Part shown: positions 1 through 64,000 of the stretch, piece after piece
How the letters are laid out: every line of letters begins with the position of its first letter
Position numbering within the stretch: position 1 is the first letter of the stretch
Origin: Gemmatimonadota bacterium
GTDB taxonomy: Bacteria > Gemmatimonadota > Gemmatimonadetes > Longimicrobiales > Gaopeijiaceae
Reading direction: 5' to 3'
Assembly (NCBI GenBank): GCA_022823365.1
Contig: JAJDXG010000002.1
Location: 1 to 64,000 of the forward strand
Length of the DNA: 64,000 bases
The notes under the pieces: model-generated
Database searches by the model: none
Told to the model about the DNA's origin: nothing
Seen by the model: only the letters and a program-made list of their open reading frames with translations
Program-made: the position numbers and the translations under genes

Positions 1-3000
1 AACCGAGGCGGCGCCCGCGCCGGAGAACCAGGCCATGTAGGGATGCACGCTGGCCATGGTGGTGCCGTAGGTGCCCCGCACCGGACTGGCGCCGGTCTTG
101 TCGGTGAAGTCGAAGCTGCCCGACGAGTACGAGCCCGCGACACCCGCCAGGATGTCGGGTCCCACGCGCGCGTCGATGCCGGCGTGGGCGCTCACCATGT
201 TGCCCTTCCAGTCGAGGGCGCTCTGGCCGGGCTCGCCGAGGTGGTGGTACTCGCCCGCGCCCCAGCTCGCCAACTGCGTGCCGGTCGCGGACTGCTGCTG
301 CGCGGAGGGAGCGCCGAAGGGCATCGTAAAGGAGGTGCCGCCGAAGAGGGCGGCCAGGCCGGCCTGGTCGCCCTGGGCGAGGCCGAGGCTCCCCGCGTCC
401 GGCGCGGACAGGCTCGCCGCCATGGATGAGAGCCCGTTCGTCTCCACGCGCCGCTCCATGCCCATCCCGCTGGCCACCGCATCAACGCGGCGCGCGATGG
501 CCGAGACGGTGCTCGACGTCATCGTCGCGGCCACGTGCGGAAGAACCTGGGTGTTCAGCCGTCCCGCGCGCTGCACGGGGTCGTCCGTCGCGGCCGATGC
601 GCTCGCCGACGGTGCGCCGGTGCCCGCCCGGTTGATCGCCGAGACGCGGTAGTGGCGCATGCTCCCCGGCAGCAGCTCGGTGTGCGAGAAGGCGGTGACC
701 GCGGACTCCGTGTTGGTCACCAGATCCGCCCAAGCAGCCCCGGTCTCCGAGACCTCGATGCGGTAGCCGGTGATGGGGGCTCCGCCATTGTAGGCGGGCG
801 CAACCCAGAACAGGTCGATCTGGGTGGGCGTGACATCGTTGGCCACCAGCCCGGTGGGCGCGTCGGGCACGGTGGCGTCGGTCGTGGAGCCCGCGACCCG
901 CGACGCGTTGCCCACGCCGATCCGGTTGATCGCCGAGACGCGGTAGTGGCGCGTCGATGCCGGCGCGAGCCCGCTGTGCGTGTAGACGGTGGCCGTGGTG
1001 CGCGTGTTGGCCACCAGGTCCTCCCAACTCCTGCCCCCGTCGGCCGAAACTTCGATGCGGTAGCCGGTGATGCGCGCGCCCCCGTCGTCCGAGGGCACCT
1101 GCCAGGAGAGAGCGATCTGCGAGGTGCCGGACGCCTCGGCGGTGAGACGTCGCGTCACGCCCGGCTCGGTCGCGTCGGTGGTCGCCCGCGCCGTGTTCGA
1201 CCACAGTCCGACCCCCGCGAGGTTGATCGCGGCGACCCGGTAGTGCCGCGTGGTGGCGGGCCGGAGGTTCACGTCGGAGAACGTCGTCGTCCTCGCGTTC
1301 GTGTTGCGGCGGATGATGTTCCAGGTCGCGCCCCCGTCGTCGGAGGCCTCGATGCGGTAGCCGATGATCGAGACGCCGCCCGTGTAGCGGGGCGCGTTCC
1401 ACGCCAGGTCGATGCGCGCCGTGCCCACCGCCCGGGCCGTCAGCCCGGTCGGGACCCCGGCAAAGTCGGCGTGCGTAATGGCCGCTACCGGGGGCAACGG
1501 GGGCAACGGCGAGAACTCCCCTCGGCCCACGCGGTTGATGGCCGCGACCCGGTACCGGTACCGGGTCACCGGCTCCAGTCCGGTGTCCGTGAACGTGGTT
1601 GCCCTCGTTCCCGTGTTGGAACGGTGGGTGATCCAGTCGTTGTCGTTCGGCCCGATCCTCTGGATGGCGTAGCCGGTGACGCGCTCCCCTCCGTCGGTCT
1701 CCGGCGCATCCCAGGCGAGGAGGATGCTGTTCGGTCCGATCGCGCGCGCACGCACGCTCCGCGGCGGCCCGGGAGGCGCCGCGGTGGTGATCGCGTTGCC
1801 CACGTTGGATGCCGGTCCCGCCCCCTGGCTGTTGACCGCGGACACGCGATAGAACCAGGTGGTCGCGGGTTTGAGGCGGGTGTCGAGGTAGGTGGTGGTC
1901 GTGCCGTTGGTGCTGGCCACCAGGATGATCCAGCCCGAGTTGCCGTTGGAGGACCTCTCGATGCGGTATCCGGTGATCGGGCTCCCGCCGTCGTCGCCCG
2001 GGGGCGTCCACGTGAGCAGGAGCTGGCCGCTTCCCCTCACGCCGCTCGGGGTCACCCTGAGCCCCGTGGGCCGGCCCGGAACCGAGGTGTCGGTGGTCCC
2101 CCGGACGACGTCCGACCAGGGTCCCGTGCCCGCCCGGTTGATCGCGGCGACCCGGTAGTAGCGGACGGCGCCGGGGCTCAGGCCGGTGGTGTGGCTGTAC
2201 CCGGTGACTCCGGGGCGCGCGCTGGCCTCGAGCACCACCCATCCGCCGGTTCCGGTGCGGGACACCTGGATGCGGTAACCCGTGATCGCGCTTCCGCCGT
2301 CGGAGGCGGGCGCGGTCCAGGTCAGGCCGATGGTGGTCGCCCCCCGGGCCCGGGCCGTGAGCCGCCGCGGGGCGCCCGGCAGGAGCGCCGCCGTCGTGGC
2401 GCTGTCGACGTTGGAGGGCTCTCCCACCCCATTGGGGTTGATCGCGTGTACCCTGTAGTGGCGGGTGACGCCGGCCGCGAGGCCGGTGTGCGTGTAGGTG
2501 GTTCGCGTGCTCCGGGTGTTTGCCTCCAGGTCCGACCAGATGGTGCCGCCGTCCTTCGACACCTGGATCCAGTACCCGGTGATGTCGGAGCCGCCGTCCT
2601 CTTCCGGCTCGTCCCACACCAGCTTGATGCTCGTGGGCCCTTCGGCGGTCGCTTCCAAGTCCCGCGGCGCACCGGGGACCTCGGCCCCCTCCCGGGTCAG
2701 GTTCCGGATTGAGCGCCTGCTGAAGCCCGGCACGCGATTGCCGATGTCGTCCCGGGCCGCGTTGGCGCCGGTGTTGGTGTAGAACAGTTCGACCACGTCG
2801 TCGGCGAGGACGGGCTCGGCCAGGGTCAGGATCATCTGGTTCTCGGCCACCTCGACCTGGGACACCGCTTTCGTACGGTACACCGCGTCCCGGATGAAGG
2901 ACACGGAGAAGCTGGCGGGCTCCGGAACGAAGTCCTCGTCCAGATTCTCGTCGAGGACCAGCACCAGTTCCCTGCCGTTGATTCTGTCGGTGACGATGCG

Positions 3001-3465
3001 CGGCGGCTTGTTGTCGACCCTGAAGGTGAGCGTCCTGGGGAGGTTGCCCTCGCCGTCCGAGTTCACGGCCACGCCCTGAGGGATGATGACGATCACCGAA
3101 CCCACCCAGTTCGCGTTGGTGTTGAGCATGAGCGTATAGCTCCGGCCGCTCGCGCTCGCGCTCAGCGAAACCTTCCGCGCGCCCGTGACCTGGATGTCGC
3201 CGATCTCGAACCCGGTCACGCTCTCCGAGAAGCGGATGTTGATGCGCCACTCCTCGTGCACGGTCCCGGTTCGGTCTTCCCTCAGCGTCGTGATCCTGGG
3301 GGCCGCGGCCGCCGCGGCGCGCTCCGCGACCGGGCGGCCCGCTTCGTCCCAGGCGTCCGAAAAGGGTTCCTGGGCGGCCGCACCCGCGGAGAAGGCCAGG
3401 GAAGCGGACGTCACAGCCGCCGCAAAGAAGGAACGAACCAGTGTCCTAGGCATGTTCGCGATCAT
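1..3465 (-). CDS. Large secreted fibronectin type III repeat protein with autotransporter-like C-terminus (3' end outside window)
   Basis: At least 1155 residues, still open at the window edge. An N-terminal signal peptide (MIANMPRTLVRSFFAAAV... to AGAAAQ) indicates export. Residues about 55-250 form Ig-like/SwmB-like beta domains. Seven fibronectin III domains follow (about 263-955), each with a conserved ITGYRI-type strand and an HYRV.AIN.xG strand. After a linker, the last 150 residues (LASWGAGEYHHLG, then alternating amphipathic strands with AGIDARVG and DILAGVAGSYS) resemble the start of an autotransporter-type outer-membrane barrel. The start is ATG 3465 with AGAGG upstream; ATG 3453 is an alternative. 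The likely role is surface adhesion or display; the ligand is unknown. The other two frames are also open because of the high GC content, but only this frame gives recognisable domains. Confidence 0.85.
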   Translation of the reverse strand, partial: MIANMPRTLVRSFFAAAVTSASLAFSAGAAAQEPFSDAWDEAGRPVAERAAAAAAPRITTLREDRTGTVHEEWRINIRFSESVTGFEIGDIQVTGARKVSLSASASGRSYTLMLNTNANWVGSVIVIIPQGVAVNSDGEGNLPRTLTFRVDNKPPRIVTDRINGRELVLVLDENLDEDFVPEPASFSVSFIRDAVYRTKAVSQVEVAENQMILTLAEPVLADDVVELFYTNTGANAARDDIGNRVPGFSRRSIRNLTREGAEVPGAPRDLEATAEGPTSIKLVWDEPEEDGGSDITGYWIQVSKDGGTIWSDLEANTRSTRTTYTHTGLAAGVTRHYRVHAINPNGVGEPSNVDSATTAALLPGAPRRLTARARGATTIGLTWTAPASDGGSAITGYRIQVSRTGTGGWVVLEASARPGVTGYSHTTGLSPGAVRYYRVAAINRAGTGPWSDVVRGTTDTSVPGRPTGLRVTPSGVRGSGQLLLTWTPPGDDGGSPITGYRIERSSNGNSGWIILVASTNGTTTTYLDTRLKPATTWFYRVSAVNSQGAGPASNVGNAITTAAPPGPPRSVRARAIGPNSILLAWDAPETDGGERVTGYAIQRIGPNDNDWITHRSNTGTRATTFTDTGLEPVTRYRYRVAAINRVGRGEFSPLPPLPPVAAITHADFAGVPTGLTARAVGTARIDLAWNAPRYTGGVSIIGYRIEASDDGGATWNIIRRNTNARTTTFSDVNLRPATTRHYRVAAINLAGVGLWSNTARATTDATEPGVTRRLTAEASGTSQIALSWQVPSDDGGARITGYRIEVSADGGRSWEDLVANTRTTATVYTHSGLAPASTRHYRVSAINRIGVGNASRVAGSTTDATVPDAPTGLVANDVTPTQIDLFWVAPAYNGGAPITGYRIEVSETGAAWADLVTNTESAVTAFSHTELLPGSMRHYRVSAINRAGTGAPSASASAATDDPVQRAGRLNTQVLPHVAATMTSSTVSAIARRVDAVASGMGMERRVETNGLSSMAASLSAPDAGSLGLAQGDQAGLAALFGGTSFTMPFGAPSAQQQSATGTQLASWGAGEYHHLGEPGQSALDWKGNMVSAHAGIDARVGPDILAGVAGSYSSGSFDFTDKTGASPVRGTYGTTMASVHPYMAWFSGAGAASV

Positions 3466-3527
3466 CGTGCTGCCTCTGGGTGGGAGTAAACGCAGAGATG
3501 AAAGAGCATCCGGCTACGAGACGAGCT

Positions 3528-3613
3528 TCACCCCCCGCCCGGGGATCCCGAACGGGGGGTGAGCCGTCCCGCGACCATCAGCCTGGCTAGTGGCGAGTCA
3601 GCCAGACTGATGG
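3528..3613 (-). terminator. Two tandem hairpins between the two giant surface-protein genes
   Basis: A perfect 10-bp inverted repeat (TCACCCCCCG at 3528-3537 with CGGGGGGTGA at 3553-3562) lies beside a 14-bp inverted repeat with one mismatch (3575-3588 with 3600-3613, 11-nt loop). They fill the 160-bp gap between the stop of the upstream minus-strand gene (3627) and the start of the fn3 gene (3465). No U-tract follows on the minus strand, so this may be a rho-independent-like terminator, an attenuator or an mRNA-stabilising structure. Confidence 0.45.
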
Positions 3614-3626
3614 TGTTGAAGGTTGA

Positions 3627-6600
3627 TCAGCTGCCGGAAGTCCTCGCAGCGAGGCTGGCTGCCGCGGAGCGCTTCCACTTCGGCCCGTCATCCGTCGTAT
3701 CGGCGGTACCCTGCACCGACTCGACCGCAATGCTGATGGCCGCTGCGAGCTCCTCTTCGGTGACGGCCCCGGTGCCACCCGTGCCGCTGGGGATGGCTAT
3801 GCTTGCCGATGCAATGCCGCCGGTGATATCCGCTGAGACGGTCGCCCTGTCGGTGGCACCGACAGTGGCCTGCAGCACCACCCACACTGTGCCACCAAAG
3901 GCGGCGGCATCAACTTGGGCGACGACCCGGAAGTCGGAGTTGGTATTCGTGACGGCGGTCCAGCTGGCCTGGATGAAGTTGCCGCTGGTACTCGCCTCGT
4001 CTGAGTCTGACGCCGCCTGACGCCTCGCGGTCACGCCGCTGGCCGACGGATCGATCGCGCCAACGTCGTCCCGACCGCTCGATATCACGATGGGCGGATT
4101 GTTGGTCGCATCGGTGGCGTGCGCAGCCGTGGCTACGACCCAAACCTTGAACGCGCCATCGCCGCCATCGCCAATGGCCGGGGTAGTGAACGATTCCGTC
4201 CACGTACCCGCATCGTCCCCCGTGCCTTCTGTGGGGGTACCACCGGTCGCCGTGGAATCAGCTGTCCCGGCGTCGTGGTAGACGGCGTAAGTTGCATCGC
4301 TGTACCCATCAGGCACATCCGTAGGATCGCCCGTGAAGGTGACCGAGATGGTAGTGCCCCATTGCTGCTTGGACTCGTCCACATCCGTGGTGGCCGCGTC
4401 GTCTTCAACACGGTCACGCATCGCGCTGACGCTCAGAGCCCCTGCCGTCGTGGCCTGGATGGTACCCATGTCAACGGTCTGACCCGGGGCGGTGTTCACC
4501 AGCCCGTTCGGGTGTGCAGTCGGGTATGTGAAGTTGTGGCCGGCCATCGTCGCTGCGACCGTGTAGGTACCGAACGGTACGCTGAGCGAGAAGCTGCCCG
4601 TCCTGCCCGTGGTGGCCGTAGCAGAGTGCCCGTCCGTCCTCGTCGCCGTGATCGTGACGCCACTGAGCGGTCCGCCGCCCGGCGCCGCCACCTTGCCTCT
4701 GATCCTGGCGTGCAGGAAGCCGGTGAAGTCGAAGCCCGAAACGGCCGATCCGGGGTGTGCGGGAACACGATCGATTTGACCGGGCACGAAGCTCATGCCG
4801 CTCTTGGTCACGCGAATCGATACCGATCCGCCCAGACCCTGAGCCTCCACCTCTATCGAGTAGGTTCCGTCGGAACCCGTCTTGTAGGTGTCGTTGGCAG
4901 CGAGGTCGTCATTCGATTTCGCGTTCGGGTTGGTCGGCGCTACCCATCCGTCGCCGTAGTCGACTTCGACGAGCGCGCCCGCAATCGGAGCGGCACTGCC
5001 GGAAGCCCTGACCGTGCCGGCGACCGTGGCGAACTCGCCGACGGACGTAAGGTCGATGTCCCATTCGAACGGGACGTTCGGGTTCGGGTTGTATGCTGCG
5101 CCGTCCTGGATCGTGTCCATTACCGGGTTCTGCCCCTCGCGGGCAGTCGACACCATGTACCCCCGGACTCTCTCATCGTCGTCGTTGTAGTACCAGACGC
5201 GGTCGATGCCCTTGATGATGTAGCGGCCCGCCTCGTCGGTCACGTCCGACTGACCGTTCACGGTCACGGTCACGTCGGCGACGGCAAAGTCGTCCGCGCC
5301 GGTGACGTGGCCGTAGAAGGTGTGCGTCGACGGCCTGATCTCGATGTTGACATCGCCCCCGATTGGGTCGACAGTGCTCCGAGCACCGTCGTCGTCGGTT
5401 ACGCTGGCCCCCCATCCGCTCGGATCAACGACGCTGTAGGCACCGGCCGCCACGTCCTCGAACATGAACTCACTTTGTTCGTTGAGGTCGGTGTCGGTGT
5501 CGTCGTCCTCGGCGGTGGTGAAGGAGACTCTCTCGCCCCCGAAGTTCTCGCCTGCTTTCGGGACCAGGCTGACCGTGAAGTCTTCGACGAAAGAGGGATC
5601 GTCGGCAGGATCGACCTCGAAGTCGTCGCCGTTTCTCTCCTTCTTGACGTCGCGCATCGACACGTCACCGGTCACGGTGTACAGGTTGACAATGGCGAAC
5701 GACGAGCAGCTGTCGTAGTTCTGCGGGTTCTTTTCCTGCAGCGGACAGAGCGAAACCCTGGAGCTGAAGCCACCCTGGGCGCCGAAGGCGCCGCCGTCGA
5801 CACCATTGGCGTCGAGGTTCTGGAACGTGTCCAGCGCATCGTTATGCGGGTCCTTGTCCAGGACCATGTAGCTCGCCCCGTCCTTCACTCTCGCGGATAC
5901 GAAGATGTCCTTGTCCGCCGGCAGGTGTTTGAAGACCACGAGACGAGAAGTGCTGCGGTGGCCCATGATGAGGGTATCGCCGTTGGGACGCGAGACGGTC
6001 ACGTCACTGCTGTACTGGGTGTTCAGATCGGCGTCCCACTCGTCGGATTCGAACGAATGATCCCGTCCGCCTTCCTGGTACTCGACTTCGAGTTCGACTG
6101 GAGCGGACCCGGGGTTCATGTTGACGCCGCCGTCGCCGGCCTGGATGTTGCCGGTGAAGCCGAAGACTTGGTCGCGCTCGTTGTGCAGGAAGACCCTGAG
6201 AGTCTGGGTCGTGTAGCGCACCTCGATGGGATCGAGGTCCACGGAGCCGGCCAGCGCGAGACCGGTGTGCGTGTACTCGGCGGCGTTCCCCTCGAAGCTC
6301 TCGCCGCCGTCCAGGCTGTTGCTCTGGTCGTTGGCGACGTCGAAGGAGTAGCTCACCGGCAGGTCGGTCGCCGCGACGGTGGCCGTGAAGGAGGCCATGC
6401 CGGCGGTGTCCAGTTCCGCGGGCGCGCCCGCGACCGCCTCACCGCCCGAGGTGACGCTGAGCGCCCAGCCGCCGAGCGCGTCGCCGCCGCCGTAATCGGT
6501 GGTGATCGTGGCGCCGCTGACGTTCACGTCGACGTTCAGGTTGACGATGTCGTTGTCGTTGGCACCCGCAGTCGCGAACATCTGCGGATCCCAGGACACC

Positions 6601-8093
6601 TCGGTCATGCCATCGGCCACGTCATAGCCTTCGGCGGCGACGCCCGCCATCACCATGTTCCCGCTGGTGCCGGCGCGCGCGACCTTGATCGACACGGAGC
6701 CGTCGTCGCCGGTGTCGTCGCTGCCGACCCTGGCGTCGTTCGCCCCGTAGAGCGTGACGGTCGCACCCGGAAGCGCGGCGCCCATGTCGTCGCCGTGCTT
6801 CAGCGACACCGTGAAGTTGACCGTCGTGTGCGTAATGTCGAACGGAATCGACTGCGAAGCGGCCTCGCCGACTCCGAGAGCGATCTCGTAGCCGTTCCCC
6901 GGTCCGCCGTACGCCACATCGTTGGCCGCGAGTGCCGCCGCGACCGTAGCGTCGATGAGCACGACCAACTGGTACGGGCCGGAGCGCAGGCCCGTGAACG
7001 AGAAGGCGCCGGTGTCGTCGGTCGCGCCCACCCGTTGCTCGTTCACGCCCGGGCCCACCAGCGCCACCGGAATGCCGGCGTGCGCCAGCGGAGCCTCGCC
7101 CTCGTCGAACATGTCGTTCTTGGTCGCCTCGTCGAGGAACACCATCCCCGAGACGCTCGCCGTGGTGGCGTGCGCGCCCTCGAAGTTCACGATCTTCGAC
7201 TCGTCGTCGCCCAGCGTCACGTCCTCGCTCATCGAGTCGAACACGTAGGCGTCGCTGTCGACCGCGATCGAGACCGTGTAGTCGCCGGCCGCCAGGCCCG
7301 CGAAGGAATACTGTCCGCCCGCGTCGGTCATCGCGGTGCGGCTCTCATCGCCGCTCGCAAGCGTGACCTCGATCTCGCCGAGGCCCATGCCCTCGACGCT
7401 CACCCGGCCGCTGATGCCGGAAGTCCGGAGCAGGACACCGGTGAACGACACCGTGCCGGTCTCGTCCAGATCCACGCTCACGTCCTGCGATGTGGATGCG
7501 AACTCGTAGTCGCGGGTGTCGAAGTCGGAGATGCTGACCGTGTAGTCGCCGGGGCGCAGGTCCTCGAACCGGTACATGCCGTCGGCGTCGGTCAGCATGG
7601 TGTAGCTTTCGTCGGCGGGACCGCCGACCAGGACCACCGTAACGCCCGCAAGGCCCTCGCCTTCGATGACCACCTGGCCCTCGACCGCTGATGTGCGGAT
7701 GAAGTGGCCCGTGAAGTCGGCCTGACCGACCTCACCCACCTCGACCTCGATCTCGAGGCTCACCGTTTCGAACGACACATCCTCCGGATAGTCGCTGATG
7801 GTGACGGTGTAGGTGCCGGCCCGAAGCCCGGTGAACGCGAAGCCGCCGTCCTCGGCGGTCTCCATGGTCTCGCCCATGGCGTGCTCGCCGCCGAGCGTGA
7901 CCGTCACGCCGACCAGCGTCTCGGGCTGGCCGTCGCCGCCGCTCATCATCGCGTCGGCCGCAACCACGTTGCCGACCACCGCGGAGGACCGGATATACTC
8001 ACCGGCACTCTGGTCCTCATAACACGCTAAATTACAGCAGGATACGATTACAAATGCTGGGACGTTATCATATTGTTTACCTGCATTTTTCAC
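3627..8093 (-). CDS. Giant Ig-like/CNA-B and carboxypeptidase-regulatory-like repeat protein, 5'-truncated
   Basis: 1488 codons of tandem beta-sandwich domains. Early repeats share an (I/L)RTSxxxGxV opening, a GVTVxL strand, a D.xG.Y.F..L turn and an xGxYTVSI end (about residues 35-310). An SdrD-B-like unit follows (DEATKNDMFDEGEAPLAHAG), then several more regulatory-like units. No signal peptide is present: the first 30 residues (MKNAGKQYDNVPAFV...) look unlike the rest and come from AT-richer sequence. The first repeat begins at AGEYIRSSAV, which aligns with the junction TGHFIRTSAV between later repeats, so the chain starts mid-protein. The upstream neighbour is an integrase. The likely history is a longer surface protein that lost its 5' end to an insertion or rearrangement near position 8020. 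Whether it is still expressed is doubtful. Confidence 0.75.
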   Translation of the reverse strand: MKNAGKQYDNVPAFVIVSCCNLACYEDQSAGEYIRSSAVVGNVVAADAMMSGGDGQPETLVGVTVTLGGEHAMGETMETAEDGGFAFTGLRAGTYTVTISDYPEDVSFETVSLEIEVEVGEVGQADFTGHFIRTSAVEGQVVIEGEGLAGVTVVLVGGPADESYTMLTDADGMYRFEDLRPGDYTVSISDFDTRDYEFASTSQDVSVDLDETGTVSFTGVLLRTSGISGRVSVEGMGLGEIEVTLASGDESRTAMTDAGGQYSFAGLAAGDYTVSIAVDSDAYVFDSMSEDVTLGDDESKIVNFEGAHATTASVSGMVFLDEATKNDMFDEGEAPLAHAGIPVALVGPGVNEQRVGATDDTGAFSFTGLRSGPYQLVVLIDATVAAALAANDVAYGGPGNGYEIALGVGEAASQSIPFDITHTTVNFTVSLKHGDDMGAALPGATVTLYGANDARVGSDDTGDDGSVSIKVARAGTSGNMVMAGVAAEGYDVADGMTEVSWDPQMFATAGANDNDIVNLNVDVNVSGATITTDYGGGDALGGWALSVTSGGEAVAGAPAELDTAGMASFTATVAATDLPVSYSFDVANDQSNSLDGGESFEGNAAEYTHTGLALAGSVDLDPIEVRYTTQTLRVFLHNERDQVFGFTGNIQAGDGGVNMNPGSAPVELEVEYQEGGRDHSFESDEWDADLNTQYSSDVTVSRPNGDTLIMGHRSTSRLVVFKHLPADKDIFVSARVKDGASYMVLDKDPHNDALDTFQNLDANGVDGGAFGAQGGFSSRVSLCPLQEKNPQNYDSCSSFAIVNLYTVTGDVSMRDVKKERNGDDFEVDPADDPSFVEDFTVSLVPKAGENFGGERVSFTTAEDDDTDTDLNEQSEFMFEDVAAGAYSVVDPSGWGASVTDDDGARSTVDPIGGDVNIEIRPSTHTFYGHVTGADDFAVADVTVTVNGQSDVTDEAGRYIIKGIDRVWYYNDDDERVRGYMVSTAREGQNPVMDTIQDGAAYNPNPNVPFEWDIDLTSVGEFATVAGTVRASGSAAPIAGALVEVDYGDGWVAPTNPNAKSNDDLAANDTYKTGSDGTYSIEVEAQGLGGSVSIRVTKSGMSFVPGQIDRVPAHPGSAVSGFDFTGFLHARIRGKVAAPGGGPLSGVTITATRTDGHSATATTGRTGSFSLSVPFGTYTVAATMAGHNFTYPTAHPNGLVNTAPGQTVDMGTIQATTAGALSVSAMRDRVEDDAATTDVDESKQQWGTTISVTFTGDPTDVPDGYSDATYAVYHDAGTADSTATGGTPTEGTGDDAGTWTESFTTPAIGDGGDGAFKVWVVATAAHATDATNNPPIVISSGRDDVGAIDPSASGVTARRQAASDSDEASTSGNFIQASWTAVTNTNSDFRVVAQVDAAAFGGTVWVVLQATVGATDRATVSADITGGIASASIAIPSGTGGTGAVTEEELAAAISIAVESVQGTADTTDDGPKWKRSAAASLAARTSGS

Positions 8094-8147
8094 CGCTCGT
8101 CGGACTGGGGAAGCTCACACGGCGCCCCGCCCCGGCGCCCCAGGCTG

Positions 8148-9308
8148 TCAACCGGGTTGACGTACGTAGTTCCCCCATTCCTCCATCACGTCTCGCCTCC
8201 GCTTGAGGAGGTCGGTTCGCAAGTACGCCCCCTCGACGCCCTTGACGGTATGTGCGAGCGCCGACTCCGCCACTTCGCGGGGTACGCCGCACTCGGCGCA
8301 CCAATCGCGGAACGACGAACGGAAGCCGTGCGGCACGGCTGGAATGTCGAGTCGTCGGCAAAGCAGAGGGAATGTGTTGCCGCTCAGCTCTCGGCCCGCC
8401 GCAGACGGAAACACCCACGCGGATCCGACGGAGCAACGGCGTGCCTCGGCGAGTATTTCGAAGGCACGTGAAGACAACGGCACGCGATGCTCTCGTCCCG
8501 TCTTCATGCGCTCGCCAGGCACGGTCCATGTGGCGGTCTCGATGTCGATCTCCGCCCACTGCGCCCCCCGAACCTCACCCGATCTGGTCGCGGTCAGAAC
8601 GAGGAACTCGAACGCCAGCTTCGTCACGGGTCGTGACGTGCTCGCACGTACTCTTGCCAGCGCCTGCGCGACTTGAGCATACGGCAGTGAGCGATGGTGG
8701 ACCGTGCGAAAACCGTTCTTGGGGAGCGCGGTGGCTATGGCGTCGCCAGCCGGATTCCCTTCCCTGTACTCTCTCGCTACCGCCCACCTCATCACCGCCG
8801 AGATCCTATTGCGCACGCGCTTCGCCGTCACCCGCTTCTCATTCCAGATCGGTAGCAGGATGGCCATCACGTCCGTAGTCGTGATCTTGTCCACCGTCTT
8901 GTGTCCGATCTTCGGGTAGACGTATGCGCGCAGGCTGCTCCTCCACTGCTGCTCGGTGTCACCGCCCGGCTTCCAGTTCGCCTTGTGGATCGCAATCACC
9001 TTCTCGGCGGCTCGCGCAAATGTCGGAATGCCGCCGTTCCTCGGGTCGATCCCGCGTGCCAATGCTCGGCGGTGTTCCAGAGCCTTCGCCCTCGCCTCCT
9101 TCAAGCTCACGACCGGATAGGCTCCCAAACCGAGGTTAACGGCGTTGCCGTTAATGTAGAGGCGTTGCGCCCATGTCCTGCTGATCCGACCGGTTGATGT
9201 GGGCTTAACCAGCAGCGACAGCCCGTAGCCACCGCGTCCATCCCCGTATCGGCCCGGGCGCCGGATTCTCTTGACGAAACTCGCGTTCAGCTTCGAGGGT
9301 CGCTTCAT
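8148..9308 (-). CDS. Tyrosine-type site-specific integrase (P4-like)
   Basis: 386 residues, the usual length for P4/prophage-type integrases. The N-terminus has the DUF4102-like arm-binding region (GYGLSLLVKP, then LGLGAYPVVSLKEAR), followed by a SAM-like core-binding domain (about 95-190) and the catalytic domain. The catalytic residues are all visible: Arg242 (TATRSGEVR), Lys269, His327 and Arg330 (HGFRSSFRDW), His353 (LAHTV) and Tyr362 (GAYLR). It is expected to integrate or excise a genomic island. The C-terminal end faces the truncated surface-protein gene 55 bp away, where an element boundary would be expected. The start is ATG 9308. No excisionase is seen beside it. Confidence 0.93.
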   Translation of the reverse strand: MKRPSKLNASFVKRIRRPGRYGDGRGGYGLSLLVKPTSTGRISRTWAQRLYINGNAVNLGLGAYPVVSLKEARAKALEHRRALARGIDPRNGGIPTFARAAEKVIAIHKANWKPGGDTEQQWRSSLRAYVYPKIGHKTVDKITTTDVMAILLPIWNEKRVTAKRVRNRISAVMRWAVAREYREGNPAGDAIATALPKNGFRTVHHRSLPYAQVAQALARVRASTSRPVTKLAFEFLVLTATRSGEVRGAQWAEIDIETATWTVPGERMKTGREHRVPLSSRAFEILAEARRCSVGSAWVFPSAAGRELSGNTFPLLCRRLDIPAVPHGFRSSFRDWCAECGVPREVAESALAHTVKGVEGAYLRTDLLKRRRDVMEEWGNYVRQPG

Positions 9309-9964
9309 CGTGTATCCTACCCGTTATCACGTTGACGGGATTGCACCACTCGGGACAAACGGCTTCCCGAGACGACTCAGTGAGGTACCGGGTGCTGGAG
9401 GACAGGACGACCGGGAAGGAACGTAAGGGCTCCAACGAAGCACGTGGACGGGCGATACGATACCGAGGTCGGTCGGGAAGCCTCCGGCGTCGCAAGGGTA
9501 GTCGCGGGAATCGGATGTCGTGAGGCATGGGTTGTGTTCGCCCAGCGCGCGAGTTGGTTGGTTGTTTCCGATGGGCGCGATCTGGCGGGTGCGCTCGCGC
9601 TCGCCTTCTACCGCTGGGCGGCGCGCTCTGCCGGTGTGACCCGGGCGGCGCCCATCACGGTGCGATACTCAGACCATAGGCTATGTCATAAAGTGCTTTG
9701 GCCCATGATGTTATATTAGTGCACGGTCGCCGCCGATCACTCCTGCGATCACCCTTTCAGCACCGGGTAGCGTCACCTCCACCGGCGCAGGCGCGGCCTG
9801 CCGCTTTTCTCGACCGTCCCGTGGAGCCTCGCTCATCCCACGGCGTCTCGTGACCGCGCGGGCTCGACGGGGGCGGCAGTCCAGGATTTCGCAGAGGCCG
9901 CGCCATGCAAGTTATCCTTAACGAGCTACCGGACTGGACCACACTTCACGGCGAGGACAAGAGG
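9309..9964. other. Stretch without a recognisable gene, upstream of the integrase
   Basis: Short open frames exist on both strands but none has a recognisable domain, a good ribosome-binding site or a neighbour that supports it. It contains a small AT-rich patch (9680-9720) with the palindrome CATAGGCTATG, which could hold a promoter. It probably consists of island debris plus the integrase promoter. Confidence 0.4.
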
Positions 9965-10206
9965 ATGACCGACGCCGATCTCGTCAAGCAGGGCCGCCGA
10001 TATGGTCGGACCGCGAGTCGCCAAGAGGGACTGCGGGCTGGTGGCAGAAGCTTTCCTCGACGCCGTGAAGGACCCTGGTGCGCGGCGACCACATTGAGAT
10101 CCGCGGCTTCGGCACCTTCAAGGTGCGGCAACGCAAGGCTCGCAATCCCAGAACGGGCGAGGCGGTCGGTTCCACTGCGCGATCCAGGAACTCGGTGCCG
10201 CTTTGA
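9965..10206 (+). pseudogene. HU/IHF-family DNA-binding protein, broken by two frameshifts
   Basis: Three frames read in turn give one HU protein. The start MTDADLVKQ is in frame with ATG 9965. After about 9992 the match moves frame (AADMVGPRVAKRDCGL, then [11 protein letters not shown]). After about 10075 it moves again ([31 protein letters not shown]), ending at TGA 10204-10206. The RGFGTFKVR and RNPRTGE signatures are the conserved beta-arm of HU/IHF. Two independent frame breaks in 240 bp make this a pseudogene. A divergent intact family member is found at 14560. Confidence 0.8.
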
Positions 10207-10904
10207 CCAAGTGCATCCCACCGGGTTGGGTTGGGTCGCGTAGTCGAAGCCGATCCCCGTGGCAATGGGAACGGAGAACGTTCCACCTCGATCTCCCATT
10301 CGACATCCGGAGCGAGGGGCCACTCCGCGATGCCTTCCGCCACGACCTCGCCGTCCCGCTTCAGGCGCACCAGCACATGAGCGGTGCCGGACTCGGGCAC
10401 GTCAAAGGGATCGAGGCAGCGAGCCCAACCGATCCTGACAGTCCGGGACATTTCCGTGCCGATTGACGACCGAGCCGGCTGATCGGATCGGGATGTTCCA
10501 TCGACGGACATAAACGCGTCGGGAAGGCCCGGTGTCCGTCGCGAACGGGAACCCGGGAAGCTATCGAAAGCCCGGGAGTCTAAGAAGGTGGAGATCCCGC
10601 GAGCGAATCCAGGAAGACCCGATGCTCATGCGGAGTAGCAATCGCCACGGATCCCGAACGAAATCAATACTGTGAAGCTGGGGCCGCGCTCCAGCTTCCT
10701 TCGGCCTTCTCCGGCAAGACGTGGGCGAGTCGGTGGGGAACATCGGCGACCCATGCAGTGGCCTCGCCCGTCGCTGGTTTGCCGCCCGGGTGGCGATCAT
10801 CCCGGGTACGATGCCACATCGGTGCGTGACCGCCGTTAGATTGGTAGCCCGCGCGACCGCACGCGAGCGCGTCTTCAACCAACACAGAGAGAAGGAGCAG
10901 CGCC
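10207..10904. other. Region with no firmly supported gene; possible minus-strand coding remnant
   Basis: A minus-strand frame from about 10451 down to 10250 reads like real protein (SRTVRIGWARCLDPFDVP, then HVLVRLKRDGEVVAEGIAEW) but matches no family I recognise. It runs into the HU pseudogene, so it is probably a truncated gene. The rest (10512-10904) shows nothing beyond the ribosome-binding site of the dehydrogenase gene. Confidence 0.3.
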
Positions 10905-11723
10905 TTGGGCAAGATCATACTCGTCACGGGAGCCTCGTCCGGCATGGGCCGGGAGGCCGCGATCCTCCTGGCCAGCGGCGGACATACCGTCTACGCTGGC
11001 GCGCGCCGGGCGGACCGCATGGCCGACCTGTCCGAACACGGCATCACCCCAGTCGAGATGGATGTCTCGAAGGGCAGGGACAACGAGCGAGCCGTCGGTC
11101 GGATCATCGACGCCGAGGGACGGATCGACGTCCTGATCAACAACGCGGGCTTCGGCCTCTACGGCACCGTCGAGGACATCCCGCTCGACGACGCAAGATA
11201 CCAGTTCGAGGTCAACCTGTTCGGCCTCGCCCACCTCACCCAACTCGTCCTGCCGCACATGCGGGCGCAGGGCGGGGGCCGGATCGTCAACACCTCCTCG
11301 ATGGGCGGCCGGATCTTCACGCCCTTCGGGGCTTGGTACCACGCGACCAAGCACGCGCTCGAAGGCTGGTCGGACTGCCTGCGCATCGAGACCGCGCCCT
11401 TCAACATCCAGGTCGTCCTCATCCAGCCGGGCCTCATCCAAACGGAGTTCGGCCACGTGGTGGGCGGGAGCCTTCAGAAGTACTACGCCGACAGCGCCTA
11501 CAAGACCGGGCTGGACCGGTTCTTCGCGATGGCGTCCGATCCAAAGGCCGCCAGCCGCGGCACCGACGCCAAGGTTCTCGCCCGGGTGTTCGTCGAGGCG
11601 GCGACCGCAGCCAAGCCGCGACGGCGGTACGTGAAGGGCGCGACAGCGCGCCCGCTGATGTTCATCCGCAAGTGGTTCGGCGACGGGATCTACGAATCCG
11701 TGCTGCGCCGCACCTTCGGATGA
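10905..11723 (+). CDS. Short-chain dehydrogenase/reductase (SDR)
   Basis: 272 residues, typical of classical SDR enzymes, which use NAD(P)(H) to oxidise or reduce alcohols and ketones in the cytoplasm. The cofactor motif TGASSGMG is at residues 8-15, NNAG at 79-82, the catalytic serine in NTSSMGG near 131, and YHATK gives Tyr145 and Lys149. The PGLIQTEFG stretch is the usual post-catalytic segment. The TTG start at 10905 is chosen because it sits just after AGAAGGAG and preserves the first beta strand (KIILVTGAS). It lies alone inside the island, between an HU pseudogene and an integrase fragment. The substrate cannot be told. Confidence 0.9.
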   Translation: MGKIILVTGASSGMGREAAILLASGGHTVYAGARRADRMADLSEHGITPVEMDVSKGRDNERAVGRIIDAEGRIDVLINNAGFGLYGTVEDIPLDDARYQFEVNLFGLAHLTQLVLPHMRAQGGGRIVNTSSMGGRIFTPFGAWYHATKHALEGWSDCLRIETAPFNIQVVLIQPGLIQTEFGHVVGGSLQKYYADSAYKTGLDRFFAMASDPKAASRGTDAKVLARVFVEAATAAKPRRRYVKGATARPLMFIRKWFGDGIYESVLRRTFG

Positions 11724-11748
11724 GGGACCGGCCCCGCAGAGTACCGGC

Positions 11749-12354
11749 TTGGGCGGATCCGTCTCGATGTTCAGCATCAGGATAGCCGGGGCCGGCGCCC
11801 TGCCGCATGCCGAGGTCGGGGCGGCGCTTGAGGCGGTCCGCGAGTCGGATGCGTGGCTGGGCATCCGGCTGTGTCTGGAGTTCGTGGCCCTGACGGCGAC
11901 GAGGAGCGGCGAGGCGCGCCGGGCGCGCTGGCCGGAGATCGACCGGGACCGCGCGACATGGACGGTGCCCGCGGAGCGCATGAAGGGCGGTCGCGAGCAT
12001 CGGGTGCCCCTGTCGACGGGCGTGCTGGCGGTGCTGGAGCGGGCGCAAGAGCTCGAGAACGGATCGGGGTTGATCTTCCCCAGCTTCAAGGGGCTGGAGC
12101 CGCGGAGCCCTCAGGTGGCCGGAGTGTTTCGGGACCTCGGCATCCCGAGCACGGTGCACGGGCTGCGGAGCTCGTTCCGCGACTGGGCCGCGGAGACGGG
12201 CGTGGACCGCACGGTCGCCGAGGCGGCGCTGGCGCACAAGGTCGGCGGGGTCGAGGGCGTGTACTTCAGGAGCGACCTTTTCGAGCGCAGGCGCCGAGTC
12301 ATGCAGGACTGGTCGGCCTATCTCTCGGGCCGGAGAGCGGGCACCGAGACCTGA
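11749..12354 (+). pseudogene. Tyrosine integrase fragment: catalytic domain only
   Basis: 201 residues whose last ~185 match the catalytic half of the integrase at 8148-9308 (LPHAEVGAAL against LPYAQVAQAL; TATRSGEARRARW; HGLRSSFRDW; GVEGVYFRSDLFERRR). Arg52, His137, Arg140, His163 and Tyr172 are all kept. The arm-binding and core-binding domains are missing: similarity stops near residue 17, about 75 bp after the dehydrogenase gene. It is most likely the remnant of a second integrase cut by the rearrangement that brought in the SDR gene. It is too divergent to be a simple duplication of the first integrase. Confidence 0.8.
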
Positions 12355-12621
12355 TCCAGACCTGCGGCCGGGCCAGGAGCCGATTTCCGGGCGTTCCGGC
12401 CTCCATGGGCGACGAGAGAGGCCGCAGGAGCGGTTCGGCGACCTAGAAACACACTATGTCACCACGCTACAACGACTTGACCCCTCCGCGGGCCGCCGAA
12501 CTTCGGTCTAGGGTGTGGGACCAAGATTGCAGGGGCGTTTGCGCGCGGGCAGCTTGGGGGGATTGTTTACCAGTCCGAGGGAGAGAGAATAGGGGGACGA
12601 GGATAAGGAGAGGTTAGAACC

Positions 12622-13410
12622 ATGCTAAAGGTCCACCTCAGTATCATGGGTGTTGTGGTCGGCTGCCTGAGCGTGTTCACCTGGGTCGCCAACGCAATTC
12701 CGCAGATCCAGTCGGATGTGCCCGAGGACCTGGTGTTGTCGGACGAAGTCACTCCCGAGGAGCTCATCGCGGCGGGCGAGGACCTGTACAATGGCGGAGG
12801 CGGCTGCACGGCGTGTCATGGCCTCGGAGAGCGCGCCCCGAATCTGCTCACCGATCACGCGGGAACCGGGCTGATCGGCGAGCGTTGCGCAAACCGTGTT
12901 GCAGGGCAGGACTGCAAGCAGTACCTGCATGCGTCGCTGGTCGACCCCAACGCCTATCTGGTGGAAGGGTTTGCGCCCATCATGCTGGACGCGAGCCGCA
13001 CCCTTTCCTCCGTACAGATCTGGGCGCTGATAGCCTACCTGCAGTCCTTGGGAGGGGAGGTCACGGTGAGGGGAGCGGATTTCGAGGAGAGCGGCGGAGG
13101 AGGCGGGGTCGCACCTCTGGCCGGGGATGCGCGCGCGACCACCGACCCGCAGCACCTGATGGCGCTGAATGGTTGCACAGCCTGCCACTTGCCCGCCGCT
13201 ATGGAACTCCCCGTTCGGCTAGCGCCGCCCTTCGACGGGATCGGATCGCGCATGACGACCGAGGAAATACGTGCGGAGATCTTAGATCCGAACGCCGTCA
13301 CCACCGAAGGATATGAAGCTTTTGGAGGAACCATGCCAACCTACTTCGGAGAGAGGCTCACTGCGGCGGAACTCGAGGCAATCGTTAGATTTCTCGCTTC
13401 GCTGCGATGA
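12622..13410 (+). CDS. Diheme cytochrome c, periplasmic or membrane-anchored
   Basis: 262 residues with an N-terminal hydrophobic segment (about 5-25) serving as a signal or anchor. Two CTACH haem-binding motifs (62-66 and 185-189) sit in two cytochrome-c folds joined by a Gly-rich linker (158-163). The probable axial methionines are in GFAPIML and GGTMPTYFG. Cys89 and Cys98 form an extra pair not needed for haem binding. AAGGAGAGG lies 8 nt before the ATG. It should carry electrons in the periplasm; donor and acceptor are unknown. It lies within the island, with no respiratory genes directly beside it; the molybdoenzyme operon starts 1.5 kb downstream. Confidence 0.9.
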   Translation: MLKVHLSIMGVVVGCLSVFTWVANAIPQIQSDVPEDLVLSDEVTPEELIAAGEDLYNGGGGCTACHGLGERAPNLLTDHAGTGLIGERCANRVAGQDCKQYLHASLVDPNAYLVEGFAPIMLDASRTLSSVQIWALIAYLQSLGGEVTVRGADFEESGGGGGVAPLAGDARATTDPQHLMALNGCTACHLPAAMELPVRLAPPFDGIGSRMTTEEIRAEILDPNAVTTEGYEAFGGTMPTYFGERLTAAELEAIVRFLASLR

Positions 13411-13494
13411 ACGACGCGTTCCCGTCGTACGCTTGAACTCCAGCGTCTCGGATTCGCGTCCGGTGGCCAACGCCAGAGTTTTCTCAAGCACCAT
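13405..13494 (-). pseudogene. Remnant of an AlbA_2/Schlafen-type ATP-binding protein N-terminus
   Basis: From ATG 13494 the frame gives about 30 residues including GRESETLEFKRTTG. This matches the conserved opening motif (ESxxxEFK) of AlbA_2-domain proteins. The similarity stops where the convergent cytochrome c gene ends (13410), so only the first ~30 codons of a normally 400-500-residue protein survive. Confidence 0.5.
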
Positions 13495-13601
13495 AGGCGA
13501 ATCTCTAACGCGGGCCTCGCTCCGTGTGACGCCTCAACCATCCGCTTCCATCTAGAGAACAGTAACTTCTCCGAGCGCTGATGGATGAGCGCGGGCTTGA
13601 C

Positions 13602-13823
13602 TTACCTGAACCGAATACGGGGACTTCCCGGATTGATCGGGACGTCGCCGGCGCTTAGCATTCTGCGGGCTGCGGCGTAGATTGCCGTTGCATCCATCCT
13701 GCCCACCCTGGGCAGGATAAGCGCTCTGAGCTCATCCGTCGAAGCGCCCTGTATGGCGTGCAGTTCGTCCATCAGCTTTGCCTGCCCATCGGCCCGCCGC
13801 ACAATTTTCCGTGCGATTGACAC
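13602..13823 (-). CDS. Small unassigned protein
   Basis: 73 codons from GTG 13823. The composition is protein-like (SIARKIVRRADGQAKLMDEL, then DELRALILPRVGRMDATAIY), with predicted helices and none of the Arg/Pro/Ser excess of the surrounding false frames. I recognise no family. It could be a real small island gene or the end of a degraded one. The start is uncertain, with no strong ribosome-binding site. Confidence 0.35.
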   Translation of the reverse strand: MSIARKIVRRADGQAKLMDELHAIQGASTDELRALILPRVGRMDATAIYAAARRMLSAGDVPINPGSPRIRFR

Positions 13824-14178
13824 CCAACGAAGCGGCTCGTGAACTTCTACTACCTGGGTGAACGTGGGTACGCCGGTTCTGATTTGCTTACCGGTTCTCG
13901 GGGCCGACAGGTCGTTTCCCGCAAACGGGGGCTCCCGCGGCTAGGACGTGGTGTCGAGAAGATGCCCCTTCCCGCCGGTCGGGGCCTCAAGTATTTGGTG
14001 CCGCTCCCCTCAATGCCCCCGGACGCCCCTGCTGTCCGGCGCGCCGTCACCCTGCGTGCAAACGGGGCCGAGGGATCTCGACCGCTCCCTTGCCGCGAAT
14101 CCCTGGGCGAGTGGGTTGCCTCCCGGCGTCAAGATGTGAGCCAGGCGCGGCGTGCCGCCGTCCGCGTCCCCGAAGGGT

Positions 14179-14231
14179 GGACGGGGTGTGCGTGTTGCGG
14201 CAGTGCCCTGTCGGCACGCGACACCCCGTCC
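14179..14231. repeat. Long GC-rich hairpin (inverted repeat)
   Basis: GGACGGGGTGTGCGTG at 14179-14194 pairs with CACGCGACACCCCGTCC at 14215-14231: 16 base pairs with a single bulged base and a 20-nt loop. It is not followed by a T-tract and is not near the end of a gene. It could be the stem of a structured RNA, a mobile-element end or part of a recombination site. Confidence 0.6.
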
Positions 14232-14399
14232 CAGGGGACTCGAACAGTGAACAGTCAAATACGTGTCCTTTGTTGCGATTCTCCGGCTTTTTCGGTACGG
14301 TGGAATCTGACTTGAGGTCTCGGCAAAAAGAGCAGATCGTGCAGTCCTAGTTGAACTTATACGATTTTTTGCCTTGGATTCCATGGCCCTTTGGGGACA

Positions 14400-14441
14400 C
14401 TTACAAGCAGGAGGTCGGCGGTTCGAATCCGTCAGCGCCCA
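14400..14441 (+). tRNA. 3' half of a tRNA-Val(TAC) gene; att-like fragment
   Basis: From the anticodon loop onward the tRNA is perfect: loop CTTACAA (anticodon TAC, valine), 3' anticodon strand GCAGG, variable loop AGGTC, T-arm GGCGG-TTCGAAT-CCGTC, acceptor strand AGCGCCC and discriminator A. The 5' half is absent: the sequence before 14400 neither pairs with GCAGG nor contains GGGCGCT, the partner of the acceptor strand. Anticodon-loop-to-3'-end is the segment that integrative elements commonly duplicate on insertion, so this is best read as a displaced tRNA end (attR-like) at the right border of the island. It is not a functional tRNA gene. Confidence 0.75.
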
Positions 14442-14559
14442 TGGCCGGGATCATCCCCGCGAGGTTCCGCAATCGCCCCTTTCCGTGTATCCTGTCCTGT
14501 CCTTCCGTCGGATAGGGCAGTCCGGCGGTGTCGGGTGCACCCACAACGCAGGAGATGTA

Positions 14560-14856
14560 ATGAACAAGAAGGAAATGGCGGCCGCTCTCGCGCAGCAGGC
14601 CAACCTCTCCCAGGCGAAGGCAGCGGACGTGCTCAACTGCATCTTCGACACAAGCGCCGGATCGGGCATCATCGCCGGCGAACTCGACGCGGGCGGCAAG
14701 GTGACGCTCCCCGGGTTCGGCAGCTTCGGCGTCAAGTCGCGCGCCGCGCGCACCGGGACCAACCCGGCCACCGGCGAAAAGATCACCATCGCGGCGAAGA
14801 AGTACGCGTTTTTCAAGCCCGGCAAGCCGTTGCGGGACCGGGTAGCAGGGGGATAG
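14560..14856 (+). CDS. HU/IHF-family DNA-binding protein
   Basis: 98 residues, the standard HU length. The N-terminal helices (MNKKEMAAALAQQANLSQAK) lead into the conserved LPGFGSFGVK turn and the TNPATGEKITI beta-arm, ending in KKYAFFKPGKPLRDRV. It should bind and bend DNA as a dimer. The start at ATG 14560 has GGAG 5 nt upstream. The beta-arm has TNPATGE instead of the usual RNPRTGE, and its middle (FDTSAGSGIIAGELDAGGK) is slightly longer than the norm. It is unlike the broken HU gene at 9965, so the two are not recent copies. Confidence 0.93.
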   Translation: MNKKEMAAALAQQANLSQAKAADVLNCIFDTSAGSGIIAGELDAGGKVTLPGFGSFGVKSRAARTGTNPATGEKITIAAKKYAFFKPGKPLRDRVAGG

Positions 14857-15092
14857 ATCCTCGGACGTAGCTGCACGCAGTACGGAGAGCATTCCGGCGT
14901 GCCCGGACGTGGCTGGAAAGCGGTGCCCGCGATTCCGGCCGGCCCATGCCCAGGTGGCCTGATCGATATCCCGCTGGCGCGCCGGATGCTCTCTCCCGAT
15001 TCTCAATCCTCAGGATCCTGGTCGACCGAAACGTGAATCCCTCCGCCCCCTCGCCGGTCGAAACTGCGGGCGAGCCGCGCGCGCACGAGGAG

Positions 15093-16598
15093 ATGGCGAG
15101 CAGGGCGTCCCGCTGGGCCAAGGTCATCGACCACTCCCGGTGCATCGGCTGTCATGCCTGCACCACCGCATGTAAGTCGGAGAACGAAGTTCCGTTGGGG
15201 GTTACACGCACGTACGTCAAGTACGTCGATGCGGGCCACTTCCCGCGTACCCGGCGTGCGTTCCAGGTTACCCGGTGCAACCAGTGCGAGGACGCGCCGT
15301 GCGTAACGGCCTGTCCCACTTCGGCCATGTACCGCCGGTCCGACGGGATCGTCGACTTCGACAAGGAGGCGTGCATCGGCTGCAAGGCCTGCATCGCCGC
15401 CTGTCCCTACGACGCCATCTTCATCAACCCCGAGGACCATTCCGCGGAGAAGTGCAACTTCTGCGCGCATCGCCTCGACATCGGTCTCGAGCCGGCGTGC
15501 GTGGTGGTTTGTCCCACGGAAGCGATCCTGGTCGGGGATCTCAACGATCCGCTGGCCAAGGTGACGCAGATGGTCCACGAGGACGCCCTCACGGTTCGGC
15601 GCCCCGAGAAGGAGACCCGCCCGAAGCTCTTCTACAAGGGGGCCCGTCAGGCGACCCTCGACCCGCTGGCGGCGGCCCGCCCGGAAGGGGGGCTGTTCAT
15701 GTGGAGCGAGCAGGGGAGCGGCGCAGACCAGGTGACTTCCGGGCACCCCGGGTGGGGCAACTCGTCCGCGGGCGCGATCCTGAGCTACGACGTGCCCCAC
15801 AGCGCTCCCTGGGACGCGCGCGTCAGCCTCTACACCTGGACCAAGTCGATCGCGGCCGGAGCCTACCTGGCGCCCCTGCTGCTCATCCTCTTCGGGGCGC
15901 TCTCGTGGACGGACCCGCTCTGGCTCTTCGGCGCGCCGCTGCTGGCGATGGCGTTTCTGGCGGTCACCACGGGCCTTCTGATCTGGGATCTGGAGCATCC
16001 CTGGCGCTTTCACTACATCCTCCTGCGTCCCCAGTGGCGAAGTTGGCTGGTGCGCGGAGGATTCGTGCTGGCGGGCTTCGGGGCCGTGCTGGCGGCCCAT
16101 CTGGGAGCGGCTTGGGCGGGAGCCTCGGATATCGTCCGCGTGCTGGCGCTGGCCGGAGCCCCGCTGGCCGCGATGACGGCGGTGTACACGGCCTACCTGT
16201 TCGCCCAGGCGAAGGCCCGGGACCTTTGGCAGAATCCCCTGCTGCCGCCGCACTTCCTGGTGCAGGCGCTGCTCACGGGCGCGGCCGCGGTCCATCCGCT
16301 GGCGGCCCCCGGGGTGCGTCCGCTGCTGGAGGGAGGCTTCGCGGCCCTCACCGCCGCCCACCTCCTTCTGGTCCTGGGCGAGATCACCATCACGCACGGC
16401 ACCGCCCACGCGCACCTGGCCGTCCGCGAACTGACCCGGGGACGCTTCGCCGCGTGGTTCCGGGCGGGCGTCCTCCTGAGCGCGGTCGGGCTCGCCGCCC
16501 CCTGGATCGGGTTGCCGGCCCTGGTCGCCGGGCTCCTGGGACTGCTGGCCTACGAGCACGCCTACGTGCAGGCGGGACAGGCCGTCCCCCTGGCTTGA
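15093..16598 (+). CDS. Fused ferredoxin-NrfD subunit of a CISM-type molybdoenzyme
   Basis: The first ~240 residues are a PsrB/DmsB-like electron-transfer subunit with sixteen cysteines for four [4Fe-4S] clusters (CIGCHACTTAC at 17-27; CNQCEDAPCVTAC at 62-74; CIGCKACIAAC at 94-104; CNFC at 121 with Cys136 and Cys140). After a linker, about eight hydrophobic helices form an NrfD/PsrC membrane subunit (from LYTWTKSIAAGAYLAP onward) that would exchange electrons with the quinone pool. Most relatives encode these as two proteins; here they are one chain. The start is uncertain: ATG 15093 begins at the conserved core, while GTG 15033 and ATG 14946 would add 20 or 49 poorly conserved residues. The catalytic subunit gene follows 39 bp downstream. 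Confidence 0.88.
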   Translation: MASRASRWAKVIDHSRCIGCHACTTACKSENEVPLGVTRTYVKYVDAGHFPRTRRAFQVTRCNQCEDAPCVTACPTSAMYRRSDGIVDFDKEACIGCKACIAACPYDAIFINPEDHSAEKCNFCAHRLDIGLEPACVVVCPTEAILVGDLNDPLAKVTQMVHEDALTVRRPEKETRPKLFYKGARQATLDPLAAARPEGGLFMWSEQGSGADQVTSGHPGWGNSSAGAILSYDVPHSAPWDARVSLYTWTKSIAAGAYLAPLLLILFGALSWTDPLWLFGAPLLAMAFLAVTTGLLIWDLEHPWRFHYILLRPQWRSWLVRGGFVLAGFGAVLAAHLGAAWAGASDIVRVLALAGAPLAAMTAVYTAYLFAQAKARDLWQNPLLPPHFLVQALLTGAAAVHPLAAPGVRPLLEGGFAALTAAHLLLVLGEITITHGTAHAHLAVRELTRGRFAAWFRAGVLLSAVGLAAPWIGLPALVAGLLGLLAYEHAYVQAGQAVPLA

Positions 16599-16637
16599 AG
16601 ATCGCGCGATGAAGCACGAAAGCCACGGGATCGAGCC

Positions 16638-19568
16638 ATGAAGAACGGCGGCCGCGAGGACCTGAAGCGCCTGAACGAGCGGGTGTCCGCCGCCCGTCGG
16701 GAGGCGGAGGAGCGTGGCGAGAGCTTCTATCCGGGCCCGAGCCGCGTGCACCTGGCCTCGTTCCCGCCGAAGGAGCGCTGGGACGACTGGGTGGAGCTGG
16801 ATTCGCGCGCGTGGCCCCGCCGGGTCGAGAAGCGCTACATGCTGGTGCCGACCACCTGCTTCAACTGCGAGTCCGCGTGCGGGCTGCTGGCCTACGTGGA
16901 CCGCGACACGCTCGAGGTGCGCAAGTTCGAGGGCAACCCCGAGCACCCGGGGTCGCGCGGCCGCAACTGCGCCAAGGGGCCGGCGACCGCCAACCAGGTC
17001 ACCGACCCGGACCGCATCCTCTATCCCCTGAAGCGCGCCGGCGAGCGCGGCTCCGGGCAGTGGACCCGGGTGAGCTGGGACGAGGCCCTGGATGACATCG
17101 CCGGACGCATTCGCCGGGCGCTCGAGGAAGGGCGGCAGAAGGAGATCATGTATCACGTTGGCCGCCCGGGGGAGGACGGCTTCACCGAGCGCATGCTGGC
17201 GGCGTGGGGCGTTGACGGCCACAACTCGCACACCAACATCTGCTCGTCGGGCGCGCGGGCCGGGTACCACCTCTGGATGGGGATGGACCGCCCGAGCCCC
17301 GACCACACCCACGCGCGCGTCATCCTCCTCGTGTCGAGCCACCTGGAGACCGGGCACTACTTCAACCCCCACGCCCAGCGCATCATCGACGCCAAGGCCG
17401 GCGGGGCGAAGCTCGTCGTCCTCGACACCCGCCTCTCCAACACCGCAACTCACGCCGACCACTGGCTGTCGCCGTATCCGGGCTCGGAGGCGGCCATCTT
17501 CCTGTCCATCGCCCGCTGGCTGGTCGCGAACCGGCTCCACGACCGCGACTTCGTGCGCCGCTGGTGGAACTGGCGGGAGTTCATGGCCCAGGCGCACCCC
17601 GATCTTCCGGCCGACTTCGAGCGATTCGAGGAGAAGCTCGAGGAAATGTACGCCGAGTACACCTTCGAGTACGCGGCGCGCGAGTCCGGGGTGGAGGCGG
17701 GCACGATCGAGGCCGTTGCCCGCCTCGTGGCGGGGGCCGGCACCCGGCTCTCGACCCACAACTGGCGCAGCGCGGCGGCGGGCAACCTCGGCGGCTGGCA
17801 GGTGGCCCGCACCCTCTTCCTGCTCAACGCACTGATGGGCGCGGTGGCCACCGAGGGGGGCACCCATCCCAACTCGTGGAACAAGTTCGTGCCGCGTCCC
17901 ATCCATCTGCCCCGGCACCCGGAGCACTGGAACGAGCTCACCTGGCCTGCCGAGTATCCGCTTGCGCTGATGGAGATGTCCTTCCTGTTGCCGCATCTTC
18001 TGAAGAGGAGCGGCGATTTCCTCGACGTCTACTTCACGCGCGTGTACAACCCGGTCTGGACCAACCCGGACGGTTTCTCCTGGATCGAGATGCTCACCGA
18101 CCGGGACCGGGTCGGCCTGCACGTCGCCCTGACGCCAACCTGGAACGAGACCGCCCACTTCGCCGACTACGTACTGCCCATGGGGCTCGGCTCCGAGCGC
18201 CACGACGTGCACTCCTACGAGCAGTACGCGGGGCAGTGGGTGGGCTTCCGCCAGCCCGTGCTGCGCGCCGCGCGCGAGCGTCTGGGCGAAAGCGTTTCCG
18301 ATACCCGCGAAGCCAACCCGGGTGAGGTGTGGGAGGAGAACGAGTTCTGGATCGATCTCACCTGGCGCATCGATCCCGACGGCGACCTCGGCATTCGCTC
18401 GTTCTTCGAATCGCGCGCGCGCCCGGGGACGAAGCTCGGCGTCGACGAATACTACGGATGGATGTTCGAGAACTCCGTTCCCGGACTGCCCGCCGCCGCC
18501 GCCCGGGAGGGCGTCACGCCGCTCGGGTACATGCGCCGCTACGGGGCGTTCGAGGTGGCCTCGAAGACGGGCGCGCTGCACGAGGAGCCGGTCCCCGGCG
18601 CCGAACTCGACGATGTCCGGATCGACGCGGACGGCCGCGCCTTCACCCGCGCCCCCAGGCCCGACTCTCCCAATGTGGTCCCGCTGCCCGTGGTGGACGG
18701 GGACGCCGACGGGCGCCGCCGTGCCGGAGTCGAAGTGGATGGCCGCATCGTGCGAGGCTTCCCGACGCCCTCCGGACGGCTGGAGTTCTGGTCGGGCACG
18801 CTCGCGGATTGGGGCTGGCCCGAACTCGCCGTTCCCGGATACACGCGCAGCCACATCCACCGCGAGAACCTGGAAGAGGGCCAGATGGTGCTCATCTCCA
18901 CCTTCCGGGTTCCGATCCAGATCCACACCCGCAGCGCCAACGCCAAGTGGCTCGACGAGATCGCCCACACCAACCCGCTCTGGATCCACCCGCGCGACGC
19001 ACGCGGGATGGGCGTCCGCACCGGCGACCTGGTGCGCGTCGAAACCGAGATCGGTCACTTCGTGGTGCGCGCCTGGGTTACCGAGGGGATTCGCCCCGGG
19101 GTGGTCGCGTGCAGCCACCACATGGGCCGCTGGAAGGTGACGGACCACGGCCAGAACCAGGCCATGGCCACCGTGGATCTGGGACGTGATGAGGAGGGCT
19201 GGTCGCTCAGGCGGCGCAAGGGCGGAGGGCCCTACGAGTCGGCGGATGCCGACAGCAGCCGCATCTGGTGGACCGACGTGGGGGTGCATCAGAACCTGAC
19301 CTTCCCCGTGCATCCCGACCCGATTTCCGGATCGCACTGCTGGCACCAGGCGGTGCGCGTGAGGGCGGCGCGCCCCGGGGACGCGTACGGCGACATCTCC
19401 GTCGACGCCGGTCTCTCCGGCCGGGTGTTCCGCAAGTGGCTCGGCTACACGCGCCCGGCGGGGAGCGTTTCTCCCGACGGCACCCGCCGCCCCTACTGGC
19501 TGCTCAGGCCGGTGCGTCCCACGCGCGAGGCGTACCAGCTGCCCGCGGACGATCCTGCGGGCGGTTAG
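16638..19568 (+). CDS. Molybdopterin oxidoreductase catalytic subunit (DMSO reductase superfamily)
   Basis: 976 residues. Cys74, Cys77, Cys81 (CFNCESAC) and Cys111 (RGRNCAKG) bind the proximal [4Fe-4S] cluster; Cys202 in NICSSGARAG is the probable Mo ligand. The C-terminal molydop-binding beta-barrel is present (TNPLWIHPRDARGMGVRTGD, then GVVACSHHMGRW). There is no Tat signal at the N-terminus (MKNGGREDLKRLNERV), so the enzyme should stay in the cytoplasm, as in SoeABC-type sulfite dehydrogenases; periplasmic PsrA, TtrA and ArrA carry one. It sits between the ferredoxin-NrfD gene and a TorD-like chaperone gene. The substrate is not readable from sequence: sulfite, polysulfide or another oxoanion are possible. 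Confidence 0.9.
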   Translation: MKNGGREDLKRLNERVSAARREAEERGESFYPGPSRVHLASFPPKERWDDWVELDSRAWPRRVEKRYMLVPTTCFNCESACGLLAYVDRDTLEVRKFEGNPEHPGSRGRNCAKGPATANQVTDPDRILYPLKRAGERGSGQWTRVSWDEALDDIAGRIRRALEEGRQKEIMYHVGRPGEDGFTERMLAAWGVDGHNSHTNICSSGARAGYHLWMGMDRPSPDHTHARVILLVSSHLETGHYFNPHAQRIIDAKAGGAKLVVLDTRLSNTATHADHWLSPYPGSEAAIFLSIARWLVANRLHDRDFVRRWWNWREFMAQAHPDLPADFERFEEKLEEMYAEYTFEYAARESGVEAGTIEAVARLVAGAGTRLSTHNWRSAAAGNLGGWQVARTLFLLNALMGAVATEGGTHPNSWNKFVPRPIHLPRHPEHWNELTWPAEYPLALMEMSFLLPHLLKRSGDFLDVYFTRVYNPVWTNPDGFSWIEMLTDRDRVGLHVALTPTWNETAHFADYVLPMGLGSERHDVHSYEQYAGQWVGFRQPVLRAARERLGESVSDTREANPGEVWEENEFWIDLTWRIDPDGDLGIRSFFESRARPGTKLGVDEYYGWMFENSVPGLPAAAAREGVTPLGYMRRYGAFEVASKTGALHEEPVPGAELDDVRIDADGRAFTRAPRPDSPNVVPLPVVDGDADGRRRAGVEVDGRIVRGFPTPSGRLEFWSGTLADWGWPELAVPGYTRSHIHRENLEEGQMVLISTFRVPIQIHTRSANAKWLDEIAHTNPLWIHPRDARGMGVRTGDLVRVETEIGHFVVRAWVTEGIRPGVVACSHHMGRWKVTDHGQNQAMATVDLGRDEEGWSLRRRKGGGPYESADADSSRIWWTDVGVHQNLTFPVHPDPISGSHCWHQAVRVRAARPGDAYGDISVDAGLSGRVFRKWLGYTRPAGSVSPDGTRRPYWLLRPVRPTREAYQLPADDPAGG

Positions 19569-19574
19569 CACCTC

Positions 19575-20447
19575 GTGGAGGTCATCCGCGCGCTGGCGAC
19601 GCTGGCCGAGCCTCCGCACCCCGCCCACGCCCCCATCGCCCGCGTCCTCGATCTGCCCGGGCTCCCGCGGCCGGCCGACCACACCGAGCTCTTCCTCTTC
19701 CAGCTGTATCCCTTCGCCTCGTTCCACGTCGGCGCGGACGGGATGCTGGGCGGCGAGGCCGCCGACCGGGTGGCGGGTTTCTGGCGCGCGCTGGGCAGGG
19801 ACGTGCCCGACGAGCCGGATCACCTCAGCGCGCTGCTGGGCCTGTACGCGGGGCTTGCGGACGCCGAAGCGCGGGAGTCTGCCGGAGCGGGCCGGATTCT
19901 GCGCCGCGAGAGCCGCAAGGCCCTCCTCTGGGAGCATCTGCTCTCCTGGCTGCCGCCCTACCTGCACGCCGTAGGCGAGATCGCCCACCCGTTCTACCGG
20001 CAATGGGCCCAACTCCTGGGCGCCGCCCTTCTCTCCGAGGCTGCGGAACTCGGCGCGCCGGATCGGCTGCCCCTGCACCTGCGCGAGGCGCCGTCTCTGG
20101 CGGATCCGCGCGTAACCGGAGGAGAGGCCTTCCTCAGCCAGCTGACCGCGCCCGTGCGCACCGGCATGCTCCTGACGCGAGCGGACCTGGCGCGCTGCGC
20201 CGGCGACGTGGGGCTCGGGCGACGCGCCGGGGAGCGCCGCTTCGTGCTGAAGGCGCTACTCTCCTCGAATCCCGAGGGCACGCTCGATTGGCTCAGCCGG
20301 GAGGCCGCCCGCTGGCGCGGAGTGCACGAGGGCTACCGCGCGCAAGCCGAAGCCGTTTCCCGCTTCTGGACGTCCAGGGCGGACGCCGCCCACCGTCTCC
20401 TGGTCGAGCTGGCGCGCGAAGCCGGGGGAACGCTCGCGGACGACTGA
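19575..20447 (+). CDS. TorD/DmsD-like molybdoenzyme chaperone
   Basis: 290 residues, all-helical in appearance, with the TorD-family layout: an N-terminal helical half (DHLSALLGLYAGLADAEA), a hinge with LLWEHLLSWLPPYLHAV, and the E.AHPFYRQWAQLLGAAL helix. Such proteins bind the apo-catalytic subunit during molybdenum-cofactor insertion. GTG 19575 starts 6 bp after the catalytic-subunit stop, so the gene is in the same operon. The C-terminal ~90 residues (VGLGRRAGERRFVLKALLSS) are longer than in standard TorD proteins, and I see no known domain there. Confidence 0.82.
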   Translation: MEVIRALATLAEPPHPAHAPIARVLDLPGLPRPADHTELFLFQLYPFASFHVGADGMLGGEAADRVAGFWRALGRDVPDEPDHLSALLGLYAGLADAEARESAGAGRILRRESRKALLWEHLLSWLPPYLHAVGEIAHPFYRQWAQLLGAALLSEAAELGAPDRLPLHLREAPSLADPRVTGGEAFLSQLTAPVRTGMLLTRADLARCAGDVGLGRRAGERRFVLKALLSSNPEGTLDWLSREAARWRGVHEGYRAQAEAVSRFWTSRADAAHRLLVELAREAGGTLADD

Positions 20448-20573
20448 GTCGCTGCGCGCCCGCGCCGCCGTGGTCCGCCGCCGCGACCGGGATCTCCGCC
20501 TTCGACACTTCGCGCTTGCTCGTCCCGTACGGGCGCCATCCAGGCCGACCCGGACTCACGGAGGATAATCGCG

Positions 20574-21665
20574 ATGACGAATACAGCCGGACACACCAGG
20601 AACAGGAAGCTCATCTGGGCCGGAGGGGCAGTCGCCGCGACGGTGGTCGCCCTCTCGGCGATGGACGGTACCGCAGTCCAGGCGTCGCAACAGGAATACC
20701 GCATCGCAGGCAGCCATGTCGCGGTTTACAACCTGGCGGGGGCGGTGACCGTCGTCCCGGCAACCGGCAGCGACGTAGTCGTGACCGTGAATGCGCGGGG
20801 CGCGGACGCGGAGACCCTGACCGTCGAGTCCGGGGAGATTCGAGGCGTGCAGACCCTGCGTGTCCGCTATCCCTCCGACCGCGTCGTCTACAGCGAGATG
20901 GGCGGCAACTCCCGAACCCAGGTCCGCGTTCGCGGCGACGGAACCTTCGGCCACGGCGGATTCTCGCGCGGCGAGCGCGTGGACATCCGGAGTTCGGGCA
21001 GCGGGCTCGAGGCCTGGGCCGACCTGACCGTCGCCGTGCCCCCCGGCCAGCGCTTCTCGCTGTACCTTGGCGCGGGCGCAACGGAGGCGCGCGATGTCGC
21101 AGGGGATCTCGAACTCGATACCCAGTCGGGTTCGATCGAATCCGAGGGCACCTCCGGGAGCCTGACCATCGATACGGGCTCGGGCTCGGTGCGGGTAACG
21201 GGCGCGAACGGGGACCTGGACATCGATACCGGTTCGGGACAGGTCACGCTGGATGGCGTGGCCGGCGAGCGCGTGCTTGTCGACACGGGCTCGGGAAGCG
21301 TGCACGGCTCGGACATCCGTTCGGAATCGGTGGAGGTGGACACCGGGTCGGGTCGCATTACCTTGCTGGCCGTGGAGGCGCCGGACATCATGTTGGACAC
21401 CGGCAGCGGCAGCGTGGAAGTGGACCTGGTCGCCGATGTCGAGCGGCTGGAAGTGGACACCGGGTCGGGCGGCGTGACCCTGCGCGTCCCGGGCGACCTG
21501 GGCGCGCGCATGGAGGTGGACACGGGCAGTGGCACGATCGACGTGGAGGTCCCGATCGATGAAAGCACGCGGCGGCGCACCTTCCTGCGCGGCACCATCG
21601 GTGACGGCAGGGGCAACATCGTGGTCGACACGGGGTCGGGGTCCATCCGCGTCCTGGGCCGCTGA
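20574..21665 (+). CDS. DUF4097-type secreted beta-repeat protein
   Basis: 363 residues. An N-terminal signal or anchor segment (LIWAGGAVAATVVALSA) is followed by a repetitive right-handed beta structure. Eight copies of DTGSG occur at roughly 20-residue steps (for example IDTGSGSVRV, VDTGSGRITL, VDTGSGTIDV), plus one variant LDTQSGSIES. This is the signature of the DUF4097/YvlB-like fold, exported in many bacteria. The function is unknown; envelope association is likely. The spacing of 126 bp from the chaperone gene suggests its own transcription. Confidence 0.85.
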   Translation: MTNTAGHTRNRKLIWAGGAVAATVVALSAMDGTAVQASQQEYRIAGSHVAVYNLAGAVTVVPATGSDVVVTVNARGADAETLTVESGEIRGVQTLRVRYPSDRVVYSEMGGNSRTQVRVRGDGTFGHGGFSRGERVDIRSSGSGLEAWADLTVAVPPGQRFSLYLGAGATEARDVAGDLELDTQSGSIESEGTSGSLTIDTGSGSVRVTGANGDLDIDTGSGQVTLDGVAGERVLVDTGSGSVHGSDIRSESVEVDTGSGRITLLAVEAPDIMLDTGSGSVEVDLVADVERLEVDTGSGGVTLRVPGDLGARMEVDTGSGTIDVEVPIDESTRRRTFLRGTIGDGRGNIVVDTGSGSIRVLGR

Positions 21666-21744
21666 CATCCCGGCAACTTCCCGGGCCCCGAAGGTCGCCG
21701 GGCCGGGGAAGTTCGCGTCCGCGGTCCGGAGCCGCTGACGTCGG

Positions 21745-22167
21745 GTGTTTCGCTTCCAGCACCCGGTGCAGGTCCGCTTTCAGGACATCGACGTGGGCGG
21801 CCACGCTCATCACTCGAGGGCGCTGTCCTACTTCGAGGAGGCGCGCGCAGCCTATTGGCGGGAGATTGCGGGGCGCCGCACGCCGGAGGATGTGGACTAC
21901 ATCCTCGCCGAGGCGCGCATCCGATATCACGCGCGGGTGCTCTACCCCGACCGCCTCACGGTGGGCACGCGAGTATCCGTTCTCGGCAAGAAGCACTTCG
22001 TCATGGAATACGAAGTGCGGTCGAGCGAGGGACAGCTCCTGGTTTCGGGCAGCACCGTCCAGGTGATGTACGACTATGGCGCCGGGGCGAGCCAGCGGAT
22101 TTCGCCCGGCCTCGCGAACCGCATCCGCGCCCATGAGGGGCCGCTTCCCGCGCGGCGGGGATCCTGA
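21745..22167 (+). CDS. Hotdog-fold acyl-CoA thioesterase (YbgC/4HBT family)
   Basis: 140 residues. The N-terminal strand VQVRFQDIDVGGHAHHSRAL followed by YFEEAR is the 4HBT active-site signature, with Asp14 in the catalytic position. The rest has the expected five-stranded pattern (LTVGTRVSVLGKKHFVMEY). It should hydrolyse acyl-CoA thioesters in the cytoplasm. The start is GTG 21745. Family members often sit beside tol-pal genes, but here the gene stands between a DUF4097 protein and a TPR protein. Confidence 0.87.
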   Translation: MFRFQHPVQVRFQDIDVGGHAHHSRALSYFEEARAAYWREIAGRRTPEDVDYILAEARIRYHARVLYPDRLTVGTRVSVLGKKHFVMEYEVRSSEGQLLVSGSTVQVMYDYGAGASQRISPGLANRIRAHEGPLPARRGS

Positions 22168-22283
22168 CGCGCGCGCCCGGGTTACAGGAAAAATCGAACA
22201 CCGTGCCGGCGGGGCTCCGATGGCCAGTCCGGTTCGCTCTTGACGCGTTGCGTGTCAACGCCCCCTTTGTATTTCGGGGTCGG

Positions 22284-22311
22284 TTGACCGTCTCCCGCGC
22301 GTGGGTATAGT
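22284..22311 (+). promoter_or_regulatory. Sigma70-like promoter for the TPR protein gene
   Basis: The -35 box TTGACC (22284-22289) and -10 box TATAGT (22306-22311) are separated by 16 bp. Transcription would start near 22318, about 35 nt before the ATG at 22352. The 116-bp gap after the thioesterase gene supports a separate promoter. Confidence 0.6.
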
Positions 22312-22351
22312 TTGCATAGCTTTCCGGGTAACCTTGGCGGAGTTAGGAGCG

Positions 22352-24088
22352 ATGTTCTTCAGGTTGGCATTTCCCCGGCTGGGAGTTGCGTTGCTTGCGG
22401 CGTTCCTGTTCCTGCCGGCGCTCGCGTCGGCGCAACAGGAAGTGCAGGGACGCTTCAGGGTCATGATCCCCGACCTTTTCCCGGGAGAGGACACCGGCCG
22501 GGGCTTCGGAGAGGACGTGGCCGAAGAGCTTCGCGACCTCATCAACCAGCTGCCCACCCACGAGCCGGTCGACCGCAACGAGATCCGCGACGCCATGCGT
22601 CAGTTCGACATCGACCGCGACGACCTGAACTGCATCCGCTCGCGCCAGCTCGCGACCCAGATCAACGCCGAGCTGGTCATGTGCGCGAACTACACCGAGG
22701 GGCAGGACGACTGGACCCTGGCCAACATCCAGTTCGTGAGCGTGGCGTCCGGAGAGACCTTCACGGTGGAAGACTTCACCGTTCCGGATGATGACGGCGA
22801 CGAACTCGCCGCGCAGCACATCTTTCAAGTATTCGACGGATACGTGGAGCAGTTGCGCTTTGCGGCCATCTGCCAGGAGTACTTCGGCAGCCAGCAGTGG
22901 GCCAACGCCCTGCAGAACTGCGACAGGGCGATCGAGGGGAACCCCGGTTCCGAGTCTTCGCGCTATGCCCGCGCCCGGGCCGTGATGGAGTTGGGTGATC
23001 GTCAGGAAGGTCTCGACGAAATGATGCGCGTGCTCGACCTCAACCCCTTCAACGAGAACGCGCTCCAGTTCGCCGGGATGCTCTCCGCCGAATTCGGCAT
23101 GGATGACGAGTCCCTGCAGCACTACTCCGCTTATCTCGAGCTCAACCCGGGTAACGCGGCCGTTCGCATGAACGTGGCGTACGAGCTCGCGACCGCAGGA
23201 AATCCAAGGGGCGCGATGACCCTCATCGAGGAGGGCATCGCCATGGATGACACCAACGTCGACCTGTGGCAGCAACTGGGAGGCTTTGCATTCACCGCCG
23301 CCGGCCGGGCGATGGAGGGCCAGAGCGAACCCAACGCCGAGGTCGAGATGCTTTATCGGAGGGCCATCGAAGCCTATACCCGCGTCTTCGACGACCGTGG
23401 CGCGGAGACCACGCCCGCCCAGTTGTCCAACGTCATCGCCGCCTACATGCAGCTCGGCGATCCGGACGCCGTCGACTTTGCGCAGCGCGCGGTGCAGGTG
23501 CATCCCCAGGAGGCTTCGCTCTGGTCACGGCTGGCCGACGCCCTTCAGCGCAACGACCGTCTGGAAGAGGCCATCGCGGCGCTTGAGAGCGCGAAGGGAG
23601 CCGACCCGGACTACCCGAACCTGTCCGCCCGCCAGGGAAGCTGGCTCCTGGAGGCCGATGAGGTCGACGAGGCCATCACGTTCCTCAAGGAGGCCGTGGA
23701 GCGCGGCGAACAGTCCGCGGACATGATGGCGAACCTGCTGTTCGGGAAGGCGTACAACGACGGCGTGCAGGTTCAGCAGTTCACCTTCGCAGCCAACATC
23801 CTCGAAACTGCCAAGAGCGAGTTCGAGGTGTCCGAGCAGATGGCCTCGCAGTTGAACTTCTGGCACGGGTGGTCGCTCTACAACCACGGCCTTTCGGTTC
23901 AGGAGCCCAACACCATCGATTCCGCCCGCCAGTCCCTGCCGATCTTCCAGCAAGCCCTCCAGCTGTTTGAGCTTGGCCGTGCCTATGCCGCTACGGTGGA
24001 GTCGATCAACCTGACCGAGATTCTCGGCGCGGCGCAGACCTACGTCGACATTCAGGACGCCATCATCCGGCGCGGGGGAGGGGAATAG
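22352..24088 (+). CDS. Secreted tetratricopeptide-repeat protein with TolB/LpoB-like N-terminal domain
   Basis: 578 residues from ATG 22352, chosen because GGAG lies 4 nt upstream and the frame then opens with a clean signal peptide (MFFRLAFPRLGVALLAAF to ALASAQQ). Residues about 30-160 resemble the alpha/beta domain of TolB-like/LpoB proteins (RFRVMIPDLFPGED.GRGFG). From about 165 to the end there are successive TPR-type helical pairs (ANALQNCDRAIEGNPGSESS; DDESLQHYSAYLELNPGNAA; NDRLEEAIAALESAKGADPD). It is probably a periplasmic scaffold; the partners are unknown. It has its own promoter and terminator, so it is a single-gene unit. Confidence 0.85.
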   Translation: MFFRLAFPRLGVALLAAFLFLPALASAQQEVQGRFRVMIPDLFPGEDTGRGFGEDVAEELRDLINQLPTHEPVDRNEIRDAMRQFDIDRDDLNCIRSRQLATQINAELVMCANYTEGQDDWTLANIQFVSVASGETFTVEDFTVPDDDGDELAAQHIFQVFDGYVEQLRFAAICQEYFGSQQWANALQNCDRAIEGNPGSESSRYARARAVMELGDRQEGLDEMMRVLDLNPFNENALQFAGMLSAEFGMDDESLQHYSAYLELNPGNAAVRMNVAYELATAGNPRGAMTLIEEGIAMDDTNVDLWQQLGGFAFTAAGRAMEGQSEPNAEVEMLYRRAIEAYTRVFDDRGAETTPAQLSNVIAAYMQLGDPDAVDFAQRAVQVHPQEASLWSRLADALQRNDRLEEAIAALESAKGADPDYPNLSARQGSWLLEADEVDEAITFLKEAVERGEQSADMMANLLFGKAYNDGVQVQQFTFAANILETAKSEFEVSEQMASQLNFWHGWSLYNHGLSVQEPNTIDSARQSLPIFQQALQLFELGRAYAATVESINLTEILGAAQTYVDIQDAIIRRGGGE

Positions 24089-24114
24089 CGCCAAGACGCC
24101 CCGCTCGTAGCCAT

Positions 24115-24148
24115 GGCGCCGCGGATTCCTCCGCGGCGCCTTTTTTTT
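24115..24148 (+). terminator. Rho-independent terminator after the TPR protein gene
   Basis: A perfect 11-bp stem (GGCGCCGCGGA at 24115-24125 with TCCGCGGCGCC at 24130-24140) and a TTCC loop are followed by eight Ts (24141-24148), 26 bp after the stop codon. Confidence 0.93.
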
Positions 24149-24263
24149 GCCCTGAGTTCAGGACGGCGCCTCCCCGCGCGCAAGGACGGGCCGTTCCTGG
24201 CGAGCTGCGAGGCTTAGCTCCGCAACCGCGTTCGCCCCCGTCTGATTTCCTTCGCCCCCGGGC

Positions 24264-24293
24264 TTGCGCGTTCCCCATTGCCCTCCTTATGAT
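24264..24293 (+). promoter_or_regulatory. Probable promoter of the dcw (mraZ) operon
   Basis: TTGCGC (24264-24269) and TATGAT (24288-24293) are spaced by 18 bp, giving a start site near 24300 and a 40-nt leader before mraZ. It lies between the upstream terminator and the first gene of the cluster. Confidence 0.55.
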
Positions 24294-24305
24294 TCCCCCC
24301 AGTCT

Positions 24306-24333
24306 CCACAATCATCCATTTTAACCCACAATC
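24306..24333 (+). promoter_or_regulatory. Paired CCACAATC repeats, candidate MraZ operator
   Basis: Two identical 8-mers CCACAATC occur at 24306-24313 and 24326-24333, exactly 20 bp apart (about two helical turns). They lie in the leader between the predicted transcription start and the mraZ start codon. MraZ is known to repress its own operon by binding short direct repeats near the promoter. The repeat sequence here differs from the classic TGGGA-type box, so the assignment is an inference from position and spacing. Confidence 0.4.
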
Positions 24334-24339
24334 TACCAC

Positions 24340-24771
24340 GTGAACGGCTTTCTGGGGCGCTACGAGAAACGTCTCGACGACAAGGGTCGTCTGAGTCTGC
24401 CGGTTCCGCTGCGGCGTGCCGCAGGGGACGGATCTCTCGTGCTGCTCCAGTATCAGGCTCCCGCGCTCACCCTGTTTCCCGCCGCAGCGTGGGAGACGAT
24501 TCAGGACCGCCTCATGGAATACCGGCGCTCGGATCGCGACGCCGACGCGTTCGTGCGCCGCATCACCTCGTACGCGGTCGAGGTCACGCCCGACAAGCTC
24601 GGTCGGTTTCTGATTCCCGGATGGCTGCAGGAGGCGGCTTCCCTGGACGGCGAGGTGCTCGTGGTGGGCTCACTGGACCGGATCGAGATCTGGAACCCCG
24701 GACTCTTCGATGCGCATCTCGAGGATGGCGCGCCCGACGCCTCCGAGTTCGTGCACAAGATCTTCGGATGA
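24340..24771 (+). CDS. mraZ: Transcriptional regulator MraZ
   Basis: 143 residues with two AbrB-like swapped-hairpin halves. FLGRYEKRLDDKGRLSLPVP is the first conserved box (residues 4-23) and VEVTPDKLGRFLIPGWLQEA the second. MraZ forms a ring that binds repeats upstream of its own gene and dampens expression of the division cluster. The GTG start at 24340 matches the family N-terminus (MNGFLGRYEKRLD). It is the first gene of the long dcw operon. There is no good Shine-Dalgarno sequence before the GTG. Confidence 0.95.
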   Translation: MNGFLGRYEKRLDDKGRLSLPVPLRRAAGDGSLVLLQYQAPALTLFPAAAWETIQDRLMEYRRSDRDADAFVRRITSYAVEVTPDKLGRFLIPGWLQEAASLDGEVLVVGSLDRIEIWNPGLFDAHLEDGAPDASEFVHKIFG

Positions 24772-24778
24772 GCGGCGC

Positions 24779-25738
24779 GTGCGGAGGCGAGCGGACGATG
24801 AGCACGGCGTCCAGGACTATCACACGCCGGTGCTGGTGCGGGAAGTGCTCGCGCTTCTCGAGCCCGAGCGCGGCGGGCTGTTCGTGGACGGCACCGTGGG
24901 AGGGGGAGGGCACGCGCGCGCGATCCTGGAGCGGGCTCCCGGGGTCCACCTGGTCGCGGTGGACCGCGATCCGGGAGCGCTCGCAGAGGCCGAACGTACC
25001 CTCGCTCCCTTCGGTGACCGGGTACGCTTCCTTCTCTCCGACTTCCGCCACGCCGCGCGCGCCCCTGAACTCGAGGAGAGCGCCGTGAGCGGGGTGCTGC
25101 TCGACCTGGGCGTGAGCTCGCGGCAACTGGATCACGACCCGCGGGGGTTCGCGTTTCGCCGCGGGGTGCCGCTGGACATGCGCATGGACGGGAGCGATGC
25201 GCGCACGCCGAGCGCCGCCGACGTGCTCAACAGCTACGACGAAGGAGATCTGGCGCGTGTCTTTCGGGAGCTGGGCGAGCATCGCGGGGCGCACAGGCTG
25301 GCGCGCCGGATCGTGCGCCGGCGGAGGGCGCGCGCGTTTGCCGTCAGCGACGATCTGGTGGGAGCGCTCCGCGCCGCGATGGGACGGTCGCCGGCGCCTC
25401 GCGACAAGGCGCGCGTCTTCCAGGCTCTGCGCCTGGAGGTGAACGACGAGCTGGGGGCGCTGCGGGAAGGCCTCGACACCCTGCGCGACACCATGGGCGC
25501 GGGCGGACGGATGGCGGTGATCTCCTATCACTCGCTCGAGGATCGCGAAGTCAAGAACCGGTTCCGCGAGTGGAGCCGCGAATGCACCTGTCCCCCGGCG
25601 CTCCCGGTGTGCGTCTGCGCCGGCCGGGCCGCGGGAGAGACGCTCGTGCGCCGTCCGGTGCGGCCCGCTCCAGCTGAAACCGCGGCGAATCCCCGTGCCC
25701 GGAGCGCGCGCCTGCGCGCGTGGAGGAAGACATCGTGA
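24779..25738 (+). CDS. rsmH: 16S rRNA (cytosine-1402-N4)-methyltransferase RsmH
   Basis: 319 residues from GTG 24779. The SAM-binding motif is in FVDGTVGGGGHA, followed by LLDLGVSSRQLD, FRRGVPLDMRMD, the FQALRLEVNDEL box and SYHSLEDREVK near the end, all standard RsmH signatures. It methylates C1402 of 16S rRNA. The start is uncertain: GTG 24779 lies 7 bp after mraZ and just before the conserved YHTPVLVREVL. An ATG at 24710 would overlap mraZ by 62 bp and add residues not seen in the family. The stop overlaps the next gene. Confidence 0.95.
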   Translation: MRRRADDEHGVQDYHTPVLVREVLALLEPERGGLFVDGTVGGGGHARAILERAPGVHLVAVDRDPGALAEAERTLAPFGDRVRFLLSDFRHAARAPELEESAVSGVLLDLGVSSRQLDHDPRGFAFRRGVPLDMRMDGSDARTPSAADVLNSYDEGDLARVFRELGEHRGAHRLARRIVRRRRARAFAVSDDLVGALRAAMGRSPAPRDKARVFQALRLEVNDELGALREGLDTLRDTMGAGGRMAVISYHSLEDREVKNRFREWSRECTCPPALPVCVCAGRAAGETLVRRPVRPAPAETAANPRARSARLRAWRKTS

Positions 25739-26019
25739 GACGGATGAGCGACTCGAAGCGGGTGGCGATCGCGATAGGAGCCCTGCTGGCCTCGCTCAGC
25801 GTGGTCACATGGCGCCAGATGCGTGCCCTGGAGGTGCTGGAGGAACTGCACGATCTGGGTCAGGAGATCGAGGTGGTGTCGGCGGTACGAAAGGACCTGC
25901 TCGGGGAGATCCAGCATCTGGAGAGCCGCGGCCGGGTGGTCCCGGAAGCACGCGAGCGTCTGGGCATGCACAATCCGGCCGCCGATGAAATCGTCTACCT
26001 GTCGGGAGTGAACCCATGA
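25735..26019 (+). CDS. ftsL: Cell division protein FtsL-like
   Basis: 94 residues. A short cytoplasmic tail is followed by one membrane helix (VAIAIGALLASLSVVTW, about 10-26) and a coiled-coil-like segment (EVLEELHDLGQEIEVVSAVR). It ends in RVVPEARERLGMHNPAADEI, the usual FtsL/DivIC C-terminal motif. It should join FtsQ and DivIC/FtsB in the divisome. Identification rests on topology, size and position between rsmH and ftsI, because FtsL sequences diverge strongly. GTG 25735 overlaps the rsmH stop. Confidence 0.85.
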   Translation: MRRMSDSKRVAIAIGALLASLSVVTWRQMRALEVLEELHDLGQEIEVVSAVRKDLLGEIQHLESRGRVVPEARERLGMHNPAADEIVYLSGVNP

Positions 26020-27983
26020 GGCTTCCGCAAAGATTGCAATGGCCCCGGCGGCTGATCCTCATTGGCTGGCTGGTATCGGCCGGCACCGTCGTCGGGCGCG
26101 CCGCCATGCTGCAGGTGGAGAACGCCGAGTGGCGCCAGCGGTCGGCCGAACAGCACCAGATGTCACGCCCGGTTCCGTCGGTCCGCGGGTCCATCCTGGA
26201 CCGGGACGGCGTCCTGCTGGCCCAGAGCCGGGAGGTGGTGGAAGTGGGCCTGGCGCCGGGTGAACTGAGGCGCGACGAGAACGGCTTCGCGGCCGAGGCG
26301 AGCTCCGCGCTCCAGTCCGTACTGGGCCTTTCGCCTTCCGAGGCGCGGCGGCGCACGAGTTCCGATGACGCGTGGGTTGTCATTCCGGGCCGCTATCCAA
26401 CCACGGTGCGCGCCGGACTGGAGGACATCCGGGGCGTATACCTGGGACGCGACTACGAGCGCTTTCGGCCGCACGGAGACCTCGTTGCGGGTGTATTGGG
26501 CGGGATCCTGGACGGAAACGGCGCGGGGGGCATCGAGGAGTCCTACGACGGGGTCCTTACCGGACGTCCGGGTGAAGAGATGACGCTTCGCGACGCGAGC
26601 GGCGTCGAACTCCCGGGCCGCGCGGTGCCGGTAAGGCCGCCCGTGCCGGGCGGAAGCGTTTCGCTGACCATCGACGTGGACTTGCAGGAGATCGCCCGCG
26701 AGGAGCTGCAGGAAGCCATCGAAACGACGGGGTCCAGCGGCGGGGACATACTCCTGACGGATCCCGCCACCGGCGAGATTCTGGCGGTCGTCTCGATCCG
26801 GGACGGCGACGCGGCCGGTCTCGCGGCCATCAATACCGCCAACGAACCCGGGTCGACGCTCAAGCCCTTTACGGTGGCGGCGATTCTGTCCAGCGACGTG
26901 GGAGCGCTGGAGGATCTCGTCGACATCGGCAACGGCACCTGGCATGTCGCCGGGCGCACCCTGAACGACGTGCACCCCAAGGGCGGCACGATGACGCTGG
27001 CCGACGCGCTGCGGGTATCGTCCAACGTGGGCGTCGCCAAGGTGGCCGACCGCCTTTCCGACCGCCAGCAATACGAGATGCTGCGCGACTTCGGCTTCGG
27101 CATGCCCACCGGCCTGCCGATCCCGGGCGAAACCTCGGGCGTCCTGCGGAAGCCGGAGGACTGGTCGCTGCAGTCACCGGTCTCCCTGGCCATCGGCTAC
27201 GAAATCTCCGTCAGCCCGCTGCAGCTCGCGATGGCGTATGGCGCGCTGGCCAACGGCGGCCGCCTGATGGCGCCCAGGCTGATCCGCGAGGTGCGGGCCG
27301 CCGACGGATCGCTGATCGAGCGTCCCGACCCGCGCCTCATTCGGCGGGTCGTCGAAAGCGGGGTGGCCCGTGACATCAGCCGGGTGCTGGTCGACGTCAC
27401 GGAGTCGGGAACCGGAACCCGTGCACGCCTGACTTCCTTCGCGGTGGCGGGCAAGAGCGGCACCAGCCGCGCGTACCGCGCGGATGGCGGCTACGCCGCG
27501 GGCGAGTATTTCGCCACCTTCGTCGGCTTCTTCCCGGCCGAGGATCCGCAATTGCTGGCGTACGTGAAGTTGAACGGCCCCGAGGGCGTGTACTACGGCG
27601 GAGCGACGGCCGCCCCGGTCATCCGCGCCACCATGGAGGGCATCCTGGCCGCCCAGCAGCCGCCCGTGGACCGGCGGGTGCTCGCCCACGCGGCGCGCCG
27701 CCCCGCTCCGCAGAACCCCGTAATTCGCTTCGCGGGCGCGGAAGCCCCGGGCTCCGAGCCCGCGGTCTGGGCGAGTGGGGAGGGGACCGAGGTGGTGGTG
27801 CCGGACGTCCGTGGTCTGTCGGCTCGCTCGGCGGTGCGCCGGCTGCACACCGCCGGGCTGCGCGTGGTCTGGGACGCCCCCGGGCCCGTGCTGGGCACCT
27901 GGCCCGCTGCGGGCACGCTGCTCGTGCAGGGCGACACCGTTTCGATCGACGTCGGGAGAATCGAACGTGGACAGAGCCCGTAG
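26016..27983 (+). CDS. ftsI: Septal peptidoglycan transpeptidase FtsI (PBP3) with C-terminal PASTA domain
   Basis: 655 residues. One N-terminal membrane helix (about 12-30), a dimerisation domain starting RGSILDRDG (57-65), and the transpeptidase domain with active-site Ser280 in EPGSTLKP, SSN at 335-337 and KSG at 480-482. The last ~65 residues (EVVVPDVRGLSARSAVRRL to SIDVG) form a single PASTA domain. PASTA domains are common in Gram-positive and some other PBPs but absent from proteobacterial FtsI. The enzyme cross-links septal peptidoglycan with FtsW, encoded in the same operon. The ATG overlaps the ftsL stop (ATGA). Confidence 0.95.
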   Translation: MRLPQRLQWPRRLILIGWLVSAGTVVGRAAMLQVENAEWRQRSAEQHQMSRPVPSVRGSILDRDGVLLAQSREVVEVGLAPGELRRDENGFAAEASSALQSVLGLSPSEARRRTSSDDAWVVIPGRYPTTVRAGLEDIRGVYLGRDYERFRPHGDLVAGVLGGILDGNGAGGIEESYDGVLTGRPGEEMTLRDASGVELPGRAVPVRPPVPGGSVSLTIDVDLQEIAREELQEAIETTGSSGGDILLTDPATGEILAVVSIRDGDAAGLAAINTANEPGSTLKPFTVAAILSSDVGALEDLVDIGNGTWHVAGRTLNDVHPKGGTMTLADALRVSSNVGVAKVADRLSDRQQYEMLRDFGFGMPTGLPIPGETSGVLRKPEDWSLQSPVSLAIGYEISVSPLQLAMAYGALANGGRLMAPRLIREVRAADGSLIERPDPRLIRRVVESGVARDISRVLVDVTESGTGTRARLTSFAVAGKSGTSRAYRADGGYAAGEYFATFVGFFPAEDPQLLAYVKLNGPEGVYYGGATAAPVIRATMEGILAAQQPPVDRRVLAHAARRPAPQNPVIRFAGAEAPGSEPAVWASGEGTEVVVPDVRGLSARSAVRRLHTAGLRVVWDAPGPVLGTWPAAGTLLVQGDTVSIDVGRIERGQSP

Positions 27984-29457
27984 CCTGCCGCTCGCGCGCG
28001 TGGTCGAGCGGCTGGCGGCCGCCGGCGCGCTCGCTCCCGGGGCGGATGTCCCGGGGGAGGCAGGGGTGTGCGGGGTGAGCCACGACTCACGGCAGGTGGG
28101 GGAAGGCGACCTGTTCGTCGCGTGGCGGGGAGCGGAACACGACGGTCACGACTTCGTCGGGGAGGCGGTGGGGCGGGGGGCGGTGGCGGTGCTGGTGGAG
28201 ACGCCACTGTCCGGCCTGCCTGTTCCGCAGGTGGTGGTGCGCGACGGCCGCCTGGCGGGCGCGCTTGCCGCCGACGAGTTCTTCGGCAATCCATGCCGCG
28301 ACGTTTTCGTCTACGCGGTCACGGGTACCAACGGCAAGACGACGACCACGCTGCTGGCGCGCCACCTGCTGATGGCCGGCGGGCCGTCCGCCGCGATCGG
28401 CACGCTGGGGCTCGTCGACGCCGACGGCGAGGTACGCCCGCGCACGGCGGGCCTGACCACGCCGGGGCCGGTGCAGCTCTCGGCGTGGATGCGATCGCTC
28501 GCGGACTCGGGCGTTCGTCACGTGGGGCTGGAGGCGTCGTCCCACGCGCTCGACCAGCGTCGCCTCGACGGAGTGCAACTCGACGCCGTCGCGTACACCA
28601 ACCTCTCCCGCGACCACCTCGACTACCACCACGACGTGGATGGCTACCGGGCCGCCAAGGCGCGCGCGGTCGGGCTGGTGATTCCGGAGGGGACCGTCGT
28701 GGTGAACGCGGACGAGCCCGCCTGGGTTCGCCTGGACAGCGGATCGCGGCGCCGTCTCTCCTACGGCGTGGATTCGGATGCCGCACTGACCGCCACCTCT
28801 CTCGAACTCGGGCCTGCGGGGACCCGCTTCGAACTGTCGTATGAGGGGAGCGCCGTGCCCGTGTCGATGCCCCTGCTGGGGCGCTTCAACGTGGAGAACG
28901 CCCTGGCGGCCGCGGGCATCGCGCTTGCCGCCGGCCGCCGCGTGGACGAGGTCGTGGACGGACTCGGGAGCGCGCCCGCGGTCCCGGGACGCATGGAACT
29001 GGTCGCCAGCCGCCCGTGCCCGGTCGTCATTGACTACGCGCACACCCCGGATGCGTTGGTGTGCCTCCTCGACACCCTGCGGCGCCTCACCGACGGTCGG
29101 CTGATCGTTCTCTTCGGGGCGGGGGGCGATCGCGATGCCGCCAAGCGCCCCCTCATGGGCAGAGCGGTGGCGGACCGGGCCGATGTGGCCATCGTCACCT
29201 CGGACAACCCGCGCACCGAGGATCCCGAAGCGATCATCGACCAGATCGTCGCGGGGATGACCGGGGCCGAGCACGAGCGCGCCTCCGACCGCCGCGCTGC
29301 CATCGGGCGGGCGCTCGACCTGGCCGCGCCCGGCGATCTGGTGGTCCTCGCGGGCAAGGGGCACGAGACCCGCCAGGTCATCGGCAGCGAGACGCTGCCC
29401 TTCGACGAGCGCGAGATCGTGCTCGCTCACCTCGCCGGCGGAGAGGAGGGCGCATGA
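27967..29457 (+). CDS. murE: UDP-MurNAc-tripeptide synthetase MurE
   Basis: 496 residues. The ATP loop is TGTNGKTTTT (about 119-128), with the substrate-binding EASSHALDQRR and YTNLSRDHLDYH motifs in the middle. DNPR near residue 413 is the signature of enzymes that add meso-diaminopimelate, so the peptidoglycan is probably of the DAP type. It acts in the cytoplasm on UDP-MurNAc-L-Ala-D-Glu. The GTG start at 27967 overlaps the end of ftsI by 17 bp and precedes the first conserved helix. A longer reading frame upstream is a shadow of ftsI. Confidence 0.95.
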   Translation: MDRARSLPLARVVERLAAAGALAPGADVPGEAGVCGVSHDSRQVGEGDLFVAWRGAEHDGHDFVGEAVGRGAVAVLVETPLSGLPVPQVVVRDGRLAGALAADEFFGNPCRDVFVYAVTGTNGKTTTTLLARHLLMAGGPSAAIGTLGLVDADGEVRPRTAGLTTPGPVQLSAWMRSLADSGVRHVGLEASSHALDQRRLDGVQLDAVAYTNLSRDHLDYHHDVDGYRAAKARAVGLVIPEGTVVVNADEPAWVRLDSGSRRRLSYGVDSDAALTATSLELGPAGTRFELSYEGSAVPVSMPLLGRFNVENALAAAGIALAAGRRVDEVVDGLGSAPAVPGRMELVASRPCPVVIDYAHTPDALVCLLDTLRRLTDGRLIVLFGAGGDRDAAKRPLMGRAVADRADVAIVTSDNPRTEDPEAIIDQIVAGMTGAEHERASDRRAAIGRALDLAAPGDLVVLAGKGHETRQVIGSETLPFDEREIVLAHLAGGEEGA

Positions 29458-30863
29458 CCGCGTTTCGCTGGACGCACCCGCGCGTGCAGGCGGCGCTTTC
29501 CCTGCGGGATGCCCCCGCGTTTGCCGGCAGCGGGTTCGCCGGCGTTTCCACCGACACGCGCACCCTGGCCGGCGGTGAACTCTTCGTGGCCATTGCGGGA
29601 GAGAACTTCGACGGGCACGACTTCGTGTCCGACGCGGTGGCCTCGGGAGCGACGGGGGTGGTGGTCTCGCGGGCGGTCGCCATCGAGGCCTCCGTGCCGG
29701 TGTACCGCGTGCCCGACACCCTGGCCGCGCTCGGACACCTGGCCCGCTATCGCCGCCGCCGCCACGCGGCCCAGGTCGTGGCCATCACCGGGTCCTCGGG
29801 CAAGACGACGACCAAGGAGTTCCTCCGGGAAGCCCTGCAGCGCAGCTATCGGGTGCACGCCAATCCCGGCAACCTCAACAACCGGATCGGGCTGCCCCTG
29901 ACGATTCTGGGCGCCCCGGACGCGGCCGAGGTGCTGGTGCTGGAGATGGGCACCAACGAGCCGGGCGAAATCGCGGCCCTGACCGCGGTCGCGGAGCCCG
30001 ACATCGCGGCGGTCACCACCGTCTCGGACGCGCATCTCGAAAAATTGGGCTCGCTGGAGGGGGTGTTTCAGGAGAAGCTGGCGCTGGTCGCCGGGTTGAA
30101 CGGACGCGGCGCGGTGGTGGTGGGCGACCAGCCGCCGGCTCTCCCCCAACGGGCTCGCGAGCTTCACCCCAACGTACGGGTCGCCGGCTGGTCCGACGCC
30201 GCCGACGCCAACCTGCGCCCCCAGAATCCGCACCCGGATTCCCATGGGCGCTACTTCTTCGACTGGCGCAACCAGCGCGTCCACCTCCAGGTGCCGGGAC
30301 GGCACGCGGTCTACGACGCTCTCATTGCGCTTGCCATCTCCGACCTCCTGCAGACGCCTCATGGGCCGGCGGTGCGCGGGCTCGAGCAGTACAGGCCGCA
30401 GGGCATGCGGGGCGAGCAACTGCATGCGGGAGACCTCACCCTTCTGCTGGACTGCTACAACGCGAACCCGCAGAGCGTCCGCGCCGCCCTCGACCTGCTC
30501 GGGCTGATTCCGTCTGCGGGCCGCAGGGTGGCGGTGCTGGGGAGCATGCTTGAGCTGGGCGACCGGAGCGCGGCGCTGCACGACGAACTGCTGAGCGAAG
30601 CGCTGACCCGGGCGGTGGACGTCGTGCTGGCGCTGGGCGAATTCGCCGCGGCCGCCGAGCGCCTGCGCAAGACGGGGCGGCAGGGCAGTGAACCGGCGCT
30701 GCTTGCCAGCGCGGACGCGGCGGAGGGATACGCGCTGCTCCGCGGATTCCTGGAGGGCAACGAGCTGATCCTGCTCAAGGGATCCCGCGGCGTTGCGCTG
30801 GAGCGTCTGGTTCCGCTCATCGAAGCCGACTTCGGGCGGGCGGTCCGGAACGGGGCGAGGTGA
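29454..30863 (+). CDS. murF: UDP-MurNAc-tripeptide-D-alanyl-D-alanine ligase MurF
   Basis: 469 residues. The N-terminal domain has STDTRTLAGGELFVAIAGEN; the ATP loop is ITGSSGKTTTK (about 111-121), followed by ANPGNLNNRIGLPLT and LEMGTNEPGEI, both diagnostic for MurF. The C-terminal domain has LLDCYNANPQSVRAAL. It adds D-Ala-D-Ala to the UDP-MurNAc-tripeptide. Its ATG overlaps the murE stop (ATGA). No ddl gene lies in the cluster, so the dipeptide substrate comes from an enzyme encoded elsewhere. Confidence 0.95.
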   Translation: MTAFRWTHPRVQAALSLRDAPAFAGSGFAGVSTDTRTLAGGELFVAIAGENFDGHDFVSDAVASGATGVVVSRAVAIEASVPVYRVPDTLAALGHLARYRRRRHAAQVVAITGSSGKTTTKEFLREALQRSYRVHANPGNLNNRIGLPLTILGAPDAAEVLVLEMGTNEPGEIAALTAVAEPDIAAVTTVSDAHLEKLGSLEGVFQEKLALVAGLNGRGAVVVGDQPPALPQRARELHPNVRVAGWSDAADANLRPQNPHPDSHGRYFFDWRNQRVHLQVPGRHAVYDALIALAISDLLQTPHGPAVRGLEQYRPQGMRGEQLHAGDLTLLLDCYNANPQSVRAALDLLGLIPSAGRRVAVLGSMLELGDRSAALHDELLSEALTRAVDVVLALGEFAAAAERLRKTGRQGSEPALLASADAAEGYALLRGFLEGNELILLKGSRGVALERLVPLIEADFGRAVRNGAR

Positions 30864-30866
30864 ACC

Positions 30867-31973
30867 ATGCTGTATCATCTCCTGCCCCGGTTCACCGACG
30901 TGCACATCGTCTTCAACCTGTTCACGTACATCACCTTCCGCACCGCCGGGGCGGTGGTGACGGCGCTCGTGCTCAGCTTCCTGCTGGGACCGGGCATGAT
31001 TCGCTGGCTGACCCGGCTGCGCTTTGGTCAGGTCGTGCGCGAAACCGGTCCGGAGACGCATCTGAAGAAGGCCGGCACGCCGACCATGGGCGGGACGCTG
31101 ATCATCGCCGCCGCGACCGTCTCCACGCTGCTGTGGGCCGAACTCGACAACGTCGCGATCCTGGTCGTCCTCGCGACCTTCCTCTGGACCGGCGCCATCG
31201 GGTTCCTCGACGACTATCTGAAGGTCGTCAAGAAGACGAGCGCGGGGCTGGCGGGGCGCTACAAGATGATCGGGCAATGGGCGCTTGGACTGGCCCTGGG
31301 GCTGTTCCTGCTGTTCTACCCGGTGTGGCCCGTCCCGGCGACCTGGACGGGTGTCCCGTTCTTCGCGGAGATGGTGGCGGTCTTCTTCCCGCCGGTCTAC
31401 GTGCTGTTCGTGGCCACGGTGGTCTCGGGTACCTCGAACGCGGTCAACCTGACGGACGGGCTCGACGGCCTGGCCGCGGGGCTGTGCGGAATCGCGGCCG
31501 CGACCTTCGGCATCTTCGCCTACCTCATCGGGCGCGTCGACACCTCCGCCTACCTGGGCGTCCTGTACCTGCCCGGGGTGGGGGAGCTGACGGTGTTCGC
31601 CGGCGCCCTGGCGGGAGCGGCGATCGGATTCCTCTGGTTCAACGCGCATCCCGCGCAGGTGATCATGGGAGATACGGGTTCCCTGTCGCTGGGAGGTGCC
31701 ATCGGCGTCATGGCCATCCTTCTCAAATCCGAGTTCCTGCTCGTCATCGTAGGAGGGGTGTTCGTGGCGGAGGCGCTCTCGGTCATCGCCCAGGTGGGGT
31801 ATTTCAAGTTCACGGCGCGGCGTTACGGCGAGGGGCGGAGGATCTTTCTCATGGCCCCCATTCACCACCACTTCGAGAAGCTCGGATGGCCGGAAAGCAA
31901 GGTCGTCACGCGCTTCTGGATCGTCGGCGTGCTCTGCGCGATGGTCGCCCTGAGCACTCTCAAGATTCGATAG
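30867..31973 (+). CDS. mraY: Phospho-N-acetylmuramoyl-pentapeptide transferase MraY
   Basis: 368 residues with about ten membrane helices. Diagnostic stretches are GTPTMGG-type (KKAGTPTMGGTLII), the catalytic DDYLKVVKK, NLTDGLDGLA, the Mg-binding MGDTGSLSLGG, and HHHFEKLGWPESKV near the C-terminus. It transfers phospho-MurNAc-pentapeptide to undecaprenyl phosphate to make lipid I. It follows murF after 3 bp. Confidence 0.96.
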   Translation: MLYHLLPRFTDVHIVFNLFTYITFRTAGAVVTALVLSFLLGPGMIRWLTRLRFGQVVRETGPETHLKKAGTPTMGGTLIIAAATVSTLLWAELDNVAILVVLATFLWTGAIGFLDDYLKVVKKTSAGLAGRYKMIGQWALGLALGLFLLFYPVWPVPATWTGVPFFAEMVAVFFPPVYVLFVATVVSGTSNAVNLTDGLDGLAAGLCGIAAATFGIFAYLIGRVDTSAYLGVLYLPGVGELTVFAGALAGAAIGFLWFNAHPAQVIMGDTGSLSLGGAIGVMAILLKSEFLLVIVGGVFVAEALSVIAQVGYFKFTARRYGEGRRIFLMAPIHHHFEKLGWPESKVVTRFWIVGVLCAMVALSTLKIR

Positions 31974-32031
31974 ATGGCGATGGACTTCAGGCAGATTACG
32001 CATTCTACGCATTCCGGCACGGCGGAATCTC

Positions 32032-33426
32032 ATGGCGGCACTGAGCGGACAGCGCATCGCGATCGTCGGCCTCGGGGCGAGCGGCCGGGCCGCCGCGCGG
32101 CTGGCGCTCCGGCACGGTGGGGAGGTGCATGTCTCGGACGACGCCGACACGCCCGCGCTGCGCGCGTACGCGAGGGAACTGGAGTCCATGGGGGCGCGCG
32201 TGCGGCTCGGCGGCCACGATACGGCCCGCATCGCGGCAAGCCGCCTGGTCGTGGCCAGTCCGGGCATCCCGCCCGGAGCGCCGGTGCTGTCTTCGCTCGC
32301 GGCGGCGGGCAAGGGCTGGGTTTCCGAGCCCGAGTTCGCGTTTCGCTTCTTCAGCAGCTCGCTCATCGCCGTGACCGGCACCAACGGCAAGACCACCACT
32401 TCCGCGCTGGCGGCCCGCATGCTTGAGGCGGCGGGGGTGTCGGTCGGCCTGGGGGGCAACATCGGCGGCGGCCTGGGTCCGCCCGCCTCGGAGCTGGCGC
32501 TGCGCGATCCGGCCCCCGAATGGCTGGTGGTCGAGATGAGTTCGTACCAACTGGGCGCCGTGTCCCGGTTCCGCCCGGACATCGGCGTGGTCACCAACCT
32601 GGCGCCCGACCACCTGGACCGCTATGCGGGCCGCGCCGCCTACTACGCCGACAAGGCCCGCCTGTTCGCCAACGCGCGCGCGGACAGCCGCTGGGTGCTC
32701 GGGAGCGGCGTGCCGGCAGCTCTGCCCCTGGACGACGAGGTTCCCGGTGCGCGCTACCTCTTCGACGCGGAGGAGTCCGCCGGGCAGCGGTCGGGCGGCC
32801 AGGACGGCGAGCTGGCCGCGTACTCGCGCGACGGATGGCTGATGTTCGCGTCCGATGGCGGAGAGGAGCGGGTAATGCCGGTCGCGGATGTGGCCCTGGC
32901 CGGCCGGGCGGGGCTCGCCAATACCATGGCGGCGGGGCTGGCGGCCCGCCTGGCGGGCGCCGGGACGGAAGCGATCGGCCGGGCGGCGCGGGACTTCCGC
33001 CCGCTGCCCCACCGGCTGGAGCGGGTGGTCGAGCGCGACGGCGTCCTCTGGGTGAACGACTCGAAGGCGACCAACGTGGCCGCGGCCGCGGGCGCGGTCC
33101 GGAGCTTCGACCGGCCGATCGTGCTGCTGGCCGGCGGCCAGGACAAGGGAGAGGACCTCGCACCTTTCGCCGACGCCATGCGCGGCCGGGTCCGCCGCGT
33201 GATCGTGTACGGTGATGCCCGCTTCCGCCTCGAGGAGGCGCTGGCGGGGGCTGCGTCCCTGGTTCGGGTGGACACCGACTTCGACGCAGCGGTGCGCGCG
33301 GCCGAGCGATGGGCCCGGCCCGGCGATATCCTGCTCCTCTCCCCCGCCTGCGCGAGCTTCGACCAGTTTGCCGACTACGAAGCGCGGGGCCATCGGTTCG
33401 CCGCGCTCGCGCGAGGGGAGGCATGA
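32032..33426 (+). CDS. murD: UDP-MurNAc-L-alanine-D-glutamate ligase MurD
   Basis: 464 residues. The N-terminal Rossmann half begins RIAIVGLGASGRAAARLA; the ATP loop is VTGTNGKTTT (about 114-123); then comes LVVEMSSYQLGAV and TNLAPDHLDRY. The C-terminal VNDSKATNVAAAAGAVRSF and LLAGGQDKGEDL are MurD signatures. It adds D-glutamate in the cytoplasm. ATG 32032 is chosen because it directly precedes the conserved N-terminus; the 58 bp after mraY hold nothing else. Confidence 0.95.
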   Translation: MAALSGQRIAIVGLGASGRAAARLALRHGGEVHVSDDADTPALRAYARELESMGARVRLGGHDTARIAASRLVVASPGIPPGAPVLSSLAAAGKGWVSEPEFAFRFFSSSLIAVTGTNGKTTTSALAARMLEAAGVSVGLGGNIGGGLGPPASELALRDPAPEWLVVEMSSYQLGAVSRFRPDIGVVTNLAPDHLDRYAGRAAYYADKARLFANARADSRWVLGSGVPAALPLDDEVPGARYLFDAEESAGQRSGGQDGELAAYSRDGWLMFASDGGEERVMPVADVALAGRAGLANTMAAGLAARLAGAGTEAIGRAARDFRPLPHRLERVVERDGVLWVNDSKATNVAAAAGAVRSFDRPIVLLAGGQDKGEDLAPFADAMRGRVRRVIVYGDARFRLEEALAGAASLVRVDTDFDAAVRAAERWARPGDILLLSPACASFDQFADYEARGHRFAALARGEA

Positions 33427-34620
33427 GTGCCCGCCCCGGCCGCCCCCGCCTACCCCGCGTCCGGCGTGCACGACGCCCGGCCGCTCGCGGCCGCGCGTTT
33501 CGGCGGCGGGTGGGAAGGCGCGGCAGTCATGACGCTGACGCTGCTCCTGCTCTCGTTCGGGCTGGTGACCCTTTACAGCGCAAGCTCCTTCCTGGCGCAG
33601 CGGCAGGGGCTTCCGGACTACCATTTCGTCGTCCGCCAGGCCGTGGGCGCCGGTGTGGGGCTGGTGTTCCTGCTGATCTTCTCGCGGATTCCCTACGCCA
33701 GGTTGCAGTCGCTGGCGTGGCCCATGATGCTGGCGGCGTGGTTGCTGCTGGTCTTCATCATCCTCCCGGGCACCGAGTCCTTCGCCCCGGAGCGGAACGG
33801 GGCGCGCCGCTGGCTGCAGGTGGGCCCGGCGGGATTCCAGCCGTCGGAGGCGGCCAAGCTGGCCATCCTGGTGTGGACAGCCGTCCTCGCGGTGAAGAAG
33901 CAGGATCGATTCCGGAGCCTCACGCGCGGACTGGGCCCCTTCCTGCTGATCTGGGCCGCCATGCTGGTGCCCGTCCTGCTCGAGCCGGACTTCTCGACGG
34001 CGGCCCTGATCGCGATGCTCGGCTGCATCATCGTGTTCGCGGCAGGCGCGCGCGTGGGGCATTTCATCTTCCTGGGGCTGCTCGCCACGCCGGCGGTCCT
34101 CTACCAGTTCGCCGCGGATTTCCGTTTCAGGCGCCTCATCGTCTTCCTGAACCCGGGATCGCACACTACCGGCGCCGGATATCAGGTGGAACAGTCGCTG
34201 ATCGCGATCGGCTCCGGCGGGATCGGCGGGGTAGGGTTCGGGGAGGGGCAGCAGAAGTTCGGATTCCTTCCCGAGGCGCACAACGACTTCATTTTCGCGC
34301 TGATCGGGGAGGAATGGGGACTGATCGGCGTGGCCGTGCTGGTCTGCGCCTACGTCGCCCTGATCGTGATCGGCTTCCGCATCGCCCGCCGCGCGGCCGA
34401 TCTGCTGGGAGAGCTGCTGGCGGTCGGCTGCACCAGCCTCATCGCCCTGCACGCGTTCCTCCACATGGGCGTCAATCTGAGCCTGCTGCCGGCGACCGGG
34501 CTCCCGCTGCCCCTGATCTCGGATGGGCGCTCCAACCTGGTGGTCACCCTGGCCGCGATCGGCATCCTGCTGTCCGTGGCCCGAGGCATCCCTCCGGGTC
34601 CGAGGCCGGCCCATGACTAG
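33427..34620 (+). CDS. ftsW: Septal peptidoglycan glycosyltransferase FtsW (SEDS family)
   Basis: 397 residues with about ten membrane helices after a 35-residue cytoplasmic tail. SEDS hallmarks are LVTLYSASS in helix 1, ERNGARRWLQVGPAGFQPSEAAK, LLEPDFSTAAL, and LPLPLISDGRSNL. The last normally reads PxxSxGGSS, and the G-rich triplet is DGRS here. FtsW polymerises lipid II at the septum with FtsI. GTG 33427 starts right after the murD stop. The gene overlaps murG by 8 bp. Confidence 0.94.
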   Translation: MPAPAAPAYPASGVHDARPLAAARFGGGWEGAAVMTLTLLLLSFGLVTLYSASSFLAQRQGLPDYHFVVRQAVGAGVGLVFLLIFSRIPYARLQSLAWPMMLAAWLLLVFIILPGTESFAPERNGARRWLQVGPAGFQPSEAAKLAILVWTAVLAVKKQDRFRSLTRGLGPFLLIWAAMLVPVLLEPDFSTAALIAMLGCIIVFAAGARVGHFIFLGLLATPAVLYQFAADFRFRRLIVFLNPGSHTTGAGYQVEQSLIAIGSGGIGGVGFGEGQQKFGFLPEAHNDFIFALIGEEWGLIGVAVLVCAYVALIVIGFRIARRAADLLGELLAVGCTSLIALHAFLHMGVNLSLLPATGLPLPLISDGRSNLVVTLAAIGILLSVARGIPPGPRPAHD

Positions 34621-35773
34621 GCGGGAGCCGGGCGTGGTCGTCTTCTCCGGCGGCGGCACCGGGGGGCATTTCTACCCCGCGCTCGCGCTCGCCCGTGCGC
34701 TCGCGGCGCTGAGACCCGATATCCGCCCGTTCTTCGTCGGCTCGCGCCGTGGCGTGGAGGCGCGTGTACTCCCGGACTGTGGCCTCGACTACGCGCTGGT
34801 GGAGGTGGAGGGACTGGACCGCCGGCACCTCTGGAACAACGCCCTCGTGATGCAGTCGCTCCTCGGGAGCGTCCTCGACGTCTTCGACACCTTCCGGCGG
34901 CTGCGGCCCGAGCTGGTGGTGGTCACCGGCGGATACGCGTGCGCACCGTCGGGGCTGGTGGCCGCCTGCATGGGCATTCCCCTGGCGCTTCAGGAGCAGA
35001 ACAGCCTGCCGGGCGTCACCACCCGGCTGCTCAGCCGCCACGCGGCTCAGATCCATCTCGCGTGGCCGGAGGCGAAGCAGGCGATTCCGCGCCGGGCGCG
35101 CAACCGGGTGGTGGTGAGCGGGAATCCGGTGCGCGCCCCTGAAGGAATCGAGCGCGGTGAAGCGCGCCGTCGCTTCGGGCTGGGGGCGGACGGGCGGGTC
35201 GCCCTCGTGGTGGGAGGCAGCCAGGGGTCGGCGGTGCTGAACCGGCGAATCATCGAGGCCGTGCTCGGCGCGCCGGAGCGTCCGGAGGGCTTTCAGCTTC
35301 TCTGGGCCAGCGGCCCGGCGCACTTCTCCGGGACGCGGCGGGAACTCGCGCGGGCCGGATCGCCGGACTGGGTGCGGCTGGTGCCGTACATCGACGACAT
35401 GCCGGGCGCGCTCGCCGCGGCGGATCTGGCTGTGAGCCGGGCGGGGGCGATGGCCACCTCCGAGTTTCTCGTGCACGGGCTGCCGGCGATCCTGCTTCCG
35501 CTTCCCACCGCGGCCGAGGATCACCAGACTCGCAACGCCCGGGCGCTCGCGGAAGCGGGCGTGGCGCTGCACCTGCCCGAGGCCGAAACGGACGCGCCCG
35601 CCCTCTGGGCGGCCATGACGGACCTCGTGCGCGACGACCGCCGCATGGCGTCGATGGCTGGGGCGGCCCGCGAGCGCGCCCGCCCGGACGCGGCCGCCGA
35701 AATCGTTGCGGTGCTCGCCCGGCTGCTCCCGCGCGGGCCGCGGTCGGTGACCATCTCGGGGGAGGCCGCGTGA
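34613..35773 (+). CDS. murG: Undecaprenyl-PP-MurNAc-pentapeptide N-acetylglucosaminyltransferase MurG
   Basis: 386 residues, GT-B fold. The first G loop SGGGTGGHFYPALALA is at about 12-27; GGYACAPSGLVAA and QEQNSLPGVTTRLL are in the N-terminal half; VVGGSQGSAVLN is the second G loop. SRAGAMATSEFL and PLPTAAEDHQTRNA are the UDP-GlcNAc site in the C-terminal half. It converts lipid I to lipid II at the inner membrane. ATG 34613 overlaps ftsW; a longer in-frame extension is a shadow of ftsW. Confidence 0.95.
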   Translation: MTRREPGVVVFSGGGTGGHFYPALALARALAALRPDIRPFFVGSRRGVEARVLPDCGLDYALVEVEGLDRRHLWNNALVMQSLLGSVLDVFDTFRRLRPELVVVTGGYACAPSGLVAACMGIPLALQEQNSLPGVTTRLLSRHAAQIHLAWPEAKQAIPRRARNRVVVSGNPVRAPEGIERGEARRRFGLGADGRVALVVGGSQGSAVLNRRIIEAVLGAPERPEGFQLLWASGPAHFSGTRRELARAGSPDWVRLVPYIDDMPGALAAADLAVSRAGAMATSEFLVHGLPAILLPLPTAAEDHQTRNARALAEAGVALHLPEAETDAPALWAAMTDLVRDDRRMASMAGAARERARPDAAAEIVAVLARLLPRGPRSVTISGEAA

Positions 35774-37173
35774 GCGCCCGGGGCCTGCGCGAGCGCGCAC
35801 GCGAGGGCACGGTGCACTTCATGGGCATCGGCGGCGCGGGCATGTGCGCGCTTGCCGAGCTCTTCCACCGGTCCGGCTACCGGGTGACCGGCTGCGATCT
35901 GCGGCGCGACCTGAGCGCGCGGTCGCTCGAGGCGCTGGGCATTCCCGTCGCCGCCGGCCACTCCCCCGATCACCTGGACGGCGTCTCGGCAGTCGTGGTC
36001 TCCTCCGCCATAAGCCCGTCCAACCCGGAAGTGCGCGCGGCGCGCGAACGGGGCATCCCGGTGGTCAAGCGGGCGGAGGCGCTCGGGCAGTGGGTCAACG
36101 CGGGAACGGTCCTGGCGGTGGCCGGGACGCACGGCAAGACCACCACCACGGCGCTCGCCACCGAGATCCTGGCGGCGGCCGGCAGGGATCCCACCGGGGT
36201 CGTCGGGGGAAGGGTCGCGGGGTGGGAGGGCAACCTGCGCTACGGACGCGGCGACCTGTACGTGGTCGAAGCCGACGAGTACGACCGCTCCTTCCACCAC
36301 ATCACGCCCCGCACGGCCCTGGTCACCAATCTGGAGGCCGATCACCTCGACACCTACGGGAACCTCGCAAGTCTGCGCGAGGCGTTCCACACCTTCGTGG
36401 ACGCGGTGCCCGCGGACGGCACGGTGTGCGCCTGTGCGGACGATCCGGGAGCTTCGAAACTGCTTGCCGGCCTCGGCGCGCGCACTTGCACCTATGGCTT
36501 CCGCGCGGGCGCGCAACTCCGGGCGACGCGGGTGCGCACCGGTCCCCGCGGAGCCCGGGCGCGCATCTTCGAGGATGGACGGGATCGGGGCGAGCTGTCG
36601 ATCCGGCTCGCGGGCGCCCACAACCTGCTCAACGCCCTGGCCGCAGCCGCTGCCGCGCGCCGGATGGGCGTCGCGTGGAGCGACATCCGCCGGTCGCTGG
36701 CGGGGTTCCGCGGGGTGCGCCGCCGCTTCGAGCGGCTCGGCCGCGAGCGCGGGGTGACCGTGGTGGACGACTACGCACACCATCCCACCGAGATTGCGGC
36801 GGCGATCGCGGCAGCCCGCGGCAGCTTCCCCGGAGCCCGCCTGGTGGCCGTCTTCCAGCCTCACCTGTTCTCGCGTACGCGCGATTTCGCCGGCCAGCTC
36901 GGCGCGGCCCTTGCCGCGGCGGACCGGATCTGGGTCTCGGACATCTACCCCGCCCGCGAGGCGCCCATCCCCGGCATCACCGGCGAACTCGTGTGCGACG
37001 CGGTGACCGCGGCGCGGGGAGGGGGTGGGCGCTACCACCCGGACCTGACCACGCTTCCCGCCGCCCTGGCCGACACCCTTCGCGCCGGGGACGTATGCCT
37101 CACCCTGGGCGCCGGCTCGATCGAGTCGGCCGGTCCCGCGCTCCTTCGCCGCCTGGGAGGGCACGATGCGTAA
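35770..37173 (+). CDS. murC: UDP-MurNAc-L-alanine ligase MurC
   Basis: 467 residues. The N-terminal domain opens HFMGIGGAGMCALAELF; the ATP loop is AGTHGKTTTT (about 118-127); VVEADEYDRSFHH and NLEADHLDTYGN are substrate-binding motifs; VVDDYAHHPTEIAAAI marks the C-terminal domain. It adds the first L-alanine to UDP-MurNAc. The GTG start overlaps the murG stop (GTGA). In many bacteria murB and ddl follow murC; here the stop overlaps ftsQ directly. Confidence 0.96.
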   Translation: MSARGLRERAREGTVHFMGIGGAGMCALAELFHRSGYRVTGCDLRRDLSARSLEALGIPVAAGHSPDHLDGVSAVVVSSAISPSNPEVRAARERGIPVVKRAEALGQWVNAGTVLAVAGTHGKTTTTALATEILAAAGRDPTGVVGGRVAGWEGNLRYGRGDLYVVEADEYDRSFHHITPRTALVTNLEADHLDTYGNLASLREAFHTFVDAVPADGTVCACADDPGASKLLAGLGARTCTYGFRAGAQLRATRVRTGPRGARARIFEDGRDRGELSIRLAGAHNLLNALAAAAAARRMGVAWSDIRRSLAGFRGVRRRFERLGRERGVTVVDDYAHHPTEIAAAIAAARGSFPGARLVAVFQPHLFSRTRDFAGQLGAALAAADRIWVSDIYPAREAPIPGITGELVCDAVTAARGGGGRYHPDLTTLPAALADTLRAGDVCLTLGAGSIESAGPALLRRLGGHDA

Positions 37174-37921
37174 GCTGCTCGCGTTTGCGGTTCCCGTGAT
37201 GCTCGCGGCCGCCACGCTGGCCGCCCTGGGCGACCGTCCCGACATTCTCGCACACTTCGCGAGATTCCACGTCTCCGCCGTGGAAGTGCGGGGTGTCCGC
37301 TATCTCGACGCCGAGGAGATCCGCCAGTGGATTCCGGTCTACGAGGACGAGCGCGGGGGGGCGCGGTCTCTCGAGGGACGCCTGCGCACACACCGGTTGA
37401 TCGAGGAGGCCACGGTCAGGTCCCTGCCCGGCGACACCGCGGAGATCGTCATCCGGGAGCGCCAGCCGGTGGCCCTGGTGGCGACCCCGGCCCTGAATCC
37501 CGTCGATCCCGCCGGGGAGTACCTCCCCATCGATCCCGCCCTACATCGACTCGATCTGCCCATCCTTCGTCCCGTGGAGCCCCGGAGCGGCACGCTGACG
37601 GTCACCGAACACCAGCAGATCCAGGCCATGGCCGCGGAGTTGCACCGCCTGGGCGAGCTCCATGCCGACTTCGCGCGTTCCGTCTCGGAAATCGCCTGGA
37701 CCCCGCAGGGCACTCTGACGGCCCGCTTTTCGGCGACCGGGGCGGCGCTCCATTTCCAGCCTCCGCTGAGCGTGCGGCGTCTGCGCGAAGGGCTTGCGGC
37801 CCTCGCCGACGCCGTCCCGCGAGCCCCGGACCGAACGGTGACCGTGGCCGACCTCCGCTTCAGCGATCAGGTCGTCGTGAGACACGTGTCAACGGGCGAG
37901 CCGGGCAACGCGAGGAGATGA
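37166..37921 (+). CDS. ftsQ: Cell division protein FtsQ (POTRA domain)
   Basis: 251 residues. One N-terminal membrane segment ([18 protein letters not shown]) is followed by a POTRA domain ([20 protein letters not shown], then [20 protein letters not shown]) and a FtsQ-type beta domain with FVQ-like [16 protein letters not shown]. It links divisome proteins across the periplasm. It starts 8 bp inside murC and ends with an ATGA overlap with ftsA. Sequence conservation is low, but fold order and position are typical. Confidence 0.9.
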
Positions 37922-39153
37922 AGATGGCTTCTCATCTGGTTGCGGGGCTGGATATCGGCGCGACGCGCACCACCGCCGTCATCGCGGAGGTGCGGGGCCA
38001 GTATCCGGCCCACTGGATCGAGGTCCTGGGTCTCGGGCAGGTGCACACCAACGGCGTGCACCGGGACGTCGTGCAGGATGTCGAGGAGATGACCGAGCGC
38101 GTCGCCAAGGCGGTGCGCGAAGCCGAGCTCATGGCCGGTTGCGCCGTTTCCAACGTCTATGTCGGCATCAGCGGCGACCAGGTGCAGACCTTCCCCTCGA
38201 ACGGGGTCGTCGCCATCTCCTCGAGCGAGGTATCGGCCGACGACATGGCGCGCCTGCACGTGGTGGCGCGCGCCGTTGCGCTGCCCCACGACCGCGAGCT
38301 GCTGCACACGGTCCCGCAGAGCTACACGGTCGACAACAACTCCGGGATTCTGCATCCGGTCGGCATGCCGGGCACGCGCCTGGAGTCGGAGGTCTACCTG
38401 GTTACGGGAGCCTCGGCGATCGCGAACAACATCCGCAGCGCCGTCTCCCGGGCGGGCTACCGGGTGGAAAAGCTCATCCTGGAGCCCCTGGCCGCCGCCC
38501 GCGCCGTGCTGAGGGAGGACGAGAGGGAGATCGGGGTCGCGGTGCTGGATCTGGGCGGGGCTACCAGCCAGATGGCGATTTTCGTCGACGGAAGGCCTTA
38601 CTACACGGACATGCTGCCGACCGGGGGCGTCGCACTGACCTGGGATCTGGTCCAGCATCTTCACATACAGCACGAAGAGGCGCGCCGGGTGCTGGAGAAC
38701 CACGGTTGCGCCCTGGCCGAACTCGTGGGGTCCAGGGACATGATCGAAATTCCCGGGCCCACGCCTTCGAGGCCTCGTCGCATCGGCCGGGCCACGGTCG
38801 CGGACGCCCTCGAGAACCGGCTGACGGCGATCGTCGCCTGGTGTCAGCGGGAACTCAATGCGCGGGAGCTGATCGCTCCACTGGGGACGGGAGTCGTCCT
38901 CACCGGCGGCGTTGCCGCCCTCGACGGTATCGGCGAGTTGGTGCAGAGGATGCTGGGGACGCCGGTTCGCATCGGCACCCCCGGCGCAGGCGCAAGCGGG
39001 TTGGCCGACTCGATGAACCGTTCTCGGCTCTCCACGGTCGTGGGCGTGGCCCAATACGGAGCCGATCGCTTTGCCAAGACGGGGCAGGGGGCGCTTGCCC
39101 ATACCCCTGGAATGGTCGGAAGGGTTGGTGCCTGGCTCAAGGAGTTTTTCTGA
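37918..39153 (+). CDS. ftsA: Cell division protein FtsA
   Basis: 411 residues, actin fold. [17 protein letters not shown] is the phosphate-1 motif (about 9-25). The 1C domain has [13 protein letters not shown]; the phosphate-2 region is [16 protein letters not shown]; the adenosine region is [13 protein letters not shown]. The C-terminal [12 protein letters not shown] is the amphipathic membrane-targeting helix. FtsA tethers FtsZ to the membrane. ATG 37918 follows GAGGAG and overlaps the ftsQ stop; ATG 37924 is a possible alternative. Confidence 0.95.
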
Positions 39154-39245
39154 GCACACAGCGGGACCGGGTGGCGGGCGTTTCGTCCCGCGCCCGGCGC
39201 AAGTACGGGAATGGGAAGAACATCCCTCCAGCAAGGAAGGAGACA

Positions 39246-40508
39246 ATGACGATCATCGACTACGACGAGAAGAAGACCGGCCCGACGTTCGTCTTCGACG
39301 AGAGCGAGACGCCCAGCGCCTGCATGAAGGTGGTGGGTTGCGGTGGCGCCGGCGGCAACGCGGTCAACCGGATGGTCGATGAGAACCTCCTGGGCGTGGA
39401 GCTCATCGCCGCGAACACGGATGCCCAGGCGCTGCGTCAGTCGAGGGCGTCGATCTGTATCCAGATCGGGAAGAAGCTGACGCGCGGCCTGGGGGCGGGC
39501 GCCCGTCCCGAAATCGGGCGCCAGGCCATCCACGAGAACGCCGAAGAGGTGACCAGGGCGATTCAGGGGGCCGACCTGGTCTTCATCACCGCCGGCATGG
39601 GCGGCGGGACGGGGACCGGAGCCGCTCCCATCATCGGCCGCTTCGCCAAGGAAATGGGTGCGCTCACCATCGGCATCGTCACCCGGCCCTTCTCGTTCGA
39701 GGGCAGGAAACGCCTCCGGCAGGCCGAGCAGGGCCTCGAGGAGCTGCGCAAGGCTGTGGACACGGTGATCGTCGTCCCCAACGACCGCATCATGACCGTG
39801 GTCGGCAAGGGAACCAGCTTCCAGGACGCCCTGAAGAAGGCCGACGAGATTCTTCTGCACGCCACCCAGGGCATCAGCGACCTCATCCGGGTCGCCGGCG
39901 AGGTCAACGTCGACTTCGCCGATGTGCGCACGGTGATGGCCTGCGGCGGCGGAGCCCTCATGGGGTCCGGTTTCGGGGAGGGGGAACACAGGGCCGAGGA
40001 AGCGGCCCGCAAGGCCATCTCCTCTCCGCTTCTGGGCGACGTGTCCCTCAAGGGCGCCCACGGGGTGCTGATCAACATCACGGGCGGAATGGATCTCGCC
40101 ATTGACGACGTGACCAGGATCTCTAGTATCATTCAGGAAGAGGCCGGCAACGATGCCGAGATCATCTTCGGCGCGGTCCACGATCCCAAGCTGCAGCAGA
40201 GCGTGAGGGTCACGGTCATAGCCACGGGGTTCGGCAACGGATCCGAAAAACCCGGTGCCCTGCGGCCGGAGATGGCGAGCAACGGTGCCCCCTCCGGATT
40301 GGACCGGAGACCGTCGCCGATCCCGTCCCCGCGGCCGGCGCGGGCCGCCGCACGGCAGGCAGCGGCAATCACAGGCAGAAGTTCGGCGAGCATGAACAAG
40401 ACTCCCAGTACCCCCACGCCGGTGCAGCCCCGGAAGCGCCAGCGCGTCATCGTTCGCGGGCCGGTCGATATCCTCGATCTGCCGACCTTCGTGACGCTTG
40501 CCCGGTGA
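39246..40508 (+). CDS. ftsZ: Cell division GTPase FtsZ
   Basis: 420 residues, tubulin fold. [12 protein letters not shown] is at about 32-43; the GTP signature GGGTGTG is at 119-125; the T7 catalytic loop is in [13 protein letters not shown] Pro/Ser/Ala-rich linker (about 325-400) leads to the conserved tail [13 protein letters not shown], where FtsA would bind. ATG 39246 follows AAGGAGAC. A longer frame reaching back into ftsA is a shadow. The 92-bp gap after ftsA is the largest inside the dcw core and may hold an extra promoter. Confidence 0.96.
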
Positions 40509-41932
40509 CGTTTATGGGAGGAGCGGATCGGGGCAGGTTCAGGCGGGCGCCGGACGGGCATGGCGACGGGCGCGGTGGAGGCAGGAGCGGGATGCTGCGC
40601 GTGGCGGGGGACCGGAGAGTCGCGGTGGCGGCGGCCATCGTGTCGGGGGTCCTGGGGTTGGGGGCGACTGCATGGTTCGCCTCCGGCAGGTCCGTGACCT
40701 ACGATGCCGGTACCCTGGCCTCCGTCGCGGCCGCGCCCCCGCAAGTGGCGGAGCAGGTCAGTCTGCGGCGCGGCCAGACGCTGGGTTCGCTCTTCCTCGC
40801 CGCCTCCCTCTCGACCAATGACCGGGTCGACCTGCTGGAGGCCTTCGGGGAGCGAGCCAATCCTCGCCGCCTTGTTGCGGGCACACCGGTAACCTACTGG
40901 AGAGACCGCCGCGACGGTGTGTTGACGGCAGTGGAAGTGGGGCTCAGCCCGGACTCGATCATGTACCTGGACCGGGCCGCGGACGGCTGGACCTCGCGCA
41001 TGATGCGAACCCCGGTCGTCACCGACACGGTCTTCTTCGAGGGGAGCATCCGCTCGAGTCTGTGGATGGCCGTGATGGGAAGCCCGTCGCTGCAGTTCAT
41101 GCCGTCCGGCGACCGAGCCAAGCTCCTGGACGGTCTCGACAGGATCTTCCAGTGGGAGGTGGACTTCCACCGGCAGGTTCAGCCGGGCGATTCCTACCGC
41201 GTCGTTCTCGAGCGCGCCGTCCGCCCCGACGGATCCATGAGAGGCAACGGACGCATCGTCGCCGCGGAGTTCGTCAACCGGGAAACCCCTTTTCGGGCGT
41301 TCTGGTTCGATGCCTCGGGGGATGGCGAGGGGGCGTACTACGATCCCGAGGGCAGGTCGGTGCAGCGGCAGTTTCTCCTCAAGCCGCTCGAGTACCGCCG
41401 CATCTCTTCGCGTGTGCAGAGCGCGCGCTTCCACCCCGTGCTGCGGACTTGGCGGGCCCACAACGGCGTCGATTACGCTGCCGATGTCGGCGTTCCGGTC
41501 ATGGCGACCGCCGGCGGGGTGGTCACCCACCGCGGCTGGCGCGGCAGCTACGGCAACCTGGTAGAGATCCGGCACACCAACGGCTTCGTGACGCGCTACG
41601 CGCACCTGAGCGGCTTCGGCGCCGGCGTGGCGGCGGGAGCGCGGGTAAGACAGGGCCAGACGATCGGGTACGTAGGCATGACGGGGCTGGCAACCGGACC
41701 GCATCTCCACTACGAGTTGCGCCGGAACGGCCGGGTCGAGGATCCCCTGGACATCCGCACCCCTCCGGGCGATCCCATTCCGGACGCGATGTGGCCCCTG
41801 TGGGAGGAGCAGCTTGCCGAGGGCAGCACGCTTCTCGCCAGCCCGGCGTTCCTGCCGGGCAGGGCCTTGCCTGGCGCTTCCGTAGTCGCGGAAGAAACCG
41901 AGGGCGGGGCAGAGCCCCAGGACGACCAGTGA
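40505..41932 (+). CDS. M23-family metallopeptidase, membrane-anchored (septal or envelope peptidoglycan hydrolase)
   Basis: 475 residues. One membrane helix (about 37-58, [20 protein letters not shown]) is followed by an OapA/LysM-like region ([20 protein letters not shown]) and a C-terminal LytM domain. The zinc ligands are in HNGVD (about 319) and the HLHYE box (about 400), with [19 protein letters not shown] between them. It probably cleaves peptide cross-links, as does the MepM/NlpD-type family. GTG 40505 overlaps the ftsZ stop; ATG 40514 is an equally possible start. Its place directly after ftsZ suggests a role in daughter-cell separation. Confidence 0.9.
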
Positions 41933-41963
41933 CCCAATCCGGCGCCTGCGCCGGGTCGGAAGA

Positions 41964-43919
41964 GTGAGCCTGCTTTCCTGGATTGCCCTGCCTCTCCTGC
42001 TGGCGGCGGCGTGCGGCTTCTCCCTCTGGGTCTACCATCGGCGGGAAATGCCGGTGGCGGGCCGGCGCTGGCTGGCCCTTGCAAGAGCGCTGGCGATCTG
42101 CCTCGTGGCGCTGCTCATCTGGAACCCCCGCCTGCCTGCCGGGGCGGGTGACGGCGTCGGCCAGGGCGCGCTGGTGCTGCTGGACGGCTCCCTGAGCATG
42201 GCGGCCGGTTCTCCCGGCGGAGAGACGGCGTGGGCGGACGCGGTCGAGGAAGCGCGGCGCCTCGCGAGCGGCGGAGGCCGGATCCTCGTCTTCGGGGATG
42301 CGGTGGCGGCGACCACGGCCGACGAGCTGGACGCGCGCGCGCCCACGGCCACCTCCTCCCGCCTCCTTCCGGCGCTGCGCGCGGCGGCCGAGTCGGGCGC
42401 GCGCGCGGTCACGGTGGTGAGCGACGGGCGCCTGACCGATGCCGACTTCGGCGGCCTTCCGGTGGTGCCCGGGCTGCAGGCCCGCCTCGAGGTGGTGGGC
42501 GCGACTGTGGCCAATGCGGGGGTGGCCGACTTCGCGCCACCCGCGCGTGTCGAACGGGGGACGCCCTTTGCCGCCGAGGTCACCGTGTTCGGCGAGGCCG
42601 CCCCGGGTACCGCCGCCCGCCTCGAGGTGCGGGAAGAGGACCGCTTGGTGGCCTCGATTCCGGTGGAGATCCCGCCGCCCGGCCAGGTAGCGCGCACGCC
42701 CGTGGACCTCCCCGCACCCACGGCCGAGGGAATGGTGCGCTACGCGGCCACTGTCGTGCTGGAAGACGACGGTTTTGCCGACGACGACAGCCGCGTGCGC
42801 CATGTGCGCGTAGCGCCTCCGCAGGCCGGGCTGGTGTTGCTCTCCCTGCGTCCGGACTGGGAGCCCCGTCACCTGCTCCCGGTGCTGGAGGACGTGACCG
42901 GGCTGCCCGCGCGCGGCTATCTGCGCGTCGCCGGGTCGCGGTATCTGCCGATCGCCCGCGGCGACGAGATCGCGGACGAGGTCACCGAGGGCGAGCTGCG
43001 CACGATGGTCGGCGGCGCCGACATCGTGGTGCTGCACGGCGTAGGCGCGACCGCTCCGGGCTGGGTGCGCGACGCCTCCCGCGACGCCCGGCGTCTGCTC
43101 ATGTTCCCGGCCGACCGGGCGGGCGCGTCGCTGGGTGGGGTGTCGGTGGCGGGCGAAGTCGAGGGGGAGTGGTACGTGGCCGCGGACCTTCCCGCCTCGC
43201 CGGTGGCCGGGCAGTTCGCCGACCTGGATCTGGGGGCTCTGCCGCCCCTCACCGCGCTCCACCCCGCAACGGCGCACTCGGGAACCGTCGCCCTCCAGGT
43301 GCATCTGGGCGGGCGCGGCACCGGAGAAGCCGCCGTCGTCCTGGTCGCCGATCAGGGCAGGCGCGTGGGCGTCGGCCTGGCCGAGGGCTACTGGCGCTGG
43401 GCCGCCCGCGAGGGAATGCCGCGCCGCGCCTACCGGTCCCTGTGGGCAGGAGTGGCGAACTGGCTGTTCGCCGGCGAGCGGCTTGCGGCCGCCGGTCCGC
43501 CCGGTCCCGCCGAGCCGGTGATCGCGCGCGGGAGCCCCGTTCGCTGGCAGGCGCCCGGAATGGCCGGGCAGGAGTTCGGCCTTCGCCTCATCCACGCTGG
43601 CGAAACGGTCTTCGAGTCCACGGTGGCGGTCGATTCCACAGAGGCCTTCACCACCGCGCCGCTGGACCCCGGCGCCTATGATTTCGTGCTGTCCACGGGG
43701 GCCGGCGGCGAGGAGGCGAGCGGCCGTTTCGACGTGGAGCGCTACACCGGCGAACTGCGGTTGCCGCCCGTCGTCGACGCGGTGGGCGGGGCCGCGGCCG
43801 AAGGAGGCGCGCGCGCGGCTGTCGGCCGTCCGCTGCGCACGCACCCCCTGCCCTTCATCCTCGTCCTGGCGGTGCTGTGCGGCGAGTGGATCGGCCGGCG
43901 GCGGCGGGGCCTCCGGTAG
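41964..43919 (+). CDS. Membrane-anchored vWA-like protein of unknown function (BatA-like)
   Basis: 651 residues. Two N-terminal membrane helices (about 4-22 and 37-53) precede a von Willebrand A-like region whose MIDAS motif DGSLS is at about 74-78. A long periplasmic beta-rich part follows, with a glutamine-amidotransferase-like segment (GADIVVLHGVGATAPGWVRD). The chain ends in a helix plus the basic tail GRRRRGLR. The layout resembles the BatA/YfbK-type and 'aerotolerance N-terminal' membrane proteins. No enzymatic motif is visible. The GTG start is 31 bp after the M23 gene, and ftsY follows after 5 bp, so the three are co-transcribed. Confidence 0.7.
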   Translation: MSLLSWIALPLLLAAACGFSLWVYHRREMPVAGRRWLALARALAICLVALLIWNPRLPAGAGDGVGQGALVLLDGSLSMAAGSPGGETAWADAVEEARRLASGGGRILVFGDAVAATTADELDARAPTATSSRLLPALRAAAESGARAVTVVSDGRLTDADFGGLPVVPGLQARLEVVGATVANAGVADFAPPARVERGTPFAAEVTVFGEAAPGTAARLEVREEDRLVASIPVEIPPPGQVARTPVDLPAPTAEGMVRYAATVVLEDDGFADDDSRVRHVRVAPPQAGLVLLSLRPDWEPRHLLPVLEDVTGLPARGYLRVAGSRYLPIARGDEIADEVTEGELRTMVGGADIVVLHGVGATAPGWVRDASRDARRLLMFPADRAGASLGGVSVAGEVEGEWYVAADLPASPVAGQFADLDLGALPPLTALHPATAHSGTVALQVHLGGRGTGEAAVVLVADQGRRVGVGLAEGYWRWAAREGMPRRAYRSLWAGVANWLFAGERLAAAGPPGPAEPVIARGSPVRWQAPGMAGQEFGLRLIHAGETVFESTVAVDSTEAFTTAPLDPGAYDFVLSTGAGGEEASGRFDVERYTGELRLPPVVDAVGGAAAEGGARAAVGRPLRTHPLPFILVLAVLCGEWIGRRRRGLR

Positions 43920-43924
43920 CGTTT

Positions 43925-44902
43925 GTGACGCCGCTGGGCCGACTGACCGGCAAAGGGAGCGGTGCGCGCGGGTCGCTGTGGCGGAGGGTCGCGGGCTTCG
44001 CGCTCCCCGACCTCCGGCCGTCCGCGCGCGGCCTGGACACCGAGACGCTCGAGGAACTCGAGGACCGCCTGCTGGCTGCCGACTTCGGCGTGGAGGCCGC
44101 GCTGCGGCTCGTGGACCGCGTCGAAGCACTCCAGCGACGCGGACGGCTCCGCGGCCCGGAGGCGCTGCGCAACGTCCTGCGAGATGAAGTGGCGAGGATC
44201 CTGCTTCCCGTCGCGTCGGCCGAAGGGGCTCCGGCGGCTTCGGCAACGGCGGCCGCCTTCGGACTCCGCGAGCCCGCGCAGGGGATCGCCGTTTATCTGA
44301 TGGTGGGGGTCAACGGGGTGGGGAAGACCACCTCCGCCGGCAAGCTGGCCCATGTGCTCGCTGCCCGGGGCAGGAAGGTCCTGCTCGCCGCGGCGGACAC
44401 CTACCGGGCGGGCGCGATCTCCCAGCTGCGCATCTGGGCGGACCGCACCGGCGCCGATTTCGTGGCCGGACAGCCCGGCGGAGATCCCGCCGCGGTCGCC
44501 TTCGACGCCATCGACGCGGCCCGCGCGCGCGGCGTTGACGTAGCGGTCGTCGACACTGCCGGACGCCTCCACACCCGCACCGGGTTGATGGATGAACTCG
44601 CCAAGGTGCGGCGGGTCATCGCCCGCAAGCTGCCGGGGGCGCCTCACGAGACCCTGATCGTGCTCGACGCCACCGTGGGTCAGAACGCGCTCGCCCAGGT
44701 GCGGGCCTTCCGGGACGCCGTGAGTCCGAGCGGGATTCTACTCGCCAAGATGGATTCCAGCGCGCGCGGCGGCATCGTCGTCGCCCTCAGGCAGGAGTTC
44801 GGGTTGCCGGTTAAACTGGTCGGAGTGGGAGAAGGCCCCGAAGACCTCGAGCCCTTCGACGCGAACGCGTTTCTGGAGGGCGTTTTCGGATCTCCGGCAT
44901 GA
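43925..44902 (+). CDS. ftsY: Signal recognition particle receptor FtsY
   Basis: 325 residues. A short N-domain (LEELEDRLLAADFGVEAAL) and no acidic A-domain precede the G-domain: GVNGVGKTTSAGKLA (about 129-143), ADTYRAGAISQL, VVDTAGRLHT, and LAKMDSSARGGIVVAL. The last has Ser-Ser where FtsY usually has TKLDGTAKGG. It is the SRP docking GTPase at the inner membrane. GTG 43925 starts 5 bp after the previous gene. It overlaps recG (ATGA). Confidence 0.95.
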   Translation: MTPLGRLTGKGSGARGSLWRRVAGFALPDLRPSARGLDTETLEELEDRLLAADFGVEAALRLVDRVEALQRRGRLRGPEALRNVLRDEVARILLPVASAEGAPAASATAAAFGLREPAQGIAVYLMVGVNGVGKTTSAGKLAHVLAARGRKVLLAAADTYRAGAISQLRIWADRTGADFVAGQPGGDPAAVAFDAIDAARARGVDVAVVDTAGRLHTRTGLMDELAKVRRVIARKLPGAPHETLIVLDATVGQNALAQVRAFRDAVSPSGILLAKMDSSARGGIVVALRQEFGLPVKLVGVGEGPEDLEPFDANAFLEGVFGSPA

Positions 44903-47001
44903 GCTTCTCAAGGCTCGACTCCCCTGTCCAGTACCTCAAGGGCGTCGGTCCCCGGCGAGCGGAGAATCTTGCAGGACTGGGCATCCGCAAGGCACGCGAC
45001 CTGCTCTATCACGTGCCCCGCCGCTATGAGGACGCCTCCACCGTTCAGCCGGTGGCCGGGCTCGAAGTGGGGGACGCCGCCGTCGTCGTCGGGCGGGTGC
45101 GCAGCTCCGGGGTCATCCCCACGCGCAAGGGCCTGCGCATCTTTCAGGCCGTGATCGAGGACGAGACCGGCCACATCACCTGTGCCTGGCCGGGACAGCC
45201 GTGGCTCGACCGCAGGATCCGCAAGGGGGACCTCCTGCTCGCCGCCGGAACCGTGCGCTTCTTTCACGGCCGCCAGATCCAGCCCCGCGAGTTCGCCATT
45301 CTCGAATCCGGGCGCGCCCGCGGCGGCGCCTCCGAAGCGGACGATGCCGGAGCCCGCGGCACCATCTTCGTGGTCTATCCGGCGTCCGAGGCCGTACCGC
45401 AGTGGGTGCTGCGCCAACTGCTCGAGCGCAATCTGTCCACGCTCCTGCGGCAGGTGGAGGAAGAGGAATACCTCTCCCGCGGAGAGCGGCGCGAGATCGG
45501 CGTGCCGGGCCTGGCCGAAGCGCTCTCCAGCCTGCATGCGCCGAAGAGCCTCGACGCCGCCGAGCGGGGCCGAAGGCGTCTCGCCTGGGACGAGCTCTAC
45601 TTCCTGCAGCTCATGCACGCGCACGCCCGCCACCGCAGCACCACCGCCGCCAACGGCATCCGGTTCGACCGCACCAACCGGCTGATCCGTCCCCTGCACG
45701 AGTCGCTCGGGTTTCGCCTGACCGATGCCCAGGCGCGGGTGCTGCGCGAGATCTACGCGGACATGACCACGGACCGCCGCATGAACCGCATGCTGCAGGG
45801 GGATGTGGGGGCGGGGAAGACCATCGTCGCCGTCTTTGCCATGATGCTTGCGGTGGAGGGCGGGTACCAGGCCGCCCTCATGGCGCCCACCGAACTGCTC
45901 GCCGAACAGCACGCCCGCAGCCTGGAGCACCTGCTCGGCCCACTCGGGGTCGAGACCCTGCTGCTCACCGGGCGCACCGATGCCCGCGAGCGCGGCCGCG
46001 TGCTCGCCGCCCTGGCCGACGGCAGCGGCCTTGTGGTGACCGGCACCCATGCGCTCATCCAGGAGACGGTGGAGTTCGTGCGCCTGGGACTCGTAGTGGT
46101 GGACGAACAGCACCGTTTCGGGGTGCGTCAGCGGATGGTCCTGGGCCAGCGCGACCCTGCCCCCGACACCCTCATCATGTCGGCGACGCCGATCCCGCGC
46201 TCGCTGGCGCTCGCCCTCTACGGCGACCTCGACCTGAGCGTGCTGGACGAGTTGCCTCCCGGGCGCAAACCGGTGGCAACGCGCTGGCTGCGGCCTTCCC
46301 GCCGCGCGGAAGCGTACCGGCTGGTCCGGGACGAGCTGGCGCGGGGGCGGCAGGTTTACGTCATCTATCCCCTGGTGGGCGAGTCCGACAAGCTCGAGCT
46401 GCGCTCGGCCACCGAGGAGTGGGAACGCCTGCGCGCGGAGGAGTTTGCGGACTTCCGGGTCGGCCTCCTGCACGGCCAGCTTCCCGGCGAGCAGAGGGAT
46501 GCGGTAATGCGCGCCTTCCTGGCCGGGGACCTGGACGTGCTGGTGGCCACCTCGGTCGTGGAGGTGGGCATCGACGTGTCCAACGCCACCGTCATGCTCA
46601 TCGAGCACGCCGAGCGCTTCGGCCTCTCGCAGCTGCACCAGCTCCGCGGCCGGGTCGGGCGCGGGGCCGACCGCAGCTACTGCGTCGCCATCGCCGACGC
46701 GGAGGAAGCCGCCGCCGAGCGCCTGAGGGTCTTCCGGAGCACGCACGACGGCTTTGCGATCGCGCGGGCCGATCTGGCCATGCGCGGGGAAGGGGACTTC
46801 TTCGGCTCCCAGCAGCACGGGCAGCCCGTTCTGCGGTTCGCCGACCTCACGCTCGACCAGGACCTCATGCGCACCGCCCGAGCACACGCCCGCGCGACCA
46901 TCGACCGCGACCCGGACCTGCTCACCCCCGGGAACGCGATGCGGCGTCAGCTGCTGACCGGCCGGTTCGGCGACCGCCTGCAGCTTCGTTCGGTGGGGTA
47001 G
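44899..47001 (+). CDS. recG: ATP-dependent DNA helicase RecG
   Basis: 700 residues. The N-terminal wedge/OB domain (YLKGVGPRRAENLAGLGI, then VGRVRSSGVIPTRKGL) is followed by the helicase core: Walker A GDVGAGKT (about 301-308), DEQH box (402-405), MSATPIPRSLALAL and the C-terminal HQLRGRVGRGADRS. RecG remodels stalled replication forks and Holliday junctions. It is a little shorter than RecG of many phyla (about 690-830). It ends the long dcw-to-recG operon. Confidence 0.96.
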   Translation: MSFSRLDSPVQYLKGVGPRRAENLAGLGIRKARDLLYHVPRRYEDASTVQPVAGLEVGDAAVVVGRVRSSGVIPTRKGLRIFQAVIEDETGHITCAWPGQPWLDRRIRKGDLLLAAGTVRFFHGRQIQPREFAILESGRARGGASEADDAGARGTIFVVYPASEAVPQWVLRQLLERNLSTLLRQVEEEEYLSRGERREIGVPGLAEALSSLHAPKSLDAAERGRRRLAWDELYFLQLMHAHARHRSTTAANGIRFDRTNRLIRPLHESLGFRLTDAQARVLREIYADMTTDRRMNRMLQGDVGAGKTIVAVFAMMLAVEGGYQAALMAPTELLAEQHARSLEHLLGPLGVETLLLTGRTDARERGRVLAALADGSGLVVTGTHALIQETVEFVRLGLVVVDEQHRFGVRQRMVLGQRDPAPDTLIMSATPIPRSLALALYGDLDLSVLDELPPGRKPVATRWLRPSRRAEAYRLVRDELARGRQVYVIYPLVGESDKLELRSATEEWERLRAEEFADFRVGLLHGQLPGEQRDAVMRAFLAGDLDVLVATSVVEVGIDVSNATVMLIEHAERFGLSQLHQLRGRVGRGADRSYCVAIADAEEAAAERLRVFRSTHDGFAIARADLAMRGEGDFFGSQQHGQPVLRFADLTLDQDLMRTARAHARATIDRDPDLLTPGNAMRRQLLTGRFGDRLQLRSVG

Positions 47002-47020
47002 CGCCGGCACGTGGTTGGAC

Positions 47021-47049
47021 TTGACGCACCCGCCGTGGCAGACTAGCTA
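47021..47049 (+). promoter_or_regulatory. Probable promoter of asnS
   Basis: TTGACG (47021-47026) and TAGCTA (47044-47049) are separated by 17 bp in the 105-bp gap after recG. Transcription would start near 47056, about 50 nt before the asnS ATG. Confidence 0.5.
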
Positions 47050-47106
47050 CCGACGGTTCGCGTCCGGGGACCGTCCATCTCCAGCCGATCCCACCAGGAG
47101 ACCGCC

Positions 47107-48405
<1,299 letters not shown>

Positions 48406-48450
48406 CGGCCGGTTCCGCCCCGCCCGCGAGCGAGAGGGGCCCGCCGCGCG

Positions 48451-49269
48451 TCAGCCGCCTGCCGTCTCCTCCGCGGCCCGCGCCTCCGCCTTCACCGCGT
48501 CCCAGAGCGCGTCCAGTTCTTCCAGCGACATCTCCGCCACCCGCCTGCCGCCATCGCGGGCAAGTTCCTCCACGCGCCGGAAGCGGGCTTCCACTTTGCG
48601 GTTGGTGCGGGCGAGCGCGTTGGTCGCATGGACGCCGGCGAGGCGGGCGAGGTTGACCGCCGTGAACAGGAGATCGCCGGCCTCGTCCATCACCTCCCGC
48701 GGATCTCCCCGGTCGAGCGCCGCCCGAATCTCCTCGAGTTCCTCGGCCACCTTGAGGCGGGCTCCCTCGGCATCATCCCAGTCGAACCCGACGCCGCTCA
48801 GCTTCTCTTGAATTCGATGTGCGCGCACGAGCGGTTCCAACCCGCCGGGAAGCCCTGAGAGCACGCTCTCGTCGTCGGAGAGCTCCCTTGCCTTGAGCGC
48901 CTCCCAATCCTCCCGCTCGCCCTCGCCGAAGAGGTGGGGATGCCGACGCTTCATCTTCGTCTCCAGCCGATCCACCACCGAATCCCGGTCGAAGGCCCCC
49001 GCCTCCTCGGCCAGCACGATCTGGAAGGCCACGTTGAGCAGCAGATCGCCGAGTTCTCCCTCCAGTTCGCGGGCATCCCCGGAGCGAATCGCATCCACAA
49101 CTTCCCGGCTCTCCTCGATGAGGTAGGGGATGAGCGACTCCGCGGTCTGCGCCCGGTCCCAGGGACAGTTTGCGCGCAGGAACTCGACGATGGCGAGCGC
49201 GCGGTCGAGGACGCCCTCCGCAGGGGCGATGCCGTCGGATGCGGTGGTGCTGTGTTCGCCTGGTTTCAC
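48451..49269 (-). CDS. mazG: Nucleoside triphosphate pyrophosphohydrolase MazG
   Basis: 272 residues with two tandem MazG all-alpha domains. The first has CPWDRAQTAESLIPYLIEES, EESRE (52-56), ELGDLLLN (72-79) and RRHPHLFGEGE. The second repeats the EELEE (about 177) and DEAGDLLF pattern. It hydrolyses NTPs and dNTPs to monophosphates, probably for nucleotide-pool cleaning or (p)ppGpp control. It is transcribed on the opposite strand to its neighbours, convergent with asnS and divergent from alr, with 140 bp to the alr start. Confidence 0.94.
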   Translation of the reverse strand: MKPGEHSTTASDGIAPAEGVLDRALAIVEFLRANCPWDRAQTAESLIPYLIEESREVVDAIRSGDARELEGELGDLLLNVAFQIVLAEEAGAFDRDSVVDRLETKMKRRHPHLFGEGEREDWEALKARELSDDESVLSGLPGGLEPLVRAHRIQEKLSGVGFDWDDAEGARLKVAEELEEIRAALDRGDPREVMDEAGDLLFTAVNLARLAGVHATNALARTNRKVEARFRRVEELARDGGRRVAEMSLEELDALWDAVKAEARAAEETAGG

Positions 49270-49409
49270 GATATCGGGCAGTGGTGGTTCAGGGATGGGA
49301 TGCCAGCCGCGAGTAGTATTCCGGACCCTCGGAGAGAAGTCCAGCCGCCCGCGTTCGCTCGAGTGTCGAATGGTTGCTCCCGAGCCCCGGCGTCGGCACC
49401 TTCCTGCCC

Positions 49410-50531
49410 ATGGTCAGGCCCGATGATCCCCGGGCGCGCGCCTGGGTTGAGGTCGATGCCGCGGCGCTGCGCGCAAACCTGGCGCACATCCGCGAAGCCG
49501 CCGGCGACTCCGCCGCAGTCATCCCGATGGTGAAGGCGAACGCGTACGGCCTGGGCGTGCGCGAGGCGGTAGCGGTCCTGGAGACCGATGAGCCCGGCGG
49601 CTACGGGGTAGCGACGGTGGAGGAGGGGCTGGAGGTGCGGGCGCTCGGGGTGGGGCGCCCGGTGCTGGTGATGACCCCGCCCCCCGCTTCCTCCCTCCCC
49701 GCGGCCGTGGACGCGGGCCTGACCCTGTGTTTCTCCGATCTGGAGAACCTGCGCGCCTTGGCCGGGGAGGCCGCCCGCCGCGGACGCGGCGTCACCTTTC
49801 ACATGGAAGTGGACACCGGGATGGGCAGGGCCGGCCTCGACTGGCGCTCGGCGCCGTCCTGGGGGAGGGAAGTGGCGGCGCTGGCCGCCCGCCCGCTCCG
49901 CTGGGGCGGATGCTACACCCACTTCCACTCGGCCGACGAGGCCGCCGGCACCATCGACCGGCAGTGGGCGCGCCTGCAGGAGGCCGTCGGCCACCTGTCC
50001 CTGCCCGCGGACGCCTGGGTTCACGCCTGCAACTCCGCCGCCGTCCTGCGCCGCCCGCAGTACGCGGCCAGCGCGGTACGCCCCGGCATCTTCCTGTACG
50101 GCGGAGCATCCGCTCCCGACCTGCCGCGACCCGCCCCGGTGGCGGCCGTGCGCGCCCGCATCACCCTGGTGCGCGATGTCCCCGCGGGCAGCTCGGTGGG
50201 CTACGGCGCCACCCACGTCGCCCGCGGGCGCGAGCGATGGGCCACGGTCGCGATCGGGTACGGCGACGGCCTGCCGCGCGCGCTGGGCAACCGCGGGCAC
50301 GCCCTGGTGCGCGGGCGGCGGGTTCCGCTGGTCGGAAGGATCTCCATGGACGTGACGGTGGTAGAGATCTCGCGCGTCCCCGCCGCGCGCCCCGGCGATA
50401 TCGTTACCTTTATCGGTTCCGACCGGGATGAGGAGATCACGGTCGAGGAGGTGGCGGACCAGGCCGGCACCATCAACTACGAGGTCCTGACCGGTCTGAC
50501 CGGCCGACTTCCGCGGATCTGGCAAGCATGA
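49410..50531 (+). CDS. alr: Alanine racemase
   Basis: 373 residues. The PLP-binding Lys42 is in MVKANAYGLG; the PLP barrel continues through HMEVDTGMGRAGLD, CNSAAVLRRPQYAAS and VRPGIFLYGG. The C-terminal beta domain has the catalytic tyrosine in SVGYGATH and GRISMDVTVV. It makes D-alanine for peptidoglycan. ATG 49410 is chosen over TTG 49374 because it directly precedes the conserved AWVEVDAAALRANL. The stop overlaps the following ATG. Confidence 0.95.
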   Translation: MVRPDDPRARAWVEVDAAALRANLAHIREAAGDSAAVIPMVKANAYGLGVREAVAVLETDEPGGYGVATVEEGLEVRALGVGRPVLVMTPPPASSLPAAVDAGLTLCFSDLENLRALAGEAARRGRGVTFHMEVDTGMGRAGLDWRSAPSWGREVAALAARPLRWGGCYTHFHSADEAAGTIDRQWARLQEAVGHLSLPADAWVHACNSAAVLRRPQYAASAVRPGIFLYGGASAPDLPRPAPVAAVRARITLVRDVPAGSSVGYGATHVARGRERWATVAIGYGDGLPRALGNRGHALVRGRRVPLVGRISMDVTVVEISRVPAARPGDIVTFIGSDRDEEITVEEVADQAGTINYEVLTGLTGRLPRIWQA

Positions 50532-52204
50532 CGGACGCTTTCGAGCGACTTCTGAACCATGCGCGCGCCGCACGCGAGCGCGCCTACGCTCCCTATTCCG
50601 GGTTCCAGGTGGGCGCGGCGCTGGAGACGGCGGATGGCGCCGTGTTCTCGGGATGCAACGTGGAGAACGCCTCCTACGGCCTCACCCTGTGCGCCGAGCG
50701 CTCGGCTTTGGCCGCCGCCGTGGCCAGCGGTCACCGGTCGTTTACCCGCATTGTCGTCAGCACCTCCGCCGGACCGCCCGCGTCACCCTGCGGACTGTGC
50801 CGTCAGGCCCTCGCCGAGTTCGCGCCCGGGCTCTCCGTCCGCTCGGAGTCACCCGAGGGAACCGCCGACTGGAGTCTGGCGACGCTGTTGCCCGCGCCCT
50901 TCCGGCTGAACCGAGCAGCCCGCGCGTTCGCCGCGGTGGCCGTGCTCCTGGCCGGCGCCTGCGGGTACGAGACGCCCACCGCGGTGGACGAGCTGACGTT
51001 CCCCGTCACCGTGGTGACTTCGGAGGTCCATCTTTCCCACGACCAGTTCGCCCGCGGCGTTCAGGTGTTCGGTGGCTTCGGCCGCGCTTCGGACGTGGCC
51101 GTTCCCCTGGTCGCCACCGAGTTCGGCGAAGACGGCCTGGAGGCGCGCACGCTGGTGCGATTCGGTCCCATCCCGCGCTCCGCCAGCATTCGCGACACCG
51201 CCGGCACCACGGTCACCGACCCGGACCTCACGCTGGTCGGCGGGCGTGCGGTCCTCCGCTTCGATACCCTGGCGGCCCCCTCCGGACCGGTGACCTTGTC
51301 CGCATCGCTCATCAGCGAGCGCTGGCATCCGCCCTCCGCCACCTTCGTCCACGCCGTGGACACTCTCGGGGAACAGGTCGCCTGGGCTGACCCCGGCGGC
51401 GGCGACGCCACGCCGATCGCGACGGCGGTGTGGGATCCGGCGGAATCCGACTCCGCCTTCTTCGCCATCGACACCCTCGTCATCAAGGCGTGGGACACCG
51501 AAGACGAAGCCCGCGGCATGCTGGTGCGGATGGTCACACCCGGCGAGCGCGTGAAGGTGCGTACGGCCAATCTGGTCATGGACGCGCTGCCGTCGATCCG
51601 ATCGGACACGATGGTCACCACCGACACCTACTCCGAACACCTGACCTTCATCTACGACCCGGTTCCCTCCCTGCCCGAGGGGGTGCTCCAGATCGGCGGT
51701 GCCCCCGCCTGGCGCACCGTCTTCGAAGTGCAGCTGCCGGCTTCGTTTCCCATTCGCGGCGAGACCTGCCCTTCGGGCGAGTGTACCCTTCCGCTCACCG
51801 CCGACGGCATCACGCAGGCGGCGCTGGTCCTGACCCCGGAAGCCACCGACCCGGCGCTGCGCCCCACCGACACGCTATTCGTCGACGCCCGCCCGATTCC
51901 CTCGCCCGAGTTCCTGCCGCGCGCGCCTCTGGGCAACTCGATCCAGATTCCGGTCCTGCAGGTTCCTCCGGAGATCTTCGCGGGCGATGAGGGGCGCGTG
52001 CTGGAGATACCGATCACCGGCTTCGTCAGGGACCTGGCACGGGGTGTCACCGAAGACAGCGTTCCGGCGCCCAACACCCTGGCGCTGCTGGCTGCCATCG
52101 AACCCCAGAGCTTCGAGCTGATGCGCTTCCTGGGACCCGACTCGAGTTCGCCGCCGCTGCTTCGCATCCTCGTGAGCCAGCTCTCCGGGATGAGCATGAG
52201 ATGA
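50528..52204 (+). CDS. Cytidine deaminase fused in frame to a lipoprotein-type surface protein
   Basis: 558 codons without a stop between two unlike halves. Residues 1-125 are a complete homotetrameric-type cytidine deaminase: Cys55, Glu57 (CAERSA), Cys88 and Cys91 (PCGLC), ending at LATLLPAPF, the usual Cdd terminus. Directly after comes RLNRAARAFAAVAVLLAGAC, a lipoprotein signal peptide with lipobox Cys145, then about 410 residues of extracytoplasmic beta-rich protein. A TTG codon at 50888 lies in frame just before this signal and could start the lipoprotein alone. Either two genes lost their stop codon, or a nested start makes two proteins. An outer-membrane protein gene overlaps the end. 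Confidence 0.88.
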   Translation: MTDAFERLLNHARAARERAYAPYSGFQVGAALETADGAVFSGCNVENASYGLTLCAERSALAAAVASGHRSFTRIVVSTSAGPPASPCGLCRQALAEFAPGLSVRSESPEGTADWSLATLLPAPFRLNRAARAFAAVAVLLAGACGYETPTAVDELTFPVTVVTSEVHLSHDQFARGVQVFGGFGRASDVAVPLVATEFGEDGLEARTLVRFGPIPRSASIRDTAGTTVTDPDLTLVGGRAVLRFDTLAAPSGPVTLSASLISERWHPPSATFVHAVDTLGEQVAWADPGGGDATPIATAVWDPAESDSAFFAIDTLVIKAWDTEDEARGMLVRMVTPGERVKVRTANLVMDALPSIRSDTMVTTDTYSEHLTFIYDPVPSLPEGVLQIGGAPAWRTVFEVQLPASFPIRGETCPSGECTLPLTADGITQAALVLTPEATDPALRPTDTLFVDARPIPSPEFLPRAPLGNSIQIPVLQVPPEIFAGDEGRVLEIPITGFVRDLARGVTEDSVPAPNTLALLAAIEPQSFELMRFLGPDSSSPPLLRILVSQLSGMSMR

Positions 52205-53421
52205 ACGCCCGCGCCCGTCTTCGCGTTGCGGACCGTGTGGCTGCCACGGGCTTCTTCATGGCCGCTGGCCTTGCGCTCCTCGCCTTCGCCGCGGCACGGC
52301 CGCTCGCCGCCCAGTCGCTCATCGGCAGCCAGGGTCTGGGCATTCCTCTGGAGGCGCTCGACGGGCGATCGCGCGCGCTCGGGTCGGTCGGAGTCGGCCT
52401 CTTCGGCGGCGCCGTGCTCCCCATGGATCCGGCCCGCGCCAGCCGGATCACCGTCCCCAGCATCTCGGTGACCATCCAGCCCAGCCGCGGCGCGGCGGCC
52501 ATCGGCGACCAGAGCGTCCCGATCGAAGGCACGCGCTTTCCCCTGCTGGCGTTGTCCTATCCGGTGCGGAACTACGGGGTCGCCACCCTGTCCTACGGGG
52601 GCCTCCTGGAACAGAACTGGAAGGCCGAACGGACCCTTCGCGTCGCCCGCGAGCACGACTCGATCGATGTCGCCGACACCTACGAGTCCGATGGCAGCGT
52701 GGGCGCGGCCCGCATCGGCTTTGCCCGCGCCCTTTCCGGAGGTTTTTCCGTCGCGGCCACCCTCGGCTTCCACACCGGGACCCAGGTGCGGAGCTTTTCG
52801 CGCGCCATCGGCGTCGTCGAGGGCGAGGAAGAGGAGACCGGCGACCGTTTTCGCGAGCGCGGCCGCTGGGAGATGACGGGCACAACCTTCGGGCTCGGAG
52901 CCATGTGGGATTTCCGGGACTTCCTGCGCGTCTCCGGCAGCCTGACCTGGTCCGGCGACCTGCGGGCGACGCCCGTGGGCCAGACCGAGGGCGGGGAAGC
53001 CCGCTTCGAGCTGCCCACGGAATTCCGCATCGGGGCCAGCGCGATGCTCACGCCGGTGGTGGCCGCCACCCTCGGTTTCGGGCGCTCCAACTGGAAGCCG
53101 GCGGAGTCGGGTGCGGGCGCGGCTGCGCGCGGCGCGGTCACCACCTTCGGAGGCGGGCTGGAGTGGTCGGGGATGGGCCTGTTCGGCCGCAGCTTTCCCG
53201 TGCGAGTCGGCTACCGCAAGGCCGGCCTGCCCTTCTCCATCGACGCCTCGACCCCGACCGAGAGCGGCTTCGCCGCCGGCTTCGGCTGGAACCTCCTCGA
53301 GACCGAAAACCTCGTCATCGCCGCCTTCGACTTCTCGTACGAGAGGGGCACCCGCGCCACGGACTCGATCTCGGAGTCGTTCTCGCGATACACATTCTCC
53401 TTCCGGGCATCGAGCTTCTAG
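52201..53421 (+). CDS. Outer-membrane beta-barrel protein
   Basis: 406 residues. A signal peptide (about 1-35, ending ARPLAAQS) is followed by alternating amphipathic strands rich in Gly and aromatic residues, ending with a C-terminal phenylalanine (YTFSFRASSF), a mark of outer-membrane insertion. The size, and the GFAAGFGWNLLETENLVIAA and SARYSFS-type strands, resemble OmpP1/FadL-like barrels, but I cannot place it in a named family. The ATG overlaps the stop of the deaminase-lipoprotein gene, so the lipoprotein and this barrel are co-expressed and may form a pair. Confidence 0.8.
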   Translation: MNARARLRVADRVAATGFFMAAGLALLAFAAARPLAAQSLIGSQGLGIPLEALDGRSRALGSVGVGLFGGAVLPMDPARASRITVPSISVTIQPSRGAAAIGDQSVPIEGTRFPLLALSYPVRNYGVATLSYGGLLEQNWKAERTLRVAREHDSIDVADTYESDGSVGAARIGFARALSGGFSVAATLGFHTGTQVRSFSRAIGVVEGEEEETGDRFRERGRWEMTGTTFGLGAMWDFRDFLRVSGSLTWSGDLRATPVGQTEGGEARFELPTEFRIGASAMLTPVVAATLGFGRSNWKPAESGAGAAARGAVTTFGGGLEWSGMGLFGRSFPVRVGYRKAGLPFSIDASTPTESGFAAGFGWNLLETENLVIAAFDFSYERGTRATDSISESFSRYTFSFRASSF

Positions 53422-54854
53422 TGGGTGCCGGGGCCGCGACCGCCGCCGCGACAGGATCCGGTACCACCGTCCGGCTGCCCTTGGCGTCCGCCGAGCATGA
53501 ACGCGCCCCCGCTCCATCCCCCAGGCGCGTATACATCGAGACCTACGGCTGCCAGATGAACATCAGCGACGGTGAGCTGATGGCCGGCATCCTCGAGCGG
53601 CGGGGCTACGCGGTGGCCGAGACGCCGGGGCAGGCCGACGTGGTTCTGGTGAACACATGCGCCATCCGTGAACACGCGGAGCGGCGCGTCCTCGGCCGGG
53701 TATCGCAGCTGAACGGCCTGAAGCGCGATAACCCCGATCTCGTGATCGGCGTCACCGGCTGCATGGCCCAGCGCATGGGCGACACGCTTCTGGAACGGGC
53801 CCCCTACGTCGACCTGGTGATGGGCCCCGACGGATACCGCGAGCTTCCCGAGCGGCTCGACGCGCTCGCCGAGCCCGGGCGGCGCCTCTCGGTCCTCTCC
53901 CTGGACCCGGCGGAGAACTACGAAGGCCTCGAGCAGCGCCGCACGTCGCGCATCTCGGCGTGGGTTCCGATCCAGCGCGGGTGCGATCACCGCTGCACCT
54001 TCTGCATCGTTCCCTACGTCCGCGGCCCCGAGAAGAACCGCCGGCCCGAGGAGGTCCTGGCGGAGATCCGGGGCATCGCCGCCGGCGGCGTCACCGAGGT
54101 CACCCTGCTGGGACAGACAGTGAACTCCTACGCCCGGGGGGACTGGAACTTCGCCCGACTGCTCGCGGGCGTTGCCTGCATCCCCGGCATCCGGCGCGTG
54201 CGCTTCACCTCGCCGCACCCGAATGACGTCACCCCCGAACTCGTGGCGGTGATGGCCTCCGAGCCCGCCGTGTGCGAGCAGCTGCATCTGCCCGCGCAGT
54301 CCGGCAACAACCGCACCCTGAAGCGCATGCTTCGCCGCTACACGGTGGAGAGCTTCCTCGAGCGGGTGGAGATGGTGCGCGAGGCGATCCCCGACATCGC
54401 CCTGTCCACCGACATCATCTGCGCCTTCCCGGGCGAAACCCGCAGCGACTTCGAGGACACCCTGGATCTGCTGCGCACGGTCCGCTTCGACGACGTCTAC
54501 ACCTATCGCTACTCGCCCCGCGAGGGGACCCCTGCGACCCGCATGCCGGCCCACTGGTTCATCGAGGACGGCGAGGCGGCGGCCCGCCTGCGCGAGCTGA
54601 TCGAGGTGGCGCGTGCGGTCCAGACCGAGATCAACAGATCGGAAGTGGGGCGGGTCGAGGAGGTGCTGGTCGAGAAGGAGGCCCGGGGTCCGGGGCAGAT
54701 GCTGGGCCGCACCCGGCGGGGAAAGGTGGTCGCCTTCTCCGCGCCCACCAGCCTCGAGGGCGCGTACGCCACCGTCGAGCTCACCGGAACCAGCGGGGCC
54801 ACGTTCACGGGCCGCCGGCTGGCGAACGGATCCCAGCCTCCGGAGCCGACTTGA
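53421..54854 (+). CDS. miaB: tRNA-2-methylthio-N6-isopentenyladenosine synthase MiaB
   Basis: 477 residues. The MTTase domain opens VYIETYGCQMNISDGELMAG, with Cys44, Cys80 (VLVNTCAIREHAE) and Cys114 (GVTGCMAQ) for the auxiliary cluster. The radical-SAM cluster is at Cys187, Cys191 and Cys194 (RGCDHRCTFCIVPY). The TRAM domain ends the protein (VEEVLVEKEARG). It adds the methylthio group to i6A37 of tRNAs. The GTG at 53421 shares one base with the previous stop; the first 35 residues are poorly conserved, so a later start is possible. Confidence 0.94.
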   Translation: MGAGAATAAATGSGTTVRLPLASAEHERAPAPSPRRVYIETYGCQMNISDGELMAGILERRGYAVAETPGQADVVLVNTCAIREHAERRVLGRVSQLNGLKRDNPDLVIGVTGCMAQRMGDTLLERAPYVDLVMGPDGYRELPERLDALAEPGRRLSVLSLDPAENYEGLEQRRTSRISAWVPIQRGCDHRCTFCIVPYVRGPEKNRRPEEVLAEIRGIAAGGVTEVTLLGQTVNSYARGDWNFARLLAGVACIPGIRRVRFTSPHPNDVTPELVAVMASEPAVCEQLHLPAQSGNNRTLKRMLRRYTVESFLERVEMVREAIPDIALSTDIICAFPGETRSDFEDTLDLLRTVRFDDVYTYRYSPREGTPATRMPAHWFIEDGEAAARLRELIEVARAVQTEINRSEVGRVEEVLVEKEARGPGQMLGRTRRGKVVAFSAPTSLEGAYATVELTGTSGATFTGRRLANGSQPPEPT

Positions 54855-55171
54855 GCAGATGGCTGGCCCTGACCGGAGTGGCGGCCTTTGTCGGGCTGGT
54901 GATCTGGTTTACCGCGCATAACGGGGACCAGCGCATCACGCTCGACCTGGGGTTCGCCCAGTTCTACCGGTTCCCGGTCACGATGGTGGCTTTCGCGGCG
55001 CTCCTGGTGGGCATGCTGGTGATGCTTCTGGCTGGGCTCCACACCGATCTGCGCGTGCGCAAGATCCTCCGTGACCGGCTCATCGAGGAGGCGCGCGCCG
55101 AGGGCGCTACGGACCTGACCCAGCGCGACCTCTTCGATGCCGAGGACGCGGGGGGCGGCAAGAATACGTAA
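54851..55171 (+). CDS. LapA-family small membrane protein (lipopolysaccharide assembly protein A-like)
   Basis: 106 residues. Two membrane helices (WLALTGVAAFVGLVIWFTA and TMVAFAALLVGMLVMLLAGL) are linked by a short loop with DQRITLDLGFAQF, and followed by a charged cytoplasmic tail. This is the topology of the LapA/DUF1049 family, linked in enterobacteria to LPS assembly. The TTG start at 54851 overlaps the miaB stop (TTGA) and retains the first helix. Confidence 0.75.
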   Translation: MSRWLALTGVAAFVGLVIWFTAHNGDQRITLDLGFAQFYRFPVTMVAFAALLVGMLVMLLAGLHTDLRVRKILRDRLIEEARAEGATDLTQRDLFDAEDAGGGKNT

Positions 55172-55297
55172 ATCGCGCAAGATGTGTAATCTGGCCGAGG
55201 AGGGCAGCCGAACACCTGGATTCCGCCGGTAGCCTGGCTGGCCCTGGCCTTCGGGCTGGGGACGGCGCTGGTTCACCTGCCGGCGTGGCTCACGCCG

Positions 55298-57595
55298 GTG
55301 GTGTTGGGCGGATCGCTGCTCTGCTGGCTCAATTTTGCATGGGAGCGCCCGAAGTTTGCATGGCCGCGCTCCGGCCCCGACCGTGCAGCACCGCCGAGCC
55401 GACCAGCCCGCATCGGCCGCCTCCGCCCGAGGCCCGTCCCCACCGGCCTCCTTCTCGCCCTCTGCGGCGGACTGCTCCACGGCACGGCCTCGGCCGGGGC
55501 GCGCACCCGCAGCTGCCAGCTCGCAATCCCGGACGGCGCCACCCTGGAGTTGCGCGGCTATTTCGAGGGCGTGCCCGGGGAGGGTGCGGCGCCCTTTATC
55601 GCCCGTTCCGGACTTCCCGGGGGATGCCGCGCCCGGGTGCGCGCGGTGGTCCGGGAGGATGTTTCCGTCCCGCCCGCCGCCGCGTCGCTGGTGATTGGCG
55701 GGCAGTGGCTGGCGCGTCCCCTGCGCCGGGGCATGCCCCCCGAGTACGCGGGCACCCTGGTGGTACGCTCCCTCGAGGTGGACACCGGGGCCCCGGCGGT
55801 CCCGCTTGCCGTGCGTCTGCGGGCCGTCGTACGCGAACGCCTCGACGTCCTGTACCCGGCCCGCGCCGGGCTCGGCGAGGCGCTCATCCTGGCACGCCGC
55901 GAGCGTCTTGCCCGCGAGGTCCGCGACCAGTGGGCGCGCGCCGGCATCGCCCACCTGCTCGCCATCTCCGGCTTCCACGTGGGGGTAATCGCGGCCATCC
56001 TCTACCTGCTCGCGCGCCGCATCGGGCTCGGTCCCGGCCGCGCACCGCTGGCGGCCGCCGGCGGCAGCTGGGCCTACGTGCTCGCCATCGGCTCCCCGGT
56101 GGCGGCCACGCGCGCGGCCTTCATCCTGGCGGCTCTGGCGGCGGGCCGCCTGCTCGGGCGCAGAGTCTCGTCGCTGGGCGCGCTCGCCACGGCTTTCATC
56201 GCCCTGCTCGCGGCCCGCCCGGACGCGATCGTGTCGGTGGCGTTCCAGCTCTCCTTCGCGGGCGCGGCGGGGCTGGTCCTGCTCGCTCCCCCGGTGAGCC
56301 GGGTCCTGCGCGCGGGCCGGCTCGCCCGCCTTCCATCGGCGCTGCGCACCGGTCTGGCCTCGGGGATCGCCGCGACCGCCGCCACCTTCCCGCTGGTCGC
56401 CTGGCACTTCGGGTACTTCGCGACCGCCGGCATTCCGGTAACCCTGGTCGCCGGGCCGCTGGTCGCAGCCGCCATCCCGGGGATGCTCCTCTCCATCCTT
56501 CTCTCCTTCTTCTCGCTCCCGCTGGCGGGCATCTTCGCCGGAGGCGTCGACCTGTTTCTCCAGCTCGCCGGCGCCATCGTCTCGGTGGTGGTGGATCTGC
56601 CCGGGGCCGCCGTGTGGACGCCCCGCTGGTGGATCGTGGCCGCCACCGCCGCCCTGGCCGCATATTGGCTCGTCGTCCGGGGCCTTGCCCTGCGTCTCCG
56701 TCCCCGGGTGCGCGCGGCCGTGTTGGTCGCCTCGCTGGCGGCCACGCTGGTAGCCTGGCCCATTCCCGCGCTCATCGCAGGGGGAGGGGCCATGGAGCTG
56801 GTATTCCTGGACGTGGGCCAGGGCGATGCGGTGGCCATCCGCACCCCGGGCAGCCGCTGGATCCTGGTCGACACCGGCCCGCGCTCGCGCACCTTCGATT
56901 CCGGCGAACGCGTCGTCGTCCCCTACCTGAGAAGGCGAGGCGCCACGCGCCTGGAGGCGCTTATCCTCACCCACCCGGACTTGGACCACATCGGAGGCGC
57001 CAACGCGGTCCTCTCGGAACTCGACGTGCTCCGCGTCCTCGACCCCGGAGCCCCCGCCGCACGGCCCGCCTACGTGGCCGCCCTGGAGCGGGCTCAGGCC
57101 CGGGGCGCCACCTGGTTTGCCGCGCGCGCCGGGGACCGCGTCTCCGCGGACGGCGTCACCCTGGAGGTGCTGCATCCCGGAGGCGCCGCCGACTCCGCCG
57201 CCAGCGAAGAGGCCAACGACCAGTCCGTCGTCCTGTTGCTGCGCTACGGCGAATTCACCGCACTGCTCCCCGGCGATGCTCCCGCCGCGGTGGAAGACGC
57301 GCTCCTGGCCGCGGGCCACATCCCGCCTCTCGACCTGCTGAAGGCGGGACACCACGGCAGCCGCACCTCGACCTCCTGGAGACTCCTCGAGTTCACCCAG
57401 CCCGAACTGGGGGTGGTCTCGGCCGGCGCCCGCAATCGCTATGGACACCCGCACGCGGAGATCGTCGACCGCCTCGAGCGGGCCGGCGCCGATCTCGCGC
57501 GCACGGACCGTCAGGGCGTCGTGCGCGTCCGCGCCTTCCCCACGGGGGACTTCACGCTCTCGGTGGAACGCTGCCCGGTGCTCCCGGCGTGTTAG
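55298..57595 (+). CDS. comEC: ComEC/Rec2-like DNA internalisation protein
   Basis: 765 residues from GTG 55298. An OB-like DUF4131 segment (about 75-165) leads to the Competence domain with HLLAISGFHVGVIAAILYLL and about eight membrane helices. A C-terminal metallo-beta-lactamase-like domain follows (FLDVGQGDAVAI; THPDLDHIGG; LKAGHHGSRTS). It would move single-stranded DNA across the inner membrane. The start is unsatisfactory: the frame stays open back to 55190 and codes a hydrophobic helix (WIPPVAWLALAFGLGTALV), yet has no ATG, GTG or TTG there. Either a rare start codon or a frameshift near 55200 hides the true N-terminus. Confidence 0.9.
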   Translation: MVLGGSLLCWLNFAWERPKFAWPRSGPDRAAPPSRPARIGRLRPRPVPTGLLLALCGGLLHGTASAGARTRSCQLAIPDGATLELRGYFEGVPGEGAAPFIARSGLPGGCRARVRAVVREDVSVPPAAASLVIGGQWLARPLRRGMPPEYAGTLVVRSLEVDTGAPAVPLAVRLRAVVRERLDVLYPARAGLGEALILARRERLAREVRDQWARAGIAHLLAISGFHVGVIAAILYLLARRIGLGPGRAPLAAAGGSWAYVLAIGSPVAATRAAFILAALAAGRLLGRRVSSLGALATAFIALLAARPDAIVSVAFQLSFAGAAGLVLLAPPVSRVLRAGRLARLPSALRTGLASGIAATAATFPLVAWHFGYFATAGIPVTLVAGPLVAAAIPGMLLSILLSFFSLPLAGIFAGGVDLFLQLAGAIVSVVVDLPGAAVWTPRWWIVAATAALAAYWLVVRGLALRLRPRVRAAVLVASLAATLVAWPIPALIAGGGAMELVFLDVGQGDAVAIRTPGSRWILVDTGPRSRTFDSGERVVVPYLRRRGATRLEALILTHPDLDHIGGANAVLSELDVLRVLDPGAPAARPAYVAALERAQARGATWFAARAGDRVSADGVTLEVLHPGGAADSAASEEANDQSVVLLLRYGEFTALLPGDAPAAVEDALLAAGHIPPLDLLKAGHHGSRTSTSWRLLEFTQPELGVVSAGARNRYGHPHAEIVDRLERAGADLARTDRQGVVRVRAFPTGDFTLSVERCPVLPAC

Positions 57596-57685
57596 CCGTC
57601 GCGAGTGGTTCCGGCTCTACCCCTGAGCCCCCGGTCGTGCGACATTGCCAGCCCGAGTAGCGGCCTCACTCACACCCATCACCAT

Positions 57686-57696
57686 CCCCCCCCCCC
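57686..57696 (+). repeat. 11-base poly-C tract before fbp
   Basis: An uninterrupted run of eleven Cs (57686-57696) ends 5 bp before the probable fbp start codon at 57702. It occupies the position where the ribosome-binding site should be. Confidence 0.9.
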
Positions 57697-57701
57697 ACCC
57701 C

Positions 57702-58739
57702 ATGCGCTCTCGCACGCTCGTGCCCACCCTCGGGGCATTCCTCGAAAGCGAGGAGGCTGCCCCTTCGTCCGCACCCCCGGACTGGATTCACGTGCTTGCC
57801 GGCCTCGCCCGCGCAGGCACCCGCATCGCCCGCGTGGTGGCGCGCACGGGACTGACCGGCACCCTGCCGCGCACGGGCGACCGCAACGTCCACGGCGAGG
57901 CCGCCACCCGCATCGACCAGTACGCACACAACGCGGTGGTGGAAGAGGTCGCCGCGGACGATATGCTGTGCTGCATCGTCTCCGAGGAGGCCGAGGACCT
58001 CATGCCCATCCCGTCGAGTCATCCGGACGGAGGCTGCATCCTCGCCCTGGATCCGCTGGACGGGTCGTCCAACCTGGGTGTGAACGTCCCGGTGGGCACG
58101 ATCTTCTCCCTGCTGCCGTATTCCCCGTCCGGCGGCGGGCCCGGTGCCGGCCTCACTCTCAGGGAGATTCTCCGGCCCGGCCGCGACCAGATTGCCGCGG
58201 GCTACATCCTCTACGGGGCCGCCACCGTGCTGGTCTACACCAGCGGGCGCGGCGTGCACGGCTTCATCCGCGATCCCGAGAGCGGCGAGTTCCTGCTCAA
58301 CCGGCGCGACATCCGCATCCCCTCGCCGTCCGCTCTGCACTACTCCACCAACGAGGCCTACACGCGCCGGTGGGATCCTCGCCAGCACGAGCTTGTGCGC
58401 CACTTCAAGAAGCCACCGCCGGAGGGAGCCAAGGGCTTCTCGGCCCGCTACATCGGCTCGCTGGTGGCCGACATCCACCGCACCCTCCTCGTGGGCGGGC
58501 TCTTCATGTACCCCGCCTTCCGGGGAAAGCCGGAGGGGAAGCTGCGCCTGATGTACGAAGCGGCGCCCATGGGGCTGATCATGGAGCAGGCGGGAGGAAG
58601 GGCCACCAACGGCACCGACGACATCCTCGACATCCGTCCCCGGAACATTCACCAGCGCACTCCGCTCTTCGCGGGAACGCGGGAGTTGGTGGATGTTGCC
58701 GCCTCCCACCTCGAAGGAGAGGCGGCGGGCTCAGAGTAG
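57702..58739 (+). CDS. fbp: Class I fructose-1,6-bisphosphatase
   Basis: 345 residues. EAATRIDQYAHNAVVEEVA starts the catalytic domain; metal and phosphate ligands are in the EEAEDL and DPLDGSSN boxes; KLRLMYEAAPMGLIMEQAGG is near the C-terminus. It hydrolyses fructose 1,6-bisphosphate in gluconeogenesis. ATG 57702 is chosen because it directly precedes the first predicted helix; an upstream GTG at 57645 would add low-complexity residues. The stop is 4 bp from the convergent lipoprotein gene. Confidence 0.94.
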   Translation: MRSRTLVPTLGAFLESEEAAPSSAPPDWIHVLAGLARAGTRIARVVARTGLTGTLPRTGDRNVHGEAATRIDQYAHNAVVEEVAADDMLCCIVSEEAEDLMPIPSSHPDGGCILALDPLDGSSNLGVNVPVGTIFSLLPYSPSGGGPGAGLTLREILRPGRDQIAAGYILYGAATVLVYTSGRGVHGFIRDPESGEFLLNRRDIRIPSPSALHYSTNEAYTRRWDPRQHELVRHFKKPPPEGAKGFSARYIGSLVADIHRTLLVGGLFMYPAFRGKPEGKLRLMYEAAPMGLIMEQAGGRATNGTDDILDIRPRNIHQRTPLFAGTRELVDVAASHLEGEAAGSE

Positions 58740-58743
58740 TCTC

Positions 58744-59733
58744 CTACGGGCAGTTCGACGTCACCGTTGCGCGCTTTGCCCTGAGCATCTCGATGTCCTC
58801 GCACGAGACGGCGGTGCGCTCGAGCCAAACCGTGTCGTCCCGGCCGACCCCCGGGTTGTCGATGAGCGGCTGGATGTCGCTCAACTCCCGGTTGTCGTCC
58901 AGCACCAGGAACGACAGCAGGATCATGTCTACGAGCGGGCTCAGGTCGGTCACCGTGGTCCGCTCGAGGCCGATGATGAGCAGGTTGTCGAGTTCGGTCA
59001 GGGCCGACAGGTCGGGGACCGTGTTCCGACCGACATCCAGCGTCTGCAGCGTCCACAGGCCGCCGATCGGGCCGAGGTCGGTGATGTCGTTGTTGTAGAG
59101 TTCCAGCCGCAGCAGCGTCTCGAGTCCCGCAAGCGGCGTGAGGTCGCTGATCCGGTTGTTCGACCCGCCGAGCTGTTCGAGCTGGGTCATGTTGCGGACA
59201 GCCGACAGGTCGGAGACCTGGTTATCGCCGAAGCTGAGCGCGAACATGCTCGTCAGCCCGGCAAGCGGGCTCAGATCCGTGATCGAATTCTCGCGCACGT
59301 CCAGGTACTCGAGACCGGTCAGCGCGGCAAGCGGTCCCAGATCCTCGATCGCGTTCTGGGCAACCAGGAGTTCGGTGAGCCCGGTCAGGTTTTCGATTCC
59401 CGAGAGGTTGCGGACCCCTGTGGCGTTGACCCCCAGCGACTCGAGGGAAGCCGCGCGTCCGCAGGTGAGCGATTCCTCCGGCGCGAGGTCGAGTGCTGTG
59501 CGCACGCCGGCTTCGAGCGCCGGATCGGAAAAGGTCGGGATCGCGCTCGAGTCCGAGCCGCACCGCTCGCCGGGGCTCAGGGCGGGTCCGGTCGCGTCGC
59601 CGCACGCGCACAGGGCCAGCATGGCTGCCGACATCCAGGCACGCGCTCCGGCCGGGAATGGAGAACGCCCCCGCCAACCGCACATGACGTGGCTGTCGCG
59701 TCGCCGCGGCCGGGCGCGTATCGATCCGGTCAT
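58744..59733 (-). CDS. Leucine-rich-repeat lipoprotein
   Basis: 329 residues. A lipoprotein signal ends at the lipobox LALCACG, so the mature protein starts about residue 46. Eight to nine leucine-rich repeats of about 22 residues follow (LTGLTELLVAQNAIEDLGPL; LTGLEYLDVRENSITDLSPL; LDNLLIIGLERTTVTDLSPL), of the internalin/SDS22-like class. It should be membrane-bound and mediate protein contacts. ATG 59733 has GGAG 9 nt upstream; ATG 59685 would give a shorter signal peptide. The start overlaps the stop of the lipoprotein gene upstream (ATGA), so the two form an operon. Confidence 0.85.
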   Translation of the reverse strand: MTGSIRARPRRRDSHVMCGWRGRSPFPAGARAWMSAAMLALCACGDATGPALSPGERCGSDSSAIPTFSDPALEAGVRTALDLAPEESLTCGRAASLESLGVNATGVRNLSGIENLTGLTELLVAQNAIEDLGPLAALTGLEYLDVRENSITDLSPLAGLTSMFALSFGDNQVSDLSAVRNMTQLEQLGGSNNRISDLTPLAGLETLLRLELYNNDITDLGPIGGLWTLQTLDVGRNTVPDLSALTELDNLLIIGLERTTVTDLSPLVDMILLSFLVLDDNRELSDIQPLIDNPGVGRDDTVWLERTAVSCEDIEMLRAKRATVTSNCP

Positions 59734-60191
59734 GGAATCACGCTCCAGATGAACCGCAAGCCGGGCGCGAGCTTGACCACCGGCGGCTCGGGCGTCTGCT
59801 GGCCGCCGCCGTGTTTGCCGACGGTCCGCGCCCAGCTGATGGAAATCGCCAGGAAGCCGGCGGCCATGCCGGCCGTCTTGACCGGGTCGAACCGCGGGAC
59901 CTCGAAACCGTGCACGTCTGACAACCGCACGCCTCGCCTGGGAGGCGCGAAGGGTCCGACCGCCACCCGAGCGGAAGCCGACACGATCGAGTCGTTCACC
60001 ACGATCGGGCGCCGGATCGTCATCTGGTCTCCGGTCGCGGCCGTCAGGCGAACCTCCGGAGGACTCTCGCGGGCAATCCAGCTCCCCGGGGTGTCCATCA
60101 CCGGCTGCCAGCTCTTGCATCCCGATAACAGCACCAGGGCAAGGAAGGCCGCAGTCGAAAACAGGCGTTGCCGGAAATTCCCGTTCTTCAT
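59730..60191 (-). CDS. Small lipoprotein of unknown function
   Basis: 153 residues. The signal FLALVLLSGCKSWQPV has a clear lipobox at Cys25. The mature part is about 130 residues with beta-strand patterns (GDQMTIRRPIVVNDSIVSAS; GVRLSDVHGFEVPRF) and a C-terminal hydrophobic stretch (KTAGMAAGFLAISIS). No family recognised. It is translationally coupled to the LRR lipoprotein. It diverges from the plug-like lipoprotein gene, with 129 bp between the two starts. Confidence 0.8.
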   Translation of the reverse strand: MKNGNFRQRLFSTAAFLALVLLSGCKSWQPVMDTPGSWIARESPPEVRLTAATGDQMTIRRPIVVNDSIVSASARVAVGPFAPPRRGVRLSDVHGFEVPRFDPVKTAGMAAGFLAISISWARTVGKHGGGQQTPEPPVVKLAPGLRFIWSVIP

Positions 60192-60320
60192 GGCTTGTGC
60201 ACCTCCCTGCGTGGTGGCCTGACTGAAGCACTCGCCCCCTTGCCGTGTTCCAGAACATATCCGAGGCGGTTGTGTACCTCCAGACTACACCAAGCTGTTC
60301 CCACGTTGCCCGGGGTGATC

Positions 60321-60842
60321 ATGACCTTCCCGACCCCATCGGCGCTTCGGCGTCCCACCCGACCCGCGGTTCGCGGGTTGTTCCGCTCCGGCTCCGGCCC
60401 CGGCAGGACTCCCGAACTCACCAGTTGCACCCTGCTCCTGCTCCTGGTCGCGGCCTGCGGTGGCGGTGCCGGCGGCGCTCCCGGAAACGCGCCGGATGCG
60501 CCCGCCGCCGATGAACCTCAGGCCCGTTCCTATCCCCCCAACGAGGTCTCGCGCGCCGAGATTGACGAACGAGGGGCGAACGCGCACACCGCGATGCAGT
60601 TTCTCCGCCGGGTCCGGCCGGCCTGGCTGCGCTCGCGCGGCTCCAACTCCCTGACTTCCGCCGGTGCCATGTACCCAGTCGTATACATCGACAACATCCG
60701 CCGGCCGGGCGGCCTGAGCGCGCTCTTCCAGGTCCCCCTGAGCGAGGTTCGACGGATGGAGTTCATCGGCCCCGGCGACGCCACGACGCGCTGGGGCACG
60801 GGCCATCAGTCCGGGGTGATCCTGATCGCTACCGGTCGCTGA
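60321..60842 (+). CDS. Lipoprotein with a TonB-plug-like C-terminal domain
   Basis: 173 residues from ATG 60321. A long n-region leads to LLLLLVAACGGG, a lipoprotein signal. After a flexible Pro/Ala-rich linker, the last ~65 residues (VVYIDNIRRPGGLSALFQVP, then VRRMEFIGPGDATTRWGTG, then GVILIATGR) match the strand order of the plug domain of TonB-dependent receptors: a vYIDG strand, an 'IE.V..GP.a..yG' strand and a 'GVI.I.T' end. No barrel follows. It stands between two lipoprotein genes and the SusD/SusC pair. The function is unknown; a regulatory or periplasmic docking role is possible. Confidence 0.75.
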   Translation: MTFPTPSALRRPTRPAVRGLFRSGSGPGRTPELTSCTLLLLLVAACGGGAGGAPGNAPDAPAADEPQARSYPPNEVSRAEIDERGANAHTAMQFLRRVRPAWLRSRGSNSLTSAGAMYPVVYIDNIRRPGGLSALFQVPLSEVRRMEFIGPGDATTRWGTGHQSGVILIATGR

Positions 60843-60876
60843 CGGGTCATCCCGCCGGTACGCGGCACCAAAAAGG

Positions 60877-60920
60877 AACCGGAGGCAAGGCCCGCGCGGG
60901 CCCGCCTCCGGTTCTTTCTT
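60877..60920. terminator. Bidirectional rho-independent terminator
   Basis: GAACCGGAGGC (60877-60887) pairs with GCCTCCGGTTC (60905-60915); inside is the further palindrome GGCCCGCGCGGGCC. TTTCTT follows on the plus strand, and AAAAA before the stem gives a T-run on the minus strand. It lies between the convergent plug-like lipoprotein and susD genes. Confidence 0.85.
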
Positions 60921-60985
60921 CCGCAGGAAGTCAGGTCCTCAGGACCTTCCTCCCATTGCGATAGCTGCCGGTCACAAGCGGATCA

Positions 60986-62302
60986 TCAGCCGCCCGTGAT
61001 GGTGGTGTTGTTCTGGAACTCCGTGGCCGGCAGGTCGAAGCAAAGCTGGTTGCCGTACACGGCGCCGAAGCCGTCGTCCTGGCCGATCGGCGGATAGGGC
61101 CGGACTCCGAGCCGCCTCAGGTCCCACAGGTGGTGTCCCTCCAGGAACAGCTCCGCGGCGCGCTCCTCGATGAGCTGGTCCATCATGCCGTTCATGTCCA
61201 TCATGGCCATGTGGGGCGACAGGCCGACGTTGGCGCGCAATGTGTTGAAGATCGACGACGCCTGGCCGTAGTTGCCCGCTTCGATTGCGGCCTCGGCGAT
61301 GATGAGCTGTGCCTCCTCCCAGCTCGCCAACTGCACGGGAGAACCCGCGCTCTGATACTTCTCGGCAAACCAGAGGGCAATCTCCGTGTTGGGATGGCCT
61401 CGCTCCTGGTCGGTAACTGCGACGCGCGGGTCCAGTTCGCGCATGCAATCCGACATCATGTCATCGGGCCAGGGGAAGTTGCAGGGGAAGTCCCGATAGG
61501 GCTCCGCCACCGTGACCATGTTGTTGTCGACGTTGAACTCCCACTGCTTGTTCTTGGTGACGGATTCTGCGCCGGAATACTCTAGCAGCCACTCGAATCC
61601 CTCCGGCACCGCGCTTGCGGTGCCCGCGGCTGCCGACGCCTGCCCCAGGTTGAGCTGCGTCCGGGCCTTGCCCACCCGCACGGCGTTGAGAAGATCGCCG
61701 GAAGCCCCGGCCGCCGCCGACTGGTCGAAGCGTTCGATCGCCACGCCGAAGGCATCGGCGGGGGTGACGACGGGCCCGTTTTCGGTCACCACCAACTCGC
61801 ACATCGATTCCGCGAACAGCGTGTAGGTGTAGCCGGCATACATCGCAACTTCGGCGATCAGGGCCGTCCTGTCGGGGACGTCGGCGTCGGTCCACTCATT
61901 CAGCAGGCCGAGCACGTAATCGGCGAGCCAGCGTGTCCGTGAGAGCGGACGGTAGATCGCCGGGCTGAATGTGTCCCCGCAGTCGCGCTGTGCGTACTGG
62001 GAGCCGTAGCCGCTGGTGTCGTGGATGCGGGCGTCCCAGATGTTGGAGATGGTGTTGTTGGAAGCATCCCGCCACTCGTTTCCGGTGAGGGCGCTCGCGG
62101 TCGCGTGATAGGTATGGGCGCAACGGAACTCGTTGGCCACGCTGGAGACGAGAAGTTGAGCCGAATTCGGGTTCTCGAGGTCGCTCGCCACCACCCGGGA
62201 AGGCTCTTCGACGCTCAGCAGCTCGTCGAGCGCGTCACACGACGCGAGCAGCGCAATGGGCGCGAGGACGAGGGCGGAAGCCTTGATCATCTGCTTTATC
62301 AT
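60986..62302 (-). CDS. SusD/RagB-family nutrient-binding outer-membrane lipoprotein
   Basis: 438 residues. Lipoprotein signal IALLASCD with Cys22 is the acylation site. The SusD TPR-like helical body is seen (YVLGLLNEWTDADVPDRTAL, EVAMYAGYTYTLFAESMCEL), and the C-terminal helix pair RAAELFLEGHHLWDLRRLG is a strong family marker. It sits on the cell surface as the lid of the SusC transporter and captures the substrate. A strong AAAGGAGG lies 6 nt before the ATG, and susC ends 12 bp upstream, so the pair is co-transcribed. Confidence 0.93.
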   Translation of the reverse strand: MIKQMIKASALVLAPIALLASCDALDELLSVEEPSRVVASDLENPNSAQLLVSSVANEFRCAHTYHATASALTGNEWRDASNNTISNIWDARIHDTSGYGSQYAQRDCGDTFSPAIYRPLSRTRWLADYVLGLLNEWTDADVPDRTALIAEVAMYAGYTYTLFAESMCELVVTENGPVVTPADAFGVAIERFDQSAAAGASGDLLNAVRVGKARTQLNLGQASAAAGTASAVPEGFEWLLEYSGAESVTKNKQWEFNVDNNMVTVAEPYRDFPCNFPWPDDMMSDCMRELDPRVAVTDQERGHPNTEIALWFAEKYQSAGSPVQLASWEEAQLIIAEAAIEAGNYGQASSIFNTLRANVGLSPHMAMMDMNGMMDQLIEERAAELFLEGHHLWDLRRLGVRPYPPIGQDDGFGAVYGNQLCFDLPATEFQNNTTITGG

Positions 62303-62314
62303 GACAAGCCTCCT

Positions 62315-64000
62315 TTACATGCCCAGGCGGACAGTGAGGGTGATTGAGGTCAGCGGCGGCACCGCGGAGTCCTCCTGCGGCTCCCGGTTGCCCGAGAAGG
62401 TGTTGCTCGGGTCCACGACCTCGGGATCGTGGTGCGGCCACTCCGGCCAGTTGGTCCACAGCATGGCCAGGTTGCGGGCGGAGAGGCTGAGGCTTCCGCG
62501 GGTCGACCGCACCACCCCGAGCCAGTCCTGCGGCATCTGGTAGGTGAGCGAGAGTTCGCGGAAGCGCACGAACGACGCCTCGTTTACCCAGAGATCGTAC
62601 TCGCCCGTCGAACCGAACTGCGCTTCGGCGACCAGGCGGATGTCGTGGTCGAACGGGTAGGCGGTGAGCTCGCTCTGCTGGATGGCGCCGTACCTCCACC
62701 ATCCCTGCAGATCGTACTTGGTCTGGCCGATCTTGCCCTGAACCAGCGCGTCCAGGGTCAGCCGCTCGCCGATGGTGAACGACGAGCCCACGGAGATCTC
62801 CAGGTTGGGGTCCGGATGCCCCTGGTAGATCCACGCCTCTTCGTTGCACGGGATGTACGGTGCGCTGTCGTCCTCGTCGACCGAGTGGCAGAGGAGGGTC
62901 TCGCGGTTGATCTGATCTGAGCCCGGGAGGAACTCGGCGAACGCGACGCTGGGCGCGAACAGCGAGCCCACCGGATAGCCTTCGTGGTGGCGCGTGGTCC
63001 ATCCCAGCTGAAGGAAGCAGGTGTCCCTCAGCTCCGGCTTTCCGCTGCACGGCAGACCCAGGTTCTCGACCCGGTTCCGGTTGGTGCTGGCGTTTACGAT
63101 CAGGTCCCAGTCCAGCGAGGTCGACTCCAGGACGCGGGCGGAAAGCCCGACCTCGATGCCGCGGTTGCTGACCTCGCCGATGTTGACGAACTGCTGGGCG
63201 AGGAATCCGGTGGAGGGCGCGCGATTGCGTGCTACGATCGCGTCCTTGGTGCGCTGGTCGTAGTAGGTGAAGTCGATGGTGACGCGGTCGTTGAAGAAGC
63301 TGGCGTCGAAGCCGGCCTCGATCTCGACGCCGCGCTCGGGGCCCAGCTCCGAGTTCCCGGGGTCGTTCGGCCGCACGGTCGCCGAGCCCGCCGGAGAAGC
63401 GCGCGTGGCGAAGGTGCGCAGCGCGGCGAAGGCGTCGGGCTGCTGGCCCGACTCGCCGTAGGCGGCGCGCAGGCGGAACGAGTTGGCAAACCCGGTGCCG
63501 CCGTCGGTAACCACCCAGGAGCCGCTCACCTTCGGGTAGACAATGAGGTCGAAGTCCTCACCGAACGCGCTGTTGTCGTCGGCGCGCACGGCACCGGTGA
63601 TGAACAGCCGGTCCTGCCAGCCGAACTGCTGCTGCAGGTAGACGCCGACGGTGTTGTTCTCGACGAAGCCGTCGAATCCGAAGCGCTCGGCGGTAGCGTT
63701 CACGCTCGACAGGCCGAGCGCCGGGAAGCGGTTGCCGTCCGCGGACACGTCCTCGATGGTCCTGGTGTAGACCTGGAACCCGACCGAGGTCGTGGAGAGG
63801 ATGTCGGCGGTCAGGTCGCGGGTACCGGAGGCGGCGTAGTCCCAGGTGGTGTAGACGACCGCCTCCCGATTGGCGAAGCGTCCGCCCGCCGCGGCGTTGG
63901 TCGACCAGAACTGCGCCGACTCCGGCGTCAGGAAAGGCTGCAGCTGATCTTCGAGCTGATCGGTCACGTCCAGCCCGAAGGTGAACCGGTGGGTGAGCCA
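62315..64000 (-). CDS. SusC/RagA-family TonB-dependent outer-membrane receptor (N-terminus outside window)
   Basis: 561 residues of the C-terminal barrel are present, entering from the right edge. Typical SusC stretches are LRAAYGESGQQPDAFA, GPERGVEIEAGFDASFFNDR, TIDFTYYDQRTKDAIVA, SNRGIEVGLSARVL, and the near-terminal VNEASFVRFRELSLTYQMP. The barrel ends LTSITLTVRLGM. It imports oligosaccharides or peptides with energy from TonB. The plug and signal peptide lie beyond the window. No glycan-degrading genes are in the visible part, so the substrate is unknown. Confidence 0.93.
   Translation of the reverse strand, partial: WLTHRFTFGLDVTDQLEDQLQPFLTPESAQFWSTNAAAGGRFANREAVVYTTWDYAASGTRDLTADILSTTSVGFQVYTRTIEDVSADGNRFPALGLSSVNATAERFGFDGFVENNTVGVYLQQQFGWQDRLFITGAVRADDNSAFGEDFDLIVYPKVSGSWVVTDGGTGFANSFRLRAAYGESGQQPDAFAALRTFATRASPAGSATVRPNDPGNSELGPERGVEIEAGFDASFFNDRVTIDFTYYDQRTKDAIVARNRAPSTGFLAQQFVNIGEVSNRGIEVGLSARVLESTSLDWDLIVNASTNRNRVENLGLPCSGKPELRDTCFLQLGWTTRHHEGYPVGSLFAPSVAFAEFLPGSDQINRETLLCHSVDEDDSAPYIPCNEEAWIYQGHPDPNLEISVGSSFTIGERLTLDALVQGKIGQTKYDLQGWWRYGAIQQSELTAYPFDHDIRLVAEAQFGSTGEYDLWVNEASFVRFRELSLTYQMPQDWLGVVRSTRGSLSLSARNLAMLWTNWPEWPHHDPEVVDPSNTFSGNREPQEDSAVPPLTSITLTVRLGM

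Follow-up and report, generated by a model that had tools for sequence, protein, structure and literature searches.

An orphan tRNA-Val half in the Candidatus Palauibacter lineage points to a family of integrating elements that probably captures tRNA genes from both sides

In a 64 000-nucleotide stretch of DNA (the window) from the Candidatus Palauibacter lineage of the Gemmatimonadota, the 42-mer at 14400–14441 on the forward strand is a perfect 3′ half of tRNA-Val(TAC), running from the anticodon loop to the discriminator base. It consists of the 7-nt anticodon loop CTTACAA, the 3′ strand of the anticodon stem, the variable region, the T arm, the 3′ acceptor strand and the discriminator A. 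Why half a tRNA gene should stand alone here is the question we address. The original prediction described a half that was perfect over this span, had lost its 5′ part and was the probable scar of an integration event. The description is borne out: ARAGORN finds no tRNA genes in the 64-kb window, and the Rfam tRNA model scores 14395–14441 at 20 bits, below its threshold of 29. The D and anticodon arms are missing from that match, and no 5′ half lies nearby. The features discussed here are collected in table 1.

Table 1. Features of the window that bear on the orphan tRNA-Val half; C14 and C28 are other contigs of the same genome.
Feature	Position	Strand	Basis
Element side of the junction, probably composite	1..14399	.	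G002:C235 has the flanks without this stretch
Another tyrosine integrase (Phage_int_M, Arm-DNA-bind_3), distant from the C14 integrase	8148..9308	-	
Fragment frame, tyrosine integrase C-terminal catalytic domain	11749..12354	+	PF00589 at 1.6e-16
Cytochrome c family protein, element side	12622..13410	+	PF00034, PF13442
Conserved right-end module of the element family, with inverted outer arms; likely arm-type integrase site TTGAACTTA	14278..14376	+	C28 module match, alignment A1, fold, motif counts
Orphan 3′ half of tRNA-Val(TAC), very probably the host's displaced original, at attR	14400..14441	+	Same 42-mer in intact tRNA-Val of four congeners
Interval predicted to contain the crossover, with the same sequence in attL, attR and attB; anticodon loop (14400-14406) at its start	14400..14417	+	
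T arm with host allele; differs from the element allele at 14418, 14419, 14431 and 14432	14418..14432	+	Comparison with the C14 tRNA
Gene for an HU-family DNA-binding protein, in the host flank beyond tRNA-Val	14560..14856	+	PF00216; flank conserved at unoccupied sites

Within its own genome (G000) the 42-mer occurs only once at up to three mismatches, and the reversed control not at all. The nearest complete gene is a tRNA-Val(TAC) at G000:C14:44056-44130, found by similarity, with a 3′ half identical to the orphan at 38 of 42 bases; no intact tRNA in the genome contains the exact 42-mer. The expectation that the genome would hold a tRNA-Val(TAC) sharing the 42 bp therefore stood for the complete gene but not for an exact copy. 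The absence of a tRNA-Val with the same 3′ half had been named as evidence against a scar; such a gene is indeed absent, yet an exact match was too much to ask for, since two base pairs past the crossover are not shared by attP and attB. The partner end had also been expected outside the window, unless deleted, and outside is where it was found: the complete tRNA-Val on C14 is followed by a gene for a 388-aa tyrosine integrase.

We compared the locus across 11 genomes of the genus, G000 included, nearly all of which are metagenome-assembled genomes (MAGs). The 42-mer is kept in the congeners, either as an orphan or inside an intact gene, so its presence is not due to chance. Together with its downstream flank, which carries the HU gene, it is found in 10 of the 11; the remaining genome, G007, has a matching HU stretch without the tRNA-Val half, and an intact tRNA-Val on another contig. 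Four genomes (G002, G004, G008 and G010) have an intact tRNA-Val with the exact 42-mer followed by the same HU gene, and six (G000, G001, G003, G005, G006 and G009) have the orphan half at this flank. Homology between the window and the four intact-gene genomes starts exactly at 14400. Contig C235 of G002 runs continuously from the upstream flank of our C14 tRNA, through the tRNA, into the downstream flank of the window, which means that C14 and the window were neighbours before insertion. This contig represents an unoccupied site with its flanks joined; the 3′ side is also unoccupied in G004, G008 and G010, the term referring in G004 and G010 to the 3′ side only. In G001 a single contig has both ends, about 42.5 kb apart: tRNA-Val with an 84% identical integrase, and the orphan half. 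In our own draft genome the two element ends lie on different contigs.

These unoccupied sites, along with the intact tRNA-Val and integrase on C14, bear out the proposed attachment scar: the orphan half is almost certainly the host's own piece, displaced by an inserted mobile element. A decayed or duplicated tRNA fragment, that is, a pseudogene with no tie to integration, would likewise go unrecognised as a tRNA gene, and the half does differ from its genome's intact tRNA-Val at 4 of 42 positions; but the 42-mer matches perfectly the intact gene that four congeners have at this position, and the break falls at the anticodon loop with the right-end module of the element family upstream, so we regard a pseudogene as very improbable. 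Less probable still is an assembly or binning chimera, which the draft state of the MAG (63 contigs, with contigs ending in family repeats) might suggest, but which is contradicted by the same junction, preceded by the same 12 bases, in the separate assemblies of G003, G005 and G006. On G009:C80 (L078), 7.5 kb separates an orphan half on the reverse strand from a complete tRNA-Val with integrase on the forward strand; one insertion alone does not account for these opposed orientations, and an inversion or a misassembly would. At G001:C37:151425-151467 (L072) there is another orphan tRNA-Val 3′ half with a right-end module, and no complete tRNA was found in the surrounding 4.5 kb.

The original prediction went astray in treating the half as the element's copy. 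The intact tRNA-Val of four congeners has the exact 42-mer and the same downstream flank, and the complete tRNA-Val of our own genome has a different T-stem. The four positions at which orphan and working C14 tRNA differ make up two whole T-stem base pairs, and both versions are predicted to pair. The orphan's version is present in all four intact genes at the same place (G002, G004, G008 and G010), and it follows that the orphan represents the host's original half. The other version is found in the working tRNA-Val of G000, G003, G005 and G009; the working C14 tRNA thus carries the element's version of the 3′ half. The exchange is not universal, since the working tRNA-Val of G001 keeps the host T-stem despite an adjoining family integrase. 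With homology starting at 14400 and the first difference from the C14 tRNA at 14418, strand exchange would have taken place within the 18 bp from 14400 to 14417, with the loop (14400–14406) as the presumed usual 7-bp overlap.

With high confidence, then, 14399/14400 can be read as the right end (attR) of an integrated element that entered tRNA-Val(TAC). Entry would have been at the anticodon loop, by means of the 388-aa tyrosine recombinase now found beside the intact C14 tRNA, and the 3′ halves were exchanged, the working tRNA now having the element's T-stem and the orphan the host's. This integrase matches PF00589 and, weakly at sequence level, the structures of XerA and lambda integrase; it is 100% identical to one adjoining tRNA-Val in G003, where the twin lies 52 bp from the tRNA. 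The elements in G001 and G003 contain conjugation-type families (VirB8, TraG, VirB6/TrbL, CagX and T2SSE), suggesting that they may move by conjugation, and the element here is probably an integrative conjugative element or a derivative of one.

Our own copy is only partly assembled: C14 carries 1.7 kb of it and the window up to 14.4 kb. Positions 1–141 of the window are the end of contig C13, which joins C6 by these 141 bp; no overlap between C13 and C14 was found, and the internal DNA of the G003 element is absent from our assembly beyond the end of C14. The part in the window, with its integrases of other families and a cytochrome c gene, is probably composite and may comprise several elements. 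The integrase at 8148–9308 is 30% identical to the C14 integrase over 151 aa. Adjoining that gene is a 1488-aa frame (window 3627–8093) with repeated carboxypeptidase-regulatory-like and SdrD_B-like domains.

Matches to the right-end module number 3–33 per genome across the 11 genomes, with 14 in our own. Its outer arms are inverted, with paired changes at 7 of 13 predicted pairs. The inner motif TTGAACTTACG is present at the integrase end too: within two mismatches, it occurs in 54 of 79 left ends and 21 of 29 right ends (shuffled means 0.8 and 0.2, respectively). We infer that TTGAACTTACG marks the arm sites of the integrase, which would bind them at both ends of the element. In a separate observation covering loci L003, L004, L035 and L037, the last 119 bases of G000:C8, which start at the anticodon loop of an intact tRNA-Pro(TGG), recur in G000:C28 behind a right-end module, pointing to a sequenced population with both occupied and empty sites.

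The C14 integrase family is very numerous in the genus. At E <= 1e-20 and with fragments included, the 11 genomes contain between 1 and 38 matches each (G000, 4; G001, 26; G002, 13; G003, 14; G004, 25; G005, 11; G006, 10; G007, 1; G008, 9; G009, 29; G010, 38). Fragments of family integrases sit at contig ends of G000:C3, C4 and C34, so our own count of four has probably been lowered by assembly breaks at repeats. Placement of the organism follows from its named relatives, which are mostly Gemmatimonadota MAGs, including Candidatus Palauibacter denitrificans, along with some records that carry other phylum labels.

We analysed the targets of the best 80 family loci in named genomes, a selection by similarity to one integrase rather than a census. 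The integrase lies at the 3′ side of a tRNA gene in 26 (Pro TGG, 11; Ile GAT, 10; Val TAC, 5) and at the 5′ side, reading into the tRNA, in nine (Arg CCT, 4; Ile GAT, 2; Leu CAA, Leu TAA and Val TAC, one each). The other 45, some with short flanks, are near no complete tRNA, although L160, L170 and L193 among them look like cut or partial tRNA cases. In most loci, on either side, the integrase frame is intact and ends before the tRNA. Right ends joined to an antisense 5′ half were found for tRNA-Arg(CCT) in G006:C281 and for tRNA-Ile in G008:C66. Members of the family appear to insert at the anticodon stem-loop in both directions, with the 3′ half displaced by some and the 5′ half by others; a few would have moved to other sites, several of them palindromic.

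On a tree of the 80 integrases, with an arbitrary root, the labels 3′ side, 5′ side and none require at least seven changes, or three without the non-tRNA loci. The tRNA-Arg 5′-side clade (100/100) is sister to a Val/Ile 3′-side clade, with support of 99/95 at the fork. L185, in tRNA-Pro, sits next to L187, whose target is not a tRNA, and their terminal branches are 0.003 and 0.012 long; hence either the target changed recently or the ends recombined. Likeness to the tRNA-Pro 3′ half was assessed for the left ends of 36 of the 42 loci labelled non-tRNA in the tree (L180, L201, L227, L230, L231 and L236 were omitted). L187, L197, L202, L210, L217 and L225 gave 21–26 matches over 35 positions, equalled in 0–1 of 500 shuffles, and L233 gave 21 matches, equalled in two of 500. 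Many other left ends among the 36 were at chance level, which limits a tRNA-derived origin to a subset at most. In those first six loci the sites are non-tRNA and often palindromic, with the tRNA-Pro-like stretch at the same spacing; it is possible that these left ends reflect retargeting from a tRNA.

Both sides can be occupied at tRNA-Ile(GAT), for which G003:C7 is an empty site. Its upstream flank runs into orphan 5′ halves in G001, G002, G004, G008, G009 and G010, all six of which end in the anticodon loop, and its downstream flank continues from an orphan 3′ half in G004. In G001, G002 and G004, the one full tRNA-Ile recovered is flanked by two convergent integrases, and G004 has an orphan 5′ half, an orphan 3′ half and a working gene between convergent integrases, on three contigs. 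In G009 the 3′ side of the working tRNA-Ile is occupied by an integrase and its 5′ side by left-end-like sequence, and in G010 the contig ends at the tRNA. No full tRNA-Ile was found in G008, nor any tRNA-Ile match in our own genome or G006, all three probably being assembly gaps.

This arrangement could be the product of ordinary tandem insertion on one side combined with rearrangement: tRNA genes are known to accumulate tandem arrays (PMC4383910), and the three G004 pieces are on three contigs. We consider this unlikely, as one-sided tandem insertion leaves no 5′ orphan, whereas the orphan 5′ halves here retain the native upstream flank together with the D-loop allele seen at the empty G003 site, and in G004 the orphan 3′ half is still followed by the native downstream flank. 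That allele, CAGTTGG, is shared by all six orphan 5′ halves and the empty site, where CAGGTGG is absent; of the five genomes with both an orphan 5′ half and the working gene, CAGGTGG is common to the working genes of four (G001, G004, G009 and G010). The fifth, G002, has a third allele, CAGTCGG, also present in G005, whose 5′ side is native.

Although the pieces lie on different contigs, we favour capture of single-copy tRNA genes from both sides by one family as the likely explanation. On this sequence evidence, the only tRNA-Ile(GAT) of some genomes would consist wholly of element-borne halves, the native halves being orphaned and the native promoter left with the 5′ orphan, so that a mobile element would have to supply the transcription of an essential tRNA. 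Scans for promoters and terminators near tRNA-Ile returned nothing, whether the gene was double-flanked or at an empty site, and so give no information on the promoter driving the captured tRNA.

At tRNA-Val, left-end-like sequence directly precedes the gene in G004, G009 and G010, with integrase-tail-like remnants visible by eye in G009 and less clearly in G010. Orphan tRNA-Val 5′ halves with their upstream sequence occur at G005:C201:1708-1758 (L289) and G006:C124:9403-9444 (L293), joined to an end without the module of the family, which indicates another kind of element on the 5′ side. Elsewhere in our genome, the 3′ part of a tRNA-Ala stands alone at G000:C7:35906-35937, and a complete tRNA-Ala(TGC) lies 3.7 kb away in the same orientation (39672 region); a 909-aa frame lies between the two pieces, with no recognised integrase among the listed frames (L006, L007 and L036).

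The scar itself is ordinary, and 5′-side insertion is known but rare. Islands in the Islander collection likewise have a displaced fragment at one end and a rebuilt tRNA with a tyrosine integrase at the other; 3760 of 3919 have 3′ fragments and 159 have 5′ fragments, and an anticodon-centred crossover class is included (PMC4383910). What differs here is that one family, with up to 38 matches per genome, is found at both sides of the same tRNA gene, and that both halves of a working tRNA can be element-borne. Displacement of the 5′ half is reminiscent of the archaeal pTN3-type integrases (PMC8371274, PMC5495485), for which the rebuilt tRNA, parted from its own promoter, is said to be expressed from the integrase promoter; use of the 5′ half has been called rare in bacteria (PMC8371274). 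Integration of pTN3 disrupts its integrase gene, whereas here the frame ends before the tRNA, the host is bacterial and relatives from the same family occupy the 3′ side. The T-stem exchange resembles that of mycobacteriophage Boilgate, whose attP has a 43-bp core overlapping a tRNA 3′ half with five differences from the host, and where crossover before the first mismatch rebuilds a working tRNA (PMC10865867); unlike mycobacteriophages, the G001 and G003 elements carry conjugation-type genes. Limited literature searches, mainly of listings and abstracts, yielded no account of double-sided tRNA capture by one family, and the text of the Palauibacterales paper available to our word search (PMC10469786) contained none of the terms integrase, genomic island or tRNA.

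These observations suggest that closely related integrases exploit the symmetry of the anticodon stem-loop in either direction. They also suggest that elements replace host tRNA halves with versions that have diverged yet keep their base pairing, and that one tRNA gene can be captured from its two sides. Software that seeks only 3′ fragments would miss the 5′ captures. The many paralogues with identifiable targets (tRNA-Val, Ile, Pro, Arg and Leu, and non-tRNA sites) provide a data set for the study of target change in tyrosine integrases, in a genus where both halves of an essential tRNA seem, in some cells, to be borrowed.
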